NCBI GenBank assembly: GCA_036504445.1
Contig: DASXVE010000009.1
Coordinates: forward strand, 1-64,000
Source: Candidatus Aquicultor sp.
Lineage (GTDB): Bacteria; Actinomycetota; Aquicultoria; Aquicultorales; Aquicultoraceae
Direction of reading: 5' to 3'
DNA: 64,000 nucleotides
The notes below the pieces were generated by a model. That model did not search any database. It was not told where the DNA came from and saw only the letters and a list, made by a program, of their open reading frames with translations. How positions within the stretch are numbered: the first letter of the stretch is position 1; the number at the start of each line of letters is the position of its first letter. Below, piece by piece: positions 1-64,000 of this stretch. The position numbers and the translations under genes were made by a program.

Positions 1-181
1 CTTTGGCAGGTTAAAGGATGAGTGGGCGGACGTGTTTGCCGCCGCTCAGAGCGAAAGTGAGGTGATTAAGCTTATCAACAAAGCGCTCTCGTACTATAAT
101 GAAAAGCGTCGGCACTCTGCAATCGATTATCTTGCGCCGGACGGCTTCATCAAACGAGAGCTTACAGTAGTGACAGTGTAA
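1..181 (+). pseudogene. IS3-family transposase OrfB, C-terminal end (cut by window edge)
   Basis: The open frame from base 2 to the TAA at 179-181 encodes the last 59 residues of an integrase-core (DDE) transposase. The typical IS3 tail is visible: YYNEKRRHSAIDYLAPDGF, the segment just after the catalytic glutamate. The start lies outside the window, so intactness cannot be judged. The bases after the stop (about 182-240) probably hold the right inverted repeat of the element, but the left end is not available for comparison. The family assignment is secure; the subgroup is not resolved. Confidence 0.8.
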
Positions 182-398
182 TACCGCCATTCACCTTAGG
201 ATTCTTTAATAGTAGTTCAAGTTTTGGGGCGCAGGTCAGTGCCGTTACAAAAGAAATTGATTTCATTATTATATTTAGTCTTTTACTGGAAGCATGATTC
301 TCCTTGATGACAAGCTATTGTAACTGTAACACGACAGTAAAATAAGTAAATAATAAAAGAGGCTGTAAGCCCTAATCTCACAGCCTCTTTCCTCTTCA

Positions 399-638
399 CT
401 ACGCTATTTTACGGCTCTTGTCCAGGCACAAGCCCCGGTCACTAACGATTTTCCATTTACCGTCTTCTTTAACGAGGTCGTAATTGTGCTGATAGGCTGT
501 TCTGTTTACAACATCTGTACTCTTTAGCGTTGGCCCATCATGCTTGTACTCAGTCCAGCCCCACTCATCATCAACAACAACATGAGCGGTATCATTATCA
601 ACGGATATACCCTTGAAATCACGCGCACCAGGGCCCAC
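399..638 (-). CDS. Hypothetical protein, probable C-terminal fragment
   Basis: This 79-codon frame begins at GTG, without a clear ribosome binding site, and is open for 16 further codons upstream to a TAA at 687-689. The product contains a DDEWGWTEYKHDG stretch and ends YDLVKEDGKWKIVSDRGL. The pattern 'W-x-I-V-S-D-R-G' at the end of a beta strand resembles the end of NTF2-like or DUF4440-type domains of secreted proteins. No signal peptide or complete domain is seen, so it may be the surviving tail of a longer gene damaged near the adjacent transposon. The function is unknown. Confidence 0.35.
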   Translation of the reverse strand: MGPGARDFKGISVDNDTAHVVVDDEWGWTEYKHDGPTLKSTDVVNRTAYQHNYDLVKEDGKWKIVSDRGLCLDKSRKIA

Positions 639-780
639 AGACCCCAGTTTAGCCGGGACCTTTGTTTTAGTGAAAACCTTAAGGATTTAGGTAAAACCCT
701 AGGGTTATTGACCCCGTTTACCCATCTTGAAATGTGGGAAAATGTACTGCCGATGTTAATGTCGACAACGGAGGTACGTC

Positions 781-1152
781 ATGAAAAGAATACTTATTGC
801 TGCGCTTACTATCTTGCTCCTATTGTTCTCCGTCTCACCAAGTTTTGCAGCCGGGCTATCTGTAAAGGCTTCTGTTGCAAAGCCGACTATCACACAGAAT
901 TCTAAACAAACGGTTACGGTTGTCGTAAAGGATTTGAAAGGCAAGCCGGTTTTGGGCGCGCTAGGGACCCTGGCCGTGCACTACAAAACAAAAAATATCA
1001 CGTATGCGATTTCAAAGACAAACACAAAAGGCGTCAGCATCGTGTCGTTCGGTATTGGTCGGGCGACGAAGGGTTTCAAAGTAAATTGCGACGCTGTGAT
1101 GAAGAAGGGCAAATTAACCGGAGCCGGGCGCACGTCCTTTGTTACAAAATAG
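781..1152 (+). CDS. Secreted Ig-like (Big-1-type) small protein
   Basis: The 123-residue product starts at ATG after a strong GGAGG (770-774). Residues 1-23 form a classic Sec signal peptide (MKR, a hydrophobic core LTILLLLFSV, then SFAAG for cleavage). The rest is a single beta-rich domain with alternating hydrophobic strands. The pattern SVAKPTITQNSKQTVTVVVKD...GALGTLAVHYKTK...TNTKGVSIVSF is typical of bacterial Ig-like or invasin Big-1 folds used in surface proteins. No anchor is visible, so it is probably secreted or loosely wall-associated. It is followed by a strong terminator, so it is likely monocistronic. Export is well supported; the role is unknown. Confidence 0.75.
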   Translation: MKRILIAALTILLLLFSVSPSFAAGLSVKASVAKPTITQNSKQTVTVVVKDLKGKPVLGALGTLAVHYKTKNITYAISKTNTKGVSIVSFGIGRATKGFKVNCDAVMKKGKLTGAGRTSFVTK

Positions 1153-1213
1153 ATTCTTATCTAGTACAGGAACAGTTCTCCGTCAATAAAGTGAAGTTTA
1201 TCCAATAATTCCC

Positions 1214-1253
1214 ACAAAGAGAGGTCGGTGAAAACCGATCTCTCTTTGTTTAT
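1214..1253 (+). terminator. Rho-independent terminator after the Ig-like gene
   Basis: A 15-16 bp stem (ACAAAGAGAGGTCGGT paired with ACCGATCTCTCTTTGT) has a GAAA loop and ends in a T-rich stretch. The stem is almost perfect in both directions, so it may serve either strand. Confidence 0.85.
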
Positions 1254-1323
1254 ACCAGAGCTAAATCGGCAATCACCGCTATAATTACACGCCTATACGT
1301 GGTAGCTATTAAGGATGAAGTTT

Positions 1324-1425
1324 ATGGACGAGAAGCTAATAGCCTATCCTGAACCAACAGGTGGTTTCGTTATCGCACGCGATGAGGTCGCAGCAGCAGA
1401 GCACCCTATCCAAGAATCCGGCTAA
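1324..1425 (+). pseudogene. Internally deleted paralogue of the 3921-4223 small protein
   Basis: The 33-residue frame starts MDEKLIAYPEPTGGFVIARD and ends EHPIQESG. The full-length gene at 3921-4223 starts MDERLTIYPEPTGSFVITRD and ends EHPIPKSG. The upstream DNA (about 1258-1323) also matches the upstream DNA of that gene. The copy therefore arose by duplication and then lost about 200 bases from the middle, keeping the reading frame. An AAGGA lies upstream of the ATG, so it might still be translated. Whether the short product does anything is unknown. Confidence 0.6.
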
Positions 1426-1456
1426 TGGTGAGGAGAGATGACTGAACGATATTCGA

Positions 1457-2650
1457 TCATTCCTGCCTGTAGCCAGTAGTTGCTTTAATAACCCGTATTG
1501 AGTAGGCAACCTGCAGGATTCCGAGGAATGTTAGAATCGCCAGGATGATTATCCCCGCAAGGAATGCCCCCAGTGCCCCGATTCCAATCGTGAGAAAAGC
1601 AATAATGTAATGTGGTATTGCGAGTCGGTGTATGGAAGTGCCCGCATGAGAGGGATAAGCGGATAAGAAGAGAGTGCTTAGTGCGAGCATGCTAACTCCA
1701 AGTGAAAAACTTAGTATTAAGGCTTGCTGCACGGGTAATATTTCTTGGAAGCCTAATGGAATTATGTGACTAATTCCCACCGCTACCGAAGCGATAGCCA
1801 TAACGAGCGGCAGGTGTGAGTATAACCATTCTTGGTATCTTACTACATCTTGCATCGATTGCAGGACACGTGTCTCCGCACCCTTTACACCCTCAAAATA
1901 ACCCCACCAAAGCGTAAAAGCGATCAACAAACCCAGGATACCCGCGACACCAGAGGAGATCTTTAGTCCACTAACCTCAATCCCAATGACTACCGATAAG
2001 ATCGCCTCTCCGATCACGATGATGGTGAATTGCCCAAAGCGTTCCGGTAAGTGTGCGAGATGCGGTGGCAACTCCGCATGCAACCTGCCTGCAGTAAGCG
2101 GAGCCATGAAATCGACAACAACAGCAATAATCCAAAGACCAAACCGATAAGGGGTGGGAACCAAAGTAGATACTGCCCACAATGTGGCGGCAGTGCCAAA
2201 GCCTGCTATATACCTGTTTATCAGGGGACGAACGCTCGGTATGTATAGAGCCGCACGTATGTACTCGAATACCAGTATAAACCTTACGGCTGCATAGGAG
2301 AGTGCAAATCCAATCGTCGTGATACTCAGCGCGCCCGGAATGTTTACCGCTAAAAATGCTACTGCAATTATCTGTGCCATTGTGAGCAACCGGTGCCCTG
2401 TGTCATCCGTATCGAACCGCGTAAGGTAGAAGGTTTGTCCAACCCAGGCCCACCAAACCGGTATGAAAAGTACTGCGAAATCGAGGAAACCTCGCAGGTT
2501 GTAACGTGCACCCAGGCCTATTGCCAGTTGCGAGATGGCTGCCGCAAAAATAAGATCATATAACAGCTCGAGCCATGTTGCATGCCGTTCCTGCATGTGA
2601 TCTCGCCCGGATTGCAGCTTCGGCGGCTTAAAAAGACTTTTCCCAAGCAT
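1457..2650 (-). CDS. LtrA-family low-temperature-requirement membrane protein
   Basis: The 397-residue polytopic protein has about ten hydrophobic segments. The LtrA family signature is at the N-terminus: ERHATWLELLYDLIFAAAI, followed by the conserved GFLDFAVLFIPVWWAWVGQTFYLTRFDTDD region. The middle carries the PERFGQFTIIVIGEAI motif. Length and motif order match full-length LtrA proteins, which sit in the cytoplasmic membrane; their biochemical role is poorly known (first noted in cold growth of Listeria). The start is ATG with a GAGGAG about 10 bases upstream. It is transcribed alone, convergent with the small remnant to its left. Confidence 0.85.
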   Translation of the reverse strand: MLGKSLFKPPKLQSGRDHMQERHATWLELLYDLIFAAAISQLAIGLGARYNLRGFLDFAVLFIPVWWAWVGQTFYLTRFDTDDTGHRLLTMAQIIAVAFLAVNIPGALSITTIGFALSYAAVRFILVFEYIRAALYIPSVRPLINRYIAGFGTAATLWAVSTLVPTPYRFGLWIIAVVVDFMAPLTAGRLHAELPPHLAHLPERFGQFTIIVIGEAILSVVIGIEVSGLKISSGVAGILGLLIAFTLWWGYFEGVKGAETRVLQSMQDVVRYQEWLYSHLPLVMAIASVAVGISHIIPLGFQEILPVQQALILSFSLGVSMLALSTLFLSAYPSHAGTSIHRLAIPHYIIAFLTIGIGALGAFLAGIIILAILTFLGILQVAYSIRVIKATTGYRQE

Positions 2651-2973
2651 AACCAGTGACCGTAACTCCTCGTCGAGGGTTTATTGACCGATGTATCTTA
2701 TATGCCCCAAGGAAGAGGGATAGAAAATGATATTTGTTTTAGCAATATGCTTGCGGGCACTTTTTGCAAGGAGCGATGGCTTTGGCATCTGCCGGGGCTT
2801 TTACTTTTCATATTTATAAGACCGGTCGCTAGATTAAAGAATCTAGAAAATCTAGAGCAACGTCCCTTACCTTACAAGCAGTTGCCTATGTTCAGGTATC
2901 GGAATATGATACTTAATATGTAGCATTTGTGGGGATAACGAAACCACGGGCATCTTTCTAAAAGGAGGGTGAA
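2651..2973. other. Intergenic region, no gene recognised
   Basis: This gap of about 320 bases separates the divergent ltrA-like and flavodoxin genes. It should hold both promoters. The only clear element is the AAAGGAGG ribosome binding site (about 2960-2968) for the downstream flavodoxin. No open frame with a binding site, no repeat and no RNA structure was recognised. Confidence 0.5.
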
Positions 2974-3498
2974 GTGGACGATAAAGTCCTGGTGACCTAC
3001 GCCACCAAGCACGGCGCGACAGCGGAGATTGCTGAGAAGATCGGTCAAACACTTCGTGATGCAGGCTTGCAGGCTGACGTGCTGCCAGCTAATCGCATTA
3101 GAGATTTGACCCCGTATAAGGCGGTTGTACTGGGCAGCGCCGTTTACATTGGAGGGTGGCGCAAGGAGGCAGCGAACTTCTTAAGGGCTAACGAACAGGC
3201 GCTGGCCGAGCGGCCGGTGTGGCTGTTTTCAAGCGGGCCCACGGGCGAGGGCGATCCGGTGGAGCTGGCGCAAGGCTGGCGTTTCCCTAAGGCGCTACAG
3301 CCAATCGCGGACCAAATCAAGCCCCGTGATACTGCCATCTTCGGTGGGGCGCTCGACCCGAAGAAGCTGAACTTCATCGAGAAGTGGATGGTCAATAACG
3401 TCAAAGCGCCTCTCGGTGACTTCCGTGATTGGGATGCCATCACTTCCTGGGCTAAAGGCATCGCCGATACGCTAAAGAAAGAAGCGGTCGCCAAATGA
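2974..3498 (+). CDS. Flavodoxin-domain protein (protoporphyrinogen-oxidase HemG-like family)
   Basis: The 174-residue product begins at GTG behind AAAGGAGGGTGAA. The N-terminal VLVTYATKHGATAEIAEKIG is the FMN-phosphate-binding loop of flavodoxins (T/S-x-H/T-G-x-T). VVLGSAVYIGGWRKEA and LFSSGPTGEG are the two further FMN loops. Family relatives include menaquinone-dependent protoporphyrinogen dehydrogenase and general flavodoxin_5 proteins, so an electron-transfer role is likely but the substrate is open. The stop codon overlaps the ATG of the next, broken membrane-protein gene (ATGA), indicating a former two-gene operon. Confidence 0.85.
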   Translation: MDDKVLVTYATKHGATAEIAEKIGQTLRDAGLQADVLPANRIRDLTPYKAVVLGSAVYIGGWRKEAANFLRANEQALAERPVWLFSSGPTGEGDPVELAQGWRFPKALQPIADQIKPRDTAIFGGALDPKKLNFIEKWMVNNVKAPLGDFRDWDAITSWAKGIADTLKKEAVAK

Positions 3499-3857
3499 GA
3501 AACGCGACTATGATAACGGTTTCAACATTCGGCGCTCTTGCGGGGCTGGCGGGTATCGAACATGGTATCGGTGAGGTGCTTCAAGGAAACATTGCTCCCG
3601 AAGGGCCGGTGGTCTTATCCTGGCCTGGTTCTTATTCTACTGTCAATCGTTAGCTTCTGGTGGGTGGAGGCTTCGGGCCGCCGCGACCAGGATAAATTCA
3701 CCGTTAACGTGGTGGCGCGCGCACCTCTCTGTCGGCTTAATCGCCTGGCTGTTCCTATTTCCCGGTTCATCCATCCTCGGGTATTTCTTCGGGGGGGGGG
3801 GGGGGGGACAACCCGAACCTGATTCCTATTGTTTTTCTCTTCGCATCAGAGCTAAAT
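3495..3857 (+). pseudogene. Frameshifted membrane protein gene (operon partner of flavodoxin)
   Basis: From the ATG that overlaps the flavodoxin stop, the frame reads MRNATMITVSTFGALAGL then GIEHGIGEVLQGNIAPEG and stops at TAG after 53 codons. The rest of the protein is still recognisable in other frames: LLVGGGFGPP, then LTWWRAHLSVGLIAWLFLFP and GSSILGYFF, then NPNLIPIVFLF. A middle segment is missing, and at least two frame changes plus a 17-G run interrupt it. The intact ancestor would be a roughly 200-residue protein with several membrane spans. The loss of coding capacity is seen directly; the ancestral function is unknown. Confidence 0.75.
3791..3807 (+). repeat. 17-base guanine homopolymer
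   Basis: Seventeen consecutive G residues lie inside the decayed membrane-protein gene, between the YFF and NPNL codons. A tract this long is prone to slippage in replication and in sequencing, so the exact length should be treated as uncertain. Confidence 0.9.
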
Positions 3858-3920
3858 TGGCAATCACTGTTATAATTACCTATACGTATTTATGTATTGG
3901 ATACTAAAGGATGTAGCACT

Positions 3921-4223
3921 ATGGACGAGAGACTAACAATTTATCCTGAACCTACAGGTAGTTTCGTTATTACGCGGGACACGGATGTAATGACAGGCTT
4001 TTCAAGCTTCAATGAGGCACGCGACATTGCGATAGCGATTCTCTCCGGCAAAGGGGAATTTATACAAGACCGTGAGCTTGACGATATAAAGGTCGGCAAG
4101 AAGGGCGTGAGAGCCGTATTATCCCGTGCCGACGATATAATTGAGGAAAGACGGTACGCATCCAAAAAAGACGGTTCTGTCACGGTCGAAACAGAAGAGC
4201 ACCCCATCCCAAAATCCGGCTAA
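3921..4223 (+). CDS. Small hypothetical protein (HicB/DUF-like acidic protein)
   Basis: The 100-residue product starts MDERLTIYPEPTGSFVITRD. This ATG is chosen over an upstream alternative because the deleted paralogue at 1324 starts at the same place and an AAAGGA lies about 10 bases before it. The first half resembles the small beta-alpha domains that handle a short peptide or nucleic acid (FSSFNEARDIAIAILSG); the second half is charged and helical (VRAVLSRADDIIEERRYASKK). No catalytic motif is visible. It lies among decayed genes but is itself intact. The function is unknown. Confidence 0.6.
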   Translation: MDERLTIYPEPTGSFVITRDTDVMTGFSSFNEARDIAIAILSGKGEFIQDRELDDIKVGKKGVRAVLSRADDIIEERRYASKKDGSVTVETEEHPIPKSG

Positions 4224-4254
4224 CTGTAAAGCAGAGATGCGAGGTCTAACGCTT

Positions 4255-4470
4255 ATGACCAGGTCCGATAGGGATTCAGCAAGGCGAAATAAGAGGCGAG
4301 CAATCGCAATGGAGCATGTCTCGAACATACCTGACAATGTTCTCGCCACACCGCAAGAGCGGGACTACGATGCCTGTCCGTGCCCCAAAAATTGCACGCT
4401 GCATGGCGAGTGCCGCCTATGCGTCGCATACCACGGACGCAAGAACGCGCTGCCTCGCTGCGAGAGGTAG
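4255..4470 (+). CDS. Small cysteine-rich (zinc-binding-like) protein
   Basis: The 71-residue product starts at ATG 4255 with GAGGT nine bases upstream; an earlier ATG at 4237 is possible. The C-terminal half carries five cysteines in CPCPKNCTLHGECRLCVAYHG and a last CER. This spacing recurs in a family of small bacterial proteins and suggests one bound metal ion, probably zinc. The N-terminal half is basic (RSDRDSARRNKRR). It follows 3921-4223 by about 30 bases, so the two may be co-transcribed. The function is unknown. Confidence 0.6.
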   Translation: MTRSDRDSARRNKRRAIAMEHVSNIPDNVLATPQERDYDACPCPKNCTLHGECRLCVAYHGRKNALPRCER

Positions 4471-4542
4471 CGCCGCTTACTGATTATTGCAAAACGCTGT
4501 TGGCAGTGTTCGGGGATTTACCATCGAAAACAAAAGGATGAA

Positions 4543-5079
4543 CCATGGCTTTAGAGATCAAAACCGTTACATTACCTGACAGACGTCAATTGCTACCTTG
4601 TTAAAACCGACGACGGTTGTATCTTGATCGACACCGGATTTTCATCGAGGCGCACTGACCTCGAAAAAGAACTTGAAAGCGATATCGGAATGGCCGAGCA
4701 TAGAGATATGTTCTGGAACAGAAAAGCCAATATTGTTACCAAAACAATCGCCACGCTAATGCTTTTTGCGCTCAGGGTAAGTAAATTCAACAAATTCACA
4801 CCCGATCTATATATCGATGAAGGTTTTGATTTCTCTGAGTACGGACTCGACGCCAAAGTGCTTTGCCTGCCGGGGCACTCCAAGGGTTCCATAGCAATTC
4901 TGACAACCTGCGGCGACATGCTCTCAGATACTGGCAAACCGGCTGTCAATTCCATTATTGACGATCCGGCGGCAGCGAACGCCAGTATCGAAAAGCTGAA
5001 AGGTTTAAAAATAAATGCCGTATACCCAGGGCATGGCAAGCCGTTTACCTGGGAACAGTTTCTGAAGAACAGCAAGTAA
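4543..5079 (+). pseudogene. Metallo-beta-lactamase-fold hydrolase, frameshifted and missing its metal motif
   Basis: The ATG at 4543 opens MALEIKTVTLPD and hits TAA. A four-base repeat (GACA-GACG) shifts the frame, and the protein resumes as DVNCYLVKTDDGCILIDTGF. Further on are the fold's conserved GHSKGSIAIL and VYPGHGKPFTWEQFL ends. The HxHxDH metal-binding motif that should follow the ILIDTGF strand is absent: the sequence jumps from ELESDIG to MAEHRDMFWNRK, so a central piece is deleted. Both lesions argue for an inactive gene. The later part remains an open frame ending right before the ribosome binding site of the next gene. Confidence 0.75.
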
Positions 5080-5092
5080 AAGGAGGATTAGT

Positions 5093-5800
5093 ATGAATGA
5101 GCCTACTGCTAAAACCACAGACTTTGCCTTGAGGACGCTCTATAAGATCGGCGGCGTAGTTGCCCTGTCCATGTTGGCGTTAATCCCAAGCCAGATGGTC
5201 ATCTTCATCGCCTGGCCGCCGCCTAGCACGGTAATCGGCTACTTCACGCTATTTCAGAAAAACTGGCTGCTAGGGCTCCTCAACCTCGATTTCTTATATA
5301 TACTGACTAATGTTCTTTTAGTCCTGATATATCTCGCACTCTACGCCGCCCTGAAACGAGCCAATGAGTCTTTAATGGCAATCGCTTTGACCTTTGGTCT
5401 CGTCGGGATAGCGGCCTACTTTGCATCGAATACGGCTTTCGAGATGCTCTCCCTCAGCAGCCAATACGCGGCGGCGGCAACAGAAGCGCAGAGAGCGATG
5501 TTCCTGGCGGCAGGGCAGGCGATGCTTGCCATCTATAGGGGCACCGCTTTCGACGTGTATTACGATCTCAATGCCGTTACCACTTTGGTAATCTCAGCCG
5601 TCATGTTGCGCAGTAATATCTTTAGTAGAGCAACCGCTTACGCGGGAATCGTAACCGGCATATTCATGATAATACCGTCTACAGCAGGGACGATAGGTCT
5701 TTACCTTGCAGTCTTGTCCCTCGTTCCATTCGCGGTATGGATGGTCCTGATTGCCCGAAGGCTCTTCCGGCTGGCGCACGATGTTTCTCAAGAAGCTTGA
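5093..5800 (+). CDS. DUF4386-type integral membrane protein
   Basis: The 235-residue protein has six predicted membrane spans, beginning TLYKIGGVVALSMLALIPSQMVIF. The arrangement of spans and the extracytoplasmic loop with TAFEMLSLSSQYAAAATEAQR match DUF4386 proteins, often annotated only as membrane proteins. The start ATG has an ideal AAAGGAGG at 5079-5086. It follows the metallo-hydrolase remnant by 13 bases, so the two once formed a transcription unit. No function is assigned to the family. Confidence 0.7.
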   Translation: MNEPTAKTTDFALRTLYKIGGVVALSMLALIPSQMVIFIAWPPPSTVIGYFTLFQKNWLLGLLNLDFLYILTNVLLVLIYLALYAALKRANESLMAIALTFGLVGIAAYFASNTAFEMLSLSSQYAAAATEAQRAMFLAAGQAMLAIYRGTAFDVYYDLNAVTTLVISAVMLRSNIFSRATAYAGIVTGIFMIIPSTAGTIGLYLAVLSLVPFAVWMVLIARRLFRLAHDVSQEA

Positions 5801-5884
5801 CAACCGGTGTTGACCTATTTTGCGGCAATATGGTCAAACACTTTTTGTTCTATTATGCCCGGTGGAAGGCTGGCGCACGTGGCC

Positions 5885-6172
5885 CTAGTCTACTTGTCGC
5901 GCTGAGAAGCCGTACTCGTGAAGGGTACGGATAACCGCCATGAGATGCTCTTCGGAACCAGGCTCAAGTTGGTTGTACGTCGTAAGAGCCAGGGCAGATG
6001 TTCCAGCAGTATCAACATGGGGCGTGCTATGGGATTTGCTGAAAATGAACTCGAGCTCTCGCACCGATTTGCCGTCAAGTCCGCTAATATTCGCCTTACC
6101 ATCTGCGAATTCGACCACGGCGATCCCCAGCGCGGCTCTTGCTTTAAATCTATCAATCACAAACCTAGACAT
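5885..6172 (-). CDS. Small hypothetical protein
   Basis: The ATG at 6172 has a GGGAGG six bases upstream and is preferred over a longer frame reaching 6316. The 95-residue product begins MSRFVIDRFKARAALGIAVV and has an alpha-beta pattern with GKSVRELEFIFSKSHSTPHVD and a C-terminal helix EEHLMAVIRTLHEYGF. No membrane span, signal peptide or recognised motif is seen. It may be in the same direction as the membrane protein at 6383-6727 but is separated from it by about 210 bases. The function is unknown. Confidence 0.6.
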   Translation of the reverse strand: MSRFVIDRFKARAALGIAVVEFADGKANISGLDGKSVRELEFIFSKSHSTPHVDTAGTSALALTTYNQLEPGSEEHLMAVIRTLHEYGFSARQVD

Positions 6173-6382
6173 GGAACCTCCCTGGTTTTGAACATAGACA
6201 AAATACCAATATTTACCATTATCGGTGCAAAATGTAAGTTGCTTAATGCCCCACCAGGTATTTAATGTAGCCGCAAAGTTGTTTTTACAAAAGGATTCAA
6301 ATGAAGCTTTCCGCAAATACTATCGAATTATCAAATCGTTGGTTTCTTACACAATGAGAGCCAACGAAATGAATCTCTTGCG

Positions 6383-6727
6383 CTAAAGAGATATGCTTTT
6401 AATAACAAGCACGATCATCGCAAAAACGAACATAGCAATAATGACGCGCAGTAAATATGGTGAGAACACTTTTGGTAGGAAAATATCGGCCAGGCGTTCC
6501 TCTTGGCCCCCGTGTTTTTGTGCGAGCGCTGTTAAAGGGCACTTGCCTCTATTTAGGACGAGCACAAAGCCCTCTGCGATTACCACAGCAATTGCAAGAA
6601 ACACAAGGCGATCTTGTTGCCAGGTCGGGGTGCGGCTCAAAGCCAAGCTTACATAAAATATATAGCCTACGCACGATCCTTCAAAGATAAATATCAGGGT
6701 ATGAATCGCTCTAATTGCGAACAGCAT
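6383..6727 (-). CDS. Small integral membrane protein (DUF2784-like)
   Basis: The 114-residue protein starts MLFAIRAIHTLIFIFEGSCV. This ATG has GAAGGAG at a good distance, whereas the ATG seven codons upstream does not. Four hydrophobic segments are visible. The short motif LNRGKCPLTALAQKHG between spans three and four resembles small DUF2784-type membrane proteins (where a conserved cysteine follows G-K or similar). The role is unknown. Confidence 0.6.
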   Translation of the reverse strand: MLFAIRAIHTLIFIFEGSCVGYIFYVSLALSRTPTWQQDRLVFLAIAVVIAEGFVLVLNRGKCPLTALAQKHGGQEERLADIFLPKVFSPYLLRVIIAMFVFAMIVLVIKSISL

Positions 6728-6864
6728 AAGAACTCCTTCATTTTGCATACAAAGTGATAACTATGAAGGTTATTCTCTAAATGTAAAAGCATTACCTTGC
6801 GGATGCAACAAATAACATATAGATAAACATATAATAACTATAAATGATAGTATTTAGATTGTTT

Positions 6865-6959
6865 GGGGACAATGGTGCTGGTGCACTCCACGGGCTGCAA
6901 ACCCGTCGGCTGTCCGTAGAAAGGTCGGAGGAGGGTTCGATTCCCCCTTGCCCCCTCCA
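6865..6959 (+). tRNA. tRNA with anticodon GCA (Cys) but tRNA-Sec-like architecture
   Basis: The 95-nt cloverleaf has an 8-position acceptor stem (6865-6872 with 6948-6955; one A-C mismatch at position 5) and a D arm with GTGC/GCAC and a 4-nt TGGT loop. The 5-bp anticodon stem has loop CTGCAAA, giving anticodon GCA at 6897-6899. A 24-nt variable arm includes a TCCG/CGGA stem. The T arm has loop TTCGATT and five stem positions (one A-C mismatch). The discriminator is U at 6956, followed by an encoded CCA. The 8+5 acceptor/T layout, 4-nt D loop and long extra arm are tRNA-Sec features; GCA and U73 are cysteine identity elements. It could be a minor cysteine tRNA or a recoded selenocysteine tRNA. 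Confidence 0.75.
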
Positions 6960-7000
6960 ATTTTGTCGACGATAAAGCGTTATAAATGCTTTAGAAAACA

Positions 7001-7027
7001 AAAAACCCCGGCTAAGCCAGGGTTTTT
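7001..7027 (+). terminator. Bidirectional terminator between tRNA and rbp gene
   Basis: The hairpin AAAAACCCCGGC / GCCAGGGTTTTT has a three-base loop. It is T-rich on both strands, so it can stop transcripts from the tRNA on the plus strand and from the RNA-binding-protein gene on the minus strand. Confidence 0.8.
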
Positions 7028-7106
7028 AATGTTCAATACATGGCATCTTGCGCTTGAAGTATTCATGCGCAGTGCTTTAGGTTGCGGGTTTTAGCCAACG
7101 GCGTTC

Positions 7107-7481
7107 TTAATACCTACGGCCGCCGCCACCGCCGCCGCCGCCGAAGCCGCCACGGCCGCCACCGCCACCGCCGAAACCTCGACCGCCGCCACCGCCGCCA
7201 CCGAAGCCACGACCGCCGCCGCCAGTACGACGCTCTTGCGGTTTTGCTTCGCTAACTTTAATGTTGCGACCATCAAGTTCCGAACCATCGAGGGCTTGGA
7301 TTGCAGCCTTTGCCTCCTCGTCATTTGCCATCTCAACAAACGCAAAGCCTTTACTTCTACCGGAATCCCGGTCCGTGATGAGATTGACTGACTCAACCAC
7401 TCCATATCCACTGAACATGGTGTTGAGTTTCTCCTCAGTCGTGTCGTAGGAGAGATTTCCTACATAAAGTTTCATAGCCAT
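7107..7481 (-). CDS. Glycine-rich RRM RNA-binding protein
   Basis: The 124-residue protein has one RNA recognition motif (about residues 3-78): RNP2 is LYVGNL and RNP1 is KGFAFVEM, the two aromatic RNA-binding strands. A tail of RGFGG repeats with arginine and a terminal GGRRY follows. Bacterial proteins of this build are cold-inducible RNA chaperones. It lies 39 bases downstream of a DEAD-box helicase in the same direction, so the two probably form an operon that remodels structured RNA in the cold. The start at 7481 is chosen because of an upstream GGAGGAAGGGG; a second ATG two codons later is possible. Confidence 0.9.
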
Positions 7482-7520
7482 TCCAAGGCCCCTTCCTCCC
7501 GATCGTACGGGATACGTAAC

Positions 7521-8741
7521 TTAACGGCGCTTTTTCTTGCGCCCTACACTGCGCCTCGCTCCACCATCGTAAGCTACCTTAACCGCTGAGGCAACTGTTC
7601 GATTTGCGGCCGGCGCAAAATGTTTTTCATATTCAAAGCCGGCAAGTTTTTCGTTTCTCAATGTGTGCCCAATAAGTGCTTCAATTTCACGTAAATTGCC
7701 GACTTCTTCTCGCGAGAGAAGACTAATAGCCGTGCCGCGTGCATTGGCGCGGGCTGTACGCCCGATACGATGCACATAGTCTTCCGGATTAGCCGGTATA
7801 TCGTAGTTGATAACATGCGATATACTCTCGACATCGATGCCTCGGGCGACGATGTCGGTAGCGACAAGCACGCTAATACGGCCTTTCTTGAAGCTGGCCA
7901 GAGCGTCTTGGCGCTGTTTCTGACTTCTATCGGAGTGCATTAGTGCGGTAGCTATACCGCGTCTTGAAAGCACCTTACAAAGGAAGTCCGCACGTCGCTT
8001 CGTTCGCGTAAAAATAAGGGTCTTATTGAGTTCACGTTGCCGTAAGAGCGCAACAAGTAAATCGGTTTTTTGCATTGCCGCTACAGGGTAGACGATTTGC
8101 GTGATCGCTTTAGCCGGCGCGGATGGCTTATTAACCTCGACCTTTATCGGGTTGTTAAGCGTATCATGTATAACATCTGACACCTCTCGCGACATGGTCG
8201 CGGAAAACAGCATATTCTGCCGCTTCACAGGAAGCGCTTTGATAATCTGCCTAACATCCGGTAGAAATCCCATATCAAGCATGCGGTCAGCTTCATCGAG
8301 GATGAAAATCTCGATGCTTGAAAGGTCGACGTCGCCCCGCCGCATCATATCGAGTAGGCGTCCCGGCGTCGCAACAAGTACGTCGACACCCCGCTTTATA
8401 GCGCGGCCTTGGGGAGCATACGGCACACCTCCATAAACGGCGAGCACCTTATGCTCGGTGTGGCGTGCACAGCTTATAGCAACCTCTTCGATCTGGGTTG
8501 CAAGTTCTCGCGTTGGTGTGACAATAAGTGCTTTTATAGCTTTATTTTTAGATATCCGCTGGAGTGTGGGAAGAACAAAGGCGGCGGTCTTGCCGCTCCC
8601 GGTCTGAGCACACCCGATAATATCCCGGCCGGCTAATGCCTGCGGGATGGCTTTTGCTTGAATCGGCGTGGGTGAGTCATAACCAATCTTCTCTACCCAT
8701 TCTACCAGCGGCAGCATAAGCCCTAAACGTTTAAATGACAT
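7521..8741 (-). CDS. DEAD-box ATP-dependent RNA helicase (RhlE/CshA type)
   Basis: The 406-residue protein carries the full DEAD-box series in order: the Q motif (GYDSPTPIQAKAIPQAL), motif I AQTGSGKT, Ia PTRELA, Ib TPGRL, II DEAD, III SAT, IV with TLIFTRTKRRAD, V ATDIVARGID and VI HRIGRTAR. The short basic tail (GGARRSVGRKKKRR) replaces any extra RNA-binding domain, which here is supplied by the separate RRM protein downstream. It should unwind short RNA duplexes using ATP in the cytoplasm, in ribosome assembly or mRNA decay. An AGGAGAA-like site precedes the ATG. Confidence 0.92.
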   Translation of the reverse strand: MSFKRLGLMLPLVEWVEKIGYDSPTPIQAKAIPQALAGRDIIGCAQTGSGKTAAFVLPTLQRISKNKAIKALIVTPTRELATQIEEVAISCARHTEHKVLAVYGGVPYAPQGRAIKRGVDVLVATPGRLLDMMRRGDVDLSSIEIFILDEADRMLDMGFLPDVRQIIKALPVKRQNMLFSATMSREVSDVIHDTLNNPIKVEVNKPSAPAKAITQIVYPVAAMQKTDLLVALLRQRELNKTLIFTRTKRRADFLCKVLSRRGIATALMHSDRSQKQRQDALASFKKGRISVLVATDIVARGIDVESISHVINYDIPANPEDYVHRIGRTARANARGTAISLLSREEVGNLREIEALIGHTLRNEKLAGFEYEKHFAPAANRTVASAVKVAYDGGARRSVGRKKKRR

Positions 8742-9184
8742 TCTATTTTCTCCTTAACGTGCGTCTATTCAAATAAATCGCACAACAATAATTTCAGACG
8801 CAGTTAATCTTAGAGAGCCCCGGGATTTCATATGCAGGACAACTAGCAGTATAAATGCGACGAATCTATTATACTCTTTGTTTCCATCCAGGTCTAGAGC
8901 ATTACAATCACTGTAAAAATCCGTGGATAATCCATCGGCAAGGCTATCTCTCACACCATAAACTAAGCCGGTTCACTATAGTATTTTACAGCAATTGTAC
9001 ACCTGTAACATAGGCAACCAGGTGTTCGGGGGTTGTTAGCCCCTTCAAATGCTGGTACCATTAAAGGACTTCAAGAGACCAGTTACTTACCGAGAAATCT
9101 GCCGCCCATAATATAAGCCCTTGGAGGCTTGCTTTGGGAACAACCATACGGGCCTTCACGCAAAAGAATAGGGAGGGAAGCGCT
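8742..9184. other. Intergenic region, no gene recognised
   Basis: About 440 bases separate the divergent helicase gene and the small gene at 9185. It should contain the helicase promoter and a long leader. The stretch 9020-9160 is rich in short complementary pieces (for example GGGGTTGTTAGCCCC around 9029-9043) and could fold, but no known riboswitch class was recognised. Confidence 0.4.
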
Positions 9185-9475
9185 ATGGATACTGCAAGCA
9201 CAGAAAGAATGCTCATCAACAAGATCAAGAAGCTGCGCAAGCAAGACCATGCCATCGTCGCCAACATTCTTGAACTTCTCTCGGAGCTGCGCAAGGACAA
9301 AATCAGCGTCCACCATGTCGATCTTAACCATGCCGATCACTTGGATGATGAGTTCGGGATCTGGAACACGGAACCGGAACGCAAAGAAATTCTGATCAAC
9401 AAGAACTTGAGTCCCGCGCGCCAGCTGCTGGCGTTACTTAAGTCACGTGACAGCCTGAAGGTGGTCGGCTCTTAG
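9185..9475 (+). CDS. Small hypothetical helical protein
   Basis: ATG 9185 is preceded by GGGAGG at 9171-9176, which decides it over an upstream in-frame start at 9134. The 96-residue product is mostly helical and charged: TERMLINKIKKLRKQDHAIVANILELLSELRKDK, then an acidic histidine-containing stretch VHHVDLNHADHLDDEFGIW, then a C-terminal helix. The His/Asp cluster could bind a metal, but no known motif is matched. A terminator follows directly, so it is monocistronic. The function is unknown. Confidence 0.65.
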   Translation: MDTASTERMLINKIKKLRKQDHAIVANILELLSELRKDKISVHHVDLNHADHLDDEFGIWNTEPERKEILINKNLSPARQLLALLKSRDSLKVVGS

Positions 9476-9500
9476 GCTGCAAGCATCATACTCGCACAGG

Positions 9501-9530
9501 AAAAGCCCGCTGTAGAAGGCGGGCTTTTTA
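9501..9530 (+). terminator. Terminator after the small helical-protein gene
   Basis: The hairpin AAAAGCCCGC / GCGGGCTTTTT has a short loop and ends in a T-run. Confidence 0.85.
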
Positions 9531-9597
9531 TTATTAGAAAAATTTTCCAGATTTTGCTAAAGGTTAGCGCCAAACACCCGATAATTATATTAACAAA

Positions 9598-9667
9598 GAA
9601 ATGCAGCATCCCATGAAAGTTAAAGGTGGGGGAGATAGGACCACCCAGGGGCTGCATTTCTTTTTTT
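9598..9667 (+). ncRNA. Candidate structured small RNA, copy A
   Basis: A closed three-helix structure. P1 pairs GAAATGCAGC (9598-9607) with GCTGCATTTC (9651-9660) and is followed by seven T, so P1 also acts as the terminator. P2 pairs CCC (9610-9612) with GGG (9648-9650). P3 pairs GGTGG (9625-9629) with CCACC (9641-9645) around an 11-nt loop GGGAGATAGGA. A second copy at 53728-53806 keeps the same helices with compensatory changes, and the upstream DNA (CCAGATTTTGCTAAAG, then CGATAA) is also shared. An independent promoter and a RNA of about 70 nt are inferred. No known family was recognised. Confidence 0.6.
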
Positions 9668-9849
9668 GTCTTCTAAAACCTCTTAGCCCGCCCCTTGGGT
9701 GCGCGGCTGCAGTTTTCAATAATGAATGAAAGACAGCCCCCATCTTGCCTACATAAATATTTTGCAAATTATTGAAACTCTTTTATTAAGTCAAAGTATT
9801 GTTCGCCGATATAAGGAAACATAAGAGAAATTCTTAAAAAGCCTTCAGC

Positions 9850-9876
9850 AAGCCCCGGCAGTGCCGGGGCTTTTGC
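9850..9876 (+). terminator. Terminator hairpin upstream of pckA
   Basis: AGCCCCGGCA / TGCCGGGGCT with a T-run forms a strong hairpin 120 bases before the PEP carboxykinase start. No gene ends immediately before it, so it may end a leader or small transcript from the 9.7-kb region or act as an attenuator. Confidence 0.7.
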
Positions 9877-9995
9877 AATCCTAAACTCAGCACATGAGCG
9901 ACCAGCTACCCAGGCGAGCCTAAATACATTGCTAAAGTACCTATAAAGGGCGTATTCTAATATATTAGGGAAACTTATCACAAGGGAGGAATTTA

Positions 9996-11657
9996 ATGGC
10001 CAGTACACAATTTCCGCCACGTTCTCCTTGGCGGGCTATGCTTGAAACCGCGTTTTACGCAAATTCGGTTGCTAAAACCACCATGCCCGAGCTTTACGAC
10101 CTCGCGTTGAAGCAGCCAGAAGTCATAGTAACATCACACCCGTTCTACAAACCGGAGCAATTTGGTCTTTCGCAGGATGCTAAGGTTCTTGCTTCAAACG
10201 ATGGCGGTATAGTTGGGCGCACTGCCCGGGCACGACGGCTTGTCCGTCAAATGGGTGACGACAAGAGCGAATATTTGAAAATCTTGAGCGAAGCCATATA
10301 CCAGTTGAATAAGCGCAAGGCGTTATGGCTTGAAGCTATTGTTGGTTTGCACCCCGATTTTATGGTGAAGGCCAACCTTCTAAGTCCTGTAAGCGATGCG
10401 AAGAATATGTTTGACTGGGGCGCCAACTTTGCCCCGTGTTTACAACCATGGAGCGACCTGTACCAGCAGTCGAAGCAGATCAATGAACCCGACATCATGG
10501 TTCTTGCCGATCCTGAGTGGCGCGACGAACGGTTCCCGGATGGGCTTGTCATTATAGATGAAGATGAGAACTGTACCGCACTCCTTGGTTTGCGCTATTT
10601 CGGTGAGAGGAAGAAAGGCACCTTAACGCTGGCTTGGACCATGGGAACCAGGCAGAATATGGTCGCATGCCACGGTGGAATCAAGACTATCGATAAAGAC
10701 CCGCCGATTGCCGTATTTGGTCTGTCAGGTTCCGGGAAGTCGTCGCTGACAAATAGCCACGACCACGCGGGAACGCTCAAGCCGGAGGAAAAAGTTACCG
10801 TCATCCACGACGATGCATTCCTCATCGATCTTGATGCCGATATTACTGTCGCTCTTGAGCCGAGCCTCTTTGATAAAACCGATTCTGTAAAGTTTAAGGA
10901 TTCGACCATTAAGTATTATTACTCTGCACAAAACATTGGGGTGACAGAGATGCCGGACGGTTCTCGCTTAATGGTCCTGCAAGATATGCGAAATGACAAC
11001 GGGCGCTGTATAAAATCGCGCGATATGTTTAACCACGCTGATAGCTGCGCGCGGCCGGGAAGCGTTATATGGTTGCAGAAGGACCCATCGCTGCCCCCCG
11101 TTTCTAAGGTTGCCGATATAGGGCTAGCAGTTGCGATGGGAGCATCTCTTAGTACGATGAGGGCGAAAGGCGTTGAGAACGTGCCGGCCGAAGAGCTTGA
11201 AAAGCTGGTTATTGAGCCTTTTGCCAACCCGTTTAGGGTGCATCCGCTGATCGTCGACTGCCAGCAATTCCGGAAGCTCTTTAAACTTGGAACCGAATGC
11301 TACGTCATGAATACGCATGCGTTTGGTTTGCCGGGTACGAAGACGGATATCCCGCTGAAGCTTTCGCTTTCTATCGTCACGAATATAATCAGGGGAACGA
11401 TAGAGTGGGAAGAGTGGGATCTCTTCCCCGGGCTCATGATACCGAAAAACGGAGCGGAGCTGTTTGGTAGTGATTACGACGGGAAGTATGCACCGACCAG
11501 CGATATCACGTACCTGAAGTTCCTGAGAAAGCGCTTGCAAGACCGCATTACTTATCTCTCGAACAAGCGCGATATCGAACAAGATATGGACAGCGCGTTT
11601 ATCGACCCGTTGGTTACGGCGCGCGTGAAAATCGATAAGATTATTAATCCGATTTAG
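9996..11657 (+). CDS. pckA: Phosphoenolpyruvate carboxykinase, ATP-type family
   Basis: The 553-residue protein belongs to the ATP-dependent PEPCK fold family. The kinase P-loop is GLSGSGKSS (residues about 242-250), close to but not identical with the usual G-x-x-G-T-G-K-T. The metal-binding VIHDDAF strand lies about 30 residues later, where classic enzymes have the D-D-x-x-W motif. The N-terminal half supplies the oxaloacetate site. The enzyme interconverts oxaloacetate plus ATP with PEP plus CO2 in gluconeogenesis or, in anaerobes, in the carboxylating direction. The start is ATG behind GGGAGGA. It appears monocistronic. Confidence 0.85.
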   Translation: MASTQFPPRSPWRAMLETAFYANSVAKTTMPELYDLALKQPEVIVTSHPFYKPEQFGLSQDAKVLASNDGGIVGRTARARRLVRQMGDDKSEYLKILSEAIYQLNKRKALWLEAIVGLHPDFMVKANLLSPVSDAKNMFDWGANFAPCLQPWSDLYQQSKQINEPDIMVLADPEWRDERFPDGLVIIDEDENCTALLGLRYFGERKKGTLTLAWTMGTRQNMVACHGGIKTIDKDPPIAVFGLSGSGKSSLTNSHDHAGTLKPEEKVTVIHDDAFLIDLDADITVALEPSLFDKTDSVKFKDSTIKYYYSAQNIGVTEMPDGSRLMVLQDMRNDNGRCIKSRDMFNHADSCARPGSVIWLQKDPSLPPVSKVADIGLAVAMGASLSTMRAKGVENVPAEELEKLVIEPFANPFRVHPLIVDCQQFRKLFKLGTECYVMNTHAFGLPGTKTDIPLKLSLSIVTNIIRGTIEWEEWDLFPGLMIPKNGAELFGSDYDGKYAPTSDITYLKFLRKRLQDRITYLSNKRDIEQDMDSAFIDPLVTARVKIDKIINPI

Positions 11658-11732
11658 GGTGCTGCAGCGGGTAGCCAAGTAAGACCTTCCATATGCAGTC
11701 GCACAATAGACGGTAAATAGCAAAATAATGCG

Positions 11733-11757
11733 AAAAGCCCCTCTTATAGCGGGACTT
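11733..11757 (+). terminator. Probable terminator of pckA
   Basis: AAAGCCC pairs with GGG-A-CTTT (one bulged A) around a short loop. It is weaker than the other terminators here and has no long T-run. Confidence 0.4.
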
Positions 11758-11891
11758 TCCTATCTGCAGCTTCTCACAGGCTATCTTGAGAGCGATCTAT
11801 TATGTCTTCTAAACCGAGATTGCGGTTGAGGTTGGGCTCATAACTCTTGGCGGCTAGCTATTTGAGCGGTTATTAGCTAAAGTAAGAGTCT

Positions 11892-12512
11892 GTGAGTATA
11901 CTAATCTTTCTTAAAGGCCTCATTCTTGGATATGCTATAGCTGCCCCGGCTGGACCGGTAAATGTTCTCTGCATGCAACGAAGTCTTACCATGGGCATGA
12001 CGGCGGGTTTTCTCTCAGGAGTAGGGGCGGCCACTGCCGATGCCGCTTATGGCTTCATTGCAGCGTTCGGAATAACGCTTATCACCCAATTTATGGTCGG
12101 GCAGCAGGGACTACTGCGCTTTGTCGGCGGGCTGTTCCTATGCTGTCTAGGCTACAAAATGGCAAAGAACCGCATTTCAAGGATAGAGCGAGACGTTAAC
12201 ACCATGGATCTCCTGCACGCGTATCTATCGACTTTTTTAATAACGCTCACGAGCCCCGTAACAATCATCTCGTATGCGGCCGTATTTGCAAGCTTTGGTG
12301 CCGCGTACTCGGCAAAAGGCGACATACTAACCGGTGCGCTCATCGTACTCGGCGTGTTTACCGGCTCCGTCTTGTGGGCGCTCACCCTGAGCGTTAGCAT
12401 GCATTTCTTAGGCAACAGGCTAACCCAAGCCCGCTTGCATCAAGTAAACATTGCCTCCGGAGCGGTAGTGGCTCTGTTTGGTGTTGCATCTATCATGGGC
12501 ACGTGGCTTTAG
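11892..12512 (+). CDS. LysE/RhtB-family amino-acid exporter
   Basis: The 206-residue membrane protein has six hydrophobic segments. The family start is visible as FLKGLILGYAIAAPAGPVNV (the A-P-G-P region) with the SLTMGMTAGFLSGVGAATADAAYG motif following, and a second AFGAAYS-like half after SPVTIISY. These proteins export amino acids such as lysine, threonine or homoserine lactones, driven by proton motive force; the substrate here cannot be told. The start is GTG 11892. No operon partner is evident. Confidence 0.85.
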   Translation: MSILIFLKGLILGYAIAAPAGPVNVLCMQRSLTMGMTAGFLSGVGAATADAAYGFIAAFGITLITQFMVGQQGLLRFVGGLFLCCLGYKMAKNRISRIERDVNTMDLLHAYLSTFLITLTSPVTIISYAAVFASFGAAYSAKGDILTGALIVLGVFTGSVLWALTLSVSMHFLGNRLTQARLHQVNIASGAVVALFGVASIMGTWL

Positions 12513-12587
12513 CTGCGATATTGCGCTTTAGAATGCAAAATCATCCCTCTAGCTTCCTTTGCTTTAATAAATAGAAAGCCGATCTCT

Positions 12588-12711
12588 CGTGGTCACATTA
12601 GTCTTTTATGGCTATGCCGATAAGACCTTCAAACCCGAAGCACTTGCAATGCGTGCTGAAGCGGCGAAGATTATTGCTTTTATAACGCTTGAGCACACCT
12701 CGATAGTTTAA
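12588..12711 (+). pseudogene. Remnant of an S-layer homology (SLH) repeat
   Basis: The frame reads YGYADKTFKPEALAMRAEAAK then IIAF, clearly the second half of an SLH domain (G-Y-x-D-x-T-F-x-P ... R-A-E-x-A-K). The first half, the signal peptide and any other repeats are missing, and only unrelated codons precede it. It is a leftover of a surface-protein gene. Confidence 0.65.
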
Positions 12712-12879
12712 GCCTAAGAAATAGCAGATAAATAGTGCTATTAGTACTTTTGGGTGACAAGCTTTCGCTCGTTTTGATACTTATAGGCGACAGGCAAATC
12801 CTATATATTTGCCTATAATCTTTTCAGGAGCAAATTAGAAATTTCTAAGGTAAAAGAGAGATCAAGGGGTACGTAAAGC

Positions 12880-13551
12880 ATGAAACCGTTATCTTGGCCG
12901 GAGAGCTATAGGATATTGATCGATTTTGAGACTTCCTTATATCTCAATGGGGAGCCTCGTAACGATTTGGTCAGCGATCTAAAGTATAAAAACTATCAAC
13001 GCGTAGCCGATAGACTTCTAGCGATATGTGACCGTGATATGTCTAACTGCCAATTATGTGACCTAAAAGCCGCTAATTATTGGACCTGCATCTTTACTAT
13101 ACTTGCCCTTCGCATGCTTGCCGGATGGTATCTCGTGCTTGAGCCGAAATGCAATTGCGAGGAGCAAAGAAGGGCCGTTTTCCATGAGACCAGAAAATTG
13201 ATTGAGCAAATTCTCGCCAACAACCCTGAAGCTTGCAATTTCGATACAGGCCTTCTTTATGAATTTAAAGGAGATGTCGAGATTTTTATCGGTAACGCCG
13301 CTGATGCCGCCGATAGCTACACGCGAGCGGCGACCTATTACAATTCGTTCACGCACGAAGAGCAAGCTCAGCTTATAACACACCCAAGCGTTGAGCCGCT
13401 CTTCCTGCAATACGATATTATTTGGAAAAACAAGCTTAACAATAGTTTTGCCGATGCGTACGATTTTGTAGATAATTTCGGCAACCGGATTATAAACAAG
13501 TTGGCGTACGCAATGTTGCTAACCGTCCGCGAGCCCGATTTAATGGTGTAA
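12880..13551 (+). CDS. Hypothetical cytoplasmic protein, cysteine-containing, TPR-like
   Basis: The 223-residue protein has no signal peptide or membrane span. The first third contains a cysteine-rich stretch (CDRDMSNCQLCDLKAANYWTC, followed by PKCNCEEQ) that could bind a metal. The middle GDVEIFIGNAADAADSYTRAATYYNSF resembles a tetratricopeptide helix pair. The start ATG has AAGGGG about 13 bases upstream. A terminator lies downstream at 13663. The function is unknown. Confidence 0.65.
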   Translation: MKPLSWPESYRILIDFETSLYLNGEPRNDLVSDLKYKNYQRVADRLLAICDRDMSNCQLCDLKAANYWTCIFTILALRMLAGWYLVLEPKCNCEEQRRAVFHETRKLIEQILANNPEACNFDTGLLYEFKGDVEIFIGNAADAADSYTRAATYYNSFTHEEQAQLITHPSVEPLFLQYDIIWKNKLNNSFADAYDFVDNFGNRIINKLAYAMLLTVREPDLMV

Positions 13552-13662
13552 GAAACGGGAAGTTTAGTGCTGGTGCGCAGTATCTAAAGTGAGATGCGGC
13601 ATAGCGCTTGCCCATAGTATGGAATGAATCTTATTGGTTATCTCCACCAATAATCTCCAAGT

Positions 13663-13686
13663 AAAGCACCCCAGCCGGGGTGCTTT
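13663..13686. terminator. Bidirectional terminator between convergent genes
   Basis: AAAGCACCCC / GGGGTGCTTT with a four-base loop lies between the gene ending at 13551 and the gene ending at 13751 on the opposite strand. Confidence 0.75.
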
Positions 13687-13750
13687 CACCTTTGTTGCAA
13701 ACGTGCGGACCGAACCTATCAGGACAATGCATACTTACGGCTATTTGCAG

Positions 13751-14512
13751 CTATAACGCTTGAATGCGATACCAGAAGTACCCTGCAAGTTCATGGAAGC
13801 TCTCGGCACTTCTAAGCAAGGATGAGGATGTAGGCGCAAATAGTTTCAGCCTTAATGTGATCGGATCGTAACTTGAATCGGACGGATAGGGGATCACCGT
13901 TTTGAAACATTGATTAAAACACCAGGCGGCTCTTCTCATATGCAGCCCGGAAGTAACCAGGCCTATCACGGGCTGCGGCGATTTCTTCAGGATCTTCTCA
14001 ACCTCACGCGCTTGCTCGAGCGTGGTTTGTGACGAGGTCTCAATAGTAATGCTCTTTGCGGGAACTCCAAAACGAAGCGCCCAGTGCCGCATCACCTCGG
14101 CCTCACGCTCACCCGGTTTGCCTTGACCGCCGGACAATATCAAGCGCCTTGCTTTTGCACGCTTAAATGCATCAATACCTGCTACCAGCCGGTCCCAATC
14201 GATAGGTTCCGCTTCACGGCGAAAGCCTGTTGAAGGTGCCGCCCCGCCGCCTAGTATCACGATTACGTCGGCTTGTTTGATGTCCTGCACATGCGAGCGC
14301 GGCGCCGCGCTTTCAATGGCATAGCTGAGCGCGTTGGCTATAAGACCGGTACTGAGCGCGTAGAGACTAACCGCCGTACCAAGCATAATATACCAACCGA
14401 AGCGCAACTCCTTCTGGTTGCGGAGCTCGCGCAGGAAAACAAGCGCTACTATAAGGAGTATGAGGATCCATATAACCGGTTCAAAAAAGAGTTTAAACAT
14501 AGCTTCTTGCAT
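13751..14512 (-). CDS. YdcF/ElyC-like DUF218 membrane protein
   Basis: The protein has two N-terminal membrane spans followed by a DUF218 domain: ADVIVILGGGAAPST, then AKARRLILSGGQG, then VPAKSITIETSSQTTLEQAREV and GLVTSGLHMRRA. These are the conserved glycine and Asn/Ser/Thr motifs of YdcF and ElyC. ElyC-type members act at the cytoplasmic membrane in envelope polysaccharide or undecaprenyl-phosphate handling; the exact reaction is not established. The start is taken at ATG 14512 (253 residues); a TTG at 14539 would add nine residues. Neither has a good ribosome binding site. Confidence 0.8.
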   Translation of the reverse strand: MQEAMFKLFFEPVIWILILLIVALVFLRELRNQKELRFGWYIMLGTAVSLYALSTGLIANALSYAIESAAPRSHVQDIKQADVIVILGGGAAPSTGFRREAEPIDWDRLVAGIDAFKRAKARRLILSGGQGKPGEREAEVMRHWALRFGVPAKSITIETSSQTTLEQAREVEKILKKSPQPVIGLVTSGLHMRRAAWCFNQCFKTVIPYPSDSSYDPITLRLKLFAPTSSSLLRSAESFHELAGYFWYRIQAL

Positions 14513-14695
14513 TGTTTTATAAAGAGACCGCCAAGTCAACCGCTGGTGCGCTGAACAGTGGCTGTGCGGGTTCAGACTTAGTAGGCTATTTGAGGGTTAA
14601 AGCGAAAAGAACACCGTGATACACTCTACTAGAACAAAAGGTATATCGAATTCTATAGGGGATTTTTTTAGAAATAACTTTCAGGAGGTTTTAAG

Positions 14696-15391
14696 GTGGA
14701 TTCAAAAACGCTCAATAAGATTAGCTACGGCTTATACGTCGTCAGCTCCGTGCAAGGTGATCGCCATAATGGGCAAATCGCTAACACAGTATTCCAAATA
14801 ACGTCCGAGCCGCCGACGATAGCTGTGAGCATCAACAAAGAAAACCTCACGCACGAGTACATTGAGAGCAGCGGGCTTTTTACCGTATCCATCCTCTCAA
14901 AAGAAGCGCCGATGCCGTTCATCGGGCAATTCGGGTTTAAGACGGGGCGTGAGGTAGATAAATTTAAAGGCGTAGGCTACCGGCTAGGCGCAAACGGTTG
15001 CCCGGTTGTTCTCGATAACGTAACCGGTTATCTCGAAGCACGCGTCGAGAAAGCCATGGATGTCGGAACTCATACGATTTTTGCCGGGTTGGTAACCGAT
15101 GCGCAGAGCGTGAGCAACGGCGAGCCGATGACATATGCATACTATCACGAGGTAAAGCGGGGAACGGCTCCGAAGACGGCGCCAACATATATTAAAGACC
15201 GGGAAAAGGAAGCTAAGGAGGCTACAAAATTGGATAAGTATACGTGTACGGTTTGCGGGTATGTGTATGACCCGGGGTTGGGAGATCCGGATGCGAGCAT
15301 AGCTCCGGGAACCGCGTTTGAGGATTTGCCGGAGGACTGGGTATGTCCGATTTGCGGCAGCGGCAAAGACGAATTTGAAAAGGTTGGTTAA
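14696..15391 (+). CDS. hrb: Flavin reductase-rubredoxin fusion (high-molecular-weight rubredoxin)
   Basis: The 231-residue product joins an FMN-binding flavin-reductase-like domain (about 1-165, with [21 protein letters not shown]) to a rubredoxin domain (about 178-231) with both iron loops, CTVCGY and [12 protein letters not shown]. This layout is that of clostridial high-molecular-weight rubredoxin, which passes electrons from NAD(P)H to flavodiiron proteins that remove O2 or NO. It is typical of anaerobes. The start is GTG 14696 behind AGGAGG. A flavodiiron partner is not in the window. Confidence 0.88.
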
Positions 15392-15483
15392 CGGCTGCAA
15401 ATCTTTTAATAAATCGCAGGATGCGCTTTTCGAAAACGGGAATACTAAACGAACTAAATACCTTATTGAATCGAGGTGTACAC

Positions 15484-15927
15484 ATGGAAGAGCGCAATGA
15501 AAACGCCGCGCATGCAGCACAGACACCGGAAGAGCCTACCATGCAACAACCGCCGCGCGAGGAGCAGGAAACACCGCATGAGGCGCAAATGCAAGGGGAG
15601 CCACAAGCTACGGCACAACAGCAGGCACAAGGCCCCTCCACCGGAAGGATTGTTGTGGAAGAATTTGCGGTTCGCGGCAACCAGCTTCTTGATACCGTCC
15701 AGCGGGTTCTTCGTGAATCGAGCGTACGCAGAATCAAGATTAAGAACCAGGAAGGTAGAACCCTCCTAGATATCCCCGTCTTGGTCGCCGCGGTCGGTAG
15801 CGCGACCGCTATCGTGTGGTTGCCGATACTCTCAGCGTTGGCGCTATTGACCGGTTTATTTGCAAACTTGAAGGTTGAAGTCGAGCGCGTCGAGCCGCCT
15901 GAAAAGCCGCCCATGAACCGCATGTAG
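15484..15927 (+). CDS. DUF4342 domain protein
   Basis: The 147-residue protein has a disordered N-terminus rich in Glu, Gln and Pro (about 1-50), then a DUF4342 domain: VVEEFAVRGNQLLDTVQRVL then RESSVRRIKIKNQEGRTLLDIPV. A hydrophobic segment AAVGSATAIVWLPILSALALL and a short polar tail follow. The ATG 15484 is chosen for the GAGGTG six bases upstream; the frame is open to 15421. The family is common in anaerobic Gram-positives but has no known function. Confidence 0.75.
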   Translation: MEERNENAAHAAQTPEEPTMQQPPREEQETPHEAQMQGEPQATAQQQAQGPSTGRIVVEEFAVRGNQLLDTVQRVLRESSVRRIKIKNQEGRTLLDIPVLVAAVGSATAIVWLPILSALALLTGLFANLKVEVERVEPPEKPPMNRM

Positions 15928-15954
15928 GTTTGCGACAGAGACCCACACTATAAT

Positions 15955-15985
15955 AAAAACCCCGGCCTGCCGCCTGGGGTTTTTA
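15955..15985 (+). terminator. Terminator after the DUF4342 gene
   Basis: AAAAACCCCGGC paired with GCCTGGGGTTTTT (one mismatch) ends in a T-run. Confidence 0.85.
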
Positions 15986-16134
15986 TTATATCTACCTTAC
16001 TCGTTTATATAACTCACGGTTGATATTCCGTGTTTCGCCAATTGTACGGGTTAGTTGTTAATGCTATTATTGGTTCTACTTCTCATGCAAATGCCTACAA
16101 AGGTCTGAGGATATCAAAGTTCAGGGGAGAGCGT

Positions 16135-16788
16135 ATGAAACTAACCCAGATTATGGCGCGGGACATTCCCGATGCCTGGTTTCAAGCGATACATGCGGTC
16201 GTTGAAGACGGCTTTGAATATACCATCGATCGTGGTAGTTACGAGGGTACTCGTCGAAGAGAACTCGACTTCATAACGATCCGCATTACACACCCAGGTA
16301 CGCATCCGCTCGTGCCCGATATCCCACCGCACCTCGGCTTAACACCGCCGGCGTCGGAAGAGTATGTCGAGGATTACCTGCGCTACCTTATGACGTCAGA
16401 GCGACAGGAGAACGAGCAGTATACATACGGGCAGTATCTTGAGCCGCAGATTTTCGAAGTTATCCGTATGTACAAAGAAGATGGTTTGATGACGAACCAG
16501 GCGTGCATGGCCGTCTGCGATGCCGACTCCATCTACCTTGACGATCCGCCGTGCCTGCGGCAGGTCGACACCAGGGTTCGCGACGGTAAACTGCACTTCT
16601 TCATCTATTTCCGTTCTTGGGACTTATGGGGCGGCTTCCCGGCTAACTTAGCGGGTTTACAGCTAATGAAAGAGTTCATGGCAAGTGAAATCGGTGTAGA
16701 AGACGGAGAGATCATCGCGGTTTCAAAGGGGCTGCATCTGTATGAGTATGCGTGGCCGCTTGCCAATATCAGAATGGGCAAGAAATAA
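16135..16788 (+). CDS. thyA: Thymidylate synthase, methanogen-like type
   Basis: The 217-residue protein is shorter than bacterial ThyA (about 264). It carries the catalytic cysteine in DDPPCLRQVDTRV and the dUMP-binding FRSWDLWGGFPANLAGLQLM, equivalent to the R-S-x-D-x-x-x-G-x-P-x-N signature of ThyA. The N-terminal RDIPDAWFQAIHAVVEDGFE matches the compact archaeal (methanogen) type, whose folate donor may be a methanopterin-like cofactor. The start ATG 16135 has GGGAGAG; the frame is open to 16030 but without a site. A dUMP to dTMP role is likely; the cofactor is open. Confidence 0.8.
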   Translation: MKLTQIMARDIPDAWFQAIHAVVEDGFEYTIDRGSYEGTRRRELDFITIRITHPGTHPLVPDIPPHLGLTPPASEEYVEDYLRYLMTSERQENEQYTYGQYLEPQIFEVIRMYKEDGLMTNQACMAVCDADSIYLDDPPCLRQVDTRVRDGKLHFFIYFRSWDLWGGFPANLAGLQLMKEFMASEIGVEDGEIIAVSKGLHLYEYAWPLANIRMGKK

Positions 16789-16794
16789 GCTGTT

Positions 16795-17193
16795 CTACAA
16801 GCGCTTTAGCACAATAACCGCCACGTCATCCATAATGTTGCCGCCGGCAAAGCCGGCGCTGTCGCTAACTAATGCCTCGGTGACGTTTTGGGCGGTCATC
16901 AAGCTGCAATGCCCAGAGATTGATTCTTGCACCCGATCAAACCCAAAGAGGCCGGTATCGGCTTTTGCCTCGGTAATGCCGTCTGTGTAGAGCGCGAGAA
17001 CATCGCCTTTCGCGAGCATAATCGTTGCTTGCTCATACGCGACATCGTTTGCTATATCAAAATATCTTGAACGCAGTAACTCGATTTGCTCAATCGTGAG
17101 AGATTTTAATGATTGTTGATCCGCGCATACCTTCGAAGATACATCAACTATAGGATGTGAAACGCCAAAAAGCGACAAATAATCGCCTAGCAA
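16795..17193 (-). pseudogene. C-terminal part of a SpoIIE/RsbU-type PP2C phosphatase
   Basis: The end of the frame reads KGDVLALYTDGITEAK, then GLFGFDRVQ, then NIMDDVAVIVLKRL. These are the last metal-binding motifs of the SpoIIE-type PP2C phosphatase domain (Y-T-D-G-x-x-E-A and D-D-x-x-x-x-V). Only about 90 residues of that domain remain; the sensor part and the first aspartate motifs are missing. Residues 1-45 match nothing recognised. It is most likely a truncated copy related to the large phosphatases at 44504 and 54043. Confidence 0.65.
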
Positions 17194-17361
17194 AACATAT
17201 ATCGAATTATTGGTCCGTAAAGACGAGTGTGTGGCATCACATACTGTAGATTTGCACTTACAGCCGATTTCTCGTTTAATGAAGAAAAGGGGTGTGTTCA
17301 GGGCTTTTAGCTAAAGTGGCTTTTCATTTAAGTTTACATGGATTAAGCCGATAGCGTAGGT

Positions 17362-18051
17362 ATGAGTAGAGTATCAAGTAACGACATGTCAATTGCATGG
17401 GTTGATATCAAGCGGATTTTGCATCCCGGTACGCATATCGATGTGCAGCTGGGTGAAGCCGATCTGCCGCTGCCATATACGGTCGTAATGGTATTGGACG
17501 AGCCGCTTGTATTCTGCCGGGCAACCGGAGTAATTGATACGCTGCAGCAGAGCCCAACTTCCGCGATGGTGTTTATCCCGACCGCACGAGATCTGTGTCT
17601 CTTTAAAGCGACGATCAAGAAAGCTACCGACGGCGGTGCCTATATTGCGCTTGAGCCGACTTCGAAAGCGGAGTTCTTGCGTCACCGGCGCTCGATTCGT
17701 GTAAAAACCAAAGACGACATTAATTATCGCGTGCAGTTCGCAGGCAAGAGCAACATCTATAAAGGAATCGCGGTACAGGATCTTGGGCGGGGAGGAATAG
17801 GCCTCGTTGTCTACGCCGCCGGCCCTATAGTAGAGCGCTCGCGCGCCGAGGTGCGAATTACACTCCCTGGAATACCGAACAATATTCTTGCGCATGGGAT
17901 TGTGTCGCACTGCATTCCGTTCAACGATTTGCCTCGCACATACCGTGTGGGGATACAATTTACGAAAATCAGCCCGACCGATCAGCAGCTTATCGCGCTC
18001 TATATCGAGCAGGCATACAAAGCCGTACGCGAGCCACAAACCGACGAGTAA
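17362..18051 (+). CDS. PilZ-domain protein (YcgR-like)
   Basis: The 229-residue cytoplasmic protein has an N-terminal flagellar-brake-like (PilZN) half and a C-terminal PilZ domain. The c-di-GMP-binding pattern is present as RHRRSIRV (R-x-x-x-R) followed by VQDLGRGGIG; the usual serine of D/N-x-S-x-x-G is replaced by glycine, so binding should be checked. Such proteins tune motility or surface polysaccharides in response to c-di-GMP. It ends immediately beside the convergent GerMN gene. Confidence 0.78.
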   Translation: MSRVSSNDMSIAWVDIKRILHPGTHIDVQLGEADLPLPYTVVMVLDEPLVFCRATGVIDTLQQSPTSAMVFIPTARDLCLFKATIKKATDGGAYIALEPTSKAEFLRHRRSIRVKTKDDINYRVQFAGKSNIYKGIAVQDLGRGGIGLVVYAAGPIVERSRAEVRITLPGIPNNILAHGIVSHCIPFNDLPRTYRVGIQFTKISPTDQQLIALYIEQAYKAVREPQTDE

Positions 18052-18827
18052 TTATTTGAAGAATGCCGTGACCTCTGCCATCCGCACTTCCGAGCCGTCC
18101 TTCGGGCTGTTGAAGTAGAAAATAATCTTCCCGTGGTCGCCCGGCCGCTTACTATGACAGGATTACTGATTTCGGTAAACGCCCGCAGCTTATCAACCGT
18201 AATTGTGCTAGAAGTGACTTTTGCTCCCCGGATAAGGCTCTCGTTACGGGTAAACGGCTGGTCACTCAAGCCGACATGGCCCCACCAATCCTGGATTTCC
18301 CGGCCGCCGACTTGCCCCTTACTCTTACCTTCGATAAGGAACGAAACCTTTTTTATATTCGGGAATTCGGTAAGCGTATTAACGATCTGTGCTATGCCCA
18401 GCTCTTCTCCGTTTGCTCCGACATTAGCGTTAAGCACCTCTCTGCTGAAATCAACTGTTGCCAGCCCGTCTTTTATATTTACTGCGAGCACTTTCGTAGT
18501 TTTCGGGATAAAAGAGGCCAGACCTTGTTGCTCCGGGCCTTTAATAAGTTCTTCAAGCGCCGCTTTTGCGACCGACACGGTTTTTGGAACCGTCCTGCGC
18601 TCAGGCACCAGAAACATCGTCGTGCGAAATTCTTTGGCGAAGTAGAGAGTTAATGTCATCTCTTCGCCGCTCGCCGTGGTTGATGATGCTTGCGTGGTAG
18701 CCGTTGTGCTTGAAGTCGCGGAATTTACCGTTGGCTGTGACGTCTTTTTTGCGCATCCAACAGCCAAGAGCGCAGTCAAAAGTGATGCAGCGACAAGTAG
18801 CAGTACGGACTTTTTCATAGCAACCAT
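18052..18827 (-). pseudogene. GerMN-domain lipoprotein with C-terminal frameshift
   Basis: The N-terminus is a lipoprotein signal (LLVAASLLTALLAVGC). A Ser/Thr linker and a GerMN domain follow (TLYFAKE, VPKTVSVAKAALEELIKGPE, AVNIKDGLATVDFS). The second domain runs to SNPVIVSG and then shifts frame near 18149: the present frame reads RATTGRLFSTSTARR..., while the next frame gives RPGDHGKIIFYFNSPKDGSE then VRMAEVTAFFK and stops at 18052, next to the PilZ stop. One missing base therefore makes a longer, nonsense-like tail ending at 18000. GerMN proteins occur in spore germination and envelope systems. Confidence 0.75.
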
Positions 18828-18937
18828 CCCATCATAGAAATAAGTGGTTCTTGGTGTATATACTACTATTTACCCAGATTACGGCTAATTGGTCTACAGT
18901 ATGGTTGGCAGACGGCAAAATCGCTGTGCTTCTGTTT

Positions 18938-19930
18938 CTACGGGATGCCGATGCAGCCGCCGAAACTAAATGCGTAGAGGCGGATGCCGGGGGGCAGGTT
19001 TGTGAGTTTCAAAGTTCCCGTTACGAATTCATCGGCCCTAAAGAGGTTGTACATGCGAGGCTCGACAATAGTTGCCGTTGAGCCTGAAACATCGTTGCCA
19101 CGGTTGGCGTCGTTAAGCGGCTCATCGTTAAAATTGACATCAAAGCTAAGCGGCCCGTTTGCCGACGTCATAACCAAATTAACGGAAACCGCTTCAATCG
19201 GTAACACCAGATAGTCCTCAGGGTTCATACCGCTGTGTTCCAGATATTGACGATCGGCTCGCCAGCGCCCCTGCAGATATATCCCCGGCTTATCGTAGCG
19301 GCCGGGCTGCGGGTCTTCATAAGTAAAATCCTCCATAGCACGCAGATCGCCCGGATTGTTTGTATAACCTCGAGAATAACCGCAGTATGTCTCGGGGGTC
19401 GGCATGCTGCAGATAGCTTGAGGATCGCCATCGACCGGTATCGAGGATAGATCGAGCTCGGGGTTAACGTGGTTTAAAAGCTGCCGGATCATGAGCTCTG
19501 TTTCGTGATAGCCACCCTCTCCAATGTGGTCGAAGTAGATTTTTCCATTTAAGACGATATACTTGCGGGGCCAATATGCATTGGCGTATGCGTGCCATAT
19601 CTTAAAATGGTTATCCAGCACGACCGGGTACTTGATCCCGTAGCGCTCAATCGCCCAGCGAACATTATCCGGGTCGCGTTCGAAGTCGAATTCCGGCGAA
19701 TGAACCCCGATGATTGTAAGTCCTTTGTCGCTGTACTTATTATGCCAATCTACCAGATATGGCGCTACGCGGATGCAGTTGATTCAGCTATATGTCCAAA
19801 AATCCACGATAAAAACGCGGTTTGGCGTGCCGCGGATACTGATGGGCGGCGAATTAAGCCACATGTCCCCACCTGCTAATTCCGGAGCCGATAATCCGAC
19901 TGATTGGCGAAATATCTCACGAAAGCTCAT
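18938..19930 (-). CDS. Thioredoxin-like selenoprotein (UxxC; DipZ/AhpC-TSA-like)
   Basis: Two frames separated only by one TGA (19786-19784) form a single 330-residue protein. Before it reads GTPNRVFIVDFWTYS, after it INCIRVAPYLVDWHNKYSDK then GLTIIGVHSPEFDFERD. Homologues of the thioredoxin-like DipZ group have WTYSCINC here, so the UGA takes the place of the first active-site cysteine (Sec49, Cys52). A bacterial-type SECIS hairpin follows. The C-terminal part (NVNPELDLSS..., LYAFSFGGCIG) is the extra beta domain seen in this group. The start is set at ATG 19930; GTG 19999 is possible. It should act as a thiol-disulfide or peroxide reductase. Confidence 0.85.
19744..19763 (-). promoter_or_regulatory. 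SECIS element for the thioredoxin-like selenoprotein
   Basis: Reading the minus strand, 20 bases after the UGA lie GCCA, an unpaired U (19759), AUCU, the loop GGU (19754-19752), AGAU and UGGC. This gives eight base pairs with one bulged U on the 5' side and a GGU loop. The bulged U and the loop G-U are the two SelB recognition features of the E. coli fdhF SECIS. The distance from UGA to loop (29 nt) is within the bacterial range. Confidence 0.75.
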
Positions 19931-20309
19931 GGGCACTATGTACCCAAATGAGTGCGAATTATACATATAACTAGGGGTTTTCACACTAACATAGTTCACA
20001 AGTAGTTGCGTCTATTGGCAAAAAGATGCCCTTTAATCCGCAAAACGTGCCGTTAGCCATTTTTTTATTAGATGTATGGATGTGCGCAAGTACACTTGAT
20101 ATATGGGGTATGACGCCACACCTATATCTCCAACCGGGAGCTTAAAGACGCACATGATAATATCACTGGCAGGGCTTCGGCGCTGCCTATTGTAGCAATC
20201 CCTTTAAACCCCAACAGGACATGAGCTGCTTTACCAGGGCGGCTGTAATATATCGCACGGTATCAAGATTGTCTTTATGTCGTAAAAGAGAAAAAGGGGG
20301 CAATTATCA
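19931..20309. other. Divergent intergenic region upstream of acs
   Basis: No gene is seen apart from the possible longer N-terminus of the selenoprotein (to 19999). It must hold the promoters of the divergent selenoprotein and acetyl-CoA synthetase genes. A GGCAGGGCTTCGGCGCTGCC hairpin lies at about 20167-20188. No known riboswitch was recognised. Confidence 0.4.
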
Positions 20310-22280
20310 ATGAGTGACCACGGTTTTAGCGTTTTACTGGATGAGCAGCGGGCTTTCCCGCCGTCGCCCGAGTTCAGCGCCAATGCGTATGTTAAGAGCA
20401 TGGCGGAATACGAAGCGATGTACCAACGCTCAATCAATGACCCGGATGGGTTCTGGGCAGAAATGGCGGAAAAAGAGCTTACCTGGTTCAAGAAATGGGA
20501 CAAGGTGCTCGGCTACGACTTCAATAAGCCATACATAAAGTGGTTCGAGGGAGGCAAACTTAACGCCTCATACAACTGCTTGGACAGGCATGTTGCTACA
20601 TGGCGCAAGAATAAAGCAGCGATTATCTTTGAAGCCGATGATGGCAGCTATATGACTTATACTTACGAACAGCTCTATTACGAGGTTAACAAGTTCGCCA
20701 ACGTCTTGAAGAAAAAAGGCGTTAAGCGAGGTGATAGGGTAACGATCTACCTGCCAATGATCCCCGAGCTGGCAATCTCCATGCTGGCTTGCGCTCGTAT
20801 CGGCGCTATTCATTCAATCGTCTTTGGCGGCTTTAGTTCACAGGCGCTCAGCGATCGTATTCAGGATGCCAGTTCCACCATGCTCATTACGGCAAATAAC
20901 GGCCTCCGTGGCAGCAAAGCCGTTCCGCTTAAGGCCAACGCCGATATTGCGGTTGCCGATTGTCCGACAATCGAAAACGTTATCGTTGTAAATCGCACCG
21001 GCGAATGCAATATGGTAGAAGGCCGCGATTGCTGGTGGCAGGAGGAAATGGCGGCAGATGATATTAAGCCGTACTGCGAACCCGAGCACATGGATGCAGA
21101 AGACCCGCTCTTTATCCTGTACACATCGGGTTCAACCGGCAAGCCGAAGGGCGTGCTTCACACGACCGGCGGTTATACGCTTTTCGCCAGCCTCACGTTT
21201 AGGCTTACCTTCGATTGTCACGAGGAAGACACCCACTTCTGCACCGCCGATATCGGCTGGGTAACGGGGCATAGCTATATCGTCTACGGCCCGCTCGCAA
21301 ACGGTGCGACGAGCATTATGTTCGAGGGTGTCCCAACATATCCGAATCCAGGCCGGTTCTGGGATATTGTCGACAAACATCAGGTAAACATCTTCTACAC
21401 CGCGCCGACCGCTATTCGTTCGCTGATGAAAGAGGGAGAGACCTGGGTTAATAAGTACGACCTCTCGTCGCTTAAAGTGCTCGGTACCGTTGGTGAGCCG
21501 ATCAACCCGGAAGCGTTCATGTGGTATCACACCAATATTGGAAAAGGGAAACTCCCAATTGTCGATACCTACTGGCAAACCGAGACCGGCGGCTTCTTGA
21601 TCACACCGCTACCCGGGGCGATGACCCTAAAACCAGGCTCGGCCACCAGGCCGTTCTTCGGCGTAGAGCCGGAGGTTATCAAAGAAGACGGCTCACCGGC
21701 ACCGGTTGATGAAGGCGGCTACTTGGTTATCAATAAGCCGTGGCCGGGTATGCTTCGCGGCACCTACGGCGATCCTGAGAATACCAGGATTAAAGAAGTC
21801 TACTTCAGCCGCTTCCCCGGCAAGTACTTCACCGGTGACGGCGCCCGCGTCGATAAAGACGGCGACTTCTGGCTCATGGGCCGCATCGATGATGTTATCA
21901 ACGTCTCGGGCCACAGGCTCGGTACGGCCGAGGTCGAATCGGCGCTCGTCGCTCACGCATCGGTAGCAGAGGCCGCAGTCGTCGGCTTCCCGCATGATAT
22001 CAAAGGCGAGGGCATCTATGTCTACGTCACACTAAAAGACGGCTTTGAGCCTTCACTAGAGCTGCAAAAAGAGCTGGTAGGCCATGTTCGCAAGATTATC
22101 GGCCCTATTGCTACACCGGATAAAATGCAGTTCTCACCGGGCCTGCCGAAGACCCGTTCCGGAAAGATCATGCGCCGTATCCTGCGCAAGATCGCGCACA
22201 ATGAGCTCGATAGCCTCGGCGACGTTTCAACACTCGCCGATCCGAGTGTTGTCGAAAGCTTGATTGCAAATCGCCAGTAA
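20310..22280 (+). CDS. acsA: Acetyl-CoA synthetase
   Basis: The 656-residue AMP-forming ligase has the AMP-binding motif [19 protein letters not shown], the QTETGG motif ([10 protein letters not shown]), the GDGAR and [20 protein letters not shown] hinge region, and the acetylatable lysine in [10 protein letters not shown]. The N-terminal ACAS_N region ([20 protein letters not shown]) and the length are normal. It activates acetate to acetyl-CoA through acetyl-AMP in the cytoplasm. The start ATG has AGGGGG at 20296-20301. A strong hairpin after the stop suggests a single-gene transcript. Confidence 0.95.
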
Positions 22281-22313
22281 AAAGCTTAGACACCGTATGG
22301 TGTGTATATATTC

Positions 22314-22354
22314 ACAGCAAGGGCCGGTTTTTGTAAACCGGCCCTTGCTGTACC
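22314..22354 (+). terminator. Terminator after acsA
   Basis: A 17-bp stem pairs CAGCAAGGGCCGGTTT with AAACCGGCCCTTGCTG around a TTGT loop. The T-run is short but the stem is very stable. Confidence 0.7.
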
Positions 22355-22473
22355 GCTAATATTCTATTCGGGATTGCTCGCTTGCATAGGTATCAGATTG
22401 TATGGGATGTAAGGGTATAATTATCTAGTTATTAAGATTTACGTTCACTTAATAATAAGAAGGAGAGCATGGG

Positions 22474-23025
22474 ATGAACAAATTCAAGCTTAATAAAGAG
22501 GATGCCGTCCTGCTTGTCATCGATATTCAAGATAAGCTTGCAGCCGCGATGCCGCAGCGCCAACCGGTAATCGATAATACGGTACACCTCATTGAGCTGG
22601 CGAAGATGATTAAGCTGCCGGTCATACTTACCGAGCAATACCCGAAAGGCCTTGGTTCAACCGTCGATGAGATTAGAGAGGTACTGCCGGCATACAAACC
22701 CCTTGAAAAGATTACATTTGATTGTTGCGGCGCGGATGGGTTTTTTGATGCGATGCGGCAGACAGGCCGGCGTTCAATAGTTGTTGCCGGGATGGAAACG
22801 CATATTTGCGTATTGCAGACTACGGTTGGGCTGATCGAAGCGGGATACGACGTTCACCTTATATCAGACGCAATCTGCTCGCGCACCAAAGAGAATTGGA
22901 AAATCGGCCTGAGCTACATGCAGCAGGCCGGTGCTGTTATTACTTGCACGGAAACGGTCCTTTTTCAGCTTTTTGGAAAAGCCGGCACGGAAGAATTTAA
23001 GATGGTATCCAAGCGCATTAAATAA
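22474..23025 (+). CDS. Isochorismatase-family cysteine hydrolase
   Basis: The 183-residue protein has the family triad: Asp in LLVIDIQDKL, Lys in LTEQYPKGLG (position of the catalytic lysine region) and the nucleophile Cys in GMETHICVLQT. The cis-peptide motif VVAGMETHICV is typical of the subgroup that includes YcaC-like proteins. Substrates of this group (amides, isochorismate, ureidoacrylate) cannot be inferred. The start ATG follows AAGGAGAG. A structured leader and transporter operon follow downstream. Confidence 0.85.
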   Translation: MNKFKLNKEDAVLLVIDIQDKLAAAMPQRQPVIDNTVHLIELAKMIKLPVILTEQYPKGLGSTVDEIREVLPAYKPLEKITFDCCGADGFFDAMRQTGRRSIVVAGMETHICVLQTTVGLIEAGYDVHLISDAICSRTKENWKIGLSYMQQAGAVITCTETVLFQLFGKAGTEEFKMVSKRIK

Positions 23026-23099
23026 AACCATCATGTGATTACTTATTTCTCGCACACCTACCAAGCGCACTTCTGCTAGAATTATTATGACCAAGCCGA

Positions 23100-23195
23100 C
23101 AGCCTAAGCCACTCTACAGGAGAGCGGTTTGCGGGAAACCGCCGGGCTGAGTGCAACGCGCGTGTAATGGGTACACTACAAGAAAACGAAAGGGC
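23100..23195 (+). promoter_or_regulatory. Structured leader upstream of cbiM (class not assigned)
   Basis: The leader contains CACTC ... GAGTG closing around the stable hairpin GCGGTTT / AAACCGC with loop GCGGG, followed by a GTGTA / TACAC hairpin with loop ATGGG. Its position before a CbiMQO metal transporter is where cobalamin or Ni/Co riboswitches often lie, but the conserved boxes of those classes were not found. A TPP-like GGGCTGAG is present without the rest of that class. Confidence 0.4.
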
Positions 23196-23204
23196 TTATC
23201 AAGT

Positions 23205-23873
23205 ATGTCACATATTCACCTGCCGGATGGAGTTATACCGGTTGTCTGGTGGGTTCTCGGGTATATAATCGTAGGCATTCTGCTGGCGTTTGCGTTTAAA
23301 AGAACACAATCAACCGAAGGCAGAAAGAGGGTTCCGCTTCTGGGCATTATGTCGGCTTTGATGCTTATCGGCCAGTCGGTGCCGCTGGGAATTATTCCGT
23401 TTCACCTGAATCTTGCGGTACTCTCGGGGATAGTGCTCGGGCCGTGGCTCGGCCTTATCGCGGTATTTACCACAAACATATTTCTGGCGTTCCTCGGGCA
23501 TGGGGGAATCACCGTAGTCGGGCTTAATACGCTGGTTGTAGGCAGCGAAGCGGTTTTTGGCAGCTTGCTATTCAGATTCTTCAGCGCGCATTTTTCGTCG
23601 GTTCGTGCCACGGCGGTTGTGACTACCGTGCTTACGCTTTCGATCTCAATATCATTGATGGTCGGCGTAGTTTCGTTGTCACAGATTAACCCATCACTCT
23701 TGCTGGAGCACGTGAAACCCTCAGCGGCAACCGGCGCGATAGTTATTTCGATTCCAAGGTTTGTCGGTATTATCGCGCCATTTGCGGTGATCGGCATAAT
23801 TATCGAGTCGTTTGTTACGGCCTTTGCCATTCGGTTCTTACTCAGCGTGCGCCCGGATATCGTGGAGAGTTGA
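23205..23873 (+). CDS. cbiM: ECF-type metal transporter substrate component CbiM
   Basis: The protein starts MSHIHLPDGVIPVVWWVLG, the CbiM/NikM hallmark in which the N-terminal amine and the histidine near the second or third residue bind Co or Ni ions. About six membrane spans follow, with ILGPWLGLIAV-like core motifs. The start at 23205 is chosen because the ATG gives the conserved M-x-H-I-x-L-P-D-G N-terminus; the frame is open to 23151. It heads a three-gene operon with the T component and ATPase. Cobalt or nickel uptake is inferred from the family; no cbiN is present. Confidence 0.85.
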   Translation: MSHIHLPDGVIPVVWWVLGYIIVGILLAFAFKRTQSTEGRKRVPLLGIMSALMLIGQSVPLGIIPFHLNLAVLSGIVLGPWLGLIAVFTTNIFLAFLGHGGITVVGLNTLVVGSEAVFGSLLFRFFSAHFSSVRATAVVTTVLTLSISISLMVGVVSLSQINPSLLLEHVKPSAATGAIVISIPRFVGIIAPFAVIGIIIESFVTAFAIRFLLSVRPDIVES

Positions 23874-23878
23874 TGTAA

Positions 23879-24583
23879 ATGGATATTTCATATATCGATA
23901 ATCTAGCAATCAATACAAAAAGCCCGGTGCACAAAGCATCGGCGATCTCAAAAATCGTCCTCGTTGTGCTCGTGATCACCGCCATAATCGTCACCGCCAA
24001 CCCCCAAGCACTCGCGATATGTTTTATGCTGCTTGTCGTTACGATCTTACTTGCGCGACTGCCCGTCGGTCGAATCCTGGCCATGACAGGTTACGCGTTT
24101 TTCTTCAGCCTAATTTTTGCGTTTAGCGAGGTAGAGGGAGGAATAGATGCCCGCGTAACCATTATTTTAAAGTCGGTTACGGCCGCACTCTCACTAATTT
24201 TGCTGATAACGACGACACCATATCCGCAAGTTTTCGCGCTTTTCCAGAAGGTGCTTCCCAGCGTAATGGTTGATGTAATGCTCGTGACCTACCGATCGTT
24301 CTTTATCCTGATCGGCCAGATCAGCAGTATGATTACGGCGATTCGCATCCGGGGCGGGTATTCCTCTCGGGCGGTATTTAAGAATCTTAGCAGTATAGGG
24401 CGTATTGTTGGCAACGGCATCATTCACGCCTGGGAGTTGAGCGAGAGCATGCAGGATGCCATGTACGTGCGCGGTTATAGCGGCCGCCTTCCGGCCGGAT
24501 CTTCGTGGAATAAAATCGGCAAGTACGATATACTACCGCTTGCAATAGGTGTAGCGGTACTCGCTGTGGCGGTGTTGGTATGA
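23879..24583 (+). CDS. cbiQ: ECF transporter T component CbiQ
   Basis: The 234-residue membrane protein has five to six spans and a long cytoplasmic loop with the two coupling motifs of T components: IRIRGGYSSR and SMQDAMYVRGYSGRL (A-x-x-x-R-G forms). These contact the ATPase. The ATG lies five bases after the cbiM stop, and the TGA overlaps the next ATG, so translation is likely coupled. Confidence 0.87.
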   Translation: MDISYIDNLAINTKSPVHKASAISKIVLVVLVITAIIVTANPQALAICFMLLVVTILLARLPVGRILAMTGYAFFFSLIFAFSEVEGGIDARVTIILKSVTAALSLILLITTTPYPQVFALFQKVLPSVMVDVMLVTYRSFFILIGQISSMITAIRIRGGYSSRAVFKNLSSIGRIVGNGIIHAWELSESMQDAMYVRGYSGRLPAGSSWNKIGKYDILPLAIGVAVLAVAVLV

Positions 24584-25446
24584 GTAAAACGGCAAAAAAT
24601 GAAGTCGCGAAGGTAAGCTGCATTCGCCATATATATCCGGATCAAACAGAAGTAAAGATCTGCGGCCTTGAATTTATTGTTCGTGAAGGCGAGCGGGTTG
24701 CGATACTCGGGCCGAACGGGTCGGGCAAAACCACGCTCTTGAACCACTTAATGGGGCTATTAAAGCCGGTTGAGGGTACAGTGAGCGTCTTCGGCGTTGA
24801 TCCCAATACGCACTTTGACGAGATCCGGCAAAAGATCGGTGTTGTTTTTCAAAATGTCGACGCCCAGCTTATTGCACCAACGGTGTGGGATGATATTGAG
24901 TTTTCGCCGCTTAATTACGGGTATCCACCTGAGAAAATAAATGCGCTTGCCAACGAGATTGTTGAGCTCATCGGCATTTCAAATCTGACAAAGAAAATCA
25001 CTCACTATCTGAGCGGCGGAGAGAAACGTAAAGTCGCCCTGGCCGGGGCGATGATCACGCACCCCAAGCTCCTTATCCTCGATGAACCGTTCGAGGGGCT
25101 TGACCCTCGTTCAAAAACCGATATGATTGGCCTGCTTAACACCTTCAATCGCGATTACGGAACCACGCTTATTCTCACAACACATGATGTAAACGTCGTC
25201 CAGCACATTGCCGACCATGTGTATGTAATGGCGCACGGTAATGTATTGCTGTCGGGCAGCCCGGATGAAATCTTCAGTAAAGTAGATCTTATCCGCTCGA
25301 TAAACCTGGAGCCGCCGCTTATCTCGGAAATTATCGCCGGCTTAAGGGATAAAGGGATCTACATAGAGGTCACCGATGATGTAAGCGAGCTTGTACGCGA
25401 TATCGCCGAGCTTATACGCCCAACCGATGATGCTTCCGCGATATAG
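24580..25446 (+). CDS. cbiO: ECF transporter ATP-binding protein CbiO
   Basis: The 288-residue ABC ATPase has Walker A GPNGSGKTT, Q-loop VFQNVDAQL, signature LSGGEKRK, Walker B LLILDEPFEGLD and the switch histidine in LTTHD. A C-terminal extension of about 60 residues follows the ATPase core. Its ATG overlaps the cbiQ stop (ATGA). It powers the CbiMQ transporter; a single ATPase gene implies a homodimer. Confidence 0.92.
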   Translation: MSKTAKNEVAKVSCIRHIYPDQTEVKICGLEFIVREGERVAILGPNGSGKTTLLNHLMGLLKPVEGTVSVFGVDPNTHFDEIRQKIGVVFQNVDAQLIAPTVWDDIEFSPLNYGYPPEKINALANEIVELIGISNLTKKITHYLSGGEKRKVALAGAMITHPKLLILDEPFEGLDPRSKTDMIGLLNTFNRDYGTTLILTTHDVNVVQHIADHVYVMAHGNVLLSGSPDEIFSKVDLIRSINLEPPLISEIIAGLRDKGIYIEVTDDVSELVRDIAELIRPTDDASAI

Positions 25447-25659
25447 GCAACGAACCTGACAGTGACCTTCGATATTCGCGCTATCTCCGTTTACGCTTAT
25501 ACCGTTGCCCCAAGCCGGCGCTGCGCCCTTCTCTGTAACACATGGTAATAATTGACAAAATACCAGAATTTTGTGATTTTGTGCAGAGATTTGGGAATTA
25601 ATATAGGGTGACTACTGATTCCTATCGAGAGTGCTCAAACATCATGAGGTGATATTATA

Positions 25660-26034
25660 TTGCAAGAGAAAAAGCTTAGTGATCTTACAGTTAAGCGTGC
25701 GGTGGTCAACAACGTACACATGATCATTGCGAGCGGCGAATGCGATCTCTTCTCGGTGCCCCTTCTCAAGGATGAAATGACGGAAGTCATAAATGAAGGA
25801 CATAAAAAGTTGATCGTAGATGTTAAGAGCCTGAAGTACATAGACAGCAGCGGGCTTGCAGCGATTCTTTGGGCGCGGCACAAAATCGAGGAAACCGGCG
25901 GCAGTCTCGTTATGATTAGCAATACCGAAAGGCTTGGGCGGATGTTGCGTCCCATCGGGAACCTGCTTAGCGTCACATCATCAATCAAGGAGGCGCTTAA
26001 GCTTCTCAACAAGAGAAGCTTAAGCTCGGCGTAA
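25660..26034 (+). CDS. STAS-domain anti-sigma factor antagonist (SpoIIAA/RsbV-like)
   Basis: The 124-residue protein begins at TTG behind GAGGTGAT. It carries the phosphorylatable serine in YIDSSGLAAILWA, the core STAS motif. Such proteins bind anti-sigma kinases when dephosphorylated by SpoIIE/RsbU phosphatases, two of which are encoded at 44504 and 54043. A partner-switch in the stress response is a reasonable inference; the anti-sigma kinase is not in the window. Confidence 0.85.
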   Translation: MQEKKLSDLTVKRAVVNNVHMIIASGECDLFSVPLLKDEMTEVINEGHKKLIVDVKSLKYIDSSGLAAILWARHKIEETGGSLVMISNTERLGRMLRPIGNLLSVTSSIKEALKLLNKRSLSSA

Positions 26035-26046
26035 GAGAAGCGCAGG

Positions 26047-26077
26047 AAAGCCGGTCGCAATGACCGGTTTCTCTTTG
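26047..26077 (+). terminator. Terminator after the STAS gene
   Basis: AAAGCCGGTC / GACCGGTTT with loop GCAAT and a following T-rich CTCTTTG. Confidence 0.7.
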
Positions 26078-26126
26078 TGGGCTCACTCTACGGAAATGGT
26101 GCCCGGCGCGTATTTTGTCCCGACGC

Positions 26127-27299
26127 TTAGTTTACAGTGCCCGTCGTGACCGTTTCTTCTTTGGTCAAACCGATATTAGCATCGGCGTTAACCGCCAGCA
26201 TGGTCGAGATGATCTTGCATACCTCGGCACGTGTTGCATAGTTGAGCGGTCGGAATGTCTCATCCTGATAGCCCGTGATAATACTGCTGGATTTGAGGAC
26301 TGCGATATATTGATCTGCCCAGTAGCCTTTGCAATCGCTAAAGCCGCTTGCGGTATCGGTTGTACTGAAGCCCTGTGCGGTTGCGATCATTTTTGCGATT
26401 TCGGCTCTTGTAATATTGCTTTCCGGCCTAAAATCACCGTTGGGGTAGCCACTTGCGATATTGAGTTCTTTCGCCGCTTCGATATAGCCTCGCGCCCAAT
26501 GTGATTTTGTATCGCTGTACGATGAGGTCGCCAACGAGGGACTTTCACCCAGTGCAGTCATCAACACTTTACAGAACTCAGCTCTGGTAATGTTCTTTTT
26601 CGGCTTAAACGTGCCATCGCTGTAGCCGTTTACAATATCTTTTGATATAAGGTCGTCAACATTAGCGTAAAACCAGTCGCTTTGCTCGATATCGCTATAG
26701 CTACCGGCGGAAACATACAGTTCATAGGTCGCGTATCCTTTATCCGGCACGGCGTCGTACGCTTTATAATCGCCCTGTTTTTCGCTGAAGAGTTGCATTT
26801 TCCAATTGAAATTCCCCCATACGTCGAGCATTCTTCTCGGCACTAATGCGGTCAGATTCGTGCCGTCGAATCCCACGGAGAGCGAGGTGCCGAATATCTT
26901 CCGGCCGTTATGAACCGTCGCGAATAGGTGCTGCTTACCCTTGTCTTCAAGGTAACCGATTTCGATAACCCGATCTATCCCCATGCCGTAGTTCGGCGAG
27001 TACACACCGGTTTTAGCATTTTGATCGGTATCCAAAAAGAAGTAAATATGCTGACCGGCAAGGAGCTTTTGGTCGTATGCTTTCGCTGCAGTAACCTGGA
27101 ATGCGGCGATTGAACCATCATCACCGACGATCACTTTCGTAACGTCGATCTGGTTTCCATCCACCAGGTCGCTGACGGTCATTGAGGATTTCGCCACGAA
27201 ATCCTGTTTGTAGCAGCTCGCCGCCAGCGCATTAGCCCCCGTTAATGCCGCGACAATAAACACCAGCATACACGCAGCAATTGCACATCTTCGTTTCAT
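26127..27299 (-). CDS. S-layer homology domain protein, secreted
   Basis: The ATG 27299 (AGGGAG upstream) gives a signal peptide, AACMLVFIVAALTGANALAA, with cleavage before SCYK. A beta-rich N-terminal domain of about 190 residues follows, with possible carbohydrate- or ligand-binding features (HIYFFLDTDQNAKTG). The C-terminal 165 residues hold three SLH repeats: GYSDGTFKPKKNITRAEFCK, GYPNGDFRPESNITRAEIAK and GYQDETFRPLNYATRAEVCK. SLH repeats bind pyruvylated secondary wall polymers, so the protein should be anchored non-covalently at the cell wall. The role of the N-terminal domain is unknown. Confidence 0.88.
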   Translation of the reverse strand: MKRRCAIAACMLVFIVAALTGANALAASCYKQDFVAKSSMTVSDLVDGNQIDVTKVIVGDDGSIAAFQVTAAKAYDQKLLAGQHIYFFLDTDQNAKTGVYSPNYGMGIDRVIEIGYLEDKGKQHLFATVHNGRKIFGTSLSVGFDGTNLTALVPRRMLDVWGNFNWKMQLFSEKQGDYKAYDAVPDKGYATYELYVSAGSYSDIEQSDWFYANVDDLISKDIVNGYSDGTFKPKKNITRAEFCKVLMTALGESPSLATSSYSDTKSHWARGYIEAAKELNIASGYPNGDFRPESNITRAEIAKMIATAQGFSTTDTASGFSDCKGYWADQYIAVLKSSSIITGYQDETFRPLNYATRAEVCKIISTMLAVNADANIGLTKEETVTTGTVN

Positions 27300-27735
27300 G
27301 TACTGTCTCCCTTCTTGTAGCAAGATTAAATTTTGCATCTGTGCGCAAAACTAAGTTTGTAAACCGGTTATAGCGAACGCTTGATTAGGTGCCTGCCACT
27401 TTATCTTGCCAATAAATACAGCTAACGAACTGCAAATACGTACCACACGATGGGGGCTAGGGCAGTCATAACCATCTCGGGCTACTAGCTTTTACCCTTA
27501 GGAGAGCTTTTTAAACTACCGAACAGGCGGTATTCATTTTGTCCCGGTATCATTTGATTGCAAAATATCAACAATTGGGCAGCACATAGTTGGACAATAA
27601 TAAAAACTACGCTATACTAAAGCTAACCCCAACAGGGCGCTTAATAGTGTAATTTGGGAAAGTATGCACATATTAAAGCCGGGAAGCGCGGCGTGCAATA
27701 GTTCAGCTTTGTGTATCAGAAGAGGTGAATTCTTA
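27300..27735. other. Divergent intergenic region with one clear promoter
   Basis: Between the SLH gene and the TPR gene there is no gene. The SLH ribosome binding site lies at the left edge and a consensus promoter (27590-27618) near the right. The middle 27360-27560 shows nothing recognisable. Confidence 0.5.
27590..27618 (+). promoter_or_regulatory. Sigma-70-type promoter of the TPR gene
   Basis: TTGGAC at 27590-27595 and TATACT at 27613-27618 are separated by exactly 17 bases, the optimal spacing for the housekeeping sigma factor. The TPR gene starts 118 bases further on. Confidence 0.65.
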
Positions 27736-28275
27736 GTGAAAAAGAAGGTTATCATCGCTGTCATTATTATCATCGCTATCGCGGGGTTAATGTACGGCCG
27801 GAGCAGGTTAATGACGTACTATAGCCAGCAGTCGGGTATGGCGGAGGCTAAGGGTGATTATAGTACGGCGATCAAGAATTTCGACAAAGTCGTTTTGCTT
27901 GAGTCGCTTGTCCCGTTTAATGCAAACAAACCTGCCGCATACGCTTATAGGGGAAGGTTGTACTTCAACAACGGCAATACAAATGATGCGCTTACAGATT
28001 TTGATACCGCAATCAAATTAAATAAAGACCAGGCGGAATCACACTTTGGTATTGGGCTCATACGGCTCCAGGAAGGCGACAATCAGCAAGCGATCAAAGA
28101 ATTCGAGAAAGTCATCAAAGTGCGCCCGAAATGGACTGAAGTTTATCTGAGCCGCGAAGTCGCATACAGAAAACTCGGTGAAAAAGAGAAGGCAATAAAA
28201 GACTTGAAAAAAGTCTTGGAGATTGAACCAAACAACGTACCTGCAAAAAGTGCGCTTAAGGCACTAGGTCAATAG
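27736..28275 (+). CDS. Membrane-anchored TPR protein
   Basis: GTG 27736 follows AGAGGTGA. The 179-residue product has one N-terminal membrane anchor (KKKVIIAVIIIIAIAGLMYG) and then three to four tetratricopeptide repeats: YAYRGRLYFNNGNTNDALTD, SHFGIGLIRLQEGDNQQAIK and YLSREVAYRKLGEKEKAIKD. The repeats face outside the cell or the cytoplasm depending on topology, which the positive residues before the anchor suggest is outside. TPRs mediate protein contact; no partner can be named. Confidence 0.8.
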   Translation: MKKKVIIAVIIIIAIAGLMYGRSRLMTYYSQQSGMAEAKGDYSTAIKNFDKVVLLESLVPFNANKPAAYAYRGRLYFNNGNTNDALTDFDTAIKLNKDQAESHFGIGLIRLQEGDNQQAIKEFEKVIKVRPKWTEVYLSREVAYRKLGEKEKAIKDLKKVLEIEPNNVPAKSALKALGQ

Positions 28276-28303
28276 CTCTCAACAAAAATCGACGTTAAGG
28301 ATT

Positions 28304-28337
28304 AAAACCCGCTGAAAACAGCGGGTTTTTGTTTTTT
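28304..28337 (+). terminator. Terminator after the TPR gene
   Basis: AAAACCCGCTG / CAGCGGGTTTTT with a four-base loop and a long T-run. Confidence 0.9.
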
Positions 28338-28407
28338 AAAGAACCGATTTTGGAGATATACATGGTAAGGACGAGTTTTCTGGTGTTGTAGCTAAATGGG
28401 AGGACTT

Positions 28408-29088
28408 ATGGTATTTAGCGACGAACAGAGACGGGAGATAACCGAGCTTCTAAGCGAGAATCTTGAACAAGACGTGCGCTTTGTCTATTTTACGCAGGAT
28501 CAGCCGAGCATCGAACTGCCCGTCCAGGTTGAAGTAACCCCGTGTGAATACTGCGAAGAAACCGAAGAGATGCTGCGCGAGCTTACTGCGTTATCGGACA
28601 GACTAAGCCTTGAGGTCTTTGATTTTATCAAAGACAAGGACAAGGCCGATCAGTACGGCATAATCGAAGTACCGGGTATTGCTATTATCGGCGACAGGGA
28701 CTACGGCATACGATATTATGGCATTCCGTCGGGTTATGAGTTTTCGGCACTCCTGGATGCGGTTATGCACGTTTCAAAACGGCATACCAATCTAGCCGAC
28801 GATACGAAGCAAGCACTGCAGAATCTTGACGAGCCGGTAAACATGAAAGTCTTTGTTACCCCGACCTGACCGTATTGCCCGAGAGCGGTCAGTTTGGCTT
28901 ACCAAATGGCGATGGAAAGTGACAAAGTTACCGTAGAAACCGTAGAAACAGCAGAGTTTCCCCACCTGGCACAGCGGTACTCGGTCGCGGCGGTTCCAAA
29001 AACTGTAATTAACGATCACGTATACGTCGAAGGTGCCGTTCCCGAAACAGCACTTGTCGAGGAGCTAAAACACGCAGCCGGGTTTTAG
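28408..29088 (+). CDS. Protein disulfide oxidoreductase selenoprotein (glutaredoxin-like, UPYC)
   Basis: Two frames joined by one TGA (28867-28869) form a 226-residue protein with two thioredoxin-fold units, as in PDO proteins of anaerobes. The first active site is CEYC (Cys46, Cys49). The second is TPT-U-PYCP, where relatives have TPTCPYCP; Sec154 thus replaces the attacking cysteine. After the UGA the frame stays open for 73 codons with a normal C-terminal unit (VETAEFPHLAQRYSVAAVPK then TVINDHVYVEGAVPE). Hairpins follow the UGA (TTTGG/CCAAA at 28893-28906) but the SECIS is less clear than in the other selenoprotein. The start ATG 28408 is preceded by GGGAGG. Confidence 0.82.
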
Positions 29089-29219
29089 CATTTCGCTCGG
29101 ATTCTTCTCCTTATGGGTATATGTAAGCTTACAAAAATTACACAACAGGTCGCATGTGTCGACCTTAGTTCAATGGTGCCATGTGACGGTGCTTACGCGG
29201 TGCCGGGAAAGGAGCTTAT

Positions 29220-29918
29220 ATGCCGGACGGAACAGATCCTGTCGTTGATATAACACCACTCATGCCGGAGGGCATGCAAGATGCTATCCCTGTCTTTATC
29301 GACGCGATAGAGACCATGCACAAGCTTACCGTGCCGTTTGTTGTTGTTGGCGGTATCGCTATGTTGGAATATGGACGCACCCGGATCACGAAAGATCTGG
29401 ACCTTCTTGTTTACAAACAAGACGCGATTCGGCTTCTCGACATATTGCCGCAATACGGTTACCGCACTCAGCGCACTGATGATAATTGGGTGTATCATGC
29501 CTTCAAGGGTGGCCAAATCATCGATTTGCTCTTTGCACTCGGCAAAGGGTTTTTAGGCAACACGGAAGGGGTTATTCTAAACGACGAGGTTCTAGCCCGC
29601 GGCCGGTTGGTAAGCTTGGGAGGCGCGGTCTTTCCCGTTATGTCACCGGAAGATATCATCCACTCCAAGTTGTTGGTCTCGTGGAAAGCCACCAGGCAGG
29701 AAGACTTCCAAGATGTCCTTCTCATTTTACGGAACGCCAAACAACCGGATTGGGATTACCTGCTCGACAAAATATCGCGCTATCCGGTGCGGACGCTTGC
29801 AATGTTCAGCTATGCGGCATCCTGCCAAATAACGGAGGATTCAATTCCAATAGAGCTTACGACTGAAGTCGAAAACTTGAGCAGACGACTTTTTCAGTGG
29901 ATGGGGCGGGCGGCGTAG
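29220..29918 (+). CDS. Nucleotidyltransferase-fold protein (AbiEii/MNT-like)
   Basis: The 232-residue protein has the nucleotidyltransferase core VPFVVVGGIAMLEYGR then RITKDLDLLV, giving the G-G and D-x-D elements of the fold. A third acidic strand is QIIDLLFALG. Members without a clear partner are often toxin-like or orphan MNT proteins. The start ATG has GAAAGGAG. Its last 62 bases overlap the convergent exonuclease gene on the other strand. Substrate and role are unknown. Confidence 0.72.
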   Translation: MPDGTDPVVDITPLMPEGMQDAIPVFIDAIETMHKLTVPFVVVGGIAMLEYGRTRITKDLDLLVYKQDAIRLLDILPQYGYRTQRTDDNWVYHAFKGGQIIDLLFALGKGFLGNTEGVILNDEVLARGRLVSLGGAVFPVMSPEDIIHSKLLVSWKATRQEDFQDVLLILRNAKQPDWDYLLDKISRYPVRTLAMFSYAASCQITEDSIPIELTTEVENLSRRLFQWMGRAA

Positions 29919-31566
29919 CTTGTAGCGTGTCGAGAACCGAGCGCAGCGTTTTATCCGGCGAGGAACCGATTTTTATACGGGCAACCCGGCGTTTGTGAAA
30001 ATACGATGTGAGAAGCGACAGATTTTCAATCTGCTCCGGTGTTATTTCGGCCGGCCGGGTTTTTCGCTCGAAGTATATCTTCTCGATTTTTCGCTCAAGT
30101 CGCGAGATATCGCGTTTTCGGCCTTTAAAATCGATGCATGAACGCAGTTGCCCTTCTTCTACCAGGTAAAGCTTGGTGGCACCCTCAAGGTTTTCGATGA
30201 GCAAGAAATCGAGGTTGGCCCGCGCATTTTTTATGCCGTCCAGGAGCTTTACCGTGCGCTCAAGGCTTTCAAGCGCCCGGTTCAGCAGGGCTGCCCGCTC
30301 GAACAGCAGCCGCTCGGAAGCAATATTGCGGCGTCGTATAAGCTCGCTTTGAAGCTGTTCCGGGCGACCCTCGAACGCACCGGTCACAGCAGCCAAACGG
30401 CGGAGGTATTCATCTTTTGAAACCGTTCCCGAACACACCCCCATGCACCTGTTAACCTCGTAGTAGAAGCACGGCTGCTTATGCATTCCGGGGCGCAGTT
30501 GGTTGCTGCATTGTTTAAGCGCGTACATATCTTTAATGACTTGCAGCAGGAGCTCCACATCGGCGGTGTTGGAAAACGGGCCATAATGAAACCCTTTGTC
30601 GGTTATTTTCTTAACGATGTGCGGTGCCGGGAATTCATCATCGAAGTTGATGTGAACGAAAGGATAGCGCCGGTAGCGCTTGCCAAGCACGTTATACGGC
30701 GGCTTAAACACCTTGATAAGCTTGCTTTCCAGGAGCAGCGCCCCTATCTCCGTACCGGTTTTTATATGATCGATCGCATGTATTTCTTCCAGCAGCGCGA
30801 GCTGGCGCTCGGTCTTAGGCCCCGCATAGAAGTAGCTTCTGACGCGCTTATTAATATCCTTCGCCTTGCCCACGTAGACGACATCGCCCGACCGGTTTTT
30901 CATCAGGTATACACCACTCGTGTTCGGCAAGGCTGCCGCCAGCGCTTTTTTATACGTGAAATTGTGACGGATTCTTGGGTAAAAGAAATCACCCGCCCGG
31001 TCCACGGTTGAAAGTCCTTTGTCCTTCATAAGACCGATAAGGCTGGAAAAAACCTCGGCTGTCGCCAGCGCATCGGGAAGCGCCCGGTGACACGGTTGGG
31101 CGGCCGCACCAAAATGCACGACGAGGTTCTCAAGCCGGTAGAACCCGAGCATGGGTTTTAGCTTTCGAGCGATAAGTAGCGTATCGAAGTAGCGGCTCCG
31201 AAACGATTTATGCCCGATGCTCCGCGCCGCCCGGTTAAGAAACGAAAGGTCGAACGGTGCATTATGCGCGACAAGGACAGAGTCTTTCGCAAACTCGGCG
31301 AATTGACCGAAGGCTTTTTCGAGCTCGAGTGCATCGGCGAGCATTCCATTGGTAATGCCGGTAAGCGCGGTGATTTTTGGGGGTATCATGCGGTTTGGGT
31401 TTACGAGCCGGTTAAATGTCTCCACCGGTTGCGAGCCGATCATCTTTACCGCACCTATTTCTATAATATGCTCGGTGCGCGGATCAAGGCCTGTTGTCTC
31501 AAGATCGACCACAACATATGTAGCTTCGTCTAATGGTGTTTCCCTGGATACTTCTCTGGCTGCCAT
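29857..31566 (-). CDS. DEDDh exonuclease-GIY-YIG endonuclease fusion (PolC epsilon/UvrC-like)
   Basis: The 569-residue protein has an N-terminal DnaQ-like exonuclease (about 12-180): YVVVDLETTGLDPRTEHIIE with the first D-x-E, VAHNAPFDLSFLNR and HRALPDALATAEV for the DEDDh set. A GIY-YIG domain follows (about 215-300, NTSGVYLMKNRSGDVVYVGK), like the N-terminus of UvrC. The rest resembles the UvrC cysteine-rich middle (CSNQLRPGMHKQPCFYYEVN, then RCMGVCSGTVSKDEY). Fusions of this type occur across Gram-positive bacteria and are thought to act in repair, but no mechanism is settled. No clear ribosome binding site precedes the ATG. Confidence 0.85.
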   Translation of the reverse strand: MAAREVSRETPLDEATYVVVDLETTGLDPRTEHIIEIGAVKMIGSQPVETFNRLVNPNRMIPPKITALTGITNGMLADALELEKAFGQFAEFAKDSVLVAHNAPFDLSFLNRAARSIGHKSFRSRYFDTLLIARKLKPMLGFYRLENLVVHFGAAAQPCHRALPDALATAEVFSSLIGLMKDKGLSTVDRAGDFFYPRIRHNFTYKKALAAALPNTSGVYLMKNRSGDVVYVGKAKDINKRVRSYFYAGPKTERQLALLEEIHAIDHIKTGTEIGALLLESKLIKVFKPPYNVLGKRYRRYPFVHINFDDEFPAPHIVKKITDKGFHYGPFSNTADVELLLQVIKDMYALKQCSNQLRPGMHKQPCFYYEVNRCMGVCSGTVSKDEYLRRLAAVTGAFEGRPEQLQSELIRRRNIASERLLFERAALLNRALESLERTVKLLDGIKNARANLDFLLIENLEGATKLYLVEEGQLRSCIDFKGRKRDISRLERKIEKIYFERKTRPAEITPEQIENLSLLTSYFHKRRVARIKIGSSPDKTLRSVLDTLQATPPAPSTEKVVCSSFRLQS

Positions 31567-31719
31567 GATTAGATAATATCATGGTTACTTACCCGGACAA
31601 TATATAATGGCTCGCCCCAGAACCGGAAATTGAGCGACCGGTCGAAAACTATCTGAGAAATTGATCAGCAGATTAGAATCGTACAATAGATTATTTGCTA
31701 AGGCCTAGCGAGAATATAG

Positions 31720-32589
31720 CTAAGCCGCAGCACTAAGGCTATGCAGGTAATTTTGCAGCAGTAACACATCTGCTTCCCGGTGTGGGCTTTCCACCAGGAC
31801 GATAACGTCTTTATTGGCGTGTTTCTCATACAGGCTTAGCGCTTTCGCAAATACCCGGTAATCAGGTGGACCGGCATCGAGTGACATGTGCTTTCTCCGG
31901 CTGACGGCAGAGAAGTGGAAATATATATAGTCTTGCCAAAACGGCTCCGCGGTTTCAATAATTGAGAGATAGTCATTTGGCTCTTGTAGCGTATAACCCA
32001 GATCGTAGAGGTGACCCCAATCGATAACGGGAGCCGTCCCTCGGGCCTGTTTGCAGATAGACAGTACGGTTGGCAGGTCGCCAATACCAACATCGGTAGT
32101 TTCGACACCGATCGTTACAGGGCTCTCGTCCAAACTGTTGAGGATATTAATGATACGCTGTAGTGCTGCGGGCTCGTCGCCTTGTGCATAGCCAGGGTGG
32201 ACATAGACCGTAAGCCCGCCGGCGAGCTCCAGACCTTTTCGCAGCGCCGCCACCTCTTTAATCGAGCGCTCGCGAATCGTTTCATCACGGGTGGTTAAAA
32301 CGGCGGAATTTCGTACATGGAAGCTTAAGGCAATATCATATGCCCTGTGCAGATATCGTATCTCGGCAAGCAGCGGCCCGAAAGACCGCTCTACCTCAGC
32401 CTCATCCGGTTGATATTTTGAGTAGTCGCCCCACCCAACTGTTTCCGGGGGCATATTGTAATAATGCAACCCCCATCGGTTGCATGCATTGATAATGTCG
32501 ATTGTCCTACGGTATTCGCCAAGGCCATCCGGCCTTGGGTTTTTTAAGTGCTTTTCGAGCGGCCGCGCCGAGAACCCGATTCTGATCAT
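31720..32589 (-). CDS. Xylose-isomerase-like TIM-barrel protein (AP-endonuclease-2-like)
   Basis: ATG 32589 gives a 289-residue barrel: MIRIGFSARPLEK, then LHYYNMPPETV, SFHVRNSAVL, LTVYVHPGYAQGDE, VTIGVETTDVG, PVIDWGHLYDLG, DYIYFHFSAV and VIVLVESPHREADV. The histidines, glutamates and aspartates at strand ends are in the pattern of endonuclease IV and related TIM barrels, which bind two or three metal ions. Placement beside the exonuclease-GIY-YIG gene supports a DNA-repair role, but a sugar isomerase is not excluded. Confidence 0.7.
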   Translation of the reverse strand: MIRIGFSARPLEKHLKNPRPDGLGEYRRTIDIINACNRWGLHYYNMPPETVGWGDYSKYQPDEAEVERSFGPLLAEIRYLHRAYDIALSFHVRNSAVLTTRDETIRERSIKEVAALRKGLELAGGLTVYVHPGYAQGDEPAALQRIINILNSLDESPVTIGVETTDVGIGDLPTVLSICKQARGTAPVIDWGHLYDLGYTLQEPNDYLSIIETAEPFWQDYIYFHFSAVSRRKHMSLDAGPPDYRVFAKALSLYEKHANKDVIVLVESPHREADVLLLQNYLHSLSAAA

Positions 32590-32656
32590 GCTTTGGATGT
32601 ACCCATACAATCCTGCCTGCCATCGAAAACTTGGGTACAAATTCTTAGGTGATGTA

Positions 32657-33733
32657 ATGGGCGCAGAACATAATGCGATGGATACACAGCGAGACGCAAT
32701 CGATATCCAACGCAACGCGACAAAGTTTATCGTAGACGCGGCGCAAACGGAGCGAGCAGGCATTCTTTACCATGGTGATGCCGACGGCATTACCGCGTGC
32801 GCTATCATCTTTGAAGCGCTTGAGCGCCTCGGGGCGGGCAGTATCGTGGCGATCCCTCTAGGGCGCGGCTTGAACCCATTTTCACCGCAAACGCGCACGG
32901 ACCTTGAGGATGCAAAGCTATCAAGCCTGATAGTCGTCGATTCGGGAAGCAGAGCGGGCGAAATCCCGGCCGGCGCACCAACGCTTGTTATCGACCATCA
33001 TCCACCGGTTGGTGTGCCGCAAGTAGATGTGTTTTTCTCGACCTATAGTGAAAACCCGGCGCCCCCGGCAAGCCTCGCGGCGTTTGGTGTATGTAACGAG
33101 GCGGTCGGGTTCGGCGACCTTGATTGGGTTGCGGCCATTGGCGTTGTCGGCGATCTCGGGCCGAAGGCGCCGTTTTCGATTGTCGCCGACGCGTTTAAGA
33201 AATACGGCCGGAAAAATATAACAGATAGCGTTGTGCTGCTTAACGCGGCAGGACGGCACCGCGACTACTTGGTAGGATTGGCGCTAGATGTGCTGCTTTC
33301 AGCCCATATGCCGTCTGAAATCGCCAAGCATGAAATACCGGGCACACGAGAGCTTGAACGCATGCGGATCGAAGTACAGGACGAGCTCTGACTGCGCGCC
33401 AAAACACCACCGCAGTTTGCGGGCAATGTCGCGCTCCTATATTTTAAAAGCCCTCATAAAGTCCATCCGTTGATTGCTAAGGTCTGGGCGCAGCGTCTTA
33501 AGGGCTATATCGTTATCGCCGCCAATGAGGATTTTATTCCCGGCATGGTAAGCTTTAGCGTACGAGCGCCAGCCGGCACTAACCTTCGCGACTTCATGGC
33601 CCATTTTGCTGATATCGGTAGTGAGATCGGGCATGGGCACGAAACGGCTACCGGCGGCATTCTCACCAAGCATGAGTTTCGGCAGTTTTTGCGGCATCTT
33701 GGTTTTGGCCCGGATATCAAAGCGGCGGCATAG
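32657..33733 (+). CDS. DHH/DHHA1 phosphoesterase with an in-frame UGA (readthrough, Sec or nonsense)
   Basis: The frame begins at ATG 32657 (AGGTGATG upstream) and has the DHH motifs: GILYHGDADGITACA, LIVVDSGSR and LVIDHHPP. A TGA at 33389 (codon 245) interrupts it. The same frame then continues for 113 codons with a DHHA1 domain: GNVALLYFKSPHKVHPLIAK, GYIVIAANEDFIPGMVSFS and the GHGHETATGGIL end. The UGA sits in the linker between domains, where no cysteine is known to be required. A hairpin CCGCA-GTT-TGCGG lies 19 bases after the UGA, enclosed by GCGCG/CGCGC. Recoding or a nonsense mutation are both possible. The family hydrolyses small nucleotides or single-stranded nucleic acid. Confidence 0.65.
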
Positions 33734-33842
33734 TATGCGGGCTCAGCCCTTATCTAAGGTTTCTCATAAGCGCTGTTATCTGGTACATTAGTAAGTTGTA
33801 TGCAGATAACTGATGTTTTACGATTAAAGAGAGGGATTTACA

Positions 33843-35234
33843 ATAGAGCAACCCTTAAATACCGATAATCTGGTACCCACATATAAGCATCCGATAATTC
33901 AGGAACTTAGCAATCTCTTCAAAGCAGCCGGCAAGAGGCTCTACCTGGTAGGAGGTACTGTCAGAGATGCGCTTCTCGGGCAATACCACGAAGACCTCGA
34001 TTTTGCCACCGATGCGCTTCCCGAGGAAACGATCAATATTGTTAAAGCTTGGGCGGATGACTTGTGGCTTATCGGTATCAAATTCGGCACGATAGGCCTT
34101 AATAAAGGGCATTTGAAAATTGAGATAACAACGCTGCGCGGCGACATTTACCATGATGAAAGCCGCCACCCCCACGTAACATTCAGTAACGACATTATTT
34201 TCGATCTATCGCGACGCGATTTTACCGTTAATGCAATGGCGATTGAGCTGCCGCAAGGTAAGCTTATCGATGCGTTTAACGGCCAAGCGGATCTGGCCAA
34301 GCGGATGCTTCGCACGCCGGACAGCCCTACGCGCAGCTTTATCGACGACCCGTTGCGCATGATGCGGGCGGTCCGTTTTGTCTCGACGATGGGAATGCAT
34401 CTATCACCTGAGGTAGAAACGGCAATCATCCAGTACAAAGGCGAGCTTGGGAGGGTTTCGAGCGAGCGCATCCGGGATGAGTTTTCAAAAATGCTTCTCG
34501 GGCGTGCACCCGCAAAAGCGCTTCGCCTGTTGCTCAATACCGGCCTAAACGAGGTGTTCTTGCCGGAGCTTACGCGGCTTGAGATCACGCAGGACCCCGA
34601 GCATCACCATAAGGATGTGCTGGAGCACACATTCACGGTTATTGAAAGCGTCACGCCTGACATGGTGCTTCGTCTGGCGGCGCTCTTTCATGATATCGGC
34701 AAACCCGAGACGAAAGAGATTATTGAAGGCAAGGTAACTTTTTACAATCACGACGCCGTCGGCGCTTCGATCACCAAGCGACGCTTGCGGGCATTGAAAT
34801 ACCCCAAGGCGATCATCGAAGAAGTTACCAGCTTAATTTACCTGCATATGCGCGTCTACACCTACCGCATGGGCTGGACCGATAAAGCGGTTCGGAAATA
34901 TATCCGCGATGCCGGTGAGCTGCGTGGGAAGCTCAACACGCTTATCCGCGCCGATTGCACGACAAAAAACCAGCGCAAGATGCGCCAGGCGTTGAGCGTA
35001 CTCGACGAACTCGAAGAGCGCATCCTGCGGCTCGAAGAAGAGGAAGAAACCGCTAAAATCAGGCCACCCATCGACGGCAATGAAGTCATGGAGCACCTCG
35101 GCATCAAACCGGGGCCTATCGTTGGTGAAATCATGCGCTTGCTTTTAGATGCGCGTCTTGAGGGCGACATCGAAACTAAAGAAGACGCATATTCCCTGGT
35201 AGATAAGTGGGCAAAGGATAAAGGTTTACCGTAG
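33843..35234 (+). CDS. CCA-adding tRNA nucleotidyltransferase, probable AUA start
   Basis: The 463-residue protein shows LYLVGGTVRDALLG with the D-x-D strand HEDLDFATDA, the SRDFTVNAMA-like RRDFTVNAMA motif, PTRSFIDDPLRMMRAVRF and an HD-type C-terminal region (LFHDIGKPE). This is the class II CCA-adding/poly(A) polymerase family with an HD domain; it adds or repairs the tRNA 3' CCA. No ATG, GTG or TTG exists in frame before 34062, which would remove the catalytic site. AUA at 33843 sits five to eight bases after GAGAGGGA and gives a normal length. Its end overlaps the convergent gene by nine bases. Confidence 0.85.
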   Translation: MEQPLNTDNLVPTYKHPIIQELSNLFKAAGKRLYLVGGTVRDALLGQYHEDLDFATDALPEETINIVKAWADDLWLIGIKFGTIGLNKGHLKIEITTLRGDIYHDESRHPHVTFSNDIIFDLSRRDFTVNAMAIELPQGKLIDAFNGQADLAKRMLRTPDSPTRSFIDDPLRMMRAVRFVSTMGMHLSPEVETAIIQYKGELGRVSSERIRDEFSKMLLGRAPAKALRLLLNTGLNEVFLPELTRLEITQDPEHHHKDVLEHTFTVIESVTPDMVLRLAALFHDIGKPETKEIIEGKVTFYNHDAVGASITKRRLRALKYPKAIIEEVTSLIYLHMRVYTYRMGWTDKAVRKYIRDAGELRGKLNTLIRADCTTKNQRKMRQALSVLDELEERILRLEEEEETAKIRPPIDGNEVMEHLGIKPGPIVGEIMRLLLDARLEGDIETKEDAYSLVDKWAKDKGLP

Positions 35235-36395
35235 GCGCGAGGCGTAAATATCCCATGTGCTGAATGGTTCTGATAGCACCACGATTTTATAGGGTAGATG
35301 ATCGTTAAGATATCGCTCAATATCTTCTCCGGTGAAACCGGTGCTTTTGCCGACATGCGGAAAGTTGCTTTTTCCACAGGTAATCCCGATATAGATACGT
35401 TTGATGTCGTTCCGGCGCCTGGTTTTAAGGGCAATTTCCTGTTTTGCCGACCTTAAAACATTCTCCTTGCGAGGTGTTTCTCCTACTTCAAGCGATATAA
35501 AGAGCGCATCCCTATTAACCGGGCGAATGCGCGGGGTGGCTATCCCGCGATGCTTCGGCGGCAGTGCGTTTGTTTGTGCCGCGCTTGAGCTCATTGAGCT
35601 CGAAGACTTAGCCATCCGTGCGATTTTTAACAGTGCTTGCATGGTCAGTAATTCCATTCCCGCGGGGTTTTTCACGGGGATGCCACTGCGCGGAAGCTCC
35701 GCAATAACGCATCCGATATGCTCTTTGCGGATAGCCGATTCCAGCTTTAGAAGTGGGACGCTATCCCGTGTATACCAGTGACTTATATACTCGGTATTTC
35801 CGTACTTGATGACCGGCGCCAAAATAACATCGGGCTGAAGCGGCAACGTTCCTACATGGTGCCCGCCATCGAATATTACCAGGCGAATCACACCGGCAGC
35901 GTGAAGTTCTCGCACCTGCCTCCTACCCCAGGCGTTCGAACGCGCCAGGTCGGATGTCGTTGATTCGACAATCGCATTGACCTTTTCTTTAAGCGCCAAA
36001 TTATCGACGGATTCTATAATTTTCCTCTGAAGCTTATGGGGTTTGGCCTCCACGTCACATGGCTCAATGGTGGCTACTACAAAAGCTTTGTTATGTTTAG
36101 TAGATTTGTATGCGCCGCTAAAAATGTCGGTCGCGGTCACTACCTGAACGTTGCCTTCTTGCAGTGCGCTAAGTCTCGGTTGGATAAGGGCTGCTACATG
36201 GTCGAGCCCCTGGCCTTTAGGAATCGTTATAGCATCAACGCGGGAGAGCATGATTCGCGTGATAAAGGATTCGACGTTAACAAAGACCATGCTTCGCGCC
36301 CACGGTGGGTTGGTAAGCGCCAGCAAGGTTATGATAATTGGGATGATGACAGCCGCAACGATAGCGGCGAGTATAATGATCGTTTTCTTTTGCAC
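35226..36395 (-). CDS. Membrane-anchored hypothetical protein
   Basis: The GTG 36395 start (GGAG upstream; a TTG two codons earlier is possible) gives a 389-residue protein. It has a single N-terminal membrane segment (TIIILAAIVAAVIIPIIITLLAL) and a large extracytoplasmic part. The middle contains a conserved-looking strand-turn set (VVTATDIFSGA, VVATIEPCDV, LVIFDGGHHVG, VILAPVIKYGNT). A Ser-rich stretch (SSSSMSSSAAQ) divides it from a C-terminal domain (RIYIGITCGKSNFPHVGKST). No known family is recognised. It is convergent with and overlaps the CCA-adding enzyme gene. Confidence 0.65.
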   Translation of the reverse strand: MQKKTIIILAAIVAAVIIPIIITLLALTNPPWARSMVFVNVESFITRIMLSRVDAITIPKGQGLDHVAALIQPRLSALQEGNVQVVTATDIFSGAYKSTKHNKAFVVATIEPCDVEAKPHKLQRKIIESVDNLALKEKVNAIVESTTSDLARSNAWGRRQVRELHAAGVIRLVIFDGGHHVGTLPLQPDVILAPVIKYGNTEYISHWYTRDSVPLLKLESAIRKEHIGCVIAELPRSGIPVKNPAGMELLTMQALLKIARMAKSSSSMSSSAAQTNALPPKHRGIATPRIRPVNRDALFISLEVGETPRKENVLRSAKQEIALKTRRRNDIKRIYIGITCGKSNFPHVGKSTGFTGEDIERYLNDHLPYKIVVLSEPFSTWDIYASRLR

Positions 36396-36523
36396 AAGCA
36401 AAATGCTCCTATACCAACCGATTTGTGATAAATGCTTCGATAAATATAGCACAATAAAAGCGGTTTACCGTGTTTGAATTTTCCCTCAAATTTGGGATAA
36501 TAAAAATGAAGTATAATATAGAA

Positions 36524-36595
36524 GGGCGTTTGGCTCAGCGGGAGAGCGCTGCCTTCACACGGCAGAGGTCACTGGTTCAAATCCAGTAACGCCCA
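36524..36595 (+). tRNA. tRNA-Val(CAC)
   Basis: A standard 72-nt cloverleaf: acceptor GGGCGTT / AACGCCC, D arm GCTC-AGCGGGA-GAGC, anticodon stem CTGCC / GGCAG with loop TTCACAC (anticodon CAC at 36556-36558), T arm CTGGTTCAAATCCAG and discriminator A. CCA is not encoded. A terminator hairpin follows. Confidence 0.95.
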
Positions 36596-36605
36596 CAGCT
36601 CAGAG

Positions 36606-36641
36606 GCCTAGAATCGGCATATAAGCGATTCTAGGCTTTCT
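36606..36641 (+). terminator. Terminator after tRNA-Val
   Basis: An 11-bp stem GCCTAGAATCG / CGATTCTAGGC with a nine-base loop is followed by TTTCTT. Confidence 0.75.
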
Positions 36642-36896
36642 TCGTAAGTGCATAGTAAGTGCAGGATAATGGTTTTCGTGTCCGAAAACCCACTGTGTTG
36701 GCCTTATCTCGACCAAGCTTCGTGCCCTGGATGCTTCCGAATTCTTTATTCTTTAGACTCTAAATCGCGGCTGAGACAATTTCCAGGCGCGATCCACAAG
36801 CAAAGCTTCTAGATATTGTGGGCTTCATCGAGGGATCGAGAAAGAGAACAGGGATAGTTGAGTAGAAGGAAGTGCTAAAGCGGAAGGGTGGATCCA
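36642..36896. other. Left boundary of putative island, no gene
   Basis: No gene or repeat is recognised between the tRNA-Val terminator and the first island gene. If an element integrated at the tRNA, its junction would lie here or in the tRNA, but no direct repeat of the tRNA 3' end was found within the window. Confidence 0.35.
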
Positions 36897-37106
36897 ATGT
36901 ATTATGTGTATGAGAATTGGCGAGCGATGGGTCACAAGGCGGTGATTCATATGGGGACATGCCGGTTTTGCAATAATGGTCGAGGGCTATCTACTGGCAC
37001 GCGCTCTGATAACGGCAAATGGCATGGACCGTTTCCGACATTAATAGATGCTGAGGGTGCTGCCAACAAAACCAGTGGTCGGGTTAGTCGTCACAGTTGT
37101 GCATAG
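36897..37106 (+). CDS. Small YYVYENW-type protein of restriction loci
   Basis: The 69-residue protein begins MYYVYENWRAMGHKAVIHMG, then CRFCNNGRGL, then NGKWHGPF and a C-terminal SRHSC. Small proteins starting M-x-Y-V-Y-E-N-W with a C-x-x-C-N-x-G and W-x-G-P-F pattern recur beside restriction-modification and defence genes. The two cysteine pairs may hold a zinc ion. ATG 36897 has GGAAGGGTGG upstream. The function is unknown. Confidence 0.6.
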   Translation: MYYVYENWRAMGHKAVIHMGTCRFCNNGRGLSTGTRSDNGKWHGPFPTLIDAEGAANKTSGRVSRHSCA

Positions 37107-37202
37107 CTGGAGCTTGATTGCTTATACCCATTATAGCAAGGTCACTGCAAAGCCAATTTCCTTCAGACACTTGAACTAAGTTATCCTGCCCATACCCGCT
37201 CA

Positions 37203-37898
37203 TTGCGAAAAAGCTACGCCGTATACTGGGAGAACTTACACCAATGGAGTGGCCGGGCAACTTACTTGCTTGCGCAGATGGACAATATAACCAGTGGCAA
37301 ATATCCTGTTGTTTTAGGTAAGGACTGTCTGCTTGATGTTAAACATGGTTCTTCAAACAGCCCCGCATCTAAGCCGACAGGGTTAGGTGTCCTTAAAATC
37401 AGTGCTGTTACCCAGGGTGAATTTGTGCCAAGCGAAAAGAAATATGCTATTGATGATCAACGTTTGCTGAAGGAGTTTGACTTAAGAGCGGGCGATATTC
37501 TTATGTGCCGAACTAATGGGACATTAGCATATGTAGGAATGTCGGCGTTGGTTGAGCAGGATATGGCGAATTTGATATTCCCAGACAAAATAATTCGTAT
37601 TCGCACAAAAGAGAACATACTGCCTAGTTACTTATGGAAGCTTCTGCAACTACCTCCAATGCGCCAACAAATAGAAGCTGCAGCACGGACGGCAGTTGGC
37701 AATTATGCGATTGGCAACAAAGACATCTGGAATCTACGGATTCCCCTTCCACCTCTACGAGTACAGCATTTTATTATCAAAACGCTGGAAGAACAGTTAA
37801 GCAAAATCAAACGGCAAATGAAAGCGCGAACAGAAGTAGTCCACGATATAGAACGTGATATTGAAATTTTAATCTTAGGCACCAAAGACAAGGATTAA
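37203..37898 (+). pseudogene. Type I restriction specificity subunit HsdS, C-terminal fragment
   Basis: The 231-codon frame from TTG contains one target-recognition domain and a coiled-coil conserved region. Typical HsdS features are LKISAVTQGEF, RAGDILMCRTNGTLAYVGMS, PSYLWKLLQLPPMRQQIEA, AVGNYAIGNKDIWNLRIPLP and a final helix KTLEEQLSKIKRQMKART. A full HsdS has two such halves (about 400 residues); the first half and the partner hsdM and hsdR are absent here. It is most likely the remains of a deleted type I system. Confidence 0.7.
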
Positions 37899-37910
37899 AG
37901 GATAGAGATT

Positions 37911-38301
37911 ATGCCAGCAGGAAGTCGTTATGTTACGCTTGAAGGCCAGTTTGAAAAGGACGTCTTAGGGATATTCACCGTAATTCGGGGTTTTGCTAAC
38001 CTAAAAGACCTTTGACCTAAATGCTGCTATTATTGAAGTTCACTCACACACGTCCCAAAAAGGTGCTCAGTTCTCTCCTTCAGATTTCCAGGGTTTTCAG
38101 GATTTCATTCCGCATGTCTGGTGGCGTCTAAAAGCGAAGCCATATGCAGCGCTTGTCTTTTCCAAGTCTGATTTCGACGGCTTGGTATGGGCCGATGATC
38201 CAAGAACGCCACAGCAGCTAACAAAGATAATCGCAAAGCGCATATTTAGGAGGCACTATCTTTATCCCAATTGTTTAACACTAAAAAAGGGGGGCGAGTA
38301 G
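37911..38301 (+). pseudogene. JAMM/JAB-domain isopeptidase gene, frameshifted
   Basis: ATG 37911 opens MPAGSRYVTLEGQFEKDVLG then IFTVIRGFANLKDL and stops at TGA 38013. Shifting forward one base restores DLNAAIIEVHSHTSQKGAQF then SPSDFQGF and a normal end at TAG 38301. HSH...SPSD is the JAMM metal motif (H-x-H-x7-8-S-x-x-D). An extra T in CCTTTG explains the lesion. It abuts the ThiF-like gene, a common pair in bacterial ubiquitin-like conjugation systems, where JAMM proteins process the modifier. Confidence 0.75.
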
Positions 38302-38802
38302 ATGAATTCTAAACGCTATGAACGGCAAATTGGTCTCTTTGGTCAAGAAGGTCAGGCAAAACTCAAAAAAGCCCGTGTTGCAGTCGTTGGTGTTGGTGGC
38401 TTGGGTTCTCATGTGGCCCAACAGCTTTCTTTTCTTGGTGTAGGCTTCTTATCTTTCATTGATTCAGACGAGCTGGAAGAGCACAACCTTAACCGTCTAA
38501 TTGGGGCTCGTTTTGATGATCCTATCCCAGGCACGAAAAAGGTAGATATTGCTCAGCGCTTAGTTAAATCAATTGATCCATCTATTGAGGTAAACCCTTT
38601 GCCGGTTGAACTTAGGACGCTTGAAGCTTTTATCGAAGTTAAGAAGGCTGACTATATATTCGGCTGCGTCGATAATGACGGTGCAAGATTGGTTCTAAAT
38701 GAGATATGTTGTGCTTATCAAATCCCCTATATCGATCTCGCTACCGATGTATTAGTGGAAGGGTACGCTTTTTTGCTTAAAAAGCCAATCCACAACTTTT
38801 AG
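38302..38802 (+). CDS. ThiF/E1-like adenylating enzyme, truncated
   Basis: The protein starts directly after the JAMM gene stop. It has the E1 N-terminal features RYERQIGLFGQEGQAKL, the ATP-binding VVGVGGLGSHVAQQL, and DSDELEEHNLNR with the catalytic arginine region. GCVDNDGARLVLNE matches the second conserved part. The frame ends at residue 166, just after the YIDLATDVLVEGYAFLL strand; full E1-like proteins continue for 100 or more residues with a C-x-x-C zinc motif. It is therefore probably non-functional. Confidence 0.75.
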   Translation: MNSKRYERQIGLFGQEGQAKLKKARVAVVGVGGLGSHVAQQLSFLGVGFLSFIDSDELEEHNLNRLIGARFDDPIPGTKKVDIAQRLVKSIDPSIEVNPLPVELRTLEAFIEVKKADYIFGCVDNDGARLVLNEICCAYQIPYIDLATDVLVEGYAFLLKKPIHNF

Positions 38803-39008
38803 TTATAACTCACGGAGTTGTGGCTGAAGTTGTTTTTAGATCAATTTCACCCGTTATCTATTCTATTCATCTACTACGCATGAACGATCTCCACTATTAC
38901 CGAACAAGTGTTTGTAGTATAATATGTCTATCGGGTTATGACCTATATTAGAGATTTAGGTGTAGTGGTCATTAATAACAAACCTTTCTTATAAAAAGGG
39001 ATAGGAAA

Positions 39009-40094
39009 ATGGCAGAGTTACCTTTTAAAACATGGCCATATGAAGATCAGACAAAGATGAAGCACATGGTCTTTGAGGACTATATTGATAAGTGGATGAA
39101 AATTGTCGGCCAGAAAAACAAACTGAACTATGTTGACGGTTTCGGGGGTATTGGCGCCTACCAAGATGTCAATGATAACCTATTTTTTGGTTCTCCTGTC
39201 TTGGCGGCAGAAGTTGCCCAAAGGGCTACTAATAGGCTACAACGTAAAGTCAATATCATAATTATCGATAGCGACGCAGGGAATTTAGAGAATATCAAGA
39301 AGATTTTTGACCACAGAAGAATTAGCATAGAACCGATTTTGATAAATGACGACTTTGACGGGGCTATTAATAAGATTTTGGATAACATTAATAATTTAGC
39401 CCCCACCTTCGTTTTTGTTGATCCCTTTGGTTTTACGCTTAAAATGAAAACCATCGAGCGTATAATGCGTATTGACAAATCAGAGATCCTTCTTAATTTC
39501 ATGTTTACGAGAGTTAATCAATTCTTGGGCGCGCCAAAAGTTGAGAAAATCTTTAATGAATTGTTTGGTAGCACTGATTGGCAGCAGCTTAAAGAACTAA
39601 AAGGACTGCAGAGAGAAAGAGCCATTATTGAGCTCTATAGACAACAGCTGAAAAAGTTCTCTAAGTTTGTTTACTACTACCGTTTTGAGTTTCCTAGTGC
39701 CAAAAGAACCTATTATTATCTCTTCCACTTAACAAATTACTTTAAAGGCTGCGTAATCATGAAGTCATCGTTTGCAAAGTTTAATCTGGGTCAAGTTGAA
39801 TATAGAGGAAATCGTTTTGATAGCAATCAACTGACATTGTTTAACGAGAGCGAAAATAGGACTGAGCGAGCTGCTAGTTATATGCGTTCTGAGTATGCTG
39901 GTCAACAGAAATCCTTCCAACGGATTGTTGAGGAACTTATAGATGAAACGGAGTTTTTAGAATCAGATCTAAGGGCTGCTGTAAAAGAGCTAGAGAAGAC
40001 TGATCTGGTAAAAATCAGCAGAATTCCAGAAAAGACACCTAAAGGAAGGGCTCGAACGGGTATAGATTACAATGATATAATAAAATTTCAATAG
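39009..40094 (+). CDS. tcmP: Three-Cys-motif partner protein TcmP
   Basis: The 361-residue protein begins MAELPFKTWPYEDQTKMKHM and has YVDGFGGIGAY followed by a Rossmann-like IIIIDSDAGNLENIKKIF and FVFVDPFGF. This build marks the TcmP family, found beside radical-SAM-like proteins with a three-cysteine motif. The C-terminal part has a small winged-helix-like end (SDLRAAVKELEKTDLVKIS). The DNA is clearly richer in A+T than the flanking chromosome. It forms an operon with the next gene (22 bases apart). The role is unknown; defence against phage is suspected from genomic context of relatives. Confidence 0.82.
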   Translation: MAELPFKTWPYEDQTKMKHMVFEDYIDKWMKIVGQKNKLNYVDGFGGIGAYQDVNDNLFFGSPVLAAEVAQRATNRLQRKVNIIIIDSDAGNLENIKKIFDHRRISIEPILINDDFDGAINKILDNINNLAPTFVFVDPFGFTLKMKTIERIMRIDKSEILLNFMFTRVNQFLGAPKVEKIFNELFGSTDWQQLKELKGLQRERAIIELYRQQLKKFSKFVYYYRFEFPSAKRTYYYLFHLTNYFKGCVIMKSSFAKFNLGQVEYRGNRFDSNQLTLFNESENRTERAASYMRSEYAGQQKSFQRIVEELIDETEFLESDLRAAVKELEKTDLVKISRIPEKTPKGRARTGIDYNDIIKFQ

Positions 40095-40116
40095 AATTAA
40101 TAAAAAAGCAGGTATC

Positions 40117-40953
40117 ATGAAAACTAGCTTACAACGAATTACAAGAAAAACTCTACTTTATAAAAGCGGCGTGGAATATGCCGATTATGGTTTGAACCAT
40201 GTTGAAGGATGCACTCACGGTTGCACTTATCCGTGTTATGCCATGATGATGAAAAAAAGATGCGGCAAAATAAAAACTTACCAAGATTGGATTCAGCCAA
40301 AGATTGTTGAGAATGCGCTTGATTTGTTAGACAAGGAAATACCTCGACTAAAACATAAAATTAAGCAGGTATTCCTATGTTTTGCGACTGATCCCTTCAT
40401 GTATGAGGTAAGAGAAGTTGAAGAATTGACACTAAAAATTCTCGAGAGATTAAATAAAGACAAAATCAAATCGACTCTAATAAGCAAAGGCATTTATCCG
40501 AGTGTGCTAACTAACCAATCCATGTTTAATAATCTTAATGAATATGGCTCGACCATTGTATCTCTATCAGAAGATTTTCGTAGAAGATTTGAGCCGTTTG
40601 CAGCACCAATCGATCTAAGAATAAAGGCATTGAAGAAACTAAGCGACGCCGGTTTAAAAACTTGGGTAAGCATGGAGCCTTATCCGACCCCAAACATAAT
40701 AGGGCAAGATATCAGAAAGATCTTAGATGAAATTTCTTTTGTAGATAAAATTGTCTTTGGCAAATGGAACTACAATCGCCAGACAAGCCAGTTTCTCCTT
40801 TATAAGAATTTTTATAACTCGATGGCTTGTGAGGTTATTAATTTCTGCAAAAAGAATTCGATAGAAGTCCATATCAAAGAAGGAACTATTAATTTGGGAA
40901 GTTTATCTAACAATCAATCCTCTGAAAAAGAGCTCCTTGAGTGTTATGCATAA
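40117..40953 (+). CDS. Three-Cys-motif radical-SAM-like protein (Gp37-type partner of TcmP)
   Basis: The 278-residue protein has Cys32, Cys36 and Cys40 in EGCTHGCTYPCYAMMM, a C-x3-C-x3-C cluster that resembles but differs from the radical SAM C-x3-C-x2-C. The downstream strands (VFLCFATDPFMYE, STLISKGIYPSVL, STIVSLSEDF, KTWVSMEPYPTPN, DKIVFGKWNYNR) give a TIM-barrel-like order. Such a cluster should bind an iron-sulfur centre. It is encoded immediately after tcmP, in equally AT-rich DNA. The reaction is unknown. Confidence 0.8.
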   Translation: MKTSLQRITRKTLLYKSGVEYADYGLNHVEGCTHGCTYPCYAMMMKKRCGKIKTYQDWIQPKIVENALDLLDKEIPRLKHKIKQVFLCFATDPFMYEVREVEELTLKILERLNKDKIKSTLISKGIYPSVLTNQSMFNNLNEYGSTIVSLSEDFRRRFEPFAAPIDLRIKALKKLSDAGLKTWVSMEPYPTPNIIGQDIRKILDEISFVDKIVFGKWNYNRQTSQFLLYKNFYNSMACEVINFCKKNSIEVHIKEGTINLGSLSNNQSSEKELLECYA

Positions 40954-41352
40954 CACAATAGAGAACAGTTTTATTTCACCGAGCAAGTCTCATTTTCTTG
41001 AAACACGATTCTAATTGTTCTACCTGCCAGGTATTATTGTTCGCATAATGTCCAATAAGGTCCACAACCTTATTTAAGCCCTGATGAAATGCCGAGGGCT
41101 TTTGTGCCCCTTAGGTTCTCGTGGTAAATCTGCCGGAACGATGAGAGGATGCTTCGATACTACAAGATGAGGCGAGCCCTTAAGCACCCAGCGTTCGCTT
41201 GGGGACTGTAAGACAATAGGCGAGATGTGAGTCCCTTACGAAAAGAGCCTATAGTCCATCTTATAGTATCTGACTTTTCACTGCTACCGATGACAAAATA
41301 AAGTATAGAGGTGCTTACGTCCATCTATACTTTATTTGCGTGCGGTATTAAG
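40954..41352. other. Intergenic region with two terminators
   Basis: A hairpin GCCCT...AGGGC followed by TTTTGT lies at about 41078-41103 and probably ends the tcmP operon. A second stem AAAGTATAGA / TCTATACTTT at about 41301-41334 lies just after the LPxTG gene end on the opposite strand. The stretch between (41105-41290) contains an open frame on the minus strand (ending HLVVSKHPLIVPADLPREP) without a start or known family. Confidence 0.5.
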
Positions 41353-41619
41353 TTAACGCTTTTTGCGTAGATAAGACAAGGCGAGCGCAGCGCTACCGGT
41401 TGCTAATGGAATTAATGGATTTATAGGCAAGCCACCGGTACGCGGCAGCGTTGTCCTTGCAGCCCTTGCTTCGCGTGCCCGCTCCGCTGCACTTTCGGTG
41501 CGCTCCTCACTAAGTGTGGTCACGGAACGAGAGGTAGTAGTAGTTTGGGCAAATGCTCCAGTGTACATCGAAAGGACCATGATCACAGCTAGCATAAGTG
41601 TGATTAGAGTTTTCTTCAT
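41353..41619 (-). CDS. Small LPxTG-type cell-wall-anchored protein
   Basis: The 88-residue protein has a signal peptide (LITLMLAVIMVLSMYTGAFA, cleaved before QTTTT), a short Ser/Thr/Arg-rich middle and a C-terminal sorting signal: LPRTGG, a hydrophobic stretch LIPLATGSAALALSYL and the basic tail RKKR. Sortase would cleave between Thr and Gly and link it to peptidoglycan. The mature part is only about 35 residues. The start has AGGAGGTG upstream. No sortase gene is in the window. Confidence 0.8.
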   Translation of the reverse strand: MKKTLITLMLAVIMVLSMYTGAFAQTTTTSRSVTTLSEERTESAAERAREARAARTTLPRTGGLPINPLIPLATGSAALALSYLRKKR

Positions 41620-42008
41620 CCTTACACCTCCTCTATATGAGGGCGTTCTGGCTACCCTCAGCCTTCCTTAAAGATTCGGATTCCTTTCGGCTCTTAGGCG
41701 ACTGTCAGTATCTGCAAAAAGGTCAAGCTAGAATCATAGGTATAGGGATGCTTTTACCTACTTATAAACCTCAGCAGATATCTCACGCAGTTTTTTCCCT
41801 TTAGTATGCAGCCTAAACATCAAAGAAGATGTCATCTAATCTGTTGCTGAATGATGCGATTCTGAAGGCAACCGTTATTCTTTATCGGAATCAGAGGTTG
41901 CAGAAGATATAATAACCCTGCAGGTAATAACGGGGTGTTCAATTGCGAAGATGCCGAAAAAACGTCTTATTTACAATATGATTCATTAGCTTTGCAGCTA
42001 GACGATCT
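41620..42008. other. Intergenic region, no gene recognised
   Basis: About 390 bases hold the LPxTG gene's promoter and ribosome binding site at the left. No further gene, repeat or RNA structure was recognised before the DUF3052-like remnant. Confidence 0.4.
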
Positions 42009-42315
42009 TCAAGCGAAGGGCCACCAAACCTCATCTACAGCGATTTGTGAGACAGCTTCCAAGCCATATTGCTCGGCCAGCTCGCGTATCTTATCTCGAT
42101 TGAGGTCGGTTTCTACTTTTGAGGTACCTTTCGGATATGATATCCAGATAATACCGTTAGCTTTGAGATGGCTCTTAATCTGTACCAGGATATCATCCAG
42201 TTCTTTCTTGTCGTAGACGAATGCATGGACGAAATCGCAATCTTGCGTTAATTCGCACCTTATACTAACGCTGTCCGGTAGCGGTGCAAGAGTTTTCAGA
42301 TAACCTTGCGGTGCC
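42009..42315 (-). pseudogene. DUF3052-like gene remnant, N-terminus missing
   Basis: On the minus strand the frame reads PAPQGYLKTLAPLPDSVSI, then DCDFVHAFVYDKKELDDILV, then NGIIWISYPKGTSKVETDLN and a C-terminal VSQIAVDEVWWPFA. This matches DUF3052 proteins, common in Actinobacteria. The first part, including the start, is missing: a TAG lies just upstream and no start codon is in frame. It joins directly to a recombinase remnant. Confidence 0.7.
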
Positions 42316-42427
42316 GGCTAAAACCTTCCGCCAAACGTTTCATGGTCTCATTTTCGCCGCCGGGGTAGAGGTGATGGTAAATATCCCAGGTGATTTTTGC
42401 CGAGATCAAGTAGCCAAATTTCGGCCT
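42296..42427 (-). pseudogene. C-terminal remnant of a tyrosine recombinase/integrase
   Basis: A 43-codon frame ends ISAKITWDIYHHLYPGGENE then TMKRLAEGFSRHRKVI. The T-x-D-x-Y-x-H-L-x-P-G pattern holds the nucleophile tyrosine of XerC/phage-type integrases, followed by the usual C-terminal helix. The rest of the gene is absent. It lies at the right side of the AT-rich region that starts at tRNA-Val. Confidence 0.55.
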
Positions 42428-42490
42428 CTATCTTACAATGACAATTGTCTTATAGTAAGCCATCGAGTAATGCGGCAAGGAGAGATCAGA

Positions 42491-43237
42491 GTGGAACGTG
42501 TGAGCTGGCAAATCCGCATCAGTCTGGTACTAATCGGTTTATCCGCTGTTTTCTACTGGATTCAATATGAGATATTTCGGGATGCGCACCATATCTTTCT
42601 CTTCTTGCTTGGCGACATAGCCTTTGTTTTTATTGAGGTTATGCTGGTCACCGTTATTATCCACGAGTTAATGGATCAGCGGGACAAAAACGCGAGGCTT
42701 CAGAAGCTCAATATTATCATCGGCGCGTTCTTTGATGAGGTTGGGACGAAACTTCTCGCGTACCTCTCGGACTGTGATCCGAAGCTGAACTCCATTAAAG
42801 ACGAACTAGTCGTTACTAACGCTTGGACCGAAAAGGATTTCAAGGCTACCAGCGAGCGTCTTAAAAAGTACGACTACGATGTGCAAATCGGTAAAGTCGA
42901 TTTGGAGCATGTGCGTGATCTGCTGTCCAACGAGCGAGATATATTATTGCGATTGCTCGAAAACCCAAACATACTGGAACACGCAAAGTTTACCGAGCTC
43001 CTTCAGGCAATCTTTCATTTGAACAGCGAACTTATCGCCAGGGATACTCTGCATATGATGACGGAAGTCGATCTTGAGCACCTCGCCGGAGATATTAAAC
43101 GGGTATACGGTTATATAGTAGACCAGTGGCTTGCATATATGCTCTATTTGAAAAACAATTACCCCTACCTGTTTTCTCTCGCGATGCGGCAGAACCCTTT
43201 TGATCAGAATGCATCACCCGTTGTGGTTGAGGCATAG
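42491..43237 (+). CDS. Hypothetical protein with two membrane spans and cytoplasmic helical domain
   Basis: GTG 42491 follows AAGGAGAG and is preferred over the long upstream extension. The 248-residue product has two membrane segments (ISLVLIGLSAVFYWIQYEIF and IFLFLLGDIAFVFIEVMLVTVII) and a long helical cytoplasmic part beginning HELMDQRDKNARLQKLNIII. Clusters of charged residues repeat in the helices (DYDVQIGKVDLEHVRDLLSN). No catalytic motif is seen. The same kind of protein is found in other anaerobes without a known role. Confidence 0.65.
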   Translation: MERVSWQIRISLVLIGLSAVFYWIQYEIFRDAHHIFLFLLGDIAFVFIEVMLVTVIIHELMDQRDKNARLQKLNIIIGAFFDEVGTKLLAYLSDCDPKLNSIKDELVVTNAWTEKDFKATSERLKKYDYDVQIGKVDLEHVRDLLSNERDILLRLLENPNILEHAKFTELLQAIFHLNSELIARDTLHMMTEVDLEHLAGDIKRVYGYIVDQWLAYMLYLKNNYPYLFSLAMRQNPFDQNASPVVVEA

Positions 43238-43293
43238 CAGGCTCTTGCATATCACTTGATAAGATGTACGTCTTCTGCTAAGCTTATATCGTC

Positions 43294-43406
43294 AACAAAG
43301 GGGAGTAGCTAGTCTCACGGCTCTAGGCCGATGAGGCGATGCGGTCGTCAATACGGATAATAATCCCGGCCGTATCTAGGTTAATCCAATAAGCGAGACC
43401 TTTGGC
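43294..43406 (+). promoter_or_regulatory. yybP-ykoY manganese riboswitch
   Basis: The class hallmarks are present in order: AAAGGGGAGTAGC (43297-43309), GTCGTCAATACGG, CCCGGCCGTAT and GCGAGACCTTTGGC, the 3' strand of P1. The class binds Mn2+ through the two conserved loops. Its P1 3' strand (CCTTTGG) is also the 5' arm of the terminator that follows, so ligand binding should relieve termination. The controlled gene is htpX. Confidence 0.85.
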
Positions 43407-43453
43407 GAGTAATTTATTACTTATTAATAATTACTGGCCAAAGGTCTTTTTTT
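43397..43453 (+). terminator. Riboswitch-linked terminator (expression platform)
   Basis: GACCTTTGGC (43397-43406) pairs with GCCAAAGGTC (43437-43446) and is followed by seven T. The 5' arm is shared with P1 of the manganese riboswitch, the usual on-switch arrangement. Confidence 0.85.
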
Positions 43454-43491
43454 GTTGGATGTGCGTTTACATAATGAAAGGGATGGGTGCG

Positions 43492-44334
43492 ATGAATATA
43501 CTTAAGACGTTTTTGCTCCTGGGGTTGCTGTCGGCTTTGATGGTGACTTTAGGCAACATGTTCGGCGGCCAGACCGGAATGCTCATCATGTTGGTAATTT
43601 CATTAGGGATGAACTTCTTCAGCTACTGGTTTTCCGACAAAATGGTCATCAAAATGACCAGGGCAAAACCGTTAGATAGGAAGGATGCCCCCGAGGTTTA
43701 CCAAATGGTCGAAGAGATTTCAAAAAGTGCTAATATCCCGGTTCCCAAGCTCTACGTGACTGGCGATATGCAGCCGAATGCTTTTGCGACCGGCAGGAAT
43801 CCAAAACATGCTTCTGTGGTCGTAACGAGAGGCCTTTTGGATTTGCTGGATAGAAATGAACTCGCGGGCGTGCTTGCCCACGAGATTGCCCACATCAGGA
43901 ATCGGGACATTCTAATCGGTTCAATCGCTGCTATGATGGCCGGTGTCATCTCGTTTATTGCGCAAATGGCACAATGGGCGGCCATATTTGGCGGTTCCAG
44001 CGACGAGGATGAGGGCGGCGGTATTTTCGGAGTTCTGATAATGGCTACTGTTGCCCCGATCGCCGCTCTGCTCATTCAGATGGCGATATCCAGATCACGC
44101 GAATTTCATGCAGATGCAACTGGAGCGCGTTTTGTTAGAGATACCCAGGGCTTATCAAGTGCCCTTAAGAAATTGGAGTTTGCTTCACAGAGAATCCCGT
44201 TACAGTCTGCAAACCCCTCAACCGCGCACATGTATATTAGCAACCCGCTCAGAGGTGGAGGATTAATGTCGCTGTTTAGCACCCACCCGGCCACGCAGAT
44301 GCGTGTTGAGCGTTTACAGCAGATTAAGTTATAA
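43492..44334 (+). CDS. htpX: HtpX-family membrane zinc metalloprotease
   Basis: The 280-residue protein begins MNILKTFLLLGLLSALMVTL at the ATG with AAAGGGATGGG upstream. The active-site motif is LAHEIAHIRNRD with the third zinc ligand in REFHADATGARF (Glu). Two N-terminal and two middle membrane spans match HtpX, which degrades misfolded membrane proteins. The last part has the THPATQMRVERL end typical of the family. It is controlled by the manganese riboswitch in front, an unusual pairing. Confidence 0.93.
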   Translation: MNILKTFLLLGLLSALMVTLGNMFGGQTGMLIMLVISLGMNFFSYWFSDKMVIKMTRAKPLDRKDAPEVYQMVEEISKSANIPVPKLYVTGDMQPNAFATGRNPKHASVVVTRGLLDLLDRNELAGVLAHEIAHIRNRDILIGSIAAMMAGVISFIAQMAQWAAIFGGSSDEDEGGGIFGVLIMATVAPIAALLIQMAISRSREFHADATGARFVRDTQGLSSALKKLEFASQRIPLQSANPSTAHMYISNPLRGGGLMSLFSTHPATQMRVERLQQIKL

Positions 44335-44503
44335 CAACAAAGCGCTTATAGCATCTCTTTTATCTACTGTGAAATGCCGGTAATACAAAAATTTGGACAT
44401 ATTGGACATATAATCAGAGAGAAGCACGCGGACGACCGTATGGGCTAGTTTGCATATTAATAGCACTTGGGACAATATCACAAAATCATAGGGTACTTGG
44501 CAT

Positions 44504-47194
44504 ATGCGAAGATTAAGCATTACCCGGAAGCTTATTATCATCTATCTTGTTATAGCTATTCCCCTGATAGCTATAACAACAATCGTCTACATCAGCTGGT
44601 ATCAAGGCAGGGTTGAGCGAGTCCTACTGGAGCGCAACGAGATCGCAAGCCTTGCCGGCACAAGTTTTTTATTGCATATCCGTGAGCTCGGGCGCTCGAT
44701 GGAGTTTGTGAGCGAACCGATTATTACTAACCGGTTTCCACCACCGGAAGCAGCTGCTTCACTGTCCGTATTGCTTCCCGATTATCCAATAGATTACGCA
44801 TTAATCACAAATCAACAAGGGATAGTGACCGCTTCAACCGATACTCGCTTTATTGGGCAAAATCTTTCCAAGAACCCGGCATTTGCGACGATCATTAATA
44901 GTAGTAAGCTGACCGGTATCGCACCCAGTGAGAAGATTAACGACAGAGTCGGATTTTACGTTGCTCAAGCCATAAAACGTAATGGGCAGCTTCAAGGGAT
45001 AACCGCTTCGTTTGTCGATGTTTCGAAACTCGGTAGCGAACTACCTAAGATCCCGTCTGGAGGCATAAATATCGTAGATTCAAGCGATCGCCTCGTATAT
45101 CAAAGCCAGTTTCCCGATCTTGCGCTAACCAGACCGTATTGGGGTAAGTATGATTTTGTCCGGGCTGCGCTCTCCGGCAGAAGCGCATCTTCCACCACGT
45201 GGGTATTTCCAGTTACTCATCAAGTTAGATTTGTGGCTGAAGTCCCGATACCGGAGATAGGCTGGGCTGCGGGTTCCGGTATGGATAGAAGTGTTGCACT
45301 GGCACCGGTGAATCGAATCGCATTTATGTCGGCGTTCGCGGTTTTTATATTCTTAACAGTGGCTTTTGCGGTAAGCATCTATGTTGCGCGTGGCATCGTT
45401 AGCTCACTCGCTACTCTCGTTAGTAAAGCACGAGCAGTAGGAGAAGGACGTTTTGATGATCCGGTGATTCTGACAACCGGCGACGAGGTTGAAGCGGTGG
45501 CTCGCTCACTTGATACTGCGAGGCTCAACCTTAAGCACACGGTCGAAGAGCTGCGAAAAGCGCGCGATGAGTTAGAGATACGGGTTAGAGAGCGAACCGC
45601 CGAGCTCTCGGATATTACAACGAGAATGCAGTCACTTCTCGAATCAACGGATGAAGGCATTTATGGGATAGACACCAACGAGCGTTGCACGCTTTTTAAC
45701 AGATCGGCAACAAAGATGACCGGATATGAATCTGAAGAAATGCTAGGGAAATCTGTCCACGACCTAATTCACTATAAGCACAATAATGGTTCACCTTATC
45801 CTCTGAAGGAGTGCCCGATCTTTCTAACAACCATGGTGGGGCAAGGTAAACGGATCGATACGGAGGTCTTTTGGCGAAAGGACGGGACGGCATTCCCGGT
45901 CGAGTATTCATCGAATCCAATTATTGAAGAGGGGGTAATTAAAGGGGCTGTTGTCGCCTTCACCGATATAACGGAGCGCAAGAAAGCAGAAGAGCTTAGC
46001 AATGCGCTCGATGATATCAACGCCGCTATAAGCTCTATCCTGGATATTAACGAGATCATGAGAAGGGTTGTTGCGGAGGCCGCTCAAGCAATAGGCGCCG
46101 AATCAAGCATAATATTTTTACGTGCCGATGACCGCTGGGTTGCCCGGTATAGTTACAGATACCCTGAAGATATTGTTGATAGGGAATTTACCGACGAGGA
46201 ACTTACCTATCCATCGATTGTCGCCAAGACCGGAGAGATTCTTGTAGTTGAGGATACGCATAAGGATGCATCTACGGTTCCCGAGATTGTAAAACGTTAC
46301 GGCATTAAATCATGTATATGCGTCCCCCTCCAGGTTAAGCAGAATGTTATCGGCGTTTTAACTATCAGCTACTTCTCGACCCCGGTTCCCTTTACCCGGG
46401 CACAGATTGATTCTGCATCTAAACTTGCCGCAACAATCTCCCTTGCTTTAGAAAACGCCCGACTTTATGAGACCGAACGACACATCGCCGATACACTGCA
46501 AGAAGCTCTGCTCATCCTCCCGCAAGAGATTAAAGGCATTAGCTCTGGGTCCCTGTACCGATCGGCTTCTGAAGCCGCTAAGGTCGGCGGTGATTTCTAT
46601 GATCTCTTCGAGCTGGAGCACGAGAGGGTCGGTATAGTTGTAGGGGACGTCTCGGGCAAGGGGCTTGAAGCGTCCACTTTAACCTCAATCACAAAAAACA
46701 CGCTCAAGGCATACGCGTATGAGGAGGATTCTCCCTCTGCGGTTGTGGCAAAGACCAATGATGTGATCACGAAGGAATCCTCATCCGGTTCTTTTATAAC
46801 ATTATTTTTCGGGATATTAGAACTGGCGACGGGGAACCTTACCTACTGCAACGCAGGACATCCTGCGCCGATTATTAAGCGAGGTAAATCCGACCCTTTA
46901 TTGCTGATAGCCAATTCGCCGGTTATCGGCGCGTTTCTCGACTTAAGCTATACCGATGAGCATAGCATGCTTGAGAAAACAGATATCTTAATCCTCTATA
47001 CCGATGGCGTGATTGAGGCGAGATGCCCTGATGGCTTCTTGGGCGAGGCGCGGCTCGTAGCATTAGTAAAAGAGCCGGAGTCCGTATCTGCGAAAGATCT
47101 ACCCCGGTTCGTTTTTAATGCTGTTATGGACTGCACTGGTAACGCTTTGTCAGATGATATCGCCATTCTTGCCGTTTCAATCGCTTCCGAGTGA
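44504..47194 (+). CDS. Membrane sensor SpoIIE/RsbU-type phosphatase (Cache-HAMP-PAS-GAF-PP2C)
   Basis: The 896-residue protein has a first membrane span, an extracytoplasmic Cache-like domain (about 35-270), a second span, a HAMP domain (VARGIVSSLATLVSKARAVG), a short coiled coil, and a PAS domain (LLESTDEGIYGIDTNERCTL). A GAF domain (IFLRADDRWVARYSYRYPED then VPLQVKQNVIGVLTIS) and a C-terminal PP2C phosphatase follow (VGGDFYDLFELEH, VGDVSGKGLEAS, YCNAGHPAP, YTDGVIEARCPDGFLGE, SDDIAILAV). It should dephosphorylate an anti-sigma antagonist such as the STAS protein at 25660. It resembles 54043-56034 closely over the PAS-GAF-PP2C part. Confidence 0.88.
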   Translation: MRRLSITRKLIIIYLVIAIPLIAITTIVYISWYQGRVERVLLERNEIASLAGTSFLLHIRELGRSMEFVSEPIITNRFPPPEAAASLSVLLPDYPIDYALITNQQGIVTASTDTRFIGQNLSKNPAFATIINSSKLTGIAPSEKINDRVGFYVAQAIKRNGQLQGITASFVDVSKLGSELPKIPSGGINIVDSSDRLVYQSQFPDLALTRPYWGKYDFVRAALSGRSASSTTWVFPVTHQVRFVAEVPIPEIGWAAGSGMDRSVALAPVNRIAFMSAFAVFIFLTVAFAVSIYVARGIVSSLATLVSKARAVGEGRFDDPVILTTGDEVEAVARSLDTARLNLKHTVEELRKARDELEIRVRERTAELSDITTRMQSLLESTDEGIYGIDTNERCTLFNRSATKMTGYESEEMLGKSVHDLIHYKHNNGSPYPLKECPIFLTTMVGQGKRIDTEVFWRKDGTAFPVEYSSNPIIEEGVIKGAVVAFTDITERKKAEELSNALDDINAAISSILDINEIMRRVVAEAAQAIGAESSIIFLRADDRWVARYSYRYPEDIVDREFTDEELTYPSIVAKTGEILVVEDTHKDASTVPEIVKRYGIKSCICVPLQVKQNVIGVLTISYFSTPVPFTRAQIDSASKLAATISLALENARLYETERHIADTLQEALLILPQEIKGISSGSLYRSASEAAKVGGDFYDLFELEHERVGIVVGDVSGKGLEASTLTSITKNTLKAYAYEEDSPSAVVAKTNDVITKESSSGSFITLFFGILELATGNLTYCNAGHPAPIIKRGKSDPLLLIANSPVIGAFLDLSYTDEHSMLEKTDILILYTDGVIEARCPDGFLGEARLVALVKEPESVSAKDLPRFVFNAVMDCTGNALSDDIAILAVSIASE

Positions 47195-47228
47195 CGGGTC
47201 TCGGAGAGCTCGTAGCGCTCTTCTTGTG

Positions 47229-49790
47229 CTATATAAGCTCGTGTCGCCGGTAGAACCACGATTTTACTACCTGGACAAGGCCGAGATAGGTTATTGTAAG
47301 AACAATAATCGCCGCAATCAGCAAAGGCGGCATCGGGGCGAAGCCCAGGATGGGCCCGATTGCCGTATAAGGCAGCAAAAATGCAATTATGACAATAGCT
47401 AGAACGGTTATCATTAATTGCCTACTAGGCCTACTGCTCAGAGGATTGGCGGCTGTTCGTATAACGAAAACTACGAGGGTTTGCGTTGCTAGCGATTCCA
47501 CAAACCAACCGGTGTGAAAAAGAGTCTCGTTCGCTCGAAAAACGAAGAGCAACGCACCGAAGGTTAAGAAGTCATAAATCGAGCTTATCGGGCCGATAAT
47601 AACCATAAACTGCCTGATAAAGTGAATTCGCCAGCGTTTTGGTCTGCGCAAAAGGGCTCGATCGACGTTGTCGCTAGGAATGCTTGTTTGCGAGGTATCG
47701 TAGAGTAAATTGTTGAGAAGTATTTGCGTGGGGAGCATGGGAAGGAACGGCAAGAAAAGGGACGCAGCCGCCATACTGAACATGTTCCCAAAATTAGAAC
47801 TTGTCCCCATTATGATGTACTTCATTATGTTAGCAAAACTTCGTCGTCCTTCCACTACCCCGTCATGCAGTACCGCTAAATCCTTTTCGAGAAGGACGAT
47901 ATTGGCCGCGTCTTTTGCAACATCAACCGCGTTAACGACGGATATACCGATATCAGCAGCGTGTATTGACGGAGCATCATTAATGCCGTCACCAAGAAAT
48001 CCCACAACCCAGCCGTGAGATTTAAGCGCAGTAATTACTCGATTCTTCTGCCCGGGGGACGCCCGCGCAAAGATAGCACCGTGCTCGGCATTGTACGCCA
48101 AGGCAGCATCATCCATCGCATCAACTTCGGTTCCGACGACTACTCGATCTGCGGGAAGGCCAACGTCGCGAGCTATCTTCTGGGTTACGTACTCATTATC
48201 ACCGGTCATAATGAGGACCGAGATGCCGTCTTGAGCCAAGGTTTCAAGGGTACGGTTAATGTCTTCTTTGGGCGGATCAAGAAAAGCGGCAAAGCCAACC
48301 AGCGTCTCGTCTTGCTCGTCCTGCTTGCTGTACGCATCCCGCTTTGGAACTGTTTTTTGAGCTACGCCGAGCACGCGATAACCATCCATGCTAAGCTTGC
48401 GATAGGTCTCTTCGGCTATACTTAGGCGAGTGGCGTTGAACGGCACTGTTTTGCCGCTGAGCTGTGCGGTGCTGCAAATCTCAAAAACGCTCTCGACCGC
48501 GCCTTTGGTTATCAGTAAGCGCTCGCTATTATGCTCAACGACGACCGAGAGCCTTCTGCGTTCGAAATCAAAGGGAATCTCGGCGACCTTAGCGTACTCG
48601 TTGATGTCGAGGTTTCCGTGCTTGAGGATTGCGCTGTCCAACGGGCTTTTCACGCCGGTCTCGAAGAAGCTGTTAAGATAGATTATGCGCAGGATACCGT
48701 CATCTTCCTCACCTTCTACGTTAACATGGTGTTCGAGAACCACTTCGCCCAGGGTTAATGTACCTGTTTTGTCGCTGCATAATATCTCCATGCTGCCGAA
48801 ATTCTCGATGGATGCCAGTTGTTTTACGATTACCTTCTTTGAGGCCATGCGTTTTGCACCTTGCGCCAGGGTAACAGAGAGAATGACGGGCAGAAGCTCG
48901 GGGGTAAGGCCTACGGCAAGCGCGATCGCGAAGAGGAGCGATTCGAGAATGGGACGCTTAAAAAGAACATTAACCGCAAAGACAAAAAGCACGAGTAATA
49001 TGATCACGCGTATAATGAGAAAGCTGAAGCCGGCTATGCCCCGGTCGAATTCCGTCTCCGGCTCGCGCTCGGCAAGTCGCTCGGCAATTCCGCCAAATTC
49101 GGTAGCGAGCCCGGTATGAACGACTACAGCGGTGGCGATTCCGCTTTGTGCCGCGGTTCCGAGAAATACGCTGTTAGAAGCATCGGTTATGCCATGCACG
49201 CCGGGGGGCAGATCGGCGGCAGTTTTCTCTACAGGCAACGATTCACCGGTCAACGCGGATTCCCGCACAAAAAGGTCATTTGCTTCCAGCAAGCGCGCAT
49301 CCGCCGGCACTAAACTACCGGCATAAAGCTTTATAATGTCTCCCGGCGCCAGGTCTTCGACCGGCAGTTCCCGCTCTTTTCCATCGCGAACAACGGTTGT
49401 TGTGAGCGCCACTTGTTGACGCAGGCTTTCTGTAGCGTGTTGCGCCTGAAATACCTGATAGAAGTTAAGCGTTACGCTTAGCACGACCATTGCAATGATG
49501 ATACTTGCGCTGATTCTTTCGCCGACCGCAAAAGATACAATGCTTGCAGCTATCAAGGCAATGACGAGGGGGTTAAGGAAGAACCGCAAGAATTCAAAAA
49601 CTGCCGAGAAGCGATGCTCTTTGGCAACCGAATTAGGGCCAACAATCTGCAACCTGTGCTGCACTTCAGTTGTTGACAGGCCTTGTGGCGTGGTGGCAAG
49701 CGGTGGCAATAGCTCACCTAACGGTATAATCCAGAAATCGTTTTGTATCTTATACCATGCGTCTGAACGCGGGGCGATGGCGGCAGCCAT
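47229..49790 (-). CDS. mgtA: Magnesium-translocating P-type ATPase
   Basis: The 853-residue ion pump has the N-terminal cation ATPase region, the phosphatase TGES loop (SALTGESLPVEK), the phosphorylation motif DKTGTLTLGE, the K-G-A motif (LLITKGAVESV) and the hinge GFLGDGINDAPSI. The membrane motif GLTPELLPV is that of the MgtA/MgtB group, distinct from Ca2+ pumps. The GTG and ATG starts differ by two codons; ATG 49790 is used. Mg2+ import is the expected role. A Gdt1-family exporter gene lies divergently 125 bases away, so divalent metal handling is clustered here. Confidence 0.9.
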   Translation of the reverse strand: MAAAIAPRSDAWYKIQNDFWIIPLGELLPPLATTPQGLSTTEVQHRLQIVGPNSVAKEHRFSAVFEFLRFFLNPLVIALIAASIVSFAVGERISASIIIAMVVLSVTLNFYQVFQAQHATESLRQQVALTTTVVRDGKERELPVEDLAPGDIIKLYAGSLVPADARLLEANDLFVRESALTGESLPVEKTAADLPPGVHGITDASNSVFLGTAAQSGIATAVVVHTGLATEFGGIAERLAEREPETEFDRGIAGFSFLIIRVIILLVLFVFAVNVLFKRPILESLLFAIALAVGLTPELLPVILSVTLAQGAKRMASKKVIVKQLASIENFGSMEILCSDKTGTLTLGEVVLEHHVNVEGEEDDGILRIIYLNSFFETGVKSPLDSAILKHGNLDINEYAKVAEIPFDFERRRLSVVVEHNSERLLITKGAVESVFEICSTAQLSGKTVPFNATRLSIAEETYRKLSMDGYRVLGVAQKTVPKRDAYSKQDEQDETLVGFAAFLDPPKEDINRTLETLAQDGISVLIMTGDNEYVTQKIARDVGLPADRVVVGTEVDAMDDAALAYNAEHGAIFARASPGQKNRVITALKSHGWVVGFLGDGINDAPSIHAADIGISVVNAVDVAKDAANIVLLEKDLAVLHDGVVEGRRSFANIMKYIIMGTSSNFGNMFSMAAASLFLPFLPMLPTQILLNNLLYDTSQTSIPSDNVDRALLRRPKRWRIHFIRQFMVIIGPISSIYDFLTFGALLFVFRANETLFHTGWFVESLATQTLVVFVIRTAANPLSSRPSRQLMITVLAIVIIAFLLPYTAIGPILGFAPMPPLLIAAIIVLTITYLGLVQVVKSWFYRRHELI

Positions 49791-49914
49791 GTACACGACC
49801 TTTTTCTATACATTATTAGCCCACTTTATACCCGTAATTATCAATTACTGCTCACGGGGTTTGAATATCGTGTATAATGCTTAGATGCTTGAATTATTAA
49901 AAAGGAATCTATAG

Positions 49915-50475
49915 ATGCTGGCATTCGTATCATCGCTGTTTTTTATCTTTATCGCCGAGATGGGTGACAAAACCCAGCTTGTAGCCCTCTCATTTGCAAC
50001 TAAGCACAAGGCTTTAAAAGTCATTACCGGCATTTTTATTGCGACGATTTTAGTACATTTGCTCTCCGTTGTTATCGGAGAACAGACCAGTGCCTTTATC
50101 CCGATGCAGTACTTAAAAGTGCTCATTGGTCTCTCGTTTATCGGCTTTGGTATCTGGACGCTGCGAGGCGATACCTATGAAGAAGGGGAAGAGAAGAAAC
50201 GCAGATTTGGGCCGGTTATGACCGTCGGCGTTGCATTCTTCCTGGCTGAGCTTGGCGATAAAACCCAGCTCGCAACGATATCCCTTGCGGCTCAGTATCA
50301 TTCATTTATACCGGTCTGGCTAGGCTCCACATTTGGGATGGTTATCGCCGATGGCTTGGCCATCATCGTTGGGGTACTGGCGGGCAAGAAGCTGCCGGAG
50401 AAGCTCATTCAATACATCTCAGCCGTCATCTTTATTGTCTTTGGCATAGTGACAACTTTTGAAGCAATTGTCTAA
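49915..50475 (+). CDS. Gdt1/TMEM165-family (UPF0016) cation exporter
   Basis: The 186-residue membrane protein has two copies of the family signature: AEMGDKTQLVALSFA and AELGDKTQLATISLA (E-x-G-D-K-T/S). Six spans are predicted. Bacterial members such as MneA export Mn2+. Its ATG has AAAGGAA. It is divergent from mgtA and about 5.5 kb downstream of htpX with its manganese riboswitch; no riboswitch is seen in front of this gene itself. Confidence 0.87.
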   Translation: MLAFVSSLFFIFIAEMGDKTQLVALSFATKHKALKVITGIFIATILVHLLSVVIGEQTSAFIPMQYLKVLIGLSFIGFGIWTLRGDTYEEGEEKKRRFGPVMTVGVAFFLAELGDKTQLATISLAAQYHSFIPVWLGSTFGMVIADGLAIIVGVLAGKKLPEKLIQYISAVIFIVFGIVTTFEAIV

Positions 50476-50619
50476 GAGCAGCACGTCAAATGGTAGCGGA
50501 ACCCAATTCTCTAGAGGTCTGCCGTATTAATGAAAAGCGCACGATTTCGGCGGGCTTTACTGAATATATACCCATGAGCTTCCGAGCGTATTCGACTTGC
50601 GCACGCACGGCTTACTCGT

Positions 50620-51540
50620 CTACAAGCTGTTAGTGAACGCAAAAGGAAGAAATGCAACCAGAACCAACATCGGGAAAAGACTCGCCTTGTTGAAGTAGGA
50701 AGAGGCCTGCATGGAAGATGGATTCAATGCTAATTTAATAGAAGGCGTTCCCATCGACCACACAGTAATGGCTAGCCCCACAAGTTTAGCGGTCAATGAA
50801 ATCGGCAAAACCACCGATGAGGCTACCGTTAGCCAAGCCCCGATAAGAATCATCGTAGCCGAGGTGCGATTGCCGAAAACGCTGGCAACCGTTTTAAGAC
50901 CGATGCGCCGGTCGGAGTCGACATCTGCCAGGTCGTTGGCTAGATTGCGCCCGGCCACCTCCCATAAGGCCAGGAACAAGAAAAAGTAGAGAGAGCCCCG
51001 GCTTAGCGGCGCTACGGCAGCCCAGCCCGCAAGCCCTCCCAGCCCAACCATTACTCCGGTAGCGAAGGTCTTAACCCACGAAACGGAGCGCATAGCGCAA
51101 TAAAGCGTTTCGAGAACTACGCACCCAAGGAAGATCCATGCGCACAGCGGATTGAGTAGATACGCAAAAAATGCGCTAACAAAACCGGTTCCCAAAACCC
51201 AGCTTAGCGCTGCCACAAACGAGAGTTCTCCGCGTGCCAGCGGATGCTTAAAGACGGCCACCCCGATATCATGTTTGTCCCGTTCTGCTTTGCCGGCTTT
51301 GATCGATTTACTGTCAACCTTGTAATCGAGTAGATCATTCATTGAAAAAACCGCGAGGTAGCCTGTAGTTGCGGCAATAAGCCCCAGGATAATAACGCGG
51401 AGGCTTGGCATAGCGCCCAGCGCGATTATCGCTCCGAGAAGAGGCTGAGACAGCGAGAGCAACGATTGATAGCTCCTGGCCAGGTCGAAAAAGAGCGAAA
51501 AGTAACCAAGCTTCCGGCTCGGTTCGGGCGCAGTTTTCAT
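50620..51540 (-). CDS. UbiA-family prenyltransferase
   Basis: The 306-residue integral membrane protein has the two Asp-rich motifs of the family: SMNDLLDYKVDSKS (N-D-x-x-D-x-x-x-D) and ANDLADVDSDRRIGLKTVAS (D-x-x-x-D). Eight to nine spans are predicted. Family members move a prenyl chain onto an aromatic or other acceptor (quinone, haem or lipid biosynthesis); the acceptor is unknown. The start ATG follows GGAGGAAAG. No quinone-pathway genes are adjacent. Confidence 0.88.
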   Translation of the reverse strand: MKTAPEPSRKLGYFSLFFDLARSYQSLLSLSQPLLGAIIALGAMPSLRVIILGLIAATTGYLAVFSMNDLLDYKVDSKSIKAGKAERDKHDIGVAVFKHPLARGELSFVAALSWVLGTGFVSAFFAYLLNPLCAWIFLGCVVLETLYCAMRSVSWVKTFATGVMVGLGGLAGWAAVAPLSRGSLYFFLFLALWEVAGRNLANDLADVDSDRRIGLKTVASVFGNRTSATMILIGAWLTVASSVVLPISLTAKLVGLAITVWSMGTPSIKLALNPSSMQASSYFNKASLFPMLVLVAFLPFAFTNSL

Positions 51541-51637
51541 CTTTCCTCCACGTTGCGATAAGCACGGTCTTGTACTTCTATACCCGTGGGATTCGAGTCT
51601 GTAACGACTACAGGCTTAAGCATCTAACGTCTACCCG

Positions 51638-52234
51638 GTGCGTTGCTTAACCTCAATGGTTACCGGGTTTGTTGCTAAGCCGCCTTATGTGGATAATGCC
51701 GTTGATAGTGATAAACCGTACACCTATCAGGTAACAGCGGTAACCGACAAAGGCGTTGAGAGTGCTAGATCGATTGAGGCTACGGCTACGCCTAAAGCTA
51801 AAGGTCCGCCTACAACAGTTATAGAACCGGGGAACACAACCACTATAAACCAGAACAATAGCACTAACATAATAAACAACACGACCAATAATACGGTGTT
51901 TGTTGATGTTTTGAACAACGCCTGGTATACCACATATATAACGGAGCTGGTTTCAATTAATGTTATTAGCGGCTATAACGATGGTACCTTTAAGCCTGAT
52001 GAAGATATTACGAGAGCCGAATTCGCCAAGATGATTTGCCTGGCTACGGGCTGGGATGCGAAAGCAACGAGAATGTCGTTTCGCGATGTAACCCAGGGCC
52101 ACCGGGCATGCACGTATATCGAATCGGCAAAAGCTCACGGCGTAATAACCGGTTATCCTGATAGAACATTTAAACCAAACAACTCAGCCACCCGGGCAGA
52201 AGTATCAAAAATTATTGCTTTAGCAATTAATTAA
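51638..52234 (+). pseudogene. Fragment of a fibronectin-III/SLH surface protein
   Basis: The frame contains the end of an FnIII domain (SDKPYTYQVTAVTDKGVESA), an Asn/Thr-rich linker (TTTINQNNSTNIINNTTNNT) and two SLH repeats (GYNDGTFKPDEDITRAEFAK, GYPDRTFKPNNSATRAEVSK). Secreted SLH proteins have a signal peptide and usually three SLH repeats; here the beginning is missing, and upstream codons give no start with a binding site. It is probably the surviving 3' part of a surface-protein gene. It may still be transcribed. Confidence 0.65.
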
Positions 52235-52284
52235 CAGAGTGTCTGAAGTCGATTAATAATATTGTGATAAAAACACACAGAACT

Positions 52285-52320
52285 TGCAGGAAGGGGCGTT
52301 AAGCCCCTTCCTCTTGCAAT
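52285..52320 (+). terminator. Terminator after the SLH fragment
   Basis: AGGAAGGGGC / GCCCCTTCCT with loop GTTAA is followed by a T-poor but stem-strong end (TCTTGCAAT). Confidence 0.7.
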
Positions 52321-52341
52321 AAAAAGGCTAGCTATAGGTCT

Positions 52342-52369
52342 GTGACCTCTGCCGTGTGAAGGCAGCGCT
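52342..52369 (-). repeat. 28-nt exact copy of the tRNA-Val anticodon region, inverted
   Basis: The minus-strand sequence here is identical to bases 36545-36572 of tRNA-Val(CAC), from the end of the D arm through the anticodon arm to the variable region. The match ends sharply on both sides. The copy cannot be a tRNA. It may be a recombination (att-like) site or the trace of an excised element. Confidence 0.85.
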
Positions 52370-52536
52370 ATCGCACATGGACACGCAAGGAGCGTTTCTT
52401 ATGACAATTCCCTGTTACAAGTTTTCTTTCGTAAGGCAGTGCAGAAAATTAAGCAAAGTGACGATACCTCAACACTATAGAGCGCTTATACCGGGAAATG
52501 GAGTTCCCGGGCACCTGTCTCAAGGAGGAGACCATT

Positions 52537-53625
52537 ATGAAAATTGCCGGCTCTAGCTTTACAATGCAAGCACAACACACGTATATCCAGAAAGACGAGC
52601 AGCATGAAAAGCTTAGAACATGGGTGGATGCAATGCCGCCGCATACCGAAGAATCACCTGCGGCCGCATTGCAGGCCGGCAATGCTGATGGTTACATCCT
52701 TGAGTTAAAAGCAACCGAGACAGCCGCTTGGCAGTCGCAGCAGGCACACGCTACAATGCCGGAAGAGTACCAGGACATTAAAACTAGAGATGATCTCAAA
52801 GCTTTTCTTGTCGAGCGGCTGCTCGAAGCACTTACAGGGAAAAAGGTAACAATCAGGCACATCGAAATGCCCGATAAGACTGCAGATTCAGCATCTGTAA
52901 ATCCTCAAGGCGCGGTATCCGCGCAGGGTCAAGCCGAGCAAGCGCAGCAGAAACAGGGTTGGGGCGTCGAGTACGACCGCACCGAATCATACGAAGAGAG
53001 CGAATCGCTCGCAGTAAGCGTCGAAGGTGTCGTAAAGACGACAGACGGTAAAGAGTTTAACCTCTCGGCCGACTTTACTGTAAGCCGCAAGTTCGTACAA
53101 GAAGACGTCATCAGGCTGCGTGCCGGTGACGCAAAACTCGTCGATCCGTTGGTTATTAGTCTCGACGGTGCACCGGTGCGTCTAACCGAAACCAAATTCA
53201 AGTTCGACTTCAATGCGGACGGCAACCAGGAACTGATATCGTCACTGAATTCCGGTAGCGGTTTTCTGGCAATAGATAAAAATAAGGATGGCGTCATCAA
53301 CGATGGCAGCGAGCTCTTCGGGCCGACGACAGGCAATGCCTTTGCGGAGCTTAAGAGTTATGATGACGACGGCAACGGATGGATCGACGAAAACGACGTT
53401 GTCTTTAAAAACCTGCGGATATGGTCGAAAGATCCACAAGGAAACGATCGGCTGGCCACGCTTAAAGCAAATGATGTCGGTGCCATTTACCTCAACAGCA
53501 TAACTACACCATTCACCATAAAAGACAGCGCAAATTCAACGCAAGGACAAGTTGGTAATTCCAGCATATATGTCACGGAGCACGGCAAAGCAGGTATACT
53601 CCAAAACATAGATTTCGCCGTGTAA
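52537..53625 (+). CDS. Hypothetical protein with EF-hand-like Ca-binding loops
   Basis: ATG 52537 follows AAGGAGGAG. The 362-residue product has no signal peptide. The N-terminal half is polar and partly helical (DDLKAFLVERLLEALTGKKV). The C-terminal half has DLSADFTVSRKF-like strands and two calcium loops: DKNKDGVINDGSE and DDDGNGWIDENDVVF, of EF-hand or dockerin-like type. The same C-terminal arrangement occurs in hypothetical proteins of anaerobic bacteria. Location and role are unknown. Confidence 0.72.
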   Translation: MKIAGSSFTMQAQHTYIQKDEQHEKLRTWVDAMPPHTEESPAAALQAGNADGYILELKATETAAWQSQQAHATMPEEYQDIKTRDDLKAFLVERLLEALTGKKVTIRHIEMPDKTADSASVNPQGAVSAQGQAEQAQQKQGWGVEYDRTESYEESESLAVSVEGVVKTTDGKEFNLSADFTVSRKFVQEDVIRLRAGDAKLVDPLVISLDGAPVRLTETKFKFDFNADGNQELISSLNSGSGFLAIDKNKDGVINDGSELFGPTTGNAFAELKSYDDDGNGWIDENDVVFKNLRIWSKDPQGNDRLATLKANDVGAIYLNSITTPFTIKDSANSTQGQVGNSSIYVTEHGKAGILQNIDFAV

Positions 53626-53727
53626 CGATTCTTTGCGCGTTCGCAGAATCAAATGCCAATATATCCCATAAATTACCAGATTATGCTAAAGTTGTGATGC
53701 TGAGAGCCGATAAATGTACTATAGACA

Positions 53728-53806
53728 GTGCAGTAACCCCGGGGTTCGAAATAAAGATGAAGGCGGGGGAGATTGTACCGCCACCCGGGGCTGCACTTTC
53801 TTTTTT
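53728..53806 (+). ncRNA. Candidate structured small RNA, copy B
   Basis: The same layout as copy A at 9598-9667. P1 pairs GTGCAG (53728-53733) with CTGCAC (53791-53796), ending in a T-rich run. P2 pairs CCCCGGG with CCCGGGG (seven pairs, longer than in copy A). P3 pairs GGCGG with CCGCC around an 11-nt loop GGGAGATTGTA. Compared with copy A, P3 has U-A changed to C-G and P1 A-U changed to G-C, while the loop and the AAAG-T-AA linker are kept. The promoter-like upstream DNA is also shared. Confidence 0.6.
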
Positions 53807-53809
53807 AGA

Positions 53810-53839
53810 AAATAAGAGGGCGCCAGCCCTCTTATTTTT
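53810..53839 (+). terminator. Second terminator downstream of small RNA copy B
   Basis: AAATAAGAGGGC / GCCCTCTTATTT with a four-base loop and a T-run. Confidence 0.85.
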
Positions 53840-54042
53840 GCTTCAATGAGTATGCTTGCCGCACCGGGCGCAACAGCATCATTTAATGTAAGAATTAAGT
53901 GCCGTTTTATGCAATAAGATCTTCGAAACCGTGTCGTGGTTATGCTCCCGGCATTTGTCAGTGCACACCTGGACCAGGTTTTACTTATCAGCTTTATTAT
54001 TCTGCGTTATATTAGATGAAAGTAACATAGTAGGTGAAAAGT

Positions 54043-56034
54043 ATGTCGCGTGTGAGCCTCACGCCGCAACAGTTAAATACGCTCGATGCGATATCCTCCG
54101 CATCACCGGAGTATATCTATATTTTCGGCAGGGATTTGAGTTATCTCTATGTAAGCAAATCCGGAGCGCGAGCGTTTGGGCTTGAGCAATCGGATATTAT
54201 CGGAAAATCGTCGCTCGATCTGGGTATTCCTATTGAGACTATGGCGTCTTTTAACCGGCAGGTCGAACATGTATCTGAGACCGGTATTGCGATTATCGGC
54301 GAAGTAGAGCTACAGACGGTTGTCGGTATAAGAGAATATAACTATACTCTCAAAGAAGTCTCACTGGATGGGGTTAACCCCGTAATTGTTGCCACTTTTA
54401 GCGATATTACCGAACAAAAACATCTTGAAGATGAGTTGCGTGAAAGCGCGAACCGTATACAATTATTGCTGGATTCCACCGATGAGGGTATTTACGGTCT
54501 CGATGTTGATGGCTTCTGCACGCTGTTTAACCGTGCTGCAGCCAGCATGACCGGTTTTACCGCTGAAGAGGTGCTCGGTAAAGACCTGCACCACCTCATA
54601 CATCATAGCCACAGTGACGGTTCACCGTATCCGCTCGATGATTGCCCAATTGTTCGCTCATTCAGAGCAGGCGGCGGCACCAGGGTCGACAATGAAGTGT
54701 TTTGGCATAAAGACGGCTCACCGTTTCCGGTCGAGTATTCATCCTACCCGGTTATTGAACACGGTGAAGTAAAAGGCGCGGTTGTAACTTTTACCGATAT
54801 TACAGCCCGTAAAAAAGCCGCCGAGCTTAGCGATGCGCTCAATCGGATTAATAATATGATTATCTCGACTTTTAACGTTGACGAGATCATGCAAACCGTT
54901 ACTGTCGAGGCGGCACGAGTGCTCGAGTCCGAATCGGCGGTTCTTATGTCTCCCGAACAGGATTATTGGGTCGCGCGGTATACATACGGCACAGTGCCCC
55001 AGGAGCTAGTGAGCGCGCGTATTCCCGCCGAAGAAGCTCAAGCATCATATCTGGTTTCCAGGACGCACGAACCGCTCGTAGTCAATGACGCCCCTCATGA
55101 CCCCCGGATTAATAATGAGCTCGCAAAACGCTTTGGCGTCCGCTCGGAGATTGTAGTGCCGCTTATGGTGCGCGACGAGATAATGGGGGCAATTTACTTT
55201 CATTATTACTCGACAGCGGTCGAATTTTCTGACGCACAGCTTGATTTTGCCAGACAGCTTGGCTTATCGACATCGCTCGCACTTGAGAACGCCCGGCTTT
55301 ATGAGGTTGAGCGAAACATCGCCGATACGCTTCAGGACGCTCTTTTAACTATACCGGCTAGAATGCCGAATCTATCGTTCGGGCACCTGCACCGGTCGGC
55401 GACAGAAGCTGCGAAAGTGGGCGGTGATTTCTACGACCTTTTTAAACTCAAAGACGGGATAACCGGCATAATTATGGGAGACGTTTCGGGCAAAGGGTTA
55501 AGCGCGGCTGCGGTCACATCGCTGGTTAAGAACACAATCAGGGCATACGCGCTTGATAGCTTTTCTCCTGCTGAGGTCATAGCGAAAACCAATGACGCAA
55601 TTTACCGCGTCATCTCCGCAACCTCGTCGTCATTTATAACGGTGTTTTTCGGCATGATAACACCTGCTACCGGTCGCTTTGTCTACTGCAACGCGGGTCA
55701 CCCGCCGGCGATTCTACAGCGCCGCTCCGGCGGTATTGAGCTCTTAAGCACGGGGTCGCCGGTTATTGGTGCGTTTGATGACCTTAGATACGATGAGGCA
55801 GAGACTTCGCTTAACGAAGGAGATATTCTGCTTCTCTATACCGATGGGGTTATTGAAGCTCGCTGTGACGATGGGTTCTTCGGCGAAGCAAGACTTCAGA
55901 AACTCATGAACGGTATGGAATTTAGGCCGGCGCCGGAGGTTGCTCAACTCGTATTCAGTGAGGTCATGCAGTGTACCGGCGGGCGCTTGTCCGATGATCT
56001 TGCATTGTTCGCCGTCTCAATTCAGCCAAGCTAG
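54043..56034 (+). CDS. SpoIIE/RsbU-type phosphatase (PAS-PAS-GAF-PP2C), cytoplasmic
   Basis: The 663-residue protein lacks membrane spans. It has two PAS domains (starting YIYIFGRDLSYLYVSKSGAR and LLLDSTDEGIYGLDVDGFCT), a GAF domain (AVLMSPEQDYWVARYTYGTV) and a PP2C phosphatase (VGGDFYDLFKLKD, MGDVSGKGLSAA, YCNAGHPPA, YTDGVIEARCDDGFFGE, SDDLALFAV). The PAS-GAF-PP2C part matches the membrane sensor at 44504 in order and motif, so the two are paralogues with different input ends. ATG 54043 has AGGTGA. It should act on a STAS-domain antagonist. Confidence 0.88.
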   Translation: MSRVSLTPQQLNTLDAISSASPEYIYIFGRDLSYLYVSKSGARAFGLEQSDIIGKSSLDLGIPIETMASFNRQVEHVSETGIAIIGEVELQTVVGIREYNYTLKEVSLDGVNPVIVATFSDITEQKHLEDELRESANRIQLLLDSTDEGIYGLDVDGFCTLFNRAAASMTGFTAEEVLGKDLHHLIHHSHSDGSPYPLDDCPIVRSFRAGGGTRVDNEVFWHKDGSPFPVEYSSYPVIEHGEVKGAVVTFTDITARKKAAELSDALNRINNMIISTFNVDEIMQTVTVEAARVLESESAVLMSPEQDYWVARYTYGTVPQELVSARIPAEEAQASYLVSRTHEPLVVNDAPHDPRINNELAKRFGVRSEIVVPLMVRDEIMGAIYFHYYSTAVEFSDAQLDFARQLGLSTSLALENARLYEVERNIADTLQDALLTIPARMPNLSFGHLHRSATEAAKVGGDFYDLFKLKDGITGIIMGDVSGKGLSAAAVTSLVKNTIRAYALDSFSPAEVIAKTNDAIYRVISATSSSFITVFFGMITPATGRFVYCNAGHPPAILQRRSGGIELLSTGSPVIGAFDDLRYDEAETSLNEGDILLLYTDGVIEARCDDGFFGEARLQKLMNGMEFRPAPEVAQLVFSEVMQCTGGRLSDDLALFAVSIQPS

Positions 56035-56175
56035 TTCGCTTCTGTTTTCTTACAGAAACGCGACCTACCCTTTCCCCACCATTCATTTAGATACCTTCGT
56101 TTCTAAAATGCTCGAAATGGTTATTATAAACTGAACTCTCAGTCGTTGAATGATTCACATTAGAACGGTTTGCCG

Positions 56176-57270
56176 ATGAACATGTCCAAAGGCTTGCTTG
56201 CCACAATACTAAAAATAATCGTTATCTGCGTAAATATAGTTGCGGCACTGGCGCTGGTTATATTTGCTTCACTCTTTGTAACCAGCCCGAAAACGGCTAA
56301 TAACCTTGCGAGCTCTTGTATCTCATGCAAAAAACCCAACATAACTCTGGCCCGCCAGCCCATTTTTCGAAGCCGTGGGAGGATGACGGTAAAAGACTGG
56401 GAGGTGATGCTTTCACCGTCATCGACGGAACCCGTTATCGTACCGGAGCTGAAACCAAGCGAACAACAACGAATGGCACTCGCACGTGTAAATCACTATC
56501 GGGCACTCGTCGGTCTTGCCCCGGTTACGCTCAATAAGGATATTAACCGAGCATCGGAGTCGCACGCAGAATATAACGCCCGCCATAGCCTCTCGGGACA
56601 TACTGAGAAGCGCAGTAAAGACGGGTACTCGGGGGCGTGGCCGTGGGATCGGATGGAGTGCTTCGGGTACGATAAATTCACATACGCCACGGAGATTTGT
56701 AGTACGCGCTGGGCGGAGCCCCAATTTCTTTTGTCTATCAATCCAAACTGGGCGGTCGATGGCTGGGTGGATACCGTGTACCACCGGTTTCCGATTCTAA
56801 GCCCTGACGTATATGAGGCGGGATTTGGGGCACGCAGAACCGTTACGTGCGTTTCCTATGTTATGGATTTCGGGAACCCCGGTTTTGCCGATAAAAAGAC
56901 CATTGTTTGCTACCCGGTGAAAGATCAGCACGATGTACCGGTTGAGTTCACGGGGGATGAAAAGCCGGACCCGCTTCCCGGCCGTAGCTACCCGGTCGGC
57001 TATCCGATTACGGTAACATTTAACGACTACAGAGATATTGTCATCACAAGCGTTGCACTCACGAACGAATATGGTGAGAGTGTCGAATCGTATTACATAA
57101 CGCCATTTTCAAATGAGTATATCCGTGAGTCATTGGCGATCCTTCCTAAAAAACCGCTATCCTACGGTGCGACATACTCTGTTTGCGTGTTGGGCGTTGC
57201 CGATGAAGAACCTGTCAATTTGACCTGGCAGTTTACAACCACAAAGCAATCCCGAAACGCAATTCCTTAA
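56176..57270 (+). CDS. Secreted CAP-domain (SCP/PR1) protein
   Basis: The protein has an N-terminal membrane segment or signal (ILKIIVICVNIVAALALVIF) and a CAP domain: ALARVNHYRALVGLAPVTLN, then SESHAEYNARHSLSGH with the conserved histidine and glutamate, GWVDTVYHRFPIL, and YEAGFGARRTVTCVSYVMDF. A C-terminal Ig-like domain follows (YPITVTFNDYRDIVITSVAL). Such proteins are exported and are widespread in S-layer bacteria; their role is uncertain. No good ribosome binding site precedes ATG 56176. Confidence 0.8.
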   Translation: MNMSKGLLATILKIIVICVNIVAALALVIFASLFVTSPKTANNLASSCISCKKPNITLARQPIFRSRGRMTVKDWEVMLSPSSTEPVIVPELKPSEQQRMALARVNHYRALVGLAPVTLNKDINRASESHAEYNARHSLSGHTEKRSKDGYSGAWPWDRMECFGYDKFTYATEICSTRWAEPQFLLSINPNWAVDGWVDTVYHRFPILSPDVYEAGFGARRTVTCVSYVMDFGNPGFADKKTIVCYPVKDQHDVPVEFTGDEKPDPLPGRSYPVGYPITVTFNDYRDIVITSVALTNEYGESVESYYITPFSNEYIRESLAILPKKPLSYGATYSVCVLGVADEEPVNLTWQFTTTKQSRNAIP

Positions 57271-57457
57271 AAAAAACGGTTTTGCGACATAATGAAACTC
57301 GCTATTCATATATTGTGCGCTCCTACGTATGAGATATCTGTTTGCTGCGCTTCATTGCAAAATGAGTTTATCGCTTCCCATCAGCTTAGATTGCGAAGAG
57401 CTAAGTTCCGCGTCGGGCGTGGTACAATGAGATATATTCTATTGTGAGGGGATACAA

Positions 57458-58093
57458 GTGAGCGAACGCAAATTATACGATATATCGGTTCCTATTCGTC
57501 CGAAGATGCCGGTGTGGCCGGGCGACCCGGGGTTTCAGCGCACGCTATACCAGTCGTTTGAGGAGGGCGGTTCGTATGAAGCCTCGATGATTCGAATGGG
57601 AAGCCATACGGGCACGCACATCGATGCTCCGGCTCACTTCTTGCAAGGCGGCTCGACAATTGATACGGTGCCGCTTGATAAATTAATCGGTAAGGTTATC
57701 GTCGTTCAGGTAGATGTGCCTCAGGAGATAACCCGGTCACATATTGAATCGCTTTACGTTGAAGGGTACGAGCGAATACTTTTTAAGACCCGCAACTCGG
57801 CGCTTTACCAGAGCGATGAGTTTACCAGCGATTTTGTTTATCTAACGCTTGGTGCGGCGCAACACCTGGTCGATCTGGGCATGAAGCTTGTCGGCATCGA
57901 TTACCTGTCGGTCGGTGAGTACCACTCCGGGGCAGACGTACACCAGACGCTCTTGGGCAGCGGCGCCGTAGTTTTAGAGACCATCAACCTGGCGGATGTA
58001 CCGCCCGGCGAGTATGAGATTATGTGCTTACCGCTTAAGGTACAAGGCTCGGACGGTGCGCCGGCACGAGCTGTTTTGTGTGAACTGGGTTAG
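57458..58093 (+). CDS. Cyclase-family hydrolase (kynurenine formamidase-like)
   Basis: The 211-residue protein begins at GTG behind GAGGGG. It has the family start YDISVPIRPKMPVWPGDPGF and the metal motif GSHTGTHIDAPAHFL (H-x-G-T-H-x-D-x-P-x-H). The end LVGIDYLSVGEY and the AVVLETINLADVP strand are also typical. Metal-dependent amide hydrolysis (kynurenine formamide or a related substrate) is likely; no tryptophan-pathway genes are nearby. It is convergent with pstA. Confidence 0.87.
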   Translation: MSERKLYDISVPIRPKMPVWPGDPGFQRTLYQSFEEGGSYEASMIRMGSHTGTHIDAPAHFLQGGSTIDTVPLDKLIGKVIVVQVDVPQEITRSHIESLYVEGYERILFKTRNSALYQSDEFTSDFVYLTLGAAQHLVDLGMKLVGIDYLSVGEYHSGADVHQTLLGSGAVVLETINLADVPPGEYEIMCLPLKVQGSDGAPARAVLCELG

Positions 58094-58122
58094 CAACGCA
58101 GCCCGCCTAAGCGCTTAGACGT

Positions 58123-59001
58123 TTACGCATGCATCTGCTTTTCGAATCGATTACGCAAAAACACCGAAACTGCATTCATCGATAGCAATACCGCAAGCAG
58201 GATAATAATCGCCGCTGCCGCCAGGTGGCCGTAGGCTTCCTGCGGCCTGGTAACCCAACTATAGATCTGAATAGGCAGTACGGTAAAGCCATCCATCGCG
58301 CTCTTTGGCACGAATGGTACAAAAGCAAGAGCCCCAATCATGATAAGAGGGGCCGTCTCACCGATAGCCCTGGACATCGTTAAAATCGTACCGGTGAAGA
58401 TACTCGGCATTGCTGCCGGGATTACTATGTGTCTAATAGTTTGCCATTTCGTAGCGCCCATTGCCATAAAGCCGATTTTAAGTGAACTCGGCACGCTTTT
58501 AATGGCTTCGCGGGCCGCAATAATCATTACCGGAAGAACCAGTAGGGTCATAGTGAGTGCCCCGGCCAGGACGCTTCTTCCCAACGCCATTGCACGTACA
58601 AACGCCGCAAGCCCCAGAATGCCGTAGACAATTGAAGGCACACCGGCAAGATTGGCAATATTAATATCGATAATTGCCATCCAGCGGTTCTTTGGCGCGT
58701 ATTCTTCAAGAAATATGGCGGTGCCAACACCGACGGGGAAGGTGAGAAGCGCTGTGATTGCGGTAACCCATAGCGTACCCGCGAGTGCGGCTAGTATTCC
58801 CGAATTGGTCGGGATAAATGACGGGAAACTCGCCAAGAAATGCCAGTTCACCCACGATGCACCCTTGCGAACAATATCTATTAAGAGTGCAGCGAGCACT
58901 ACGATTGCAACCGCGCATGAAAGTAACATCAGGCCGTGAAATATGGCGTTCTTTATGCGGCGGCGTTTGAGCCGTTTGAGCGCAGCGGTATCTGAAATCA
59001 T
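58123..59001 (-). CDS. pstA: Phosphate ABC transporter permease PstA
   Basis: The 292-residue permease has six spans. The ABC permease EAA region is [22 protein letters not shown], and the PstA-typical [16 protein letters not shown] follows. It pairs with PstC in the high-affinity phosphate importer. The start overlaps the pstC stop by four bases. The next gene downstream is convergent, so the expected pstB (ATPase) and phoU do not follow. Confidence 0.93.
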
Positions 59002-59999
59002 TCGTATACCTCCCTGTAACGGCGCGTAATAACTTGGCCGATTACGTTTATCGCGAGTGTGATTAAAAAGAGCAGCATTCCGACCGCAAAGATGGTCTGA
59101 TACTCGATTGTGCCTTGCGGTGTGTCGCCCATGCTTATCTGAACGATCGATGCCGTCATTGTCTGGACGCTTTCCATCGGATTGAGTGTGAGTTTTGGCG
59201 TTGATCCCGCGGCGAGCGTCACGATCATCGTCTCGCCGATGGCTCTGGATATCGCGAGGATAAACGATGCGATAACGCCGGATAGTCCGGCCGGCAGGAC
59301 TATCTTGCTTGCGACCTCGTAATGGGTTGCCCCAAGTGCGAACCCTGCTTCCTTAAGTGACCGCGGTACCGATGATAGCGCGTCTTCACTTAACGACGAG
59401 ACCGTTGGGATAATCATAATGCCGACAACGATACTGGCGCTTAGTGCGTTAAACGTGCTTAATGACGGGATAAATGTCTTCAAAAGCGGTGTTACAAACG
59501 TGAGCGCGAAATATCCGTAGACGACGGTTGGAATTCCGGCGAGAACCTCTAAGAGCGGCTTGATCACCTTTCTAACTTTTTGATTTGAATAGATGCTTAA
59601 ATAAATCGCGCTTGCGAGGCCGATCGGCAGCGCTACAATGCTCGATCCCAAAAGAATTATCGTCGTTCCCGCGATGAGCGGCCAGATGCCGAAGTGCTGG
59701 TCGGCAAAGAGCGGAGTCCACATAGTGTCAGTGAGAAATTTAGTGATCGGAACAACTCTGAAAAACGAGACCGACTCGGTGAGCAGCGACAGGATAATCC
59801 CGATTGTTGTAAACACTGATATGAGCACGCAGCCGAGCAGTACCAGATAAACTCCGCGCTCTCGAATGTTTCGCCAGGTTATTGTACGTTTAGGCGATTC
59901 AATCGCCGTTGCAAATTCAGCGGTGATTTGCTCTTCTGGTATATTTATAATATCAGCTGGTTGGCTTTGAGCTTCTTCAAAAGCATCCAACTTCATCAC
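58998..59999 (-). CDS. pstC: Phosphate ABC transporter permease PstC
   Basis: The 333-residue permease starts with a polar segment, then six spans. The conserved [20 protein letters not shown] and [18 protein letters not shown] identify Pst[15 protein letters not shown] is the ATPase-contacting loop. Its ATG is about 118 bases after pstS, with a strong hairpin between the two. Confidence 0.93.
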
Positions 60000-60022
60000 T
60001 CCTGGTAAGTTGAAAGCAGCAT

Positions 60023-60052
60023 AGCATCACCGGCGAAAGGGCCGGCGATGCT
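60023..60052 (-). promoter_or_regulatory. Intercistronic hairpin between pstS and pstC
   Basis: AGCATCACCGGC pairs with GCCGGCGATGCT (one mismatch) without a T-run on the minus strand. Such hairpins often stabilise the upstream message, so pstS would be made in excess over the permeases. Confidence 0.6.
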
Positions 60053-60116
60053 AATAATCTGCATATTTGAATGTCAGATATTCAATCTAGTAACGTGCTT
60101 TTACCTATGTGACAGG

Positions 60117-61109
60117 CTATTTTACCGCGTTAACCGCATCCTGGGTTTTTTGGTAATCTGGCTGGTTCAGCGGCACATAGCCAACTTGTTGTACAAGGCT
60201 TGCGCCATCGGTCAGGTAGAACTTTACGAACTCCTTGACCTCAGGGCGTGCGAGCGATTTTTTGTTTGCGTAGATGTAAATCTGACGCGAAAGCGGTTTA
60301 TATGTATCGCTCTTGATGGTTTGCTCGCTCGGAGCAACAGGGCCGCTGCCGGCATCTACCGACAGCACCTTTAGCTTGTCTTCGTTCTGCTTGAAGTAAG
60401 CGTATCCAACATAACCGAGAGCGCCTTTGTCGCCCTCAACACCTTGAACGATTACGTTATAGTCTTCGCTCACTTGGTAGTCGGTCCTGATGGCCTTCTG
60501 CTTACCATTGATCGTTTCCGTGAAGTAATCAAATGTACCGTGCGCGCTGCTTGGGCCGTAGAGCGTGATTTTATCCGCCGGCCAACTCGGGCGAACATCT
60601 TTCCAGGTTTTAACCTTGCTGCCCGGCTCCCAAATCTTCTTAAGCTCAGCCGTAGTGATTGATGATGCCCACGTATTATCTTTATTGACGATGATTGAGA
60701 TGCCGTCATACGCGACCGGTATCTCTAGGTACTCGATGCCGTTCTTTTGCGCCGCCGCTTTTTCCTCAGCCGAGATCGGCCGCGATGCGTCACTGATATC
60801 GATCTCGTTGGCGATGAACTTCTTAAAACCGCCACCGGTGCCCGATGAACCAACAGTAACACTTACGCCGTTGTTCTGTTTCATGAACTGCTCGGCGACC
60901 GCCTCGCTGATCGGCAGTACGGTGGTTGAACCGTCGATTTTTACCGAGCCTGATAATTGTTGTGATGTTTTTTTGGCGTCACTTGCATTAGTTGAGTTTT
61001 GTGACTGGTTATTCGAACCGCAACCTGTCGCAACCAGCGCGACCAAAGCGATAACAACCATTACTAGTACAGTTTTGCTTTTCCCCGGATTCCTCGACAT
61101 TAATCCCAT
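60117..61109 (-). CDS. pstS: Phosphate-binding lipoprotein PstS
   Basis: The 330-residue protein has a lipoprotein signal (VMVVIALVALVATGC) and a phosphate-binding fold: SVKIDGSTTVLPISEAVAEQ, SVTVGSSGTGGGFKKF with the phosphate loop, DASRPISAEE, and YGPSSAHGTFDYFTE. These are the conserved binding-site segments of PstS. It captures phosphate outside the membrane for the PstCA permease. The start ATG has AGGAGG close by. Confidence 0.94.
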   Translation of the reverse strand: MGLMSRNPGKSKTVLVMVVIALVALVATGCGSNNQSQNSTNASDAKKTSQQLSGSVKIDGSTTVLPISEAVAEQFMKQNNGVSVTVGSSGTGGGFKKFIANEIDISDASRPISAEEKAAAQKNGIEYLEIPVAYDGISIIVNKDNTWASSITTAELKKIWEPGSKVKTWKDVRPSWPADKITLYGPSSAHGTFDYFTETINGKQKAIRTDYQVSEDYNVIVQGVEGDKGALGYVGYAYFKQNEDKLKVLSVDAGSGPVAPSEQTIKSDTYKPLSRQIYIYANKKSLARPEVKEFVKFYLTDGASLVQQVGYVPLNQPDYQKTQDAVNAVK

Positions 61110-61246
61110 GTAACCTCCTGTGATTTCTCGGTGCGAGATTTATTAGGGTGCTATGAGCACCCAATTACAGGATACGGTGCAAACCGGGATGTGTGGTGAA
61201 AACGGTGTAACCATCGTGTTAAATATTTATGACATCATTATTCGGA
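61110..61246 (-). promoter_or_regulatory. Possible Pho-box region upstream of pstS
   Basis: On the minus strand, TTAACACGATG, GTTACACCGTT and TTCACCACACA lie at about 61184-61216 as three consecutive 11-base units with a shared T-T/C-A-C-A/C core. This resembles PhoP/PhoB direct-repeat operators. The assignment rests on visual similarity and position only. A hairpin GGGTGC/GCACCC lies nearer the gene. Confidence 0.35.
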
Positions 61247-63010
61247 TCATGCCGGTTGGATAGGAAAACCCACAGTGAAGGTACTTCCAATGCCCAGAGT
61301 GCTTTCAACATTAATAGTTGCATTATGGTTTTCAGCGATATGTTTAACAATCGAAAGCCCCAAGCCGGTGCCGCCGGTCTCCCGGCTTCTCGCCTTGTCT
61401 ACCCGGTAGAAGCGCTCGAATATCCGAGGAATCTCACGTTGCGCCAGCCCGATGCCGTCATCAGCAACCAGGAAGCGGACGCGGTCATTATCCTGTGAAA
61501 GCATTACCTTGATTGTACCGCCGGATAACGTATACCTGATTGCGTTATCGACAAGGTTTCGCACAAGTGTTAAGAGCTGGTCTTTATCCCCAATTACCGG
61601 CGTTAGTTTCTGAGGAATATCGAATTCGAGCGTTAAGCCCTTATCCACAGCAAGTTCTGAAAAGCTTGAACCCACTTCGCGAACCAGCTCTCGAAGATCA
61701 ACCGGTGATGCTGTGATAGCCTCATCGGAACGTTCAAGTCTCGACAAATCGATAAGTTCACGGACCATATTGATAAGCGTGCTTAGCTCCTTGTCGAGGC
61801 GCTCCGCAAATCTTTTGCTTGCCACAGGGTCTGTTTCGATGCTCTGGCACAGCGTTTCAGCCAGCAATTTCAAGCCGGTTAGCGGTGTTTTTAGCTCATG
61901 TGAGACGTTAGCAACAAAATCTTTTCGCAAGCGCTCCACGTGCTTCTCTCGTGTGATGTCTTTAATAACAGTAAGTACCTGGTGGTCACCGCTTATGCCG
62001 GTAACCGGTAATGCCCTTAATCGCAGTTTTATAAATGGAACGCTTAGCTCCACTTCTTCATTAACTTCTCGCCTCGATAATAGCGCTTCGGTAATGGCCG
62101 TCTCGATCTCATGATTATCGATTACTCGTGCAAGCGGTGCGCCGATAACGTTCTCCTGCGTGAATCTGAGAACACGTTCCGCGGCTGGATTGGTAAGAAC
62201 GATAACGCCGTCTTTGTTTATCAGCACTATACCTTCAGCCATGTTATGCAGTATGTGCTCGGCCTTTGCTTTCTCCGTTCTCAACTCGTTAATCCTGTCC
62301 TTTAACTTCATGGCGAGGTTATTAAGAGATTGCGATAGCTCTCCCAACTCGTCACGAGTGTTGATTGAGAGTTGTTGCTCAAAATCATCATCGGCCATGC
62401 TGCTCGCCATATTCATCATCTGCCTAAGGGGCCTCGTAAATGAACGGGCCAGGATGGTACTCACGGCAATTATCACAAGAGTTGCCAGAAATGCGATAGC
62501 GGCCATTATCATGCTTAGCTTATTTATTGCAGCAGCTATATCAGACAAGGGAAGCGCGATCCGGATGACCCCGTTACCTTTTTCCGCATTCGTATACGGG
62601 ATGGCAACGTAGAGCATTGTATGGCCGACGGTGCTGCTATAGCGCTCGCTAATACCGGTATTGCCTCTGAGGGCCTGTTGAACTTCCGGGCGCTTTGCAT
62701 GGTTTCCCATGGTCTTCGGGTTAGCCTCGGTATCGGCGACCACTACGCCGTTACGGGTAATGAGGGTAATTCGCGCGTTCATTTGGCGGCTTAGTTTTTG
62801 CACGAGATCATTGGTTTGATCGCTTGCAAATCTTCCGGCACTGAGCGAATCGACCGCCACTTTTACGGTATTGGCTTCAGATATAAGCTGGTTCTTAAAG
62901 GTTTGCGTGTATGAGCTTTGCACTTCAAACCTGATGATAGCGCTGATGATAAACAGGCATAAAGCGGTAAGCAGGGTGTAGCTGATAACAAGCTTGTTGT
63001 TTATTCGCAT
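61247..63010 (-). CDS. phoR: Phosphate-regulon sensor histidine kinase PhoR
   Basis: The 587-residue kinase has two spans around an extracytoplasmic sensor part (about 30-165), a HAMP domain (TRPLRQMMNMASSMADDDF), a PAS domain (HILHNMAEGIVLINKDGVIV), the phospho-accepting VSHELKTPLTGLKLL and an ATPase domain with NLVDNAIRYT, DDGIGL and GGTGLGLSIV. The size and the large external domain match PhoR/WalK-type kinases. It overlaps phoB by ten bases and is followed by pstS, so it senses phosphate limitation. Confidence 0.93.
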   Translation of the reverse strand: MRINNKLVISYTLLTALCLFIISAIIRFEVQSSYTQTFKNQLISEANTVKVAVDSLSAGRFASDQTNDLVQKLSRQMNARITLITRNGVVVADTEANPKTMGNHAKRPEVQQALRGNTGISERYSSTVGHTMLYVAIPYTNAEKGNGVIRIALPLSDIAAAINKLSMIMAAIAFLATLVIIAVSTILARSFTRPLRQMMNMASSMADDDFEQQLSINTRDELGELSQSLNNLAMKLKDRINELRTEKAKAEHILHNMAEGIVLINKDGVIVLTNPAAERVLRFTQENVIGAPLARVIDNHEIETAITEALLSRREVNEEVELSVPFIKLRLRALPVTGISGDHQVLTVIKDITREKHVERLRKDFVANVSHELKTPLTGLKLLAETLCQSIETDPVASKRFAERLDKELSTLINMVRELIDLSRLERSDEAITASPVDLRELVREVGSSFSELAVDKGLTLEFDIPQKLTPVIGDKDQLLTLVRNLVDNAIRYTLSGGTIKVMLSQDNDRVRFLVADDGIGLAQREIPRIFERFYRVDKARSRETGGTGLGLSIVKHIAENHNATINVESTLGIGSTFTVGFPIQPA

Positions 63011-63699
63011 TGGGCTTTCTCCGCGACCTGGAACTTATAGCCGAGGCCATGGACGGTCTGAATATAGGAGAAGCGGGAATTTTCTTCTATTTTGTTGCGA
63101 ATCCTGCGGATGTGAACGTCAATCGTGCGACTTGATGTGTAAAATTCGTAGCCCCATATGCGCTCAGCCAAGTCCTGGCGTGTAAAAAGGACGCCTGGTT
63201 TGGAAGCGAGCACGTTTAAAAGCTGAAATTCTTTTAAGCGCAAATGCACAGAACGGCCGTTTACCTCGATGGTATGGTGCGTCAGATCGAGTTTTAGATC
63301 GCCGACTTCGATTGCCGCTGCCGCCGCTTCATCGCGAAGCGTGCGCTTGAGGTTTGCCCGTATACGCGCAACAAGCTCTTCAATGCTAAACGGTTTAGTA
63401 ATGTAATCGTCGGCGCCGACGCTGAAACCTTTGAGCTTACTTCGCTGGTCTTCAAGCGCCGTTATCATGATAATCGGGACATGTTCGTCGGATTCGCGCA
63501 CGCGCCGGCAGACGTCAAAGCCATCGATTTCGGGCATGAGCAAATCGAGGAGAATCAGATCGGGTGCTGCCTCTTTGATTATCGCCAGGCCTTGCATCCC
63601 GTCTTCGGCGGTAATCGCATCGAATCCAGCCCCTCTAAGGCTGTATTCGAGCGTTTCTCTAATCAGTGGGTCATCTTCGATTATTAAAATTCGAGCCAT
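63001..63699 (-). CDS. phoB: Phosphate-regulon response regulator PhoB
   Basis: The 232-residue regulator has a receiver domain (IIEDDPLIRETLEYSLR; phospho-acceptor in LILLDLLMPEIDG) and an OmpR-type winged helix (LRLKEFQLLNVLASKPGVLF, then YTSSRTIDVHIRRIRNKIEE). It should bind Pho boxes upstream of pstS. The stop codon overlaps the phoR start. No clear binding site precedes the ATG beyond a weak A-rich stretch. Confidence 0.93.
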   Translation of the reverse strand: MARILIIEDDPLIRETLEYSLRGAGFDAITAEDGMQGLAIIKEAAPDLILLDLLMPEIDGFDVCRRVRESDEHVPIIMITALEDQRSKLKGFSVGADDYITKPFSIEELVARIRANLKRTLRDEAAAAAIEVGDLKLDLTHHTIEVNGRSVHLRLKEFQLLNVLASKPGVLFTRQDLAERIWGYEFYTSSRTIDVHIRRIRNKIEENSRFSYIQTVHGLGYKFQVAEKAQCE

Positions 63700-63760
63700 T
63701 TTTCACACTCATTTTTGCTTTAATAGTAAAGTTATCCAAGCAATATTACAATCGTAAACG

Positions 63761-64000
63761 CTATTCCTTTGCACGATCGGGAGAGTAGATAACGGCTAGT
63801 GTTCGTACTGTGGCTACCGCGAGCATAGCGGCACTCATCGCGAGTATCTTCATTGAATCGAAATTCGGCTCAGAGAAACGAACCCAAATCTCCTTAAAGG
63901 TGAAGACCAACGTTGCGTCGGCGATATAGGTGATTTTTACCCGTTCCTCTTTGAAATAGTCGATCAACACGCGAAACAGCTCTACAAAAATGAAGACGAC
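63761..64000 (-). CDS. psiE: PsiE-family phosphate-starvation-inducible membrane protein (partial)
   Basis: The last 79 codons are inside the window; the gene continues beyond 64000. The visible part reads VVFIFVELFRVLIDYFKEER then VKITYIADATLVFTFKEIWV then MSAAMLAVATVRTLAVIYSP, with two to three membrane spans. This is the PsiE family, named for induction on phosphate starvation. Its place just upstream of phoB supports the assignment. Confidence 0.75.
   Translation of the reverse strand, partial: VVFIFVELFRVLIDYFKEERVKITYIADATLVFTFKEIWVRFSEPNFDSMKILAMSAAMLAVATVRTLAVIYSPDRAKE

Follow-up and report, generated by a model that had tools for sequence, protein, structure and literature searches.

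The selC* tRNAs are a published, little-studied kind of second cysteine tRNA that mimics selenocysteine (Sec) tRNA. Reported by Mukai et al. 2017 (NAR), they are described, in the passages that a review devotes to them (PMC7609411), as tRNA-Sec-like tRNA-Cys species with U73, a GCA or UCA anticodon and a modified 8/4 acceptor/T branch with a bulged A51a; the same passages place selB* and cysS* downstream of selC* in some Desulfobacterales and Syntrophobacterales. At Sec UGA codons, the Desulfobacterales (UCA) form reportedly inserts Cys, perhaps under selenium scarcity (PMC9437257). Sec codons other than UGA are known in other bacteria, and a Cloacimonetes-type tRNA-Sec has been described (both PMC5330540).

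We analyzed a window of 64,000 nucleotides from Candidatus Aquicultor sp. (contig DASXVE010000009.1, positions 1 to 64,000). Set against the reviews' description of selC*, the tRNA gene at 6865-6959 is a variant of selC* tRNA-Cys, a known kind. It shares the tRNA-Sec-like body, long variable arm, 8-bp acceptor, GCA and U73, as well as its status as a minor gene besides a normal tRNA-Cys, its occurrence in an anaerobe-type lineage and a probable bulged A in the T stem. In contrast to the form that those review passages describe, the branch is 8/5 with a bulge (13-nt 3' strand) rather than 8/4 with A51a, and neither selB* nor cysS* adjoins the gene. We therefore speak of a variant, since the body, identity elements and bulged A match, whereas the 8/5 branch and the lack of SelB* and CysRS* differ. 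Bacterial tRNA-Sec (selC) has the same 8/5 layout, UGGU D loop and long variable arm and likewise scores over the RF01852 cut-off, but the window tRNA carries GCA instead of UCA and U73 instead of G73, and lies outside the selD-selA-selB-selC locus. The allo-tRNAs reported in the same surveys also have a lengthened acceptor stem, but, as reviewed, their identity is serine and their branches are 8/4 or 9/3, in contrast to the Cys identity of the window tRNA.

Anatomy and scoring of the tRNA

ARAGORN called a tRNA-Cys (gca) of 95 nt at exactly 6865-6959. The features of the gene and its downstream flank are as follows.

6865-6959, + strand: selC*-type tRNA-Cys gene, 95 nt including CCA (ARAGORN, RF01852, model R1)
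6865-6872, + strand: acceptor 5' strand GGGGACAA, partner 6948-6955 TTGCCCCC (8-nt strands)
6874-6887, + strand: D arm, 4-nt loop TGGT (UGGU) at 6879-6882
6890-6906, + strand: anticodon arm, anticodon GCA at 6897-6899
6910-6928, + strand: long variable arm, strands CUGUCC/GGUCGG including a single U-U mismatch (compensatory changes in relatives)
6930-6947, + strand: T arm GG(A)GGG-TTCGATT-CCCCC, probable bulged A at 6932 (energies, comparison)
6948-6955, + strand: acceptor 3' strand TTGCCCCC
6956, + strand: discriminator U73 (sequence)
6957-6959, + strand: encoded CCA
7001-7027, called on the - strand: hairpin of 12 pairs with flanking A and T runs

The 3' strand of the acceptor plus T branch thus comprises 13 nt (8/5). 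The Rfam tRNA-Sec model (RF01852) matched the tRNA from end to end with 50.7 bits against a cut-off of 47 (E = 2.7e-9 in the whole-genome scan), which ranked it second in the genome after the true tRNA-Sec (76.6 bits), and the tRNA was absent from the genome's 47 RF00005 matches (E <= 1e-3). A selC* covariance model (R1), built from an alignment (A1) of 27 selC*-type tRNAs, gave the window tRNA, whose own sequence is part of the model, 90.3 bits, a score near the top among the phylum genomes searched. GCA together with U73 corresponds to the established Cys identity rules. Two other assignments were rejected, namely an ordinary class-I tRNA-Cys with a 7/5 branch and short variable loop, since the gene is not among the genome's RF00005 matches, and a tRNA-Sec (UCA, G73), given the GCA and U73 present here.

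A first-pass annotation, made from the letters of the DNA, had described a tRNA-Sec-like body with a Cys anticodon and U73, and the ARAGORN call, the RF01852 score, the 8-nt acceptor strands and the UGGU loop bear this out. The covariance-model comparison that it proposed came out on the tRNA-Sec side (50.7 bits against 47, and no place among the 47 RF00005 matches), and the conservation in relatives that it asked after was found in five further family genomes. Its two A-C mismatches fared differently. The acceptor mismatch is real: A5 (6869) faces C and is private to the window species, with G5-C at the same pair in all five family members having the gene. For the supposed T-stem mismatch, a bulged A is the better reading. 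With a conserved upstream G, the stem becomes GG(A)GGG/CCCCC, that is, five G-C pairs and one bulged A, and RNA energy evaluation favored this register over the A-C register (-32.8 versus -29.7 kcal/mol, a gap of 3.1). The mismatch register retains some likelihood, because the T stem of one family copy (G007, GUGGG/CCCAC) pairs as a plain 5-bp helix.

Genome context

The host genome (2.57 Mb in 34 contigs, reported as 100% complete) has a canonical 75-nt tRNA-Cys(GCA) at C3:37475 and its own tRNA-Sec with a UCA anticodon and G73, the two standard tRNAs that the first-pass annotation had suggested looking for. The genes selD, selA, selB and tRNA-Sec are clustered at C25:100324-105046, and selD contains an in-frame TGA, which fits a genome that uses Sec. 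Genome-wide, one full-length CysRS was found (542 bits); a second enzyme (CysRS*) was considered and rejected, as the remaining cysS matches reached at most 33 bits. The single SelB lies beside the tRNA-Sec and falls in the canonical SelB clade of the tree, and a SelB search of the whole genome returned no SelB* paralogue. Because a canonical tRNA-Cys, one CysRS and a complete UCA/G73 Sec locus are present, the tRNA encoded at 6865-6959 is an additional, minor one, the third next to the canonical tRNA-Cys and tRNA-Sec.

The gene is located on a different contig from the Sec locus, among unrelated genes: on one side its neighbor encodes a Pfam-less protein, and the other side holds the genes of an RRM protein and a DEAD-box helicase. 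The hairpin at 7001-7027 is a possible terminator for both the tRNA and the opposing RRM gene (7107-7481), with its use on the + strand presumed. A sigma-70 promoter scan returned no + strand site upstream of the tRNA; a TATAAT hexamer occurs at window positions 6830-6835, about 30 bases upstream of the gene and without a clear -35 box. When the flanks were compared with a plasmid collection (blastn), only the DEAD-box helicase and RNA-binding genes had matches and the tRNA was unmatched. Elsewhere in the window (14696-15391), a flavin reductase domain is fused to a rubredoxin domain in a flavoredoxin-like arrangement, and fusions of this kind are typical of anaerobes.

Conservation and covariation

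R1 was searched over 397 genomes of the phylum and recovered the GCA/U73 gene in five further family genomes (G002, G005, G006, G007 and G008), which brings its presence to 6 of 11 family genomes (the window genome and five of the ten others); several other genomes of the class also carry it. The total of 205 genomes with an R1 match is not a selC* count, because many of the weaker matches are plain tRNA-Sec. In G005, G006 and G008, which represent two genera, the tRNA sits in the same conserved gene neighborhood, and among the family copies, changes in the D and variable arms are compensatory. A strict pattern search within the order missed these copies, because their D loop has 3 nt, and the covariance model recovered them. 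In G006 (97% complete), SelA, SelB and SelD over the cut-off and a tRNA-Sec were all not found and the tRNA is kept, which suggests that the tRNA is independent of the Sec machinery; given the clustering of selD, selA, selB and selC, the loss could also be one missing stretch of the assembly.

Beyond the phylum, a survey pattern that combined three loops (D, anticodon and T) with the long variable arm was run on approximately 85,000 species genomes and yielded at least 119 matching stretches. Among the matches listed, about 40 were clear selC*-type tRNAs with U73, held by Nitrospirota, Peptococcia-type Bacillota, deltaproteobacteria and others. More than 50 selC* tRNAs were collected overall, including those of five of the ten other genomes of the window's family, and U73 occurs in every one of these relatives, while the encoded CCA is replaced in some (CTA, CGA). 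Among named genera, Desulfotruncus, Carboxydothermus and Desulforamulus have a selC*. Across the 27 relatives of A1, all eight acceptor pairs have two-sided changes, covariation extends to all helices, and it exceeded every shuffle and every slid control. With family orthologues in existence and 8/8 acceptor pairs changing on both sides, the feature at 6865-6959 is not a product of chance.

SelB* and branch architecture

SelB scored over the family cut-off in 33 of the 34 genomes with a survey-pattern match (among the matches listed) versus 2 of 14 control genomes, and the sole exception (G062, no SelB over the cut-off) holds a Cloacimonadota G73 tRNA, not selC*. It is therefore likely that selC* is linked in some way with Sec decoding in general. 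Some of the relatives have a further SelB gene that directly adjoins the tRNA. These SelB* proteins form one clade apart from all canonical SelBs (100/99 support), the inner order of which is unsure because three of its branches are long.

The presence of SelB* goes along with the layout of the tRNA branch. All selC* genes that adjoin SelB* have a 12-nt 3' branch strand (8/4 + bulge), and SelB* is adjacent in 8 of 11 clear cases of 12-nt genes plus one decayed copy, in contrast to none of the approximately 53 genes with a 13-nt branch among the matches listed, the window's included (p ~2e-9, uncorrected for kinship and calculated once a few ordinary tRNAs had been taken out by hand; for L058 and L132 the edge of the fetched DNA is close to the tRNA). 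The 8/5 branch is also that of most Nitrospirota and Peptococcia-type selC* tRNAs collected. This division, with 8/4 plus bulge where SelB* is present and 8/5 where it is not, seems to be new. The selC*-selB* pairs of deltaproteobacteria and of the window's own class (G011, G019, G020, G023 and G026) have D and anticodon arms very similar to those of the window gene and a like acceptor, mostly GGGGGCAA/TTGCCCCC, but they combine 8/4 plus bulge with a SelB* gene at a distance of ~80-400 bp, a neighbor that the window gene lacks.

Individual loci deserve mention. In G023 (L056), a formate-dehydrogenase-like gene, the selC* tRNA-Cys and selB* follow one another in this order (contig ~1-3600) and the genome has a second, canonical SelB, which makes it a candidate system in which SelB* would insert Cys at marked codons. 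In G027 (L255) selB* is broken and in G028 (L262) it was not found beside selC*, while the sister species G026 still has it, a picture of recent decay of the selC*-selB* pair. A 13-nt Nitrospirota selC*-type tRNA (L063) has a canonical-group SelB as its neighbor at ~90 bp, in a genome with three SelB matches over the cut-off that is possibly a mixed bin.

Probable role of the tRNA

In our assessment, the probability is roughly two in three that the tRNA serves as a selC*-type minor isoacceptor for cysteine with an 8/5 branch, being charged by CysRS, delivered by EF-Tu and used to read UGC/UGU. The first-pass annotation had already thought of minor cysteine tRNAs with lengthened acceptor branches from metagenomic surveys, and the gene indeed belongs with them, in the selC* tRNA-Cys kind. 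The single ordinary CysRS would be expected to charge it through GCA and U73, because these satisfy the Cys identity rules. EF-Tu, and not a dedicated SelB*, would then carry the Cys-tRNA to the ribosome, which is the simplest route because SelB* is absent and a relative keeps the tRNA without a detected SelB. The tRNA would share the reading of UGC/UGU as Cys with the major tRNA-Cys; the patchy but selected retention of the gene points to a probable condition-dependent, auxiliary Cys tRNA. It may descend from an ancestral selC*-selB* pair like those elsewhere in the class; the window's family lacks selB* and has an 8/5 branch.

The co-occurrence of selC* with SelB genomes is strong enough to bring to mind a Cys-selC* working with canonical SelB, either at UGC/UGU before SECIS-like hairpins or in competition with Sec-tRNA, which would give a route for Cys variants or for times of selenium shortage. 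The tRNA-Sec-like body and the SelB* paralogue adjoining the gene in class relatives agree with such a role, as does the Desulfobacterales UCA version, which reportedly inserts Cys at Sec UGA and for which a selenium-scarcity role has been proposed (PMC9437257). However, GCA in the window tRNA cannot read UGA Sec codons, the genome lacks SelB*, and G006 keeps the gene with SelB not found there, so that we regard this arrangement as unlikely. Sec insertion by the tRNA is also unlikely, given its U73 and a G73 tRNA-Sec encoded separately, and its specific form, a tRNA-Sec with a Cys anticodon that is serylated, converted by SelA and recodes some UGC/UGU to Sec, appears highly improbable. A body above the tRNA-Sec cut-off, the full Sec machinery of the genome and the non-UGA Sec codons of other bacteria (PMC5330540) would accommodate it; yet U73 is found in the window gene and all selC* relatives collected, as opposed to G73 in the genome's tRNA-Sec, and it is the UCA tRNA-Sec whose locus also holds selB and selA, and selD carries an in-frame TGA. 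Two suggestions of the first-pass annotation fall accordingly: Ser charging followed by conversion to Sec needs a tRNA-Sec-type discriminator, where this tRNA has U73 and the G73 tRNA-Sec has its own full locus, and recoding of a subset of Cys codons needs a dedicated partner such as SelB*, of which the genome has none.

The patchy family presence (6/11), the private acceptor A-C mismatch, the fact that selB* has been lost or has decayed in other members of the class (G027, G028) and the CTA or CGA in place of an encoded CCA in some relatives could instead mean that the gene is a relic in decay, or that its product is a regulatory tRNA-like RNA with no part in translation. The compensatory changes in relatives, the score of 90 bits with the selC* model (near the phylum top, with the window sequence in the model) and the fact that U73, CCA and the loops of the anticodon and T arms are intact speak against decay and make this quite improbable. 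A minor, CysRS-charged isoacceptor is our preferred reading. As a tentative and still doubtful extension of it, the branch layout might act as a delivery switch: 8/4 plus bulge would lead to SelB* and to Cys at marked codons, whereas 8/5 tRNAs would have left this system to become EF-Tu-dependent and condition-specific, and would be kept also where the Sec machinery has been lost. Some lineages have the partner SelB* and others lack it, and tRNA architecture differs in step; this natural comparison makes it testable whether the acceptor/T branch sets the choice of elongation factor, and what a third tRNA between Cys and Sec is kept for.

GCA-bearing tRNAs of another type were also encountered. 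In Cloacimonadota (L073, L082, L125, L140 and L141), tRNA-Sec-like genes of the Cloacimonetes type (PMC5330540) have GCA but G73 and a shorter acceptor stem. In G057, UCA and GCA versions of tRNA-Sec are both present. In G063, a GCA/G73 gene situated ~1.4 kb from selB is the only tRNA-Sec match in the genome, and Sec may be read from UGC/UGU there.

Follow-up and report, generated by a model that had tools for sequence, protein, structure and literature searches.

A selenoprotein with a UxxC motif that matches the NCBIfam model TIGR02187 has been tabulated as a "homolog of AhpF N-terminal domain", a Grx-like domain protein exemplified by ABB15282.1 (PMC9312934, PMC13188914). Its listing goes back to Zhang et al. 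2006 (PMC1794560), and it has been reported from Asgard archaea too. The gene described here lies in the window, a stretch of 64,000 nucleotides from Candidatus Aquicultor sp. It shares with the ABB15282.1-type selenoprotein both the model and the UxxC motif, but it comes from a different lineage, the Aquicultor-related Actinomycetota, and ABB15282.1 itself is outside the tree of at least two changes described below. The selenoprotein family is already described, and the gene adds to it a conserved lineage of uncultured Actinomycetota; a literature search on Aquicultor selenoproteins found no published work. The closest solved structure by sequence is the archaeal protein disulfide oxidoreductase (PDO) 1a8l, which is similar over nearly its full length. 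Its CPYC aligns with the UPYC of the window protein and the CxxC of the first site is conserved, the difference being that the second site of 1a8l has Cys where the window protein would have Sec. Judged by such similarity to solved PDOs, the fold of the predicted product is clear. Weaker matches to TIGR03140, TIGR03143 and a solved AhpF recall the AhpF N-terminal domain; however, in contrast to AhpF, the window protein has no flavoprotein domain, and it scores far under the cut-offs of both models.

Translation of the frame gives a single gene with a 226-residue product and one internal stop only (Table 1). The frame begins with MVFSDEQ, passes through TPCEYC and VFVTPT to the internal TGA, resumes with PYCPRAVSL and ends with HAAGF before a TAG. 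The antisense frame is interrupted by several stops, and there is no long open frame on the reverse strand. The ATG at 28408 is a likelier start than the in-frame ATG at 28396, since a GGAGG just precedes it; the terminator-like hairpin further upstream is weak evidence alone, as shuffled versions of that region average 0.9 such calls. Once the TGA is taken as Sec, TIGR02187 (the protein disulfide oxidoreductase model; NCBI short name PDO_seleno_TRX) matches the product over positions 2-208 of its 209. The product has two thioredoxin-like units with one CxxC-type site apiece, CEYC at 46-49 and UPYC at 154-157, both in invariant columns. An earlier note, made from the DNA letters of this locus, had claimed that the TGA replaces the cysteine of the second active site of a two-domain PDO, that the first site keeps CEYC, and that a well-conserved frame continues past the TGA. 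All of this was borne out by the family match, by the alignments and by the 72 codons that precede the TAG. We consider it highly probable that the gene encodes a two-domain PDO with the C-terminal active site Sec-Pro-Tyr-Cys.

Table 1. Features of the predicted Sec-PDO gene and of other loci in the window
Feature	Coordinates	Strand	Supporting observation
CDS, predicted Sec-containing protein disulfide oxidoreductase, 226 aa, TAG stop	28408..29088	+	TIGR02187 260.9 bits (cut-off 185); 1a8l E 6e-48
TGA codon 154 (predicted Sec), position 1 of second active site U154-P-Y-C157	28867..28869	+	TGA in 12 genomes; Cys in 78 of best 80 named homologues
First active site C46-E-Y-C49	28543..28554	+	C46, C49 invariant (alignment of 11)
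GGAGG, likely ribosome-binding site for ATG 28408	28399..28403	+	read from sequence
Intrinsic-terminator-like hairpin between upstream TPR gene and PDO gene	28304..28329	+	11-pair stem and T-run
Codons 157-164, frozen synonymous codons in seven same-family genes	28876..28899	+	0.74 observed vs 0.28 expected, top of 218 windows
Putative SECIS hairpin(s), two alternatives	28887..28910	+	100% pairing in seven genes for both
selC*-like tRNACys	6865..6959	+	RF01852, 50.7 bits
Redoxin-like protein gene, WTYSUINC	18938..19930	-	TGA at 19784..19786
Nucleotidyltransferase-like gene (PF14907)	29220..29918	+	follows Sec-PDO gene in 6/7 same-family genomes

The internal TGA is conserved well beyond this one contig. 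A homologue survey covered 396 genomes of the same phylum (Actinomycetota); there, each of the seven same-family genes (the query and six others, five genera) has exactly one TGA, always at the same codon. The homologues are 65-73% identical to the window protein, conservation extends over both sides of the TGA, and the 72 codons downstream are conserved as well as those upstream. Outside this family, the homologous codon is a TGA followed by P-H-C in five genomes from families f48, f52 and f53, which brings the total to 12 genes in 12 genomes of four families. On the strength of this recurrence, both in the same-family genomes and in the five others, the TGA is neither a sequencing error nor a chance reading frame. 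Cysteine takes the same place in related proteins, as CPYC in one relative (L028) and as CPNC in two (L029, L031), and the comparison with PDO homologues proposed in the earlier note gave, among the best 80 from named genomes, Cys in 78 and TGA in two, including Candidatus Aquicultor secundus, whose protein is identical to that of G072. Two PDO relatives with predicted Sec, from the f53 genomes G111 and G320, have lost both first-site cysteines and keep only the second site, as UPHC.

These data bear on the reading of the TGA as a true stop, which would make the locus a pseudogene or two separate single-domain proteins. Translation with table 11 does end the ORF at residue 153, and standard annotation would truncate the gene or label it a pseudogene. 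However, a single TGA at the codon of the catalytic Cys is fixed in seven genomes of five genera with conserved flanks on both sides, and in a decaying gene one would expect further lesions, not 72 downstream codons conserved like the upstream part. The two-gene arrangement, which the earlier note had named as a finding that would tell against selenocysteine, was looked for in the best 80 homologues; 78 of these are single continuous proteins with Cys, and the other two have TGA. Both the pseudogene and the two-gene readings were therefore rejected on conserved flanks and continuous homologues; we regard a true stop as extremely improbable.

The genome encodes the complete machinery expected for selenocysteine. 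The genes selD, selA and selB and a tRNASec(UCA) stand in a row in one cluster (contig C25:100324-105046), and its selD carries a TGA of its own, in SGUAAK. An active Sec system, as suggested in the earlier note, is predicted from gene content, and the lack of SelB or SelA that the same note had set against its reading was not encountered. If UGA coded genome-wide for a standard amino acid, for example Trp, the open frame would be accounted for and nothing else. UGA still terminates 5 of the 26 long ORFs of the window, which excludes a wholesale change; moreover, the TGA falls on a catalytic Cys in the alignment, and tRNASec(UCA) and SelB are present. Such reassignment was rejected as well, its probability being practically negligible. 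Of the 12 TGA-bearing genomes, 11 have a SelB that scores over its family cut-off. The exception, G083, yielded neither a SelB over the cut-off nor a tRNASec in a 97% complete assembly, which reflects either an assembly gap or a recent loss.

Another possibility is that a selC*-like tRNACys, brought in by SelB, reads the UGA as cysteine and yields an ordinary CPYC protein. A precedent exists in delta-proteobacterial selC* tRNACys, partly with a UCA anticodon and accompanied by a second SelB, for which opal reading has been proposed (review, PMC7609411), and a tRNACys of tRNASec-like architecture is present in the same genome. However, each of the four genomes examined has GCA, not UCA, as the anticodon of this selC*-like tRNA, the genome of the window has one full SelB only, beside selA, selD and tRNASec(UCA), and three genomes with the TGA gene (G072, G105 and G191) lack such a tRNA at the threshold used. 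Reading as cysteine is accordingly very improbable. Although this tRNA scores as a tRNASec (Table 1), it has the GCA anticodon and U73. Similar genes occur in G035, G126 and G324 (L069, L073 and L070). In G324 the tRNA is followed directly by a second SelB-like gene of full length (633 aa), in an arrangement that resembles the selC*-selB* pairs of the review (PMC7609411); the genome of the window has one SelB only. The selC* class is listed from Firmicutes, Thermodesulfobacteria, Nitrospirae and Proteobacteria (PMC7609411), and a selC*-like tRNACys in Actinomycetota would extend this range.

The best evidence for a cis-acting element of the SECIS type is a freeze of synonymous codons seen in the Sec genes only. 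At codons 157-164 of the seven same-family genes, 74% of the comparisons of synonymous codons show identity, where codon use predicts 28%. Among 218 windows ranked by synonymous identity, the top eight all begin at codons 155-162; for example, every one of the seven genes has AGT for Ser162 and TTG for Leu163. Cys homologues of similar divergence (402 pairs) have no peak at codons 157-164, with 45% observed and 37% expected.

The fold of this putative element is less clear. RNAalifold prefers the hairpin GYCA(G)UUUGG-CYUA-YCARAUGGC at 28888-28910, or +21..+43 with the T of the TGA as 0; a shorter alternative, GGYCA-GUU-UGGCY at 28887-28899 (+20..+32), contains one base pair in which both partners have changed. 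The two pairings are mutually exclusive and fit about equally, with minimal covariation in seven close genes. In a folding-energy test against synonymous-codon controls the mean z was -0.6, and there was no significant difference from the Cys genes. As far as could be tested, the earlier view that a hairpin of non-canonical type follows the UGA holds: the loops of the candidates at +20..+43 are GUU or CYUA, none is GGU, and the putative PDO element appears neither to be a textbook GGU-loop hairpin nor to be stabler than chance.

A second selenoprotein gene in the 64 kb, which had also been noted earlier, was found at 19.8 kb on the minus strand. It encodes a redoxin-like protein with the motif WTYSUINC and a Thioredoxin_10 C-terminal domain, and the hairpin 3' of its UGA, GCCA(U)AUCU-GGU-AGAUUGGC at +23..+42, has the GGU loop and bulged U of a textbook bacterial SECIS. 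The earlier note had proposed to fold the post-UGA region of the PDO gene and compare it with this SECIS, and the likeness proved partial: the hairpin at +21..+43 agrees with it in the lower stem, the position of the bulge and the distance from the UGA, but it lacks the GGU loop and its energy is not unusual. A loop without GGU is not unprecedented, since some known selenoprotein genes depart from the consensus SECIS model (review, PMC9312934). Frozen synonymous codons without a textbook hairpin provide a clean test case for what a bacterial SelB must see.

In a maximum-likelihood tree of 60 rows, the seven same-family Sec genes form one clade (support 100/100). It lies within Cys genes, of which many come from Chloroflexota, and is separate from the other Sec genes. 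The tree requires at least two Sec/Cys changes, which is a lower bound only, the Cys rows having been chosen for their similarity to the query. The gene adds a well-supported Sec-PDO lineage and indicates repeated Sec/Cys exchange inside one enzyme family. In the second Actinomycetota clade (f48, f52), three sequences share a hairpin at +16..+33 in which two pairs are compensated; as 37 to 55 of 500 shuffles do equally well, this is suggestive only. A more ambitious proposal is that the SelB of this lineage reads two kinds of element, a variant PDO SECIS without the GGU loop and the GGU type, and that the PDO family acquired Sec on two or more occasions, with a separate hairpin design on each. 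We offer this combination as a speculation that is rather unlikely to hold in full.

SelB-dependent insertion of Sec at codon 154 fits all the sequence evidence, and it forms part of the Sec-PDO explanation that we hold to be highly probable. During translation, an RNA element in the approximately 45 nt after the UGA would recruit SelB carrying Sec-tRNASec(UCA), and selenocysteine would be inserted in place of termination. In the established chemistry of PDOs and thioredoxins, the N-terminal position of an active site is the nucleophilic one. The selenolate would then be the attacking nucleophile of the second site, Cys157 would resolve the mixed selenenylsulfide, and the N-terminal CEYC site may pass on or receive electrons. 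A thioredoxin reductase-like enzyme is a likely electron source, since two related Cys proteins carry a pyridine nucleotide-disulfide reductase domain fused in front of them; a tblastn search for thioredoxin reductase found none in the window.

The conserved neighbours, a TPR gene upstream and a nucleotidyltransferase-like gene downstream, give no functional hint. The latter, a PF14907 gene, comes after the Sec-PDO gene, with 71-77% identity, wherever the contig of a same-family genome reaches far enough.
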